Part shown: one piece after another, positions 1 to 21,139 of the stretch
Layout: every line of letters begins with the position of its first letter
Position numbering within the stretch: position 1 is the first letter of the stretch
DNA from: a virus
IMG/VR virus record: IMGVR_UViG_3300042914_002369
Coordinates: 1 to 21,139 of that record
Reading direction: 5' to 3' (one strand)
Length of the DNA stretch: 21,139 bases
Made by a program: the position numbers and the translations under genes
The notes under the pieces: generated by a model
What the model was told of the DNA's origin: nothing
Database searches by the model: none
The model's input: only the letters and a program-made list of their open reading frames with translations

Positions 1-650
1 AGTACGAAAGTAGCAGGCTTGATGCGCTGCATGACGCGCTCTAGTGCGCCAGGTAGTGGCGTCCAATCGTCAAACCCAGCGTAAGTATTAAGACTAAAGT
101 ATTGCTGCATGAACGCACCCTTGGAGCGCCCAAGCAACTTTTGATCGATGATCTTGCACTGACCGAAGACGTCCTCAAGACCGTTGCTTGTGAACGAGCC
201 GGTCAGACCCCAACGGATCGGACAGTCAAGCACTTTGGCAAGCGCTTTAAATCTGGCACCTGATGGGTTCTTGAGGCGTGTCAGTTCATCAAACACAACG
301 CCATCGAAGTCCATCGACTGCTCGGCCAGCCACTGCAAGTTGTCGTAGTTGATCACAACAACCTGCGCGGTCAAGGCGGCGGTGCGCTGCTTTGGCGTTC
401 CGACCGCAACCTGCACATCTAGCTCGGGCGCCCACTTAGGTGCCTCGATGGGCCACACGTCAGTGCACACGCGCTTAGGGGCTACGACTAGCCAACGCGC
501 CGCTAGCCCATCACGCACCATATCGCTCATGGCCGTGAGCGTGATCGCTGTCTTGCCTGCACCTACGGGCGCAAGCACCATCGCACGATCACGCTCGTAC
601 AAGAAGTCAGCGGCCTGTTCTTGGTAGGGTCTAAGTTTTTGCCCACGCAT
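1..650 (-). CDS. SNF2-family DEAD/DEAH helicase, 3' part cut by window edge
   Basis: Superfamily 2 ATP-dependent helicase/translocase of the phage SNF2 type, probably acting on DNA during replication or recombination. The visible 216 residues begin MRGQKLRPYQEQAADFL, a Q-motif-like start. A Walker A motif follows (LAPVGAGKTAI, about residues 26-36), then motif Ia (VVAPKRV), motif II as DELT (about residue 122) and motif III-like LTGS. The C-terminal RecA domain lies beyond position 1. The start at 650 is chosen because AGGAAG sits 6 nt upstream; an in-frame ATG at 656 would touch that site. The gene overlaps the end of the VRR-NUC gene by 20 nt, so the two are probably translationally coupled and read from the promoter at 904-932. 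The family call is firm. The substrate is unknown. Confidence 0.9.
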   Translation of the reverse strand, partial: MRGQKLRPYQEQAADFLYERDRAMVLAPVGAGKTAITLTAMSDMVRDGLAARWLVVAPKRVCTDVWPIEAPKWAPELDVQVAVGTPKQRTAALTAQVVVINYDNLQWLAEQSMDFDGVVFDELTRLKNPSGARFKALAKVLDCPIRWGLTGSFTSNGLEDVFGQCKIIDQKLLGRSKGAFMQQYFSLNTYAGFDDWTPLPGALERVMQRIKPATFV

Positions 651-897
651 CAACATCTTCCTTGCTCCATAAACAAGCGTACCGTTGCCCTAGCCGTGCC
701 ATGTCGTCAGCAAACACCTTCTGTAGCGGCGACAGACGGCCCCCAGGCGCTTTAAGTTCAATAAACCACACCACACCATTAGGCAGCACGACAATTCGGT
801 CTGCGACGCCACGATGGGCAGGACTTACAAACTTATACGCCATACCGCCCATCGCTTTGACACGCTTGACGAGATACGCTTCAATGTGTTTTTCCAT
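631..897 (-). CDS. VRR-NUC domain nuclease
   Basis: An 88-aa stand-alone VRR-NUC protein, a member of the PD-(D/E)XK nuclease superfamily that in phages is usually linked to helicases and thought to cut branched or flap DNA. It begins MEKHIEAYLVKRVKAMGG. It then has the family signature RGVADRIVVLPNGVVWFIEL followed by KAPGG: catalytic Asp in VADR, then the E-x-K pair in IELKAP, then the conserved helix LSPLQKVFADDM. The length matches single-domain phage members. The reading frame stays open upstream to 963, but ATG 897 is preferred because the domain begins there. The predicted transcription start is close to this ATG, so the mRNA may have almost no leader. It overlaps the SNF2 helicase gene, suggesting that the pair works together. 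Confidence 0.9.
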   Translation of the reverse strand: MEKHIEAYLVKRVKAMGGMAYKFVSPAHRGVADRIVVLPNGVVWFIELKAPGGRLSPLQKVFADDMARLGQRYACLWSKEDVDAWAKT

Positions 898-903
898 GTC
901 TGA

Positions 904-932
904 ATCATAACCTGTCAAAAAGTATTTGACAA
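904..932 (-). promoter_or_regulatory. Leftward sigma70-like promoter for nuclease-helicase pair
   Basis: On the minus strand TTGTCA (932-927) and TATGAT (909-904) are separated by 17 nt, each matching 5 of 6 consensus positions. The expected start of transcription is about 897-898, at the ATG of the VRR-NUC gene. It overlaps the dyad at 913-931. Confidence 0.55.
913..931. promoter_or_regulatory. Perfect inverted repeat, candidate operator of a divergent promoter pair
   Basis: TGTCAAA (913-919) and TTTGACA (925-931) form a perfect 7-bp dyad around AAGTA. It covers the -35 box of the rightward promoter and the spacer plus most of the -35 box of the leftward promoter. A dimeric repressor bound here would block both. 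No repressor gene is visible in the window. Confidence 0.55.
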
Positions 933-953
933 GTAAATTAGATGTGCTACAGT
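926..953 (+). promoter_or_regulatory. Rightward sigma70-like promoter of the replication operon
   Basis: TTGACA (926-931, perfect) is followed after 16 nt by TACAGT (948-953, 4 of 6). Expected transcription start is about 960, upstream of AAGGA (971-975) and the ATG at 983. Its -35 box is the right arm of the inverted repeat at 913-931. Confidence 0.55.
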
Positions 954-982
954 GAAGCCTCAATCAACTCAAGGACAGTCAA

Positions 983-1165
983 ATGGATGATGATTACATT
1001 TCAATCGATGCAAGACACGGTGACAACCTCAACCTAAGTCTGCACAGCGACGGCATCTGGCTTTCGATGTTCAAAGGTACGGCTTACGCATCAACGATGC
1101 TTACGCTCAAACAAGCCACTGAGTTGCGCGACGCGCTCAACACGCTGTTAGGGGTCGAGGCATGA
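983..1165 (+). CDS. Small hypothetical protein, first gene of replication operon
   Basis: A 60-aa acidic protein beginning MDDDYISIDARHGDNLNLS; I do not recognise a named family. It reads as a short beta-rich segment (NLSLHSDGIWLSMF) followed by a helix (TLKQATELRDALNTLL), with no membrane segment or cysteines. AAGGA lies 7 nt upstream of the ATG, and the gene is the first after the rightward promoter. Its end overlaps the next start by ATGA (1162-1165), a translational-coupling arrangement, which supports it being real. Early-operon position suggests an accessory or regulatory role, but that is only inference. Confidence 0.75.
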   Translation: MDDDYISIDARHGDNLNLSLHSDGIWLSMFKGTAYASTMLTLKQATELRDALNTLLGVEA

Positions 1166-2277
1166 GGCACAGTAATATTGTCGGCGGCTCGACCGCCAAA
1201 CGTGTGATCAACTGCCCTGGCTCGGTGGCGCTTGTGCAGCAAATGCCACCGCAGGTTGAGAGCAAGTACGCAGCAGAGGGTACGCTCTTGCACGCGTGCA
1301 TGGAAGACTTACTCGGCGCGTCAACACTGCCCGAGGTTGCAGCCAAGCACAACCTAACGGACGAGCAAATCGAGAAGCTCGCCTTTTGCGTACAGGCGCT
1401 TGAGACTATCGATCCTGATCAGTCGATGGAGTTCGCGCAAGAGGTGCAGGTCGAGTTTGAAAACGTGAAAGGTCTTGAGGGTGTCTTCGGTAACGTCGAT
1501 CTGATCGGGCGCATTGGCCGCACAGCCGTGATCCTTGATTGGAAGTTTGGCGATGGCGTGATCGTCGACGCCGAAGAAAACTATCAAGGTCTTTTTTACG
1601 CTGCCGCTGCGATGGCAACTAATAAGCTCTCGTGGGTGTTCTATTTCGCAGATGAGATCGAGATCATCATCGTACAGCCGCCTGCCGTGCGGCGCTGGGT
1701 GACGACCTTCGAGCGCGTGCAGCAGTTTGTCGCCGAACTACAGACGGCTGTGACCTTAGCCAGCAAACCCAACGCACCGCTTGAGATTGGCGACTGGTGC
1801 CGTTGGTGCACAGGCAAGCCTGTGTGTCCTAAGATGACCGGCGAGATCGATCGCGTTGTGCACTTGAAGCTAGAGGCGCTTGCGCCTGATCAATTAGCGT
1901 CGGCGCTTGAGATGGCTGATAAGCTAGAGTCCTTCATTGCAGAGGCTCGCAAGTTGGCGTATAACCGGCTTGAGAAAAACATGCCCGTGCCGGGGTATAA
2001 ACTTGTATCGAAACGCGCAACGCGTCAGTGGGCAGATGAGAGCAAAGCAGACGCTGCACTGGCGCAGCTTGGCGTCCCTGAGAGCGAGCGCCGCAAGACC
2101 GAATTAATTAGCCCTACTCAAGCTGAGAAGGTGCTAAAAAAGAGCAAGCTAGCACTGCCTGACGATCTTGTCATCGCAGTGTCGAGCGGCAGCACGCTAG
2201 CGCCGGAGAGCGATCCTCGGCCTGCTGTGCTTAACGTTGGGTTGCACTTAACTGCTGCCCTTTCTAAACTTCAGTAA
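1162..2277 (+). CDS. DUF2800 / Cas4-RecB-like Fe-S exonuclease
   Basis: A 371-aa protein of the DUF2800 family, within the PD-(D/E)XK (RecB/Cas4-like) nucleases, probably a DNA exonuclease for phage recombination or end processing. The N-terminus contains STAKRVINCPGSVAL. The catalytic core is visible as GVFGNVDLI (Asp113) and VILDWKFGDG (Asp126, Lys128), followed by a helix with YQGLFYAAAA. Cys18 together with Cys213, Cys216 and Cys222 (WCRWCTGKPVCP) fits the one-plus-three cysteine pattern that holds a 4Fe-4S cluster in related nucleases. The start overlaps the upstream gene. The next gene is 10 nt downstream and may encode a DNA-binding partner. The family is well supported. Exonuclease polarity and partner are inferred. 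Confidence 0.88.
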   Translation: MRHSNIVGGSTAKRVINCPGSVALVQQMPPQVESKYAAEGTLLHACMEDLLGASTLPEVAAKHNLTDEQIEKLAFCVQALETIDPDQSMEFAQEVQVEFENVKGLEGVFGNVDLIGRIGRTAVILDWKFGDGVIVDAEENYQGLFYAAAAMATNKLSWVFYFADEIEIIIVQPPAVRRWVTTFERVQQFVAELQTAVTLASKPNAPLEIGDWCRWCTGKPVCPKMTGEIDRVVHLKLEALAPDQLASALEMADKLESFIAEARKLAYNRLEKNMPVPGYKLVSKRATRQWADESKADAALAQLGVPESERRKTELISPTQAEKVLKKSKLALPDDLVIAVSSGSTLAPESDPRPAVLNVGLHLTAALSKLQ

Positions 2278-2287
2278 GGAAATCGTG

Positions 2288-2938
2288 ATGTCTAATCTAG
2301 TAGCTTTCAGTCAAGCAAATCTCCCATCAGTAGCAAGCCTTTCCACAGCACTGCGTACACTTGAAAAGGACGTTGGCCCGTCTGGCATCGTCATTCTTAA
2401 GATGGACAAGACCGGCCACTGGGTCTTTGGTGCTGATCAGACCGAGATCGAAGATGGTTCGACTTGGGCAGTCAATCCCTTCTCGTTTGTCCACGGCTAC
2501 ATTGCGTGGGGCGACGGTGAGGTGTTGGCTGAGAAGATGGTGTCGGTATCTGAGCCTTTGCCCAACATCGATGTCGCCCCGCCAGGCGCAAAGAAGGGTT
2601 GGGAAACCCAAGTCGGCATGTCGCTTAAGTGTCTGACAGGCGACGATCAAGGTATGGAAGCCCGCTATACCACCACGTCAGTCGGTGGTAAGCGCAGCGT
2701 ACAGACGCTCGCGCTAGCGATCGCCGCGCAGGTTGAGAAGGATCAATCAAAGCCTGTGCCCGTCGTGAGGCTCAAGAAGGACCACTACACACACAAGTCT
2801 TATGGCAAGATATTCACGCCAGTGTTTGAAGTTGTGGAGTGGGCAAGCATGGACGGTAAGACCGAGGAAGTGGACGCACCGGAGGAGGCCAACCCCGCCG
2901 CTGAAGATGCACCGCGTCGTCGTCGTCGCGTAGCTTAA
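2288..2938 (+). CDS. Conserved phage protein, possible ssDNA-binding protein
   Basis: A 216-aa protein whose sequence type is common next to DUF2800 nucleases in phages, but its function is not established. Recognisable stretches are GIVILKMDKTGHWVFGADQ, the segment NPFSFVHGYIAWGDGEVL, and KPVPVVRLKKDHYTHKSYG. The tail is acidic (TEEVDAPEEA) and then ends in five arginines. A beta-rich core with aromatic residues and a charged tail, encoded between an exonuclease and a DNA polymerase, would suit a single-stranded DNA-binding protein. That is inference; it could also be a recombination mediator. The ATG at 2288 is chosen over the GTG at 2285 because AAGGA (2276-2280) is then 7 nt away. An intrinsic terminator follows directly. 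Confidence 0.8.
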   Translation: MSNLVAFSQANLPSVASLSTALRTLEKDVGPSGIVILKMDKTGHWVFGADQTEIEDGSTWAVNPFSFVHGYIAWGDGEVLAEKMVSVSEPLPNIDVAPPGAKKGWETQVGMSLKCLTGDDQGMEARYTTTSVGGKRSVQTLALAIAAQVEKDQSKPVPVVRLKKDHYTHKSYGKIFTPVFEVVEWASMDGKTEEVDAPEEANPAAEDAPRRRRRVA

Positions 2939-2949
2939 CTAGCTTGGAG

Positions 2950-2980
2950 AGCCACGGTGTAACAGCCGTGGCTTTTTTTT
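2950..2980 (+). terminator. Rho-independent terminator inside the replication operon
   Basis: AGCCACGG (2950-2957) and CCGTGGCT (2966-2973) form a perfect 8-bp stem with an 8-nt loop, followed by eight T residues (2973-2980). It lies 12 nt after the stop of the 216-aa gene and before the 55-aa gene, so it should lower transcription of the polymerase and primase genes relative to the nuclease part. Confidence 0.85.
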
Positions 2981-2994
2981 CTTTGGAGAAAACG

Positions 2995-3162
2995 ATGGAA
3001 CACCCTTATGAAACGCTTACGCACTTGCTGCGCGAATATAAACATCTATGTGACATGTGTGATGCGGTTGGTGCGCTTGAGTGCGCGATGCAGATCAGAC
3101 GCGTGGCTGCGGAACTTGTTGTGCTTGCTGCACAAAATGCTGAACCGACGTTGGGTCCGTAG
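2995..3162 (+). CDS. Small hypothetical protein upstream of DNA polymerase
   Basis: A 55-aa protein beginning MEHPYETLTHLLREYKHLC; not a family I recognise. It is predicted to be two amphipathic helices, with three cysteines (CDMCDAVGALEC) but no clear metal site. The start at 2995 has GGAG 6 nt upstream. A longer frame from TTG 2944 would run through the terminator hairpin and is rejected. Its stop codon is directly followed by the polymerase ATG at 3163, which has no good Shine-Dalgarno site. Translation of this small ORF may therefore feed ribosomes to the polymerase gene. Confidence 0.65.
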   Translation: MEHPYETLTHLLREYKHLCDMCDAVGALECAMQIRRVAAELVVLAAQNAEPTLGP

Positions 3163-5109
3163 ATGAGCGTGCTGTGGGTTGATTTTGAAACGCGCAGCCG
3201 CTGTGACCTGACAACCAAAGGTGTGTACAACTACGCGCAAGACGGCAGCACGGACGTCTTGTGCATGTCGTATGCGTTCGACGATAATGAGGTCGTGACG
3301 TGGACGCCCGATCAGTCGTTCCCCGAGGCCGTGCGCCAACACAAGGGTCAGATACGCGCACATAATGCGACCTTCGAGCGTCTGATTTTCTGGTACGTCT
3401 TGCAGATCAACTTCGATCTTGAGCAGTTCTATTGCACTGCAACACAGGCGCGTGCTAACTGTGCGCCAGGGTCGCTTGAGGACGTGGGGCGGTTTGCTAG
3501 CGCAGACATGCGTAAGGACTACCGTGGGGCGCAACTGATAAGGCGGCTATGTATGCCGCAGGCAGACGGCAAGTTTTGCCAAGACGCGGCACTTTTTGCC
3601 GAGATGGTGGCCTACTGTGAACAAGACGTTCGCGCCATGCGAGCCATCTCCAAGGCCATGCGCGACCTATCAGCCGAAGAACTAGCTGACTACCATGTGA
3701 ATGAGCGCATCAACGACCGTGGTGTGCTGGTGGACGTGGCGTTGTGTAAGGCAGCGGTGCAGTACGCAAGCGATGAGTTAGTCGAGATCGAGCAGATCGT
3801 GGCTGACGTGACGCAGGGCGCGATTGCGAGCGTGCGTAGCCCTAAGATGAAGCAGTGGGTCATGGACCGCGTAGGACCGCAGGCGCTGGCGCTCATGGCG
3901 TCTTATAAGGACGGCGAGAAGAAGTATTCCATCGATAAGACCGTGCGAGCTAACTTGCTTGCGATGGACGATCCTGAGCAGGTGCCACCGGATGTCGCAG
4001 AAGTCATCCAGTGCGCTGACGATCTGTGGGCGTCGTCAGTTGCGAAGTTCAGCCGCCTAGCTGCGCTTGCTGATGATGAGGATCATCGGGTGCGTGGTGC
4101 GTTCGTATTTGCTGGCGGCTCGGCCACGGGTCGTGCGTCGTCTTACGGGGCACAAGTTCACAATTTCACGCGCAAGTGTGCGGATGACCCCGAGGCTGTG
4201 CGTCACGCGATGGTGCGCGGCCATAAGATCGTGCCGACCTACGGGCGACGCGTCACAGACGTGCTCAAGGGGATGCTGCGCCCTGCGCTGACGCCTGCGC
4301 CTGGGCATGTGCTCGTCGTAGCCGATTGGGCGGCGATCGAGGCGCGGATGAACCCGTGGCTGTCAGCGCACGCTACGTCTGAGGCTAAGTTGGACTTGTT
4401 TCGCACGGGCGCAGACATCTACAAACACAACGCCAGCCGGACGTTTAACGTGCCTGTTGACGCGATCGATAAAGAACAGCGGCAGATCGGGAAGACCCAA
4501 GAATTAGCCTGTGGTTACGGTGGTGGCGTGAGTGCGTTTGCTTCAATGGGGCGCATTTATGGCGTTAACTTACCAGAAGCTGATAGCAGGCGCATGGTGG
4601 ACGCGTGGCGACGCGCTAACCCGTGGGCTGTGCATTACTGGCAGGCGCTTGAGTCGGCGTATACGCGTGCGATGAGGAACCCAAAGTCTGAGTTTAAGGC
4701 TGGCCGTGTGACTTACTATTTTGATGGTCAGCACCTATGGTACGCGCTGCCGTCAGGACGCATCCTATGCTACCCCTACGCTCGCATGGACGCTGATGGT
4801 GTGTCTTATGCCAAGGCGTCATGGAAACCCGCGCAGGACGCCAAGGAATGGCCTCGTGCGCGGTTGTGGAAGGGTCTAGCGGCAGAGAACATCTGCCAAG
4901 CTGCGGCTAACGACATCTTGCGTGCGTCGCTGCGCCAACTCGACGGCGTGGTGTTGCACGTCCATGATGAGATTGTGCTTGAGGTGCCAGCGTCGCAGGC
5001 TGACGAAGCCGCGCAGGCGCTGCACCGCGTGATGTGCTCACCGCCTGCCTGGGCGCAGGGGTTACCTTTAGATGCTGAAGTTTCAACAATGGAGCGTTAC
5101 GGAAAATGA
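3163..5109 (+). CDS. polA: Family A DNA polymerase with 3'-5' exonuclease domain
   Basis: A 648-aa phage replicative DNA polymerase. The N-terminal DnaQ-like proofreading domain has Exo I in WVDFET (Asp7, Glu9), Exo II in HNATFERLI (about 67-75) and Exo III in YCEQD (Tyr151, Asp155). There is no 5' nuclease domain. The polymerase domain has TGRASS (about 322-327), motif A VADWAAIEAR (Asp388), motif B RQIGK..ELACGYG (Arg440, Lys444, Tyr452) and motif C HVHDEIVLEV (His601, Asp602, Glu603), so all catalytic residues are present. By the spacing R-x3-K-x3-L-x3-YG, the residue equivalent to E. coli Pol I Phe762 is Leu448. It overlaps the primase gene by ATGA. Family assignment is secure. Confidence 0.96.
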   Translation: MSVLWVDFETRSRCDLTTKGVYNYAQDGSTDVLCMSYAFDDNEVVTWTPDQSFPEAVRQHKGQIRAHNATFERLIFWYVLQINFDLEQFYCTATQARANCAPGSLEDVGRFASADMRKDYRGAQLIRRLCMPQADGKFCQDAALFAEMVAYCEQDVRAMRAISKAMRDLSAEELADYHVNERINDRGVLVDVALCKAAVQYASDELVEIEQIVADVTQGAIASVRSPKMKQWVMDRVGPQALALMASYKDGEKKYSIDKTVRANLLAMDDPEQVPPDVAEVIQCADDLWASSVAKFSRLAALADDEDHRVRGAFVFAGGSATGRASSYGAQVHNFTRKCADDPEAVRHAMVRGHKIVPTYGRRVTDVLKGMLRPALTPAPGHVLVVADWAAIEARMNPWLSAHATSEAKLDLFRTGADIYKHNASRTFNVPVDAIDKEQRQIGKTQELACGYGGGVSAFASMGRIYGVNLPEADSRRMVDAWRRANPWAVHYWQALESAYTRAMRNPKSEFKAGRVTYYFDGQHLWYALPSGRILCYPYARMDADGVSYAKASWKPAQDAKEWPRARLWKGLAAENICQAAANDILRASLRQLDGVVLHVHDEIVLEVPASQADEAAQALHRVMCSPPAWAQGLPLDAEVSTMERYGK

Positions 5110-7409
5110 CAACATTTATTGATTTTTTAATGTCCCTTGCACCAGAGGGCGAGACAGCGCTGCTGGTGCGACAAAAGCCGCTACTGAAAGACGGTCAATT
5201 GCAATTCCACGCTGACGGCGCGATCAAGTGTACGTGGCCTGCTTATCTGCCCAAGGACGCCAAGATCAAGGCCGATCAGGCTTGGTACGGCAACACAGCA
5301 TCGTTTATTGTCGATCGGTTCGGTGAGCACGTCTCAGCGTCAACGGCTAACTGTGAGTATTGCTTGGTGATGGTGCTTGATGACGTGGGCACTAAGAGTA
5401 AGACACCACCGCTTGCGCCGACGTGGGTGATGGAGACCTCGCCTGGTTCCTTCCAGTGGGGCTACGCCTTTGCTGAACAGCCTACCAAGGGTGAATTCGC
5501 TGCGGCCATGCGTGCGATCGCTGATGCAGGCTACACCGACCCTGGGGCGCTTAACTCGGTACGCAATTTTCGCTTACCTGGCTCGGTCAATCTCAAGCCT
5601 GGTCGCAACAGTTTTGCATCGCGCTTGGTCGAGTTTCATCCAGAGCGTGACTTCTCGCTCGCTCAGATATGTGAGGCGCTGGGCGTGTCGCCTGCTGAAG
5701 CTGATGGCGCAGGTCCACAGCCGATCAAGATCGTTGACACCGGTAACGATGATGTGTTCGCGTGGCTCGCCTCGCAGGGTCTTGTCGTATCTAAACCCAA
5801 CGCTGAGGGCTGGGCGGGTGTCATCTGCCCTAACCATGCTCAACACACGGACGGTAATCCAGAGGGGCGCTATAAGCCTTCCATGCGTGCGTACTGTTGT
5901 TTACACTCGCACTGCGTCGATCTTGACACCAAGGCTTTCTTGGCGTGGGTCGCTGAGAACGGCGGGCCTGCTCACGCGCTGGGGCTGCGCGATGATCTGC
6001 TGGCGAGCACTATGCAGAATACGCTTGAGAAGTTGGAGCCAAGCACCTTTTTTAGTGACGACGCCAAGAAACTGATCGAAGAGGTCGAGCGTAAAGAGCT
6101 TGGGCGTGTCGAGATGAAGGGCTGGTTTCAACGCTTTGCTTACATTCTCAGTGATGACTCGTTTTTTGATATGCAGGATCGGCGCGAAGTGCCGCGCTGG
6201 GTCTTTAACGCGCTCTATCGCCATGTCAATTGCGTATCCATCAACAGCAAACGCAAGATCGAAGCTGCAACGTGTTTCGATGAGCAGCGTCAGGCGATGG
6301 GTGCTCGCACCTTGGTCGGTGTGACCTACGCTGCAGGCGAGTCGATGCTGGTGACGCGCGATGGTGACGTGTACGGCAACCGTTGGCGCGATGCGCGGCC
6401 TGCGGTCGATAAAACGCTTGTGCGCGATATATCGCCTTGGCTTGAGCACTGCGAGCGCCTGGTGCCTGATGTAACCGAGCGTGAGCACTTGTTTAACATC
6501 ATGGCTTTTAAGCTTCAGCATCCTGATGTCAAGATCAATCACGCCGTGCTGCATGGCGGCGATCAAGGCTGTGGTAAAGACACCATGTGGGCGCCGCTTT
6601 TATGGGCCGTGTGCGGTCCAGGGCTGAAGAACAGGGGTTTGCTCGATAACGATACCTTAAACCTCCAGTGGGGCTATCAGCTTGAGTGTGAGATTCTCGT
6701 CATCAACGAGTTGAAAGAACCTGAAGCGGCAGCGCGTCGCGCACTGGCTAACCGCCTTAAACCGATCATCGCTGCACCTCCAGAGATGCTACCGATTAAC
6801 CGCAAGGGCTTGCACCCCTACGACATGCTCAATAGGATGTTCGTGCTGTCGTTTACCAATGATTCGCTCCCCATATCGCTTGACTCGCAGGATCGGCGTT
6901 GGTTCTGTATATGGTCGCGTGCACCTAGGATGGTCGATCGCCAGGCGCAACTATTGTGGGATTGGTACAAGTCCGAAGGCTTCGTTTCCATAGCCGCATG
7001 GCTCTATCAGCGCGACGTGAGCGCGTTTAATCCGGCTGCAACGCCAGGTTGGACCGAATTCAAATTCAATCTTATTGAGCACTCCATGAGCACCTCTGAG
7101 TCTTTTCTGGTCGAAATGATGCGTAACCGTCAAGGTGAGTTTAGCCGTGGTGTGGTGGGGTCGCCCTTCCATCTATTGATTGATCGCCTATCAGGTGGCT
7201 TGCCTGCTGGCGTGAAAATCCATCAGTCAGCGCTGCTCCATGCGCTCAAGGAGGCAGGTTGGGTTGACGTGGGTCGGTTAGCGTCATCTGAGTTTCAGAC
7301 CAAGAAGCATATCTTCGCCGTGTCTGAATTGGCGTCCAAGCTGTCGAAATCAGAGCTTAGGCGTATGGTCGAGGAGACAGCGCCAACGAAAATGGCGCTG
7401 GTCAAGTAG
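5106..7409 (+). CDS. Primase-polymerase / SF3-type replicative helicase
   Basis: A 767-aa bifunctional replication protein. The N-terminal region resembles archaeo-eukaryotic (RepB-type) primases: VMVLDDVG (Asp92, Asp93), TSPGSFQWGY (111-120) and RNFRLPGSVNLKPG (from about 153). A Cys/His cluster follows near 241-275 (CPNHAQH, then CCLHSHC), likely zinc-binding as in primase-helicase linkers. The C-terminal ATPase has Walker A GGDQGCGKDT (about 484-493), a Walker B-like ILVINELKE (about 528-536) and a sensor region SFTNDSLPISLDSQDRRWF, typical of DUF5906/D5-like helicases. It should prime and unwind DNA for the upstream polymerase, whose stop it overlaps. It is the last gene of the rightward operon. 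Domain architecture is well supported; oligomeric state and origin recognition are unknown. Confidence 0.92.
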   Translation: MTTFIDFLMSLAPEGETALLVRQKPLLKDGQLQFHADGAIKCTWPAYLPKDAKIKADQAWYGNTASFIVDRFGEHVSASTANCEYCLVMVLDDVGTKSKTPPLAPTWVMETSPGSFQWGYAFAEQPTKGEFAAAMRAIADAGYTDPGALNSVRNFRLPGSVNLKPGRNSFASRLVEFHPERDFSLAQICEALGVSPAEADGAGPQPIKIVDTGNDDVFAWLASQGLVVSKPNAEGWAGVICPNHAQHTDGNPEGRYKPSMRAYCCLHSHCVDLDTKAFLAWVAENGGPAHALGLRDDLLASTMQNTLEKLEPSTFFSDDAKKLIEEVERKELGRVEMKGWFQRFAYILSDDSFFDMQDRREVPRWVFNALYRHVNCVSINSKRKIEAATCFDEQRQAMGARTLVGVTYAAGESMLVTRDGDVYGNRWRDARPAVDKTLVRDISPWLEHCERLVPDVTEREHLFNIMAFKLQHPDVKINHAVLHGGDQGCGKDTMWAPLLWAVCGPGLKNRGLLDNDTLNLQWGYQLECEILVINELKEPEAAARRALANRLKPIIAAPPEMLPINRKGLHPYDMLNRMFVLSFTNDSLPISLDSQDRRWFCIWSRAPRMVDRQAQLLWDWYKSEGFVSIAAWLYQRDVSAFNPAATPGWTEFKFNLIEHSMSTSESFLVEMMRNRQGEFSRGVVGSPFHLLIDRLSGGLPAGVKIHQSALLHALKEAGWVDVGRLASSEFQTKKHIFAVSELASKLSKSELRRMVEETAPTKMALVK

Positions 7410-7431
7410 CGCGACAGCGTAGCCTAGGGAC

Positions 7432-7459
7432 AAAAAAAAGCCCGTCTACTGACGGGCTT
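7432..7459 (-). terminator. Leftward rho-independent terminator between convergent operons
   Basis: AAGCCCGTC (7438-7446) and GACGGGCTT (7451-7459) form a 9-bp stem with a TACT loop. On the minus strand the stem is followed by a run of T (A tract 7432-7439 on the plus strand), so it is a strong terminator for the leftward operon. Rightward it has only two T after the stem and should be weak, though it may still slow readthrough from the primase gene. Confidence 0.85.
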
Positions 7460-7502
7460 AAAAGTAGGGCAGCAAGGCCCAACTTGAGGAGAAGTTCCAA
7501 CG

Positions 7503-7580
7503 CTACAAGTCTAGCATCTCGCCGATCAACCATGCAAGCAATGCACCTAGTATAAGGATCAGCATAACGGCATCGTCCAT
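7503..7580 (-). CDS. 25-aa single-pass membrane peptide
   Basis: A very small ORF beginning MDDAVMLILILGALLAWLIG and ending with EMLDL, essentially one hydrophobic helix with acidic ends. It overlaps the end of the 61-aa gene by 22 nt in another frame. There is no clear Shine-Dalgarno site, so translation would depend on coupling; an internal ATG at 7565 overlaps the upstream stop and is an alternative start. Such peptides can be holin-like, membrane-targeting or superinfection proteins, but nothing here identifies one. Reality as a gene is uncertain. The support is a coherent transmembrane helix and position as last ORF before the terminator. Confidence 0.4.
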   Translation of the reverse strand: MDDAVMLILILGALLAWLIGEMLDL

Positions 7581-7744
7581 GTCCGAAAGGCTTGTTGTTT
7601 GGCCATAGTGTCTGCGCACTCTTTCGAGGGTGGTATCCATCCATGCCTGCGCCACACTTGCTCGACTGGTATGCACCAGTCGCGTGGGTCGATCTGGCAA
7701 TTCATAAGGGTTAGCCACAAAGGCGGTTTGTTTTCGTCTTCCAT
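7559..7744 (-). CDS. Small hypothetical protein (61 aa)
   Basis: A 61-aa soluble protein beginning MEDENKPPLWLTLMNCQIDP with a central WCIPVEQVWRRHGWIPPS. It is rich in Trp and Pro, with four cysteines (including NC, WC and KEC) that might bind metal. I do not recognise a family. The ATG at 7744 has AGGA 9 nt upstream. It lies 11 nt after the stop of the 26-aa membrane peptide, in the leftward operon. The Trp/Cys content and the clean start argue that it is translated. Function unknown. Confidence 0.55.
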   Translation of the reverse strand: MEDENKPPLWLTLMNCQIDPRDWCIPVEQVWRRHGWIPPSKECADTMAKQQAFRTWTMPLC

Positions 7745-7755
7745 AGGGGTTAGTC

Positions 7756-7836
7756 CTATAGGTTGAAGAAGATCGCAGCGCCGAGCGCGACGCCGAACAC
7801 GAGCGCAACGGCCCAATCAAGTAAAAAGTCAAGCAT
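7756..7836 (-). CDS. 26-aa single-pass membrane peptide
   Basis: A very short ORF, starting MLDFLLDWAVALVFGVALGA and ending IFFNL before TAG. It is one hydrophobic helix with acidic residues near the N-terminus. AAAGGA is 5 nt upstream of the ATG, an excellent ribosome site, which makes translation likely despite the size. The segment AGGACTAAC before this start recurs before the 61-aa gene start (its AGGACTAAC is at 7757-7749). Its position 10 nt after the 64-aa gene fits the operon. It could be a small membrane effector; no family is recognised. Confidence 0.55.
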   Translation of the reverse strand: MLDFLLDWAVALVFGVALGAAIFFNL

Positions 7837-7846
7837 GTTAGTCCTT

Positions 7847-8041
7847 TCAATAAGTGGCTTCGCCGTACTGTTCAACGGTCCTTTTGTCGCGCATCAGTTT
7901 GATGTCACGTCGATTGAACGTATGCAACGACGGGAACGGCCACCCATTGGTGGCCGGTATTCTGACGACGTATTGACCGTTTTCTACGCGATCGATAACG
8001 CCGACGCCCTTCGGCGTCGTCACGCGTGTGTCGGGTTTCAT
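7847..8041 (-). CDS. Small basic protein with SH3/KOW-like beta segment
   Basis: A 64-aa protein beginning MKPDTRVTTPKGVGVIDRVE, followed by NGQYVVRIPATNGWPF. This pattern (x-V-x-T-P-K-G-x-G-x-I, then a turn and a Y-x-V-R strand) is typical of small phage proteins with an SH3-like or KOW-like barrel. The C-terminal half (TFNRRDIKLMRDKRTVEQYG) is basic. Its start overlaps the stop of the 237-aa gene by ATGA, so the two are translationally coupled. A nucleic-acid-binding or modulatory role is plausible but not shown. Confidence 0.7.
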   Translation of the reverse strand: MKPDTRVTTPKGVGVIDRVENGQYVVRIPATNGWPFPSLHTFNRRDIKLMRDKRTVEQYGEATY

Positions 8042-8751
8042 ACGTGCGCTGCCGCCTTGCCATGCGCGATTATGGCAATAGATACTGCATCGGGTTTAAG
8101 CGCACCGTCGCAAGCTTGGCACGTGATGCACTGGCGCCGATTGCCGCCTTCGGGAGACGCTGGGCAGTAGATTTCTTTATCAAGCTTAGGCGTGGCACTG
8201 ATTGCGATAACGCGGAAGGTGCGCCACCCCATAGCGCGTGCGACGTCGCGATCTTCGATCGAATCAGCGCTTGCCATGCATAACTCACGATGAGCTTGCG
8301 CAAAGGGTTGGCGCCATTGATGAGAATATCCGGTCCAACTATCAGCGTTAATTAACAGCGCGTACCAGACATCGTGCGGAATCATTGCTGGATCGCCGTA
8401 GGCGCCTAGTCTGACCTTGCGACCTTTCAGCTGTGCAGCTGCATGACTAAGATTGCGCGACATGTCGGGATAACTGCCGCGCTTGAAAGCTTTATAGATC
8501 GCACTAACAGACTTGCCAACGTCGACGTAGCAAGTGCGCTTGCGCTTATCATCGCCACGATGCACGCACGCGCCACAGATGCTAACGTCGTCAGCTGATT
8601 TAATAGCATCTAATGGATGCATGTCCGATCGCAAAATATAGGTTTGGACCATGTCGCCAGTCTTTACGTTCTTAGAACGAAGAACGGCAATACCGACAAT
8701 TGGCGCCGCATCGATCGGCGATTTCCCACGATAAAAGATAAATCCACGCAT
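8038..8751 (-). CDS. Conserved Cys-rich phage protein of unknown function
   Basis: A 237-aa protein of a type I recognise as recurring in phages without a known function. Two cysteine clusters are visible: CGACVHRG...RTC (59, 62, 74) and YCPASPEGGNRRQCITCQAC (196, 208, 211, 214), suggesting zinc ribbons or an Fe-S site. Conserved-looking core stretches are VRLGAYGDPAMIPHDVW (from about 113), WTGYSHQWR (about 139-147) and ADSIEDRDVARAMGWRTFR. The start at 8751 has AAGGGGA 6 nt upstream and skips 20 unlikely residues of a longer frame. It is the first gene of the leftward operon, and a TTGSCAA site lies over its ribosome-binding region. A metal-dependent role in DNA metabolism is conceivable, without direct evidence. 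Confidence 0.82.
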   Translation of the reverse strand: MRGFIFYRGKSPIDAAPIVGIAVLRSKNVKTGDMVQTYILRSDMHPLDAIKSADDVSICGACVHRGDDKRKRTCYVDVGKSVSAIYKAFKRGSYPDMSRNLSHAAAQLKGRKVRLGAYGDPAMIPHDVWYALLINADSWTGYSHQWRQPFAQAHRELCMASADSIEDRDVARAMGWRTFRVIAISATPKLDKEIYCPASPEGGNRRQCITCQACDGALKPDAVSIAIIAHGKAAAHV

Positions 8752-8782
8752 TGGCAATCCCCTTTTGGTTGTTTGAGCGTTC

Positions 8783-8811
8783 AGTGTAAGACATTCTTTT
8801 GTAGATTGCAA
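8783..8811 (-). promoter_or_regulatory. Candidate leftward promoter of the Cys-rich protein operon
   Basis: Minus-strand TTGCAA (8811-8806) and TACACT (8788-8783) with a 17-nt spacer, each matching 4 of 6 consensus positions. Transcription would start near 8776, about 25 nt before the ATG at 8751. TTGSCAA sites flank it at 8825-8831 (just upstream of -35) and 8751-8757 (leader). Confidence 0.35.
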
Positions 8812-9091
8812 AGTATGGGTCGAATTGGCAATTAAATTTTATAGCGATGGCAATGGAAAAAGGGAGAATTGCCAATGAGCGGGGACTGTAAGCGTCTGAT
8901 TCGATGAGGCTTTCTCGGCTATTGGCAAAATTGTCATCGTTTTTTTGAAAAAAAGAGGGGGGGTGATGTATGTTAGTCGGCGTCGACTTAAAAAGGCTGA
9001 CAATTTTGCCAATATTGCCAAGGTTTTGGCCCCGATGAGGGACGCCAAATCACCGCGCCAAACCTCTCTTTGACGGTTTTCTCTCCAATCA

Positions 9092-9134
9092 TTGGCAATC
9101 TTGGCAATGGCAAACGAATTGCCAAGATTGCCAA
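9092..9134. repeat. 17-bp perfect inverted repeat made of four TTGSCAA sites
   Basis: Positions 9092-9108 and 9118-9134 are perfect reverse complements separated by a 9-nt loop (GGCAAACGA). Each arm contains two heptamers spaced 9 bp. It could extrude as a hairpin or hold paired protein dimers. A second, imperfect copy pairs 9149-9164 with 9186-9201 (one mismatch). Confidence 0.85.
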
Positions 9135-9383
9135 ACATCAAAGGGCTATTGGCACTCTTGGCAACATAAAAACCAATTGCCAATCTTGCCAAGATTGCCA
9201 ATGTCACACCGACCCCGACCCCGATCGACCACGCACCAGGCACGCGCTGCCAGGCACATACCGTTATGCCGATTAGATCGGTCATCGTTCTGTTTGCTAG
9301 ATCGCTTTTTGCAGTTGGCTTTTTGCTGGCAAAGCCCCCCCCAGGGCCGACGGCCTGGCCGGTCAGGGCCGGTGGGTCCACAA

Positions 9384-9440
9384 GAAATTTTTTTATTTTT
9401 ACCAGCCATCAATCTAAAATTTTTTTTTTATTTTTAAAAA
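9384..9440. other. AT-rich T-tract stretch, possible DNA unwinding element
   Basis: Two T-tract blocks, T7-A-T5 (9388-9400) and T10-A-T5 followed by A5 (9420-9440), flank a mixed AT-rich segment. This is by far the most AT-rich part of the intergenic region and lies beside GC-rich palindromes (about 9335-9380) and the TTGSCAA cluster. The arrangement resembles an unwinding element next to iterons, but no function is proven. Confidence 0.45.
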
Positions 9441-9505
9441 TCCAACACGCCTATACAAAAGTATTAGAATCCCTTACGCTTAGGTCATCTTGGTAAAATT
9501 GGCAT

Positions 9506-9964
9506 ATGTTTAAAAGTCTTCCTCTTACAACGCGTGAGATCAAAGCGACCGAAGCGGTACTGGAGCGTATATACGACGCTGCGTATCTAGGTTTGAAAGA
9601 AGATTCGTTGGCGTTAGCAGCAGGGTTGTTACCTGTAGAGTACCGGCTCTTGAAACAGCATGACAAACTTGCCGAGATTGCCGAACTCAAGGGACGCGCT
9701 GATAGTGAGCGCGAGCACAGCCAGCACATGTTGAACGCAGCGCGGCAAGGCGACGCTAAGGCGGCGCTAGAGATACTGAAGCACACGCATGGTTGGGTCG
9801 CCAAGCAGGCGGTGAGTATTGAGGTGGACCAGCGCATCAGCGTGATCGACGCGCTCAGAGCGGCGGAGACACGCGTTGATGAGAATAAAGTGATTGACCT
9901 AATACCAGAAAGCGAACCGCATATAAATATACCCAAGATAGAAAATAAACAGACTGTGGGGTAA
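9506..9964 (+). CDS. terS: Terminase small subunit
   Basis: A 152-aa protein with the features of podovirus-type small terminases, which recognise the packaging site and load the large subunit. An N-terminal helix-turn-helix-like segment (LERIYDAAYLGLKEDSLALA, then AGLLPVEYRLL) is followed by a conserved helical stretch, LKGRADSEREHSQHMLNAA with DAKAALEILKHTHGWV, and a charged C-terminus. Its place directly before the large terminase, apart from an inserted HNH gene, supports the call. The ATG at 9506 lacks a Shine-Dalgarno site. Two degenerate TTGSCAA sites (9490, 9499) abut it, so the gene may be translated from a short leader or controlled through these sites. Confidence 0.8.
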   Translation: MFKSLPLTTREIKATEAVLERIYDAAYLGLKEDSLALAAGLLPVEYRLLKQHDKLAEIAELKGRADSEREHSQHMLNAARQGDAKAALEILKHTHGWVAKQAVSIEVDQRISVIDALRAAETRVDENKVIDLIPESEPHINIPKIENKQTVG

Positions 9965-9970
9965 TTGGTG

Positions 9971-9976
9971 TATAAT
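9971..9976 (+). promoter_or_regulatory. Consensus TATAAT -10 box before the HNH gene
   Basis: A perfect TATAAT sits 7 nt after the terS stop, with no good -35 hexamer at 16-18 nt. Transcription from here would start near 9983 and reach the HNH gene at 9998. Free-standing homing endonucleases often carry their own promoter. It could also be chance. Confidence 0.3.
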
Positions 9977-9997
9977 GTTGCTTTATTGGAGGAACCA

Positions 9998-10486
9998 ATG
10001 GCAAAAGCAACATTAAGCGACCGTTTTTGGGAGAAAGTTGATAAGCGCGGCCCAAACGATTGTTGGCTTTGGACGGCCACAAAAACTAGTTTTGGGTACG
10101 GCAGCTTTCGTATGGGTAGCTTGACCGATGGGACACGGCGCAAAGAGATGGCGCACCGCATAGCGTATACGTTAGCCACTGGCGAACAAATACCTAAAGG
10201 TAAAGTTGTCATGCACTTTTGCGACAACCCTACTTGCGTAAACCCTGCTCACTTAAGTATTGGTACATACAGCGAGAATGGCAAAGCCGCTTACGATCGT
10301 AATCGCCGCGTATCAACGATAAAACCAGGCGAAGATAGCCCTCGCGCTAAGTTAACGGTTGAGCAGGTTGAATATATTCGTGCAGTCGGTAAGCAGCGTA
10401 CTTTGCGTGATCTAGCAGTTGAATTTAACGTCAGCCGGTCTACGATTGATGCGGTTAGACGCGGTGTAAATTGGAAGGAAATGTAA
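9998..10486 (+). CDS. HNH homing endonuclease with C-terminal HTH
   Basis: A 162-aa free-standing HNH_3-type endonuclease, a selfish gene that cuts related genomes at its insertion site. The catalytic fold is visible as MAHRIAYTLATGEQIPKG, then VMHFCDNPTCVNPAHLSIGT (His73, Cys75 and Cys80, His85) and YSENGKAAYDRNR. The C-terminus has a DNA-binding module of the resolvase-like HTH type, AKLTVEQVEYIRAV followed by LRDLAVEFNVSRSTIDAVRR. GGAGGA 4 nt before ATG 9998 decides this start over an earlier in-frame codon at 9965. The gene separates the two terminase genes and ends directly before the TTG start of terL. Confidence 0.92.
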   Translation: MAKATLSDRFWEKVDKRGPNDCWLWTATKTSFGYGSFRMGSLTDGTRRKEMAHRIAYTLATGEQIPKGKVVMHFCDNPTCVNPAHLSIGTYSENGKAAYDRNRRVSTIKPGEDSPRAKLTVEQVEYIRAVGKQRTLRDLAVEFNVSRSTIDAVRRGVNWKEM

Positions 10487-12013
10487 TTGCAAAAGCCTAT
10501 ATACAGCCCAGAAGATGAGCAATTACTTATGTCTCGGTTGTGGTCGCCCGCAATCAAAGACGACCCCGAGGCGTTTGTTCTTTTTGCTTTTCCGTGGAGT
10601 ACAGCGGGCACACCGCTTGAGCACCACCACGGTCCTAGAAAATGGCAGCGCGACGTATTAAGAGAGATCAAACAACACATTCAGAAAAATAAAAACGTCA
10701 CTGAGTTTGACGTTCTCAGGATGGCTGTTTCCTCTGGTCGTGGTATTGGTAAATCGGCGCTGGTGAGCTGGATCGTGCTTTGGATGATTACTACTAGGAT
10801 TGGTTCTTCGGTAATTGTGTCGGCCAACTCGGAAGCTCAATTGCGATCTATTACATGGGCTGAAATAACTAAGTGGCTTGCTATGATGATTAATAGCCAT
10901 TGGTGGGAAATTTCTGCCACTAGAATTACGCCTGCCAAGTGGATAACCGAGTTAGTAGAACGAGATCTTAGAAAAGGCACCCGGTACTGGGGCGCAGAAG
11001 GTCGTCTATGGTCGGAAGAAAATCCCGATTCTTATGCTGGCTTACACAATTCAGATGGTGTCTTACTTATTTTTGATGAAGCATCCGGTATACCCGACGC
11101 TATTTGGGATGTAGCCCAAGGCTTTTTTACTGAAAACACCCCGCACAGATTTTGGGCTGCATTTAGTAACCCGCGACGCAACACGGGGTACTTTTTTGAG
11201 TGCTTCCACGCCAAGCGTGACTTTTGGCACACAAGGCAAGTGGACGCAAGAACGGTCGAGGACACCGACAAGCAGGTGTATCGTCAGATCATTGAGGAGT
11301 ACGGTGAGGACTCAAGTCAGGCGCGGGTCGAGGTGTACGGTGAGTTTCCATCAAGTGGTGACGACCAATTTATCTCACCAAGCGCTGTAGCGGACGCAGC
11401 CGCACGGCCACGGTACAAGGACGAGACAGCGCCAATCGTTATTGGTGTGGACCCAGCGCGGGGCGGTGCGGACTCGACAGTGATCGTGGTCAGGCAAGGA
11501 CGCGACCTGACAGCGATCCATCGCTACCACGGCGAGGATACGATGACGATCGTAGGGCGCGTGATCGACGCGATCGAGCAGTACAAGCCAACGCTCGTGG
11601 TGCTCGATGAGGGCGGGCTAGGGTACGGTATATTAGATAGGCTGCACGAGCAGCGCTACAAGGTGGTAAGAGGGGTGAACTTTGGTTGGAAGGCGAAGAA
11701 CCCTGTGATGTACGGTAATAAGCGGGCCGAGCTGTGGGGCACGATGAAGGAGTGGCTTAAAACTGCTTCCATTCCGAACGATAGGGCGTTAAAGTCTGAT
11801 CTGGTTGGGCCTACCATAAAACCCAATTCGTCGGGTACAATTTTCTTGGAAGGCAAAAAGGAAATGAAAGCCAGAGGGTTAGCATCGCCCGACGCTGCTG
11901 ACGCGCTGGCGGTGACGTTTGCATTTCCGGTCGCGCACAGGCAGTATGTTGAAAAGCGAACAAATCGTGCGTATAACGCCAACGGTATCACCACATCTTG
12001 GATGGGTTCTTGA
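10487..12013 (+). CDS. terL: Terminase large subunit
   Basis: A 508-aa packaging motor and nuclease that cuts concatemers and translocates DNA into the prohead through the portal. The ATPase domain has Walker A SGRGIGKS (83-90) and Walker B LLIFDEAS (193-200; Asp197, Glu198), with the coupling motif region AAFSNPRR (224-231). The RNase H-like nuclease has acidic residues in VIGVDPARGGADS (Asp322), LVVLDEGG (Asp374) and SPDAADAL (Asp469, Asp472). Length is normal for the family. The start is TTG at 10487 with AAGGA 7 nt upstream inside the HNH gene; ATG 10529 is an alternative. An HNH insertion may have replaced the original start region. It overlaps the next gene by one base (TGATG). Confidence 0.95.
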   Translation: MQKPIYSPEDEQLLMSRLWSPAIKDDPEAFVLFAFPWSTAGTPLEHHHGPRKWQRDVLREIKQHIQKNKNVTEFDVLRMAVSSGRGIGKSALVSWIVLWMITTRIGSSVIVSANSEAQLRSITWAEITKWLAMMINSHWWEISATRITPAKWITELVERDLRKGTRYWGAEGRLWSEENPDSYAGLHNSDGVLLIFDEASGIPDAIWDVAQGFFTENTPHRFWAAFSNPRRNTGYFFECFHAKRDFWHTRQVDARTVEDTDKQVYRQIIEEYGEDSSQARVEVYGEFPSSGDDQFISPSAVADAAARPRYKDETAPIVIGVDPARGGADSTVIVVRQGRDLTAIHRYHGEDTMTIVGRVIDAIEQYKPTLVVLDEGGLGYGILDRLHEQRYKVVRGVNFGWKAKNPVMYGNKRAELWGTMKEWLKTASIPNDRALKSDLVGPTIKPNSSGTIFLEGKKEMKARGLASPDAADALAVTFAFPVAHRQYVEKRTNRAYNANGITTSWMGS

Positions 12014-12273
12014 TGGCAAAGAAAGGCGTGTCACTATCAGTCGGACGCGGTGAGAAGCTACCCGTATCTAAGGGTGCGGGGCTGACGGCTAAGGGCCGTG
12101 AGAAGTATAACCGCGAGACAGGTAGTAATCTTAAGGCGCCCGCACCGAACCCTAAGACCGAGGCAGACAAGGGGCGCAAGGCGTCGTTTTGCGCTAGGAT
12201 GTCTGGCGTTGTTAAGAACGCTAAAGGCGACGCCGAGCGAGCTAAAGCATCACTTAAACGATGGAAGTGCTAA
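12013..12273 (+). CDS. Small Lys-rich phage protein between terL and portal
   Basis: An 86-aa basic protein containing GAGLTAKGREKYNRETGSNL, KAPAPNPKTEADKGRKASFC and ARMSGVVKNAKGD, ending SLKRWKC. This pattern (KYNRETGSNLKAPAPNPKT...SFCARMSG...RWKC) is a conserved phage family of unknown function that I recognise (I think DUF6321) next to terminases. Two cysteines sit in SFCARM and at the C-terminus. It starts inside the terL stop (TGATG). Location and charge suggest a role with DNA packaging or in the virion, by inference. Confidence 0.85.
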   Translation: MAKKGVSLSVGRGEKLPVSKGAGLTAKGREKYNRETGSNLKAPAPNPKTEADKGRKASFCARMSGVVKNAKGDAERAKASLKRWKC

Positions 12274-12275
12274 TC

Positions 12276-12440
12276 ATGGCTACTAAACCTGGACTATACG
12301 CTGCAATCCATGCTAAACGCGAACGCATCGCTGCGGGCAGTGGTGAGAAGATGCGTAAGCCTGGCACTAAGGGTGCTCCTACAGCAAAGGACTTTCGTGA
12401 CTCGGCGAAGACTGCCAAAAAGCCGATGAAAGGAAAATAA
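12276..12440 (+). CDS. 54-aa basic phage protein
   Basis: A small, strongly basic protein beginning MATKPGLYAAIHAKRERIAA and continuing GSGEKMRKPGTKGAPTAKDF, ending KKPMKGK. Similar short proteins with this opening recur beside terminase and portal genes in environmental phages. The function is unknown. The start is 2 nt after the previous stop, and the end overlaps the next start (TAATG), so it is part of a coupled chain. The protein is likely disordered apart from one helix (LYAAIHAKRERI). DNA or capsid binding would suit its charge, but no evidence exists. Confidence 0.8.
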   Translation: MATKPGLYAAIHAKRERIAAGSGEKMRKPGTKGAPTAKDFRDSAKTAKKPMKGK

Positions 12441-12592
12441 TGCCACTCGTAAAATCAACCAGCAAAGAAGCCTTTCGCAAGAACATCAAGGCTGAAGTTG
12501 CCGCAGGAAAACCGGTGAAACAATCAGTAGCGATAGCGTACGCGGTAAAGCGCGAAGCTGCTAAAAAAGCACCGACAACAAAGAAAAAATAA
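12440..12592 (+). CDS. 50-aa basic phage protein
   Basis: A 50-aa Lys-rich protein beginning MPLVKSTSKEAFRKNIKAEV and continuing AAGKPVKQSVAIAYAVKREA before a KKAPTTKKK tail. This helix-turn-helix-like pattern (SKEAFRKNI...GKP.KQSVAIAYAVKREA) is widespread as a short protein in phages, with no known role. It overlaps the previous stop and the portal start by one base each (TAATG at both junctions). Together with the 86-aa and 54-aa proteins it forms a basic cassette between terL and the portal. Confidence 0.82.
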   Translation: MPLVKSTSKEAFRKNIKAEVAAGKPVKQSVAIAYAVKREAAKKAPTTKKK

Positions 12593-14838
12593 TGGCAACG
12601 CTTAAACAAGATCCTACAGGTATCGAGGGCGCAGGTAAAGTATCTGCACGCGGTGGGCCGGACCAGAAAGACCACCGCGACACGTTGCAACTGATGCGTG
12701 ATCGGCTGCGGCAGGCGATCGGTGCGTACTCGGAAAGCCGTGAAGATGAGTTAGATGACTTGCGATTCATGGCAGGCTCGCCTGATAACCAGTGGCAGTG
12801 GCCGCAAGATGTACTGGCAACACGCGGCTCGGTGCAAGGGCAGACGGTCAACGCCAGACCGTGCCTGACGATCAACAAGCTGCCGCAGCACGTAAGGCAG
12901 GTAACCAACGAGCAGCGCCAAAACCGGCCAAGCGGCAAGGTCATACCCGTCAATGATCAGGCTGACGTAGAGGTCGCTGAGGTGCTCGATGGCATCGTGC
13001 GGCACATTGAGTACATGTCAGACGCTGACGTGGCCTATGACACAGCGTGCGAGAACCAGGTAACTTATGGTGAGGGCTACATTCGTATCCTGACCGAGTA
13101 TTGCTACGAAGATAGTTTTGATCAAGACATCAAGATCGCTCGCGTGCGCAATAGCTTCAGTGTCTATATGGACCCGCTGATCCAAGATCCGTGCGGTGCG
13201 GACGCTGAGTGGTGCTTCATTACCGAGGACATGCTCAAGGAAGACTACCAGCGCATGTATCCTAACGCTGCGCCGCTGTCATCAATCATGGCGCAAGGTA
13301 TTGGTGACCAAGACATCAGTCAGTGGATCACAGAAGATACGATCCGTATTGCTGAGTATTTCTACATCGCGCACAAGCGGGAAACGCTTTACTTGTTCCC
13401 TGGCAATAAATCGGTGTTTAAAGGGTCTGTCGAAGACGCTACGCTGCGCTCGATGGGGCTAGTACCCATACGTGAGCGTCAGGTAGACCGTAAAAAAGTC
13501 ATGTGGATGAAAACCAATGGCTTTGAGGTGCTTGAAGAACGTGAGTGGGCGGGCAACTGGATACCTGTCGTACGTGTAGTGGGTAACGAGTTCCAAGTTG
13601 ACGGTCGTATCTTTATTTCAGGCATCGTGCGTAACGCCAAGGATGCCCAACGGATGTATAACTACTGGACAAGCCAGGAAGCTGAAATGCTTGCGCTTGC
13701 CCCTAAAGCGCCATTTATTGGTTATGGCGGTCAGTTTGAGGGCTATGAGTACCAGTGGAAGACGGCTAACACGCAAAACTGGCCGTATTTAGAGGTCAAT
13801 CCAGACGTTACAGACGGCGCAGGATCGATTCTGCCGCTGCCACAACGTGCTGCACCACCTTTACCTCAAACGGGCCTCATACAGGCTAAAATGGGGGCTT
13901 CTGAGGACATCAAAGCTACCACAGGCCAGTACGATGCAAGTCTGGGCCAGGTGTCAAACGAACGTTCTGGACGTGCTATTTTAGCAAGACAGAAGGAATC
14001 TGACACCGGTACGTACCACTATGTGGACAATTTAGCGCGTGCTGTGCGCTACGTGACCCGTCAACTGGTGGATTTGATACCAAAAATCTACGACACGCAG
14101 CGTATTGCTAGAATTGTTGGTATTGATGGCGAAACCAACATGGTCAAGATCGATCCGACTCAGCAAGAGCCGGTCAAAAAGATCATGGATCAGACGGGCG
14201 TGGTAATCGATAAGATCTACAACCCATCAGTAGGCCGTTACGACGTGGTGGTGACCACAGGCCCAAGCTATATGACCAAGCGTCAGGAGTCAATGGACGC
14301 TATGTCTCAGATCTTGCAGGGTAACCCCAACTTGTGGGCCGTGGCAGGCGATTTGTTTGTTAAAAACATGGATTGGCCTGGTGCTCAAGAGATGGCAGCA
14401 CGGCTTCGCAAGACAATTGACCCACAACTGCTTGCTGATCAAGACAACGATCCAGCACTACAAGCGGCTCAGAAGCAAATTGAAGCAATGGGTGCTGAGA
14501 TGCAGCAGATGCACGATATGCTGATGAACGTTAATCAGTCGATTGAGGCCAGAGACGTCCAAGTACGTGAATTTGAAGCTAAAATTAAGGCGTTTGATGC
14601 TGAAACAAAACGTATTTCGGCCACAATGCCAGGTATGTCGATGGAGCAAATTCAAGATATTGTGATGGGCACGCTTGCTGCGGCGCACGATGCGGGTGAT
14701 TTAGTACCTCCGCAACAGATGCAAGGTCCGATCATGCCCGAGTCAGAGGGTATGGGCCGAGAAGCTGAGATTATGGCCCGCCAAGAAGAAGCTCAACAAG
14801 CCAGACCAATGCCTAATGTAGTACCACAGGAAAGCTAG
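12592..14838 (+). CDS. P22-like portal protein
   Basis: A 748-aa portal protein, the dodecameric ring through which DNA enters and leaves the head. It matches the P22-type portal family in length (P22 is about 725) and pattern: the early segment DELDDLRFMAGSPDNQWQWP, then TINKLPQHVRQVTNEQRQNR, then TYGEGYIRI, the stretch NSFSVYMDPLIQDPCGADAE, and KATTGQYDASLGQVSNERSG in the clip/crown half. The C-terminus (about 620-700) is a helical, coiled-coil-like barrel region (AAQKQIEAMGAEMQQMHDML) rich in Met and Gln. It begins within the stop of the 50-aa gene. This portal type points to a short-tailed phage. No scaffold or capsid gene follows. Confidence 0.94.
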   Translation: MATLKQDPTGIEGAGKVSARGGPDQKDHRDTLQLMRDRLRQAIGAYSESREDELDDLRFMAGSPDNQWQWPQDVLATRGSVQGQTVNARPCLTINKLPQHVRQVTNEQRQNRPSGKVIPVNDQADVEVAEVLDGIVRHIEYMSDADVAYDTACENQVTYGEGYIRILTEYCYEDSFDQDIKIARVRNSFSVYMDPLIQDPCGADAEWCFITEDMLKEDYQRMYPNAAPLSSIMAQGIGDQDISQWITEDTIRIAEYFYIAHKRETLYLFPGNKSVFKGSVEDATLRSMGLVPIRERQVDRKKVMWMKTNGFEVLEEREWAGNWIPVVRVVGNEFQVDGRIFISGIVRNAKDAQRMYNYWTSQEAEMLALAPKAPFIGYGGQFEGYEYQWKTANTQNWPYLEVNPDVTDGAGSILPLPQRAAPPLPQTGLIQAKMGASEDIKATTGQYDASLGQVSNERSGRAILARQKESDTGTYHYVDNLARAVRYVTRQLVDLIPKIYDTQRIARIVGIDGETNMVKIDPTQQEPVKKIMDQTGVVIDKIYNPSVGRYDVVVTTGPSYMTKRQESMDAMSQILQGNPNLWAVAGDLFVKNMDWPGAQEMAARLRKTIDPQLLADQDNDPALQAAQKQIEAMGAEMQQMHDMLMNVNQSIEARDVQVREFEAKIKAFDAETKRISATMPGMSMEQIQDIVMGTLAAAHDAGDLVPPQQMQGPIMPESEGMGREAEIMARQEEAQQARPMPNVVPQES

Positions 14839-14840
14839 CC

Positions 14841-15203
14841 ATGAAATGCGCTGAATTTGTAGGTATGTTGTTTTTGGCCCGTGATGTTGCTCACTCTGTA
14901 CACTTAAATACGCGCAGCTACAGCAAACACAAAGCGCTAGGTAAGTTTTACGACGAGATTGTTGATCTAGCCGATAAATTTGCCGAAGCCTATCAAGGCA
15001 AACATGGTCTAATTGGCCCAATTTCATTGATGAATGCTGGTAAAACCTCTAACATCCTAGATTTTATGCAAGATCAAGTTGATGAGATCGAAAAAATCAG
15101 GTATGAAGTGTGTGATAAGAGCGAAACCGCGTTGCAAAACATCATTGATGAGATTGTGGGGCTGTACTTAAGTACAATATACAAACTTAAGTTTCTTGCA
15201 TAA
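14841..15203 (+). CDS. DUF5856-like helical protein
   Basis: A 120-aa all-helical protein beginning MKCAEFVGMLFLARDVAHSV and continuing HLNTRSYSKHKALGKFYDEI, then VDLADKFAEAYQGKHGLIG. This H-x2-TRSYSKHKALGKFYDEI pattern matches the phage family known as DUF5856, whose fold recalls ferritin/Dps-type four-helix bundles. That structural link is inference, and the metal ligands are not complete enough to claim iron binding. It starts 2 nt after the portal stop and may be a minor structural or accessory protein. Two 12-bp palindromes lie over its last codons. Confidence 0.75.
   Translation: MKCAEFVGMLFLARDVAHSVHLNTRSYSKHKALGKFYDEIVDLADKFAEAYQGKHGLIGPISLMNAGKTSNILDFMQDQVDEIEKIRYEVCDKSETALQNIIDEIVGLYLSTIYKLKFLA
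15164..15194. repeat. Two adjacent 12-bp palindromes sharing CTTAAG
   Basis: GTACTTAAGTAC (15164-15175) and AAACTTAAGTTT (15183-15194) are perfect palindromes with centres 19 bp apart, at the end of the DUF5856-like gene and just upstream of the next start at 15213. They could be operator sites or a processing element; coding constraint alone does not explain both. Confidence 0.5.
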
Positions 15204-15212
15204 GGAACCAAG

Positions 15213-15521
15213 ATGGAACTTCTTAACCCGATGGGTAAAACCGATTACCCGACCTACACAGCAACAGCCGGTGCTACGGCTGGTAACACGACAGCGTGGG
15301 GCGCAGGGCCACAAGGTGTCTTAGTGTGGTGCGATGTAGCGTGTTATGTTGAAGTTGGTGTAGACGCTGTTGCTACGACAGCCAGCACTGCAATCACAGC
15401 TAACACACCCATACCTTTTGTTGTGCCTTTGAATACCACTGGTGCTCCGTGGCGTGTTAGTGTTCTGCGGGTTGGTGGCACTGACGGAACCGCTTACTGT
15501 AAGCCCATTAACAAGCAATGA
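15213..15521 (+). CDS. Hypothetical structural-type protein (102 aa)
   Basis: A 102-aa protein rich in Ala, Thr, Gly and Val, beginning MELLNPMGKTDYPTYTATAG. Predicted beta-strands (GVLVWCDVACYVEVGVD, then IPFVVPLNTTGAPWRVSVLR) suggest a small beta-sandwich such as a head-decoration, head-fibre or tail-associated protein, but I recognise no named family. AAGGAA is a few bases upstream of the ATG. Its stop overlaps the next start by ATGA (15518-15521), supporting coupled translation. Placement between the portal and the fibre genes favours a virion role. Confidence 0.7.
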   Translation: MELLNPMGKTDYPTYTATAGATAGNTTAWGAGPQGVLVWCDVACYVEVGVDAVATTASTAITANTPIPFVVPLNTTGAPWRVSVLRVGGTDGTAYCKPINKQ

Positions 15522-15703
15522 GTTACTTCGGCGTTGATCTTAGAAATTCTGTTGCTATAGGGCTAGCGGGTATTACGTCTTTATTTTCAGGATCTAAAGA
15601 TGTTCCTACACCACCCTCCGGAAATTTTATTATCTTAGAAACGTCTGGCTATCTTGTGCAAGAAGTAGGCACAGCACCAAATAATCGTTTTGAGTTGGAG
15701 TAA
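15518..15703 (+). CDS. Small hypothetical protein (61 aa)
   Basis: A 61-aa protein beginning MSYFGVDLRNSVAIGLAGIT, with SLFSGSKDVPTPPSGNFIIL in the middle and an acidic end (NRFELE). The first third is mildly hydrophobic but not a clear membrane helix; the rest is likely beta. No family is recognised. It overlaps the preceding gene by ATGA and ends 3 nt before the fibre start at 15707, so it belongs to the same transcription unit. Possibly a small virion component. Confidence 0.65.
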   Translation: MSYFGVDLRNSVAIGLAGITSLFSGSKDVPTPPSGNFIILETSGYLVQEVGTAPNNRFELE

Positions 15704-15706
15704 TCA

Positions 15707-17221
15707 ATGGCAGATTCCAAGATCTCCGCACTAACAAGCGGTAACCCAGCGCAATCAGGAGATGAGATCCCTATAGCGCGTGGTGGTGCTAACTACAAAA
15801 TTACAGCAGGCAGCATTGCGTCACTTGGTGGTGATGTAGATGGTCCAGCATCCTCAGTTGATAATCAAATTGCATTGTTTGACAGCACAACGGGCAAACT
15901 GATCAAAGCTGCAACGACAACAGGTGTCCTTAAAGCGTCTTCTGGTGTGATTGCAGCGGCTACAAGCGGTACAGATTATGCTCCGGCAACCACTGGTACA
16001 AGTGCACAACTATTAGCTAACAGTGGAAGCGGTGGTTTTTCTAATGTTACCGTTGGGTCTGGTTTGACCTTATCAGCTGGAACACTTTCAGCAAGCGGAG
16101 GTGGTCTTGCTTGGCAATCTGTACAGACCACGGGGTTTACGGCTGTGGCTGGCAGGGCTTACCCGTGTAATACGACTTCCGCAGCATTTACCGTCACGCT
16201 ACCTGCTAGTCCAAGCGCAGGGAATGTGATTACGCTGACAGATTATGCGGGGACGTGGGGTACTAATAACCTGACGGTTGGTAGGAACGGAAGCAACATC
16301 AACGGATTGGCAAGCAACCTTGTTTTGTCCTCTAGCAGGAATTCAATCCAATTAGCGTATGTTGATTCGACGCAAGGTTGGGTTATTTATTCAGGATGGA
16401 TTCAGCCTATTGTTTCAGTTGAATATCTTGTTGTGGCTGGCGGCGGAGGTGGCGGGTATGATGGAACTGCCGGTGGTGGTGGTGCTGGAGGTATGCTAAC
16501 TAGCACGTTAAATGTAGCGACACTACTACCAGTTACTATTACGGTCGGCGGCGGCGGCTCTGGTGGGACTGCCGCAGGAAATGCAACCAATGGAAACAAT
16601 TCCGTATTTTCATCGGTTACGGGATTGAAGGGTGGCAAAGGCGGCGACAATAATACTGCTGGTACTGGCGGATCAGGCACTTACGGTTCTGGTGGTGGCA
16701 GCGGTTTTATTAGTGGCAGCGCTGGCGGCGCTGGAACATCTGGACAGGGTAATGCTGGTGGAGCGGGTAATGGTGCATCTCCTGGGTTTGGCTCTGGAGG
16801 TGGCGGAGGTGCCGGAAGTGCAGGAACAGCCGGTGCAAGTGGTAGCGCAGGCGGTAATGGGCTGCAATCAAGTCTTTCAGGGACTGCTCTTTACTATGCA
16901 GGCGGCGGTGGCGGGGGCAATGTATCCGCAATTGCTCCTGGCGGTAATAGTGTAGGTGGCGATGGCGGGTCTGGATCGACCGCAGCGACAAATGGAGCAA
17001 CGAATCGCGGTGGCGGAGGTGGCGGTGCAATTGGTGGTGGAACCGCAGCATTAAAAAACGGCGGTAATGGTGGCTCTGGTGTAGTGATTTTGAAAATACC
17101 TGCTTCCAATACAGCGACTTTTAGTGGTGGTGTAACACAAACGTCTACGACAAGTGGTGGGTACACGATTTACACCGTCACCGCAACGTCCACGACCTCA
17201 GAAACGGTCACATTTAGCTGA
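15707..17221 (+). CDS. Glycine-rich tail fibre / adhesin protein
   Basis: A 504-aa fibre-like protein. Residues 1 to about 95 carry the recurring phage fibre N-terminal domain (ISALTSGNPAQSGDEIPIAR, then GGANYKITAGS), probably for attachment to the virion, nearly repeated in the protein at 18115. A middle beta region (about 130-235) ends in WVIYSGWIQP. The remaining half starts VEYLVVAGGGGGGYDGTAGG and is a long glycine-rich domain with many GGxG and GSGG runs, as in polyglycine-type phage adhesins. A short C-terminal beta domain (SGVVILKIPASNTATF onward, ending TSETVTFS) follows. The Gly-rich part is expected to be variable and to contact the host surface. Fibre function is inferred from the domain pattern and neighbours. 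Confidence 0.8.
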   Translation: MADSKISALTSGNPAQSGDEIPIARGGANYKITAGSIASLGGDVDGPASSVDNQIALFDSTTGKLIKAATTTGVLKASSGVIAAATSGTDYAPATTGTSAQLLANSGSGGFSNVTVGSGLTLSAGTLSASGGGLAWQSVQTTGFTAVAGRAYPCNTTSAAFTVTLPASPSAGNVITLTDYAGTWGTNNLTVGRNGSNINGLASNLVLSSSRNSIQLAYVDSTQGWVIYSGWIQPIVSVEYLVVAGGGGGGYDGTAGGGGAGGMLTSTLNVATLLPVTITVGGGGSGGTAAGNATNGNNSVFSSVTGLKGGKGGDNNTAGTGGSGTYGSGGGSGFISGSAGGAGTSGQGNAGGAGNGASPGFGSGGGGGAGSAGTAGASGSAGGNGLQSSLSGTALYYAGGGGGGNVSAIAPGGNSVGGDGGSGSTAATNGATNRGGGGGGAIGGGTAALKNGGNGGSGVVILKIPASNTATFSGGVTQTSTTSGGYTIYTVTATSTTSETVTFS

Positions 17222-17232
17222 GGATAAAATTT

Positions 17233-17700
17233 GTGATTACACAGGAACGGCTAAAAGAATTATTTACTTACAAAGATGGTCAATTTATTGACCGCAAAAG
17301 AAACGCAGTCAAGACGATTGTTCCTATTACAAGCTGTCAGCGTTATTGCAGAATCGTAATAGACAAAAAAGCATACAGATTTCATAGGATGGTGTTTTTA
17401 TATCACAAAGGTTACTTGCCAAAAATTATTGATCATATTGACAATGACAGAGCAAATAATCGAATTGAAAATTTGCGTGACGTTACGCAACAGCAAAACT
17501 GCTTAAATAGAATTGCTCATAAAAACAATAAATCCGGGTATAAAAATGTTCATTGGGCAAAAGCAATGAATAAATGGTGCGTACTTGTAAATATTCTTAA
17601 AAAAAGAAAAGTTATTGGTTATTTTGATGATGTGGAATTGGCTGGCTTTGTTGCTCAAGAAGCACGAAATAAATTTCACGGTCAGTTTGCTTGCCACTAA
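17233..17700 (+). CDS. HNH endonuclease with AP2-type DNA-binding domain
   Basis: A 155-aa free-standing homing endonuclease of the HNH_3 plus AP2 class. The HNH region spans about 48-85: YRFHRMVFLYHKGYLPKI, then IDHIDNDRANNRIENLRDVT (His68, Asn71 and Asn80 area). The C-terminal AP2 domain spans about 99-150: NKSGYKNVHWAKAMNKWCV and then RKVIGYFDDVELAGFVAQEA. The start is GTG at 17233 with AGGA 8 nt upstream. The gene is clearly more AT-rich than the genes on either side, a sign of separate origin, and it interrupts the fibre gene cluster. Its target site is unknown. Confidence 0.92.
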   Translation: MITQERLKELFTYKDGQFIDRKRNAVKTIVPITSCQRYCRIVIDKKAYRFHRMVFLYHKGYLPKIIDHIDNDRANNRIENLRDVTQQQNCLNRIAHKNNKSGYKNVHWAKAMNKWCVLVNILKKRKVIGYFDDVELAGFVAQEARNKFHGQFACH

Positions 17701-17712
17701 CCAAACGGAGAT

Positions 17713-18105
17713 TTGAAAATCGCACACTTTGCAAAAATTGATAATTTACAAACCGTAGTGTTTGTTACCGTTGGCCGCCAAGAAGATGACGGCAAAGAGT
17801 TGGAACTCTGCGCTAGAACAGGCGATACCTATCGGCAGACTTCGTACAACACTAGCGGCGGCGTTCACTACGATCCTGATACGGGCCTGCCATCAGCGGA
17901 TCAATCTAAAGCTTTCCGGAAAAACTACGCAGGCATTGGCTACACCTACGATCCCGTTCGTGACGCGTTTATCCCGCCCAAGCCCTATCCATCTTGGATA
18001 CTGAACGAACAAACCTGTTTATGGGATCCACCAGTAGCGATGCCTGATGACGGTAAAATGTATCAATGGAATGAAGCAACAACAAGTTGGGTTTTATCAA
18101 GCTAA
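17713..18105 (+). CDS. Conserved phage protein of the YAGIGYTYD type
   Basis: A 130-aa protein with stretches shared by many aquatic phages: QTSYNTSGGVHYDPDTGLPS, then RKNYAGIGYTYDPVRDAFIP, PKPYPSWILNEQTCLWDPPV, AMPDDGKMYQW. In phages it usually sits near tail genes, and its function is not established. The opening (AHFAKIDNLQTVVFVTVG) is typical of the family. The start is uncertain: TTG at 17713 has GGAG only 2 nt upstream, and no ATG lies early in the frame. The gene directly follows the HNH insertion, which may have altered its original start. It is followed 9 nt later by the second fibre gene. Confidence 0.8.
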   Translation: MKIAHFAKIDNLQTVVFVTVGRQEDDGKELELCARTGDTYRQTSYNTSGGVHYDPDTGLPSADQSKAFRKNYAGIGYTYDPVRDAFIPPKPYPSWILNEQTCLWDPPVAMPDDGKMYQWNEATTSWVLSS

Positions 18106-18114
18106 GGACTAACC

Positions 18115-19077
18115 ATGTCAACCATCAAAATATCGGCGTTGCCGAGCGGTAATCCGGCACAGTCAGGCGATGAAATACCTATTGCTCGCGGCGGCACAAG
18201 TTACAAGATCACTGCCGGAAGCATTATAGACCTTGCCGGTAACGTAAGTGGCCCTGCTTCTTCGGTAAACAACCAAATCGCTTTGTTCGCAGGCACAGCA
18301 GGCGACAGCATTCAAGCAGCATCGACAACCGGTTTGCTGAAAGCAAGTTCAGGTGTTATTGCTGCGGCTGTGCTAGGTGTTGACTATGGTGATGTCAGCA
18401 GCGCAGATACGATTTCTACGGATAACGCGCTTGCAAGATTTGATGGTACGTCGGGTAAGGTCATACAAAAATCGGTTGCCACACTTAGCGACGCAGGCGC
18501 TTTAGCGCTTCCAGGAACAGCTAACACCTTAACGCTTAGTGGGTCGTCTACAGGCAATCCCGCAACGATTGCGGCAACCGGCACTGACACAAATATTGAA
18601 ATTAAACTTACTGGCAAGGGTGCTCTTGGTGGTGTCTCCATCGGTACGGCTGACGGAACATCACTCTTTGCCTATACTTTTGGTGCGCCAGCAGTTAACT
18701 ATTTTCAAGTTATAGGATCGCCAACAGGATCAAGCCCTTTGTTTTATGTCGCAGGGTCCGACAGCAACGTATCCATGTATTTTGGTACGCAAGGTACAGG
18801 TGTTATTGACTTTGCTACCAATTCTAGCGACAGACAGTTTCGCGTAGCGCATACCGGAAATGCTGTGAATTATCTTCAAGTTACAGGTGGTGCGTCTGGT
18901 AATTCACCTGCTATGTCTGCTCAAGGGTCAGGAACCAATCTTGATATAACGCTAACACCAAAAGGCACGGGTAATGTTAGTTTTGGAACGTACACAGGCA
19001 CTATTTTAGCAATTGCTGGTTACATAGAGATCAAAGACTCTGGCGGCACTGTTCGCAAACTTGCTGTTGTAGCGTAA
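18115..19077 (+). CDS. Second fibre-like protein with repeats
   Basis: A 320-aa protein whose first 90 or so residues closely match those of the Gly-rich fibre: SALPSGNPAQSGDEIPIARG, then SYKITAGS, GPASSVNNQIALF and LKASSGVIAAA. The remainder differs. It has three imperfect repeats of about 42 residues (about 137-177, 193-235, 251-292), each with a beta strand, a P-rich turn, a G-[ST]-x-[ST]-N step and a KGTG or QGTG hairpin (GTDTNIEIKLTGKG, GSDSNVSMYFGTQG, GSGTNLDITLTPKG). It ends in SGGTVRKLAVVA. AAGGACTAACC precedes ATG 18115. The shared N-terminus suggests that both proteins attach at equivalent virion sites or one is an alternative fibre. Confidence 0.78.
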   Translation: MSTIKISALPSGNPAQSGDEIPIARGGTSYKITAGSIIDLAGNVSGPASSVNNQIALFAGTAGDSIQAASTTGLLKASSGVIAAAVLGVDYGDVSSADTISTDNALARFDGTSGKVIQKSVATLSDAGALALPGTANTLTLSGSSTGNPATIAATGTDTNIEIKLTGKGALGGVSIGTADGTSLFAYTFGAPAVNYFQVIGSPTGSSPLFYVAGSDSNVSMYFGTQGTGVIDFATNSSDRQFRVAHTGNAVNYLQVTGGASGNSPAMSAQGSGTNLDITLTPKGTGNVSFGTYTGTILAIAGYIEIKDSGGTVRKLAVVA

Positions 19078-19088
19078 AGGATTTTAAA

Positions 19089-19409
19089 ATGGCAACAGTA
19101 TTGACTTGGAAAATTGAATCGCTGCGGGTGATGCAAACGCCTGGGCCAAACACCGTGGTCTTGAGCAACTTCACGGTTAGAGGTGTTGATGGAGCGTTAA
19201 CAGCCTCTGCAAACCATGCTGTTATGCTTAAACCTGCTGACTTAAACAACTTCTTACCCTTTAATCAACTAACGCACGATCAAGCCATTGCTTGGACTAA
19301 AGAGGCTTTAGAGCCTGCTGGCGTTTTGTCGATTGAGCAAGAAGTGCAAAACCAGATTGACGAGCAAAAGCAACCTGTAGCGACTAAGGTTGATTTGCCT
19401 TGGAATTAA
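19089..19409 (+). CDS. Conserved phage protein (about 106 aa, DUF7936-like)
   Basis: A 106-aa protein beginning MATVLTWKIESLRVMQTPGP and continuing NTVVLSNFTVRGVDGALTAS. The later part, LPFNQLTHDQAIAWTKEALE and then IEQEVQNQIDEQKQPV, ends in LPWN. This layout (W-x-I-x-x-L opening, F-x-x-LT-x-x-x-x-x-x-W-x-KEAL middle, QIxEQKxP end) is a phage family of unknown role that I believe is DUF7936. It sits within the tail/fibre cluster, 11 nt after the second fibre gene. A structural or assembly role is inferred from position only. Confidence 0.78.
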   Translation: MATVLTWKIESLRVMQTPGPNTVVLSNFTVRGVDGALTASANHAVMLKPADLNNFLPFNQLTHDQAIAWTKEALEPAGVLSIEQEVQNQIDEQKQPVATKVDLPWN

Positions 19410-19411
19410 AT

Positions 19412-19582
19412 ATGCAGAATATCAAACTTGACTTAAATATTAATGAACTTAATAGTATTTTGAATGCTTTAGGCGCTATGCCTTACGTGCAAGTGGTTGC
19501 CTTGATTGACAAACTCAAAGTTCAAGTAACGCCTCAAATCCAAGAAAAATCGGATCATAATGACGATGATCATGTGCGTTAA
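19412..19582 (+). CDS. Small conserved phage protein (56 aa)
   Basis: A 56-aa protein beginning MQNIKLDLNINELNSILNAL, then GAMPYVQVVALIDKLKVQVT, ending with an Asp/His-rich tail. The pattern of a strand, NELNxILxxLG-x-x-PYxxVxxLIxKL and a variable tail is common among short phage proteins in tail clusters; function unknown. ATG 19412 is chosen over a TTG at 19400 because it follows the previous stop (TAA 19407-19409) closely and restores a typical N-terminus. Confidence 0.72.
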   Translation: MQNIKLDLNINELNSILNALGAMPYVQVVALIDKLKVQVTPQIQEKSDHNDDDHVR

Positions 19583-19596
19583 ACAAGAGTTTAACG
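19577..19596. other. Stem-loop between small gene and tailspike
   Basis: CGTTAAAC (19577-19584) and GTTTAACG (19589-19596) are perfect reverse complements around AAGA, overlapping the stop codon of the 56-aa gene. No T run follows, so it is not a classical terminator; it could be an RNA-processing or stability hairpin or an operator. Confidence 0.4.
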
Positions 19597-19621
19597 ATAG
19601 AGCTGCAATAGGGAGTTAGCT

Positions 19622-21139
19622 ATGTCCGTCTTTATTTCAGCGCTTGGTGGCGCGGCAGCACAGTTTTTTGATAGCAGCGGCAACCCTTTGACGGGCGGGT
19701 TACTCTACTCATACGCCGCTGGTACTACGACACCTCAAGCCACCTATACATCGTCAGCAGGTTCAACGGCGCATACAAACCCAATTGTGTTGGACGCAGC
19801 AGGACGCGTTGCATCAGGTGAGATTTGGGTAACCGCTGGTCTTAATTACAAATTTGTACTAAGAGACAGCGCGGGCGCGTTGATTGGAACCTATGACAAC
19901 CTAAGCGGTCTTAATGGCGTAGATGATGCTTCGCAAATAATTTACGACCCGCCGTTTACAGGGGCTGTAAGCACTACGGTTGAAGCAAAGTTAGAGCAAA
20001 CCCTATCAGTGCTGGATTTTGGCGCTGACCCAACCGGTTCGACTGACTCAACAACGGCCATCCAAAACGCCATCGATTACGCGCAGTCTAAAAACGGCGG
20101 CATTATTTTGTTCCCTTGGGGTACTTACAAAATATCGTCGCAAATTAACATCACCAAATCAAACGTGATGTTGCAAGGCTACGGCGCTAACGGTATTCAC
20201 GATGGCGGTACAGGCGCTTCTCCAGCAACCACGATTGTTTGGTATGGTGGTGTTTACGCGGGGTCTATGTTCTCGTTTTACACGGTCCAAAGCGCGTCAA
20301 ACGCAAAGATTAACGGCGTTGGCCTAAGCAATATGTACCTTGATTGCTCAGGTACGTGCTCGGGCGGTATCAACATCATTTCCATCAATAATGGGCGTTT
20401 TGACCACATCAACATCTTGCATCCAACGTATGCAGGTGTCGTAATAACGAATTACCTCGCAGGCCAGTTAGCAGAACCTGCCGATAGCCAACTGAATATT
20501 TTTAGCAACATTACTGTTCGCTGCTTAGACCTGCCCGCATGTATCAACGGCAATGGGTTTATTTTGGCAAGCAACGCGCCTGGAACCGCAGGCGGCAACA
20601 CATCGTTTAATACATTCTTGTATTGCCAAGGTCAGTTTATTGATGGCACTGCGTTTTTGCTTACTGACGCCGATAACAATAACTTGATTTCTTGTCGGGC
20701 GTTTATTTCCGGCACCGGTAAAGGTATTGACGTCCAAGGTTACGGCGACAGCAATTATTTCTACAACTTTAGTTGTGGTGGATCGCCATCTAAGATTTTT
20801 ATTCGCGGTATTGCTAGCGGGTTTGCCGTTGATTCAACAAACAATTGCTTCTTGTTTCCTGATCAAGGTAACGGTACAACTTATCCGCAACTTGACGCTG
20901 GATGTAAAGTCTATTGGACAGGTTCTGACGGCACGACCGTCAAATCGAGAAACACGCAAGCTGTTATCACGGACTCAACATCAAACATAAACGCAGCACA
21001 ATCGAATCTTGGTCTTGCCTCTTTGATTATTGATAACCGATCTGCTGCTGGTTTTAGAGTGACAGATGGCACAAATATTTGGGGTATTAACCAGACGGGT
21101 GTAAACGGCGATTTGCGCTGGTCGTGCAGTAATGGCTCA
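19622..21139 (+). CDS. Tailspike with pectate-lyase-type beta-helix, 3' end cut off
   Basis: At least 506 residues, open at the right edge. The N-terminal domain (about 1-70) has the phage tail-protein pattern AAQFFDSSGNPLTGGLLYSY, AAGTTTPQATYTSSAGS, NPIVLDAAGR. Near residue 126 begins a pectate-lyase-superfamily start, SVLDFGADPTGSTDSTTAIQ, NAIDYAQSKNGGIILFPWGT, YKISSQINI, followed by beta-helix-like coils with repeated N, G and hydrophobic residues (ISINNGRFDHINILHPTY). Such spikes bind, and often cleave, capsule or O-antigen polysaccharide outside the cell. The start at 19622 has GGGAG about 7 nt upstream. Catalytic residues cannot be assigned and the C-terminal trimerisation part is missing. 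A depolymerase role is inferred from the fold. Confidence 0.87.
   Translation, partial: MSVFISALGGAAAQFFDSSGNPLTGGLLYSYAAGTTTPQATYTSSAGSTAHTNPIVLDAAGRVASGEIWVTAGLNYKFVLRDSAGALIGTYDNLSGLNGVDDASQIIYDPPFTGAVSTTVEAKLEQTLSVLDFGADPTGSTDSTTAIQNAIDYAQSKNGGIILFPWGTYKISSQINITKSNVMLQGYGANGIHDGGTGASPATTIVWYGGVYAGSMFSFYTVQSASNAKINGVGLSNMYLDCSGTCSGGINIISINNGRFDHINILHPTYAGVVITNYLAGQLAEPADSQLNIFSNITVRCLDLPACINGNGFILASNAPGTAGGNTSFNTFLYCQGQFIDGTAFLLTDADNNNLISCRAFISGTGKGIDVQGYGDSNYFYNFSCGGSPSKIFIRGIASGFAVDSTNNCFLFPDQGNGTTYPQLDAGCKVYWTGSDGTTVKSRNTQAVITDSTSNINAAQSNLGLASLIIDNRSAAGFRVTDGTNIWGINQTGVNGDLRWSCSNGS

Follow-up and report, generated by a model that had tools for sequence, protein, structure and literature searches.

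A phased iteron array as the proposed replication origin of an epsilon15-like podovirus, and its covariation with the wing of the phage primase-helicase

Introduction

A freshwater phage carries a dense array of TTGSCAA heptamers between divergent genes, and the question was what this array does and which protein reads it. The window (the whole stretch of DNA that was analyzed) is a 21,139-base IMG/VR virus record and is probably a fragment. TerL places the phage near the epsilon15/phiV10-like podoviruses (about 37-38% identity), and the nearest named records by TerL are Phage DSL-LC05 and MW202483 (about 70%). A hint to the host came from a single MAG contig labelled "uncultured proteobacterium". 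The reading reached here, with a probability of about 85%, is that the array is the replication origin of this epsilon15-like podovirus and that its iterons are bound by the winged helix of the primase-helicase that the phage itself encodes, the letters being read by the wing at residues 726-732.

Gene Order Around the Array

The rightward genes were, in order, a DUF2800 exonuclease, a 217-aa protein (the protein in its position in OR003940 carries an SSB annotation), a family A DNA polymerase and the primase-helicase. Short leftward genes followed, the last of which was the phrog_2554 gene, and then the array. To the right of the array, the rightward genes resumed with a TerS-like gene, an HNH endonuclease, TerL and the portal. 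The TerS identity was based on the position beside TerL and on how the gene in the equivalent position of OR003940 is annotated. The placement between divergent genes claimed by the first-pass annotation was thereby confirmed. The genes needed for the argument are as follows.

5106-7409, plus strand: primase-helicase, 767 aa, proposed origin-binding initiator, with a RepB_primase-like N part, a DUF5906/D5-type helicase and a C-terminal winged helix
8038-8811, minus strand: phrog_2554 gene of unknown function, left flank of the array
9506-9964, plus strand: TerS-like gene, right flank of the array

The HNH endonuclease gene (9965-10486 in the window), which separates TerS from TerL, occurred in the window and also in L048, L061 and L074 (loci are given by L numbers). 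It was absent from most close relatives, where the end of TerS also differs, and it looks like a recent homing-endonuclease insertion.

The Iteron Array in the Window

The exact copies of TTGSCAA started at 8751, 8825, 8869, 8922, 9006, 9015, 9092, 9101, 9119, 9128, 9158, 9177, 9186 and 9195. These 14 copies in 8751-9201 compare with a mean of 0.5 expected under a dinucleotide-Markov model of the region, in which the maximum in 5000 trials was 5; the dense array described in the first-pass annotation was therefore real. The window as a whole held 22 copies against 4.9 expected, a count reached in none of 100 shuffles. One-mismatch copies were also located inside the array at 8847, 9107 and 9149. 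The repeats and the neighboring AT-rich tract are listed below without strand.

8751-9201: iteron array, proposed replication origin core, with 14 exact TTGSCAA, many as 9-bp-phased tandem pairs or triplets
9006-9021: 9-bp-phased iteron pair TTGCCAATATTGCCAA, nearly invariant among close relatives
9092-9134: two 9-bp-phased iteron pairs of opposite orientation, TTGGCAA at 9092/9101 and TTGCCAA at 9119/9128
9177-9201: 9-bp-phased iteron triplet TTGCCAATCTTGCCAAGATTGCCAA
9386-9440: AT-rich tract, candidate DNA unwinding element, AAATTTTTTTATTTTT ... TTTTTTTTTATTTTTAAAAA
9490-9505: two degenerate copies, TTGGTAA and TTGGCAT, directly ahead of the TerS-like start codon and retained in close relatives

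The exact 9-bp phasing claimed earlier was reproduced at 9006/9015, 9092/9101, 9119/9128 and 9177/9186/9195. It did not hold at 9149/9158, which is one exact copy plus TTGGCAC (at 9149), or at 9490/9499, where both members are one-mismatch copies, so that the exact array ends at 9201. A general mark of iteron origins, namely short tandem or phased repeats packed into a small non-coding stretch, was thus present in the window. The signal had also been assigned to the DNA level, and this assignment was borne out. The open reading frames crossing the array did not keep to one strand: in relatives, members of the matching family lay on the minus strand in 15 cases and on the plus strand in 14, which is the pattern that DNA repeats give. 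The array region differed between relatives by indels.

Before the AT-rich tract at 9386-9440 came a G/C-rich block (about 9335-9385). The core of the tract was conserved among close relatives, but in the wider group only 47 of 172 loci contained AGAAATTTTT (0.9 expected). The G/C block folded no better than its shuffles, and neither a Rho-independent terminator nor a strong hairpin was found in it. Upstream of TerS in L218-L241, a G-run plus TAGGGCCTTGGGG...GACGATGGTGTCAGAAGAAATTTTT block was strongly conserved downstream of the iterons, and a related block occupied 9335-9440 of the window.

Conservation, Motif Change and Phase in Relatives

About 35 relatives whose primases had 82% identity or more carried the TTGSCAA array in the corresponding position. 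Conservation in relatives and the density of the heptamer elsewhere had been proposed as checks; the array was kept in relatives, and TTGSCAA was not dense in the rest of the window or in two motif-bearing relatives. Below this primase identity TTGSCAA was mostly gone, although L175 retained it. In more distant relatives the same place was occupied by dense arrays of other 8-9-mers, including TTGTCCACA, TTGCCCACA, TTCGGTCAT and TGACTACA. Further array motifs at this place were TGACCGAA, TGACCTAA, GTGGACAA, GTGGGCAA, ATTGTCA, ATGACCCA, GCTAGGGGC and more. A BLASTN search of the array itself against phages gave no match.

The phase was maintained while the letters changed. Among 113 non-redundant loci, a same-strand spacing of 9 bp accounted for 425 gaps, compared with 53 for the next value, 8. 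A 9-bp pair was present in 93 of the 113 loci, and this spacing dominated most motif classes, with a few classes using 7, 8 or 10. In L098, L099, L106 and L114, 7-bp-phased GCTAGGGGC/GCTAACAGC arrays replaced the 9-bp phase, and the wings were AS[SN]DY[PS]N.

Other repeats were observed in the course of the survey. Microsatellite-like tandem arrays (GACC, CCGACCGC, GACCGCTC; periods 4-11) stood to the right of the iterons in L036, L046, L056, L059 and L116, and close relatives differed greatly in the length of these arrays. Runs of the same kind built from other units occurred in L133, L156, L160 and L177. Short triple TTGSCAA runs with a 9-bp period were also present among L005-L035 in contigs where no relative of this primase was found in the stretch examined, and several of these had near-identical flanks (e.g., L006, L009, L011, L014, L015, L022, L029). 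The matches of the triple-heptamer scan in viral contigs were not counted as support for the array because, besides L020 and L034, no primase relative was encoded in the stretch examined and the runs were mostly short.

The Primase-Helicase and Its Predicted Winged Helix

The primase part of the primase-helicase gave a weak RepB_primase match. The helicase region matched the PDB primase chains 6k9c/6k9e, which we take to be SaPI Rep, in a single weak hit over residues 464-602 (E 0.0013). The C-terminal domain was modeled with AlphaFold2 from the last 180 residues (mean pLDDT 76) and the last 95 residues (mean pLDDT 82.5). The predicted winged helix had a recognition helix at 707-716 and strands at 719-725 and 734-739. 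The loop 726-733 between these strands formed the hairpin of the wing in both models. A Foldseek search of the domain against the PDB gave no significant match, and the weak matches included many winged-helix proteins.

7152-7322, plus strand: predicted C-terminal winged-helix domain, about residues 683-739 (AlphaFold2 models)
7281-7301, plus strand: wing loop ASSEFQT, residues 726-732, proposed determinant of iteron specificity (motif covariation scans)

The recognition helix alone was rejected as the reader of the motif, as it was nearly invariant across motifs, whereas the stretch after it varied with the motif.

Covariation of the Wing with the Motif

In the discovery scan of 70 non-redundant loci, motif dissimilarity was compared with the difference in each 7-residue primase window, with whole-primase distance controlled (partial Mantel). 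The top of the 710 primase windows was ASSEFQT (726-732), with a partial r of 0.451, and the best two single columns were residues 728 and 726. The highest value in the max-window permutation was 0.298, and none of 1000 permutations reached 0.451. The best windows elsewhere in the discovery set were 0.167 for TerS and 0.261 for TerL.

A tree analysis was added because label permutation leaves some shared ancestry, and the tree was built without the C-terminal domain. R728 and the ACA-type motif agreed in 65 of the 70 discovery loci. The tree gave 11 changes of R728 and 12 of the ACA-type motif, and the phylogenetically independent pairs were 6:0. The rule was formulated as R728 if and only if an ACA/CCAC-type motif is present; it was broken in 5 of the 70 discovery loci, in some because the motif finder had caught other repeats. 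The predictions were recorded before the fresh loci were analyzed. All the fresh non-redundant loci obeyed the rule (43/43), and these do not amount to 43 independent events because many fall in two clades. Moreover, wing-overlapping windows stood at the top of 752 windows in the fresh loci, with partial r values of 0.79-0.85, whereas TerS reached at most 0.207. The best fresh window started at residue 722 (partial r 0.847), and ASSEFQT was third (0.794). Another mark of an iteron origin, a cognate initiator on the same replicon that reads the repeats, fits here by covariation only.

Near-Minimal Pairs of Primases

The primase of L175 was 63% identical to that of the window and was accompanied by the same heptamer; its wing was ASAEYMN, compared with ASSEFQT or ASAEYTT in the window clade. 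Its relatives supplied near-minimal primase pairs, in which primases with ASAEYMN, MSRDYTA and YSREYAT wings were about 96% identical overall and had different arrays. In L218, the wing ASAEYMN went with the motif TATTGSCA. The primase of L221 differed from that of L218 at 30 of 764 residues, 5 of them among the 7 of the wing, which was MSRDYTA, and the motif was ATGACTACA. The primase of L224 differed from that of L218 at 28 of 760 residues, 4 of them in the wing, which was YSREYAT, and the motif was ATTGCCTACA. The wing KSREYDS went with TTGTCCACA, in a primase 88% identical. In L218, L221 and L224 the array sites held corresponding positions with their letters replaced, while the rightward flank was almost unchanged. 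The differences of L221 and L224 from L218 were spread over much of the C-terminal domain and were not confined to the wing; hence, neighboring residues may contribute to the reading. Furthermore, distant primases with similar wings had the same motif.

Alternative Explanations

The array could be a multi-site operator with which the primase-helicase or another phage protein mainly controls the divergent leftward and rightward genes. The array does lie between divergent genes, three weak promoter-like hexamers overlap iterons against 1.3 expected, and repression of transcription may be a further role of a replication protein. Such a role is nevertheless unlikely as the main one, since the leftward genes vary between relatives while the array stays, and the covariation points to the primase-helicase as the reader. 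No gene family between primase and array was found in more than 19 of the 70 loci; no general regulator is therefore encoded there, and the "multi-operator switch" of the first-pass annotation is left without a candidate regulator. A DnaN-like sliding-clamp fragment, leftward between primase and array, was present in 19 of the 70 loci (4770-5366 of L198, from the L175 genome; homologs in L073, L082, L095, L157 and L182). The fast-evolving leftward protein of L175, tried as the reader, proved to be this DnaN-like clamp and was not general. The phrog_2554 protein was likewise set aside because it is absent from most relatives having the array.

TerS was the first suspect as reader. Its gene starts beside the array, and a TerS-bound packaging site (pac) would suit an array adjoining TerS-like and TerL genes. 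Whole-protein TerS distance also correlated with motif distance (r 0.54), probably because of linkage. Lineages that differ in motif have an identical or nearly identical TerS helix-turn-helix, so the TerS recognition residues do not fit the motif, and the best TerS windows in the discovery and fresh sets (0.167 and 0.207) compare with 0.45 and 0.85 for the primase; a pac site is accordingly very unlikely. A phage protein resembling DnaA domain IV might instead read the array, as TTGTCCACA and TTATCCACA are among the motifs that resemble diverged DnaA boxes, and a Bac_DnaA_C protein is encoded in 4 of 30 relatives and in MW202483. It is absent from the other 26, including 34-38-kb records with clear arrays, some perhaps incomplete, and the motif tracks the primase wing instead, which makes a DnaA-box origin highly improbable. 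The stand-alone DnaA domain IV-like protein (PF08299) was seen in the records of L087, L091, L095 and L109 and at 31423-31719 of L196 (MW202483), where its gene belongs to the cluster that separates primase from TerS. The chance that the array is a neutral or coding repeat with no DNA-level function is close to negligible. Open reading frames do cross the array and unrelated short tandem repeats also lie near it, but there is no consistent coding strand or frame, place and phase are strongly conserved, and the motif changes together with the wing; the fresh-locus test already contradicts this explanation.

Proposed Mechanism and Significance

For the preferred reading, an origin read by the primase-helicase, the 9-bp-phased TTGSCAA iterons would be bound by the C-terminal winged helix. 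The wing loop 726-732 would read their letters, with the recognition helix and the 9-bp phase nearly constant. Several primase-helicases would line up on the phased sites and then open the nearby AT-rich tract at 9386-9440. After opening, the helicase ring would be loaded and DNA synthesis primed, and the origin would fire. In relatives, the wing and all iterons would have switched together many times, giving separate origin-specificity types. The "replication origin with iterons" of the first-pass annotation is strongly supported through the co-change of the motif with the wing; the GC-skew switch predicted at the array was not seen in the window, full-length relatives were without a clear switch at the array, and skew gave no help in mapping the origin.

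There are about even odds for a broader proposal. The wing loop would be an interchangeable specificity element that encodes which 8-9-bp iteron the origin uses, the wing and all 10-20 sites being changed together time after time with the 9-bp phase and the remainder of the protein retained, and the family would be split into many mutually orthogonal replication-specificity types. Such a split would perhaps avoid the use of an origin by co-infecting relatives or satellites. Natural variation alone gives a residue-level initiator-origin code, with more than 100 examples and near-minimal pairs. With it one can test by what rules winged-helix primase-helicases select their origins, and in what way an origin of many sites and its reader shift specificity in step yet stay functional. 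Moreover, origin location and motif become predictable from the primase sequence in many uncultured phages.

Comparison with Known Systems

Iterons with an initiator helicase are of a known kind, whereas the rapidly switching wing-to-iteron code appears undescribed; a limited literature search found neither such a code nor fast, coordinated switching described for a family of tailed phages. The earlier remark that no described element has this exact motif holds for the letters as far as searched and fails for the kind of element, which is known from P4 crr/ori and the SaPI ori. Recognition of the array through the C-terminal domain of the primase-helicase would fit the known logic of self-loading initiators.

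Initiator-iteron specificity is among the features described for geminivirus Rep (PMC12548392, PMC10653810), which is an unrelated rolling-circle initiator of eukaryotic ssDNA viruses. In SCCmec, the isolated C-terminal domain (400-538) of Cch2 specifically binds the origin direct repeats AAGTG (PMC7581432). This is likewise a D5-type helicase, with its C-terminal domain on origin repeats as proposed for the phage protein, but it has three short iterons and a separate primase, and the repeat region is highly similar among SCCmec elements, whereas it is diversified in these phages. SaPI Rep is summarized as a self-loading initiator helicase whose C-terminal domain recognizes iterons downstream of its gene (Ubeda 2007, cited in PMC7581432). 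The C-terminal recognition of iterons by an initiator helicase would be shared, and judged from sequence the helicase regions of the phage protein and SaPI Rep may be distantly related. The phage group and genome arrangement are different, and a residue-level wing code with rapid switching was not found described in the SaPI literature searched.

The closest anatomical parallel is satellite P4, whose alpha protein is a primase-helicase with a C-terminal DNA-binding domain (1KA8). This domain binds the type 1 repeats. No homology to alpha was detectable (BLASTP E 3.7; hhalign probability 0.2%), and the claim is therefore that the phage protein works like P4 alpha, not that it is P4 alpha. The pairs in P4 ori are 10-11 bp apart, and P4 is a satellite, whereas the present array belongs to a full tailed phage and its motif has diversified over the group. 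The likenesses concern the architecture of both partners. Primase, helicase and C-terminal winged helix are joined in one chain, although here the winged helix is predicted and the primase match is weak. Immediately after the initiator gene alpha comes crr, with 8-bp repeats in both orientations. Its annotated type 1 repeats, TGTTCACA/TGTTCACC (TGTTCACC/A), include pairs 9 bp apart (4314/4323, 4494/4503), and of these TGTTCACA is similar to TTGTCCACA, the motif that goes with the KSRE class in the present phages.

Follow-up and report, generated by a model that had tools for sequence, protein, structure and literature searches.

Introduction

SaPI Rep and SCCmec Cch2 are initiator helicases that use a C-terminal domain to recognise a short-repeat origin close to the helicase's own gene; in the sections of the source drawn on here, SaPI Rep appears to bind as two hexamers, the C-terminal domain of Cch2 alone bound its repeats, and SaPI Rep is likened to SV40 T antigen and papillomavirus E1 (PMC7581432). 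In the parts of two other papers used here, a likeness is drawn between the C962R tail and the origin-binding winged-helix domain of P4 (PMC10516667), and the primase and helicase of P4 are placed in one protein (PMC7145576). The NrS-1 primase-polymerase reads TTTGGTTA on the template, a property ascribed to a helix-bundle domain in the portions of the sources drawn on (PMC8718748, PMC7102993).

The locus described here lies in a 21,139-base virus record (the whole stretch analysed, hereafter the window), which encodes a P22-like portal, DNA polymerase A, a DUF5906 primase-helicase and a terminase. Repeat sites in facing pairs are also a feature of the origins of two SF3 helicase initiators, SV40 T antigen and papillomavirus E1, and point to paired rings; these proteins bind DNA through an N-terminal domain, whereas the one proposed here is C-terminal, and the likeness to our locus is drawn on site layout. 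The origin-binding domain of phage P4 alpha was reportedly the subject of Yeo et al. 2002. As far as the P4 sources cited above go, P4 alpha resembles our candidate in being a replication protein with a winged-helix origin-binding domain, which is predicted in the present case.

The array of the window is probably a set of phage replication-origin iterons, and the DUF5906 primase-helicase would bind them in duplex form through its predicted C-terminal winged helix. As in the cited sections on SaPI Rep and Cch2, a C-terminal origin-reading helicase would be combined with a short-repeat origin; unlike these systems, the present one belongs to a phage family, its array lies kilobases from the primase beside terS, and it shows facing dyads, a 9-bp pitch, a fixed gap and many iteron types tied to wing residues. 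NrS-1 shares a homologous helicase core (E 5e-10) and, in the cited portions, a hexameric SF3 ring; unlike in NrS-1, the covariation is C-terminal, and TTTGGTTA is not in the array (one chance-level match in the window, at 17698, and none in the array region). No earlier description of such arrays was recognised in the literature searched, which was covered largely at listing level, and absence from print is not claimed.

Results

The repeat array of the window

The array lies in a gap of about 750 bp between two divergent genes, a leftward gene on one side and terS on the other. The relevant features are:

5106-7409, plus strand: primase-helicase (DUF5906), proposed initiator binding the array (Pfam DUF5906 E 6e-9; PHROG DNA primase; NrS-1 primase-helicase structure E 5e-10 over 461-607)
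7221-7322, plus strand: primase codons 706-739, predicted helix 707-716 and wing hairpin 719-739, with type-determining residues 726, 728 and 731
8751-8757, unstranded: single site over the ATG/ribosome-binding region of the leftward gene
8825-8831, unstranded: single site
8869-8875, unstranded: single site
8922-8937, minus strand: left inverted dyad of the core, TTGGCAA AA TTGTCAT; inverted dyad position kept in relatives, forming the far facing pair round an AT-rich stretch in P and T relatives
8938-8997, unstranded: core spacer, where relatives have an AT-rich stretch (only 57% AT in the window)
8997-9021, plus strand: core tandem iterons CTGACAA TT TTGCCAA TA TTGCCAA, the most conserved element, with a cognate core in other types
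9092-9107, minus strand: dyad 1, first arm of the perfect hairpin
9119-9134, plus strand: dyad 2, second hairpin arm, facing dyad 1 across 11 bp
9149-9164, minus strand: dyad 3, TTGGCAC TC TTGGCAA
9177-9201, plus strand: tandem triple of TTGCCAA at 9-bp pitch, facing dyad 3 across 12 bp
9481-9505, minus strand: degenerate triple TAGGTCA TC TTGGTAA AA TTGGCAT at 9-bp pitch, directly 5' of the terS start codon (57/57 A-type loci)
9506-9964, plus strand: gene in the terS position, named from its place before terL, without Pfam, PHROG or NCBIfam match

The heptamer TTGSCAA occurs 13 times in 8752-9505 (Markov mean 0.53, maximum 4 across 2000), and its tandem form TTGSCAANNTTGSCAA (TTGSCAA-NN-TTGSCAA) five times, all within 9006-9201 (0 in 100 window shuffles); the longest perfect stem is 17 bp (9 or less in 30 resamples). 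An earlier sequence-only reading had described two hairpins at this place, and recomputation confirmed its coordinates: 9092-9108 and 9118-9134 are exact reverse complements (17 bp) with a loop of 9 nt, 9149-9164 pairs with 9186-9201 with one mismatch, and 9176-9202 is its own reverse complement save for three central C (9180, 9189 and 9198). That reading had counted nine exact or near sites; 9092-9202 contains eight exact TTGSCAA plus TTGGCAC at 9149 and ATGGCAA at 9107. The array is broader than had been described, extending over 8751-9201 with the degenerate triple 9481-9505 in addition, and its underlying regularity is a 9-bp pitch. That reading had also overlooked that TTGSCAA is a near-palindrome, differing from its own reverse complement at the centre base only, so that two dyads with opposite centre bases automatically give complementary arms.

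Several other elements of the window were characterized. The stretch 9336-9400 contains a C-run, a GC-rich stretch and a ACAAGAAATTTTTTTATTTTT-like tract before terS, and is common across iteron types (the tract is present in 55/57 A-type loci); it is an element separate from the array, perhaps related to packaging or transcription. The 257-aa gene at 8038-8811 belongs to PHROG 2554 (function not given by PHROG) and is found in many otherwise different phages; it was rejected as the array reader, since it occurs in other phages without arrays. An HNH endonuclease at 9965-10486, between terS and terL, had a tblastn match in the window only, of 94 loci/pieces, and is therefore likely a recent insertion. 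The protein encoded at 2285-2938 is assigned to nucleotidyltransferases by PHROG, which leaves its working label as an SSB (SSB2815) unsupported; VRRNUC is likewise a working label. Searches of Rfam and, by DNA, of the Phages collection gave no match, and no switch of GC skew was seen at the array. Among the ten GTDB genome loci with primase relatives are metagenome bins that bear the names of Rhodoferax, Burkholderiaceae and other betaproteobacteria; as bins can contain stray phage contigs, a betaproteobacterial host is a hint only.

Conservation in close relatives

IMG/VR was scanned twice with flanking genes (59 and 80 loci). Relatives with about 90% or higher TerS identity carry 6-14 exact TTGSCAA sites (type A) wherever the upstream sequence suffices. 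Facing dyads at a gap of 11-12 bp, with at most 4 of the 28 site bases differing, were present in 53/53 relatives having at least 700 bp upstream (window included), and were exact in 36 of these 53; the layout occurs at one place per genome. When gaps of 3-39 bp were tried in 18 A-type loci, a gap of 11 was found in 18, 12 in 4, 13 in 3, 20 in 11, 21 in 3 (the last two being one further 9-bp step) and 38 in 1, the rest giving 0. The core GACAATY-TTGCCAA-NN-TTGCCAA was present in 51/53 A-type loci. Long tandem repeats of short units, of the GACCG type, lie between the array and terS in L068, L081 and L164 (G007).

The array persists in relatives whose leftward genes differ, and the TTGSCAA site at the leftward start codon (8749-8757) is retained by several relatives with a different leftward gene. 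These observations bear on an operator array, in which the sites would control two divergent transcripts through the same protein or another repressor, without a role in replication. The region does lie between divergent genes, with sites at the leftward gene start (8751) and directly before terS (9481-9505, 57/57), and autoregulation through the degenerate triple is possible; promoter-like sites (three vs. 1.3 expected) were not informative on this point. An array that stays while the leftward genes change argues against operator function, as does the primase-helicase being the sole protein seen to covary with site type (see below), and we consider it unlikely.

Complementarity of the hairpin arms

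The sequence-only reading had held that the arms are kept complementary as well as repeated, and had proposed that compensatory changes be sought in relatives. No significant excess of complementarity was found over arms shuffled between hairpins for any of the three types compared (A, and P and T described below). In type A (16 distinct hairpins), 24/32 variable cells were complementary (shuffled 22.9 +/- 1.0, p 0.43); the values were 64/88 for the 22 distinct hairpins of type P (shuffled 61.3 +/- 1.2, p 0.059, borderline) and 15/24 for the 6 of type T (shuffled 12.7 +/- 2.1, p 0.32). The degenerate base of P sites was complementary in 11/22 hairpins only. Arms varying without compensation, which that reading had named as the pattern contrary to it, were thus found in good part, type P being borderline (p 0.059). 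In L099, the 11-bp gap is retained inside a tandem repeat of 36 bp in which pairing between the arms has been lost; such fixed geometry without complementarity favours assembly of protein.

Computed single-strand folding gave a strong fold (z -9.5 and -10.6), although not as the two hairpins described: the best fold pairs the outer blocks, as near-palindromic repeats are expected to do. A true cruciform or single-strand hairpin origin, recognised once extruded, would accord with the perfect 17-bp stem and the strong predicted fold, and NrS-1 PrimPol does read a single-strand template motif in the part of the source used (PMC8718748). Such an origin is nevertheless very unlikely here: hairpins show no significant excess of internal complementarity (P borderline at 0.059), the layout of L099 persists without pairing, the core dyad at 9006-9021, which is conserved best, lacks an inverted partner nearby, and TTTGGTTA is absent from the region. 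Of the three functions that had been suggested, cruciform extrusion or single-strand recognition is left unsupported by the complementarity test and L099; recognition by the primase gains from the covariation of repeat type with its C-terminal wing, in a mode other than the single-strand one, which is unsupported; and cooperative dimer binding pointed in the right direction, as facing dyads holding a fixed gap would suggest.

Other iteron types with the same layout

A motif-blind search counted 7-mers recurring at lag 9: the window and 13/26 tested relatives had 18-41 (Markov means at most 2.1, maxima up to 13); of the other tested relatives, three scored 12-14 and ten 7 or less, and a clear 9-bp array was not seen in some distant relatives. 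Relatives with 74% TerS identity carry TGACCNA iterons. In a scan by primase alignment (80 loci), at least 15 lag-9 pairs per 450-bp stretch downstream of the primase were present in 65/82 loci, by our own count and without shuffles for this set. The gene order nuclease, polymerase, primase, array, terS, terL, portal was constant wherever the flanks reach. The 82 loci with terS comprised 35 of type P (TGACCNA), 16 of type T (GTCCACA), 13 of type A (TTGSCAA) and 2 of type X (ACTACC), with 16 left unassigned; inspection by eye added the types G[ACG]CCACA, TTGCCTACA, TGACTRACA and TGGCTAAA. In more distant relatives, the pitch, the gap and the place between primase and terminase genes are kept and the letters are changed.

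Close facing dyads in P and A have a start-to-start distance of 27-28 bp in 35/35 distinct cases; T has 31-32 bp in 6, an identical geometry once the shifted heptamer frame is allowed for. Spacings other than this vary. Far facing pairs in P and T relatives lie 91-126 bp apart (start to start) and contain a 40-nt stretch of 75-88% AT in 33/35 distinct cases, the richest 40 nt of random stretches from the same region averaging 62%; the exceptions, not of the AT-rich kind, are L245 and the second pair of L232.

The array upstream of terS in L226 is chimeric, with a TGACCNA (P) core half, a GTCCACA (T) half on the terS side and a P-type primase wing, as if the array had arisen by recombination. 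L144 (MW202483) encodes at 7083-7379 a small protein with a DnaA C-terminal DNA-binding domain (Bac_DnaA_C), about 2.5 kb from the origin-like region; this protein was not retained as a candidate.

The primase wing and the repeat type

Columns of six proteins were scanned for mutual information with type (P vs. T, rows 97% alike removed), the types being defined on the same loci as scanned and the rows sharing ancestry. Primase residues 726, 728 and 731 separate the types without exception (33 primases: 20 P and 13 T; 0.97 bit, the maximum), being A/S vs. K, G/A/S vs. R and P/Q/T vs. D, respectively, and the best 30-residue primase windows start at residues 700-723. No column of the five other shared proteins fully separates P from T: the best reached 0.69 bit in NUC2800, 0.64 in PolA, 0.57 in TerL, 0.50 in TerS (26 P, 14 T) and 0.35 in the 2285-2938 protein, and in TerS the within/between difference exceeded 0.004 in no stretch.

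The TerS values weigh on a pac or cos packaging signal recognised by the adjoining small terminase. The array is upstream of terS in syntenic loci, and the separate GC-rich and poly-T element closer to terS is kept across types; the type of the sites, however, does not follow TerS (best column 0.50 bit), which makes such a signal extremely improbable. Fixed genome ends were also considered as evidence of cos and rejected: contig ends near terS do not coincide, and the five records checked have no terminal repeats.

The wing reads LAS[SA]E[FY][QST]TKK in type A, [VIL][AS]S[GAS][DE]x[PQT][ST]KK in P, LKSRxxDxKK in T, and LKSRA[NYH]D[NG]RK where the iterons are G[ACG]CCACA. L157 and L173 have A-like wings (LASSEYSTKK) yet few sites, reading TACCCAAA or TGACCCAAA. 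Iterons ending in ACA were found in 27/28 called loci with R728 and 0/47 without it (24 loci uncalled), a rule framed after part of the data had been seen. The exception, L296, has a core reading GTCCGCA CT GCCCACA and looks like a miscall of the regex.

The C-terminal domain is predicted to be a winged helix with the type-determining residues in its wing: the AlphaFold2 model (64 sequences; mean pLDDT 75.7, pTM 0.63) has helices at 688-698 and 707-716, strands at 719-725 and 734-739, and a loop at 726-733. Fold searches gave weak matches throughout, many of them to winged-helix domains (Z up to 6.1, none at Foldseek E <0.001); the P4 origin-binding structure was not among the rows, and a PDB sequence search with the C-terminal alignment returned chance-level rows only. 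The same protein contains an SF3/D5-type helicase domain (DUF5906 E 6e-9; NrS-1 helicase E 5e-10) and a candidate primase domain, as would be expected of the P4 and SaPI5 form, the latter domain matching RepB_primase at 21.7 bits, under the 24.3 cut-off, and PHROG 1156 “DNA primase” over residues 407-693 only. An iteron array downstream of the primase gene, its type tracking the C-terminal domain, fits a self-loading initiator helicase with a C-terminal origin-binding domain, of the SaPI Rep or P4 alpha type.

Ancestry and linkage of wing and array

On a tree of primase residues 1-690, P and T change four times, and the residue changes each time (4/4 independent pairs). With 66 rows there were nine independent pairs, of which 7 switched together, 0 in the opposite sense and 2 were tied (p 0.016), under a loose class rule that conflicts with R728 in L157, L173 and L280. 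Most likely, then, a short DNA-reading loop of the primase and its putative docking sites changed together several times in evolution.

Close pairs of opposite type localise the change. The primases of L241 (T) and L243 (P) differ at 5/699 residues up to 699, at 0 in 700-717 and at 15/28 in 718-745; for L204 and L229 the same three segments have 20, 0 and 14 differences. DNA identity in L241/L243 is 49-61% over nt 2176-2325 and returns to 81-95% until nt 2550; in L204/L229 it is 43-53% over nt 2176-2400 and returns to 83-88% until nt 2625. Downstream of the primase end, the array falls within another stretch of divergence. Because identity recovers between the wing end and the array, wing and array are, in these two pairs, separate tracts that changed together. 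L232/L210 showed no sharp drop at the wing (72-77%, with 73-87% around it).

Hitch-hiking, in which a single recombination tract carries both wing and array and the sites are read by the product of another gene, would fit an array downstream of the primase end and an intervening region that is often diverged. It is quite unlikely given the recovery of homology between wing end and array (81-95% in L241/L243, 83-88% in L204/L229), the full separation of types by three wing columns only, and the lack of an intervening ORF family common to most loci. No ORF family between primase and terS occurred in more than 34/81 loci, in a gene comparison that spanned the fetched flanks, an array reader encoded beyond them being possible.

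Prediction on fresh contigs

The residue rule was fixed first, and the arrays in 26 fresh contigs were read afterwards. Seven predictions were right and 4 wrong, 6 contigs had a prediction without an array call and 9 had no prediction; by class, the called loci were right in 6/6 cases for CCACA, 1/4 for TGACC and 0/1 for TTGSCAA. L286 was a plain miss (TGACC predicted, TTGSCAA present). In the other three misses (L282, L287 and L288) terS was not found, so that several kb including coding DNA were counted. Seven of the 33 loci were left out as non-blind, their motifs having already been shown (4 right, 1 without call, 2 without prediction).

Discussion

Under the origin reading that we favour, each TTGSCAA would be bound as duplex DNA by the primase through its C-terminal winged helix. 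Tandem dyads at 9-bp pitch face each other at the fixed gap of 11-12 bp, or else with an interval between them that most relatives have rich in AT; primase subunits on facing dyads would load helicase rings in opposite directions, melt the core and prime synthesis. The mechanism proposed is modelled on the descriptions of SaPI Rep, Cch2 and the P4 origin-binding domain.

A candidate origin and its putative initiator can thus be named, from sequence alone, for a large family of uncultured phages. The natural near-isogenic pairs differ mainly in wing and repeats, and allow a direct test, with a 130-residue domain and short oligonucleotides, of how initiator-origin specificity evolves. A further reading, which we regard as possible rather than probable, is a lock-and-key recognition of origins, in which a wing stretch of about 25-50 residues would have been repeatedly exchanged along with the matching array, giving at least six origin specificities within an otherwise constant replisome. 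If so, recognition of the ACA repeat end by Arg728 would make up one letter of the code, and the exchange would perhaps avoid cross-talk among co-infecting relatives or keep satellites from stealing the initiator.
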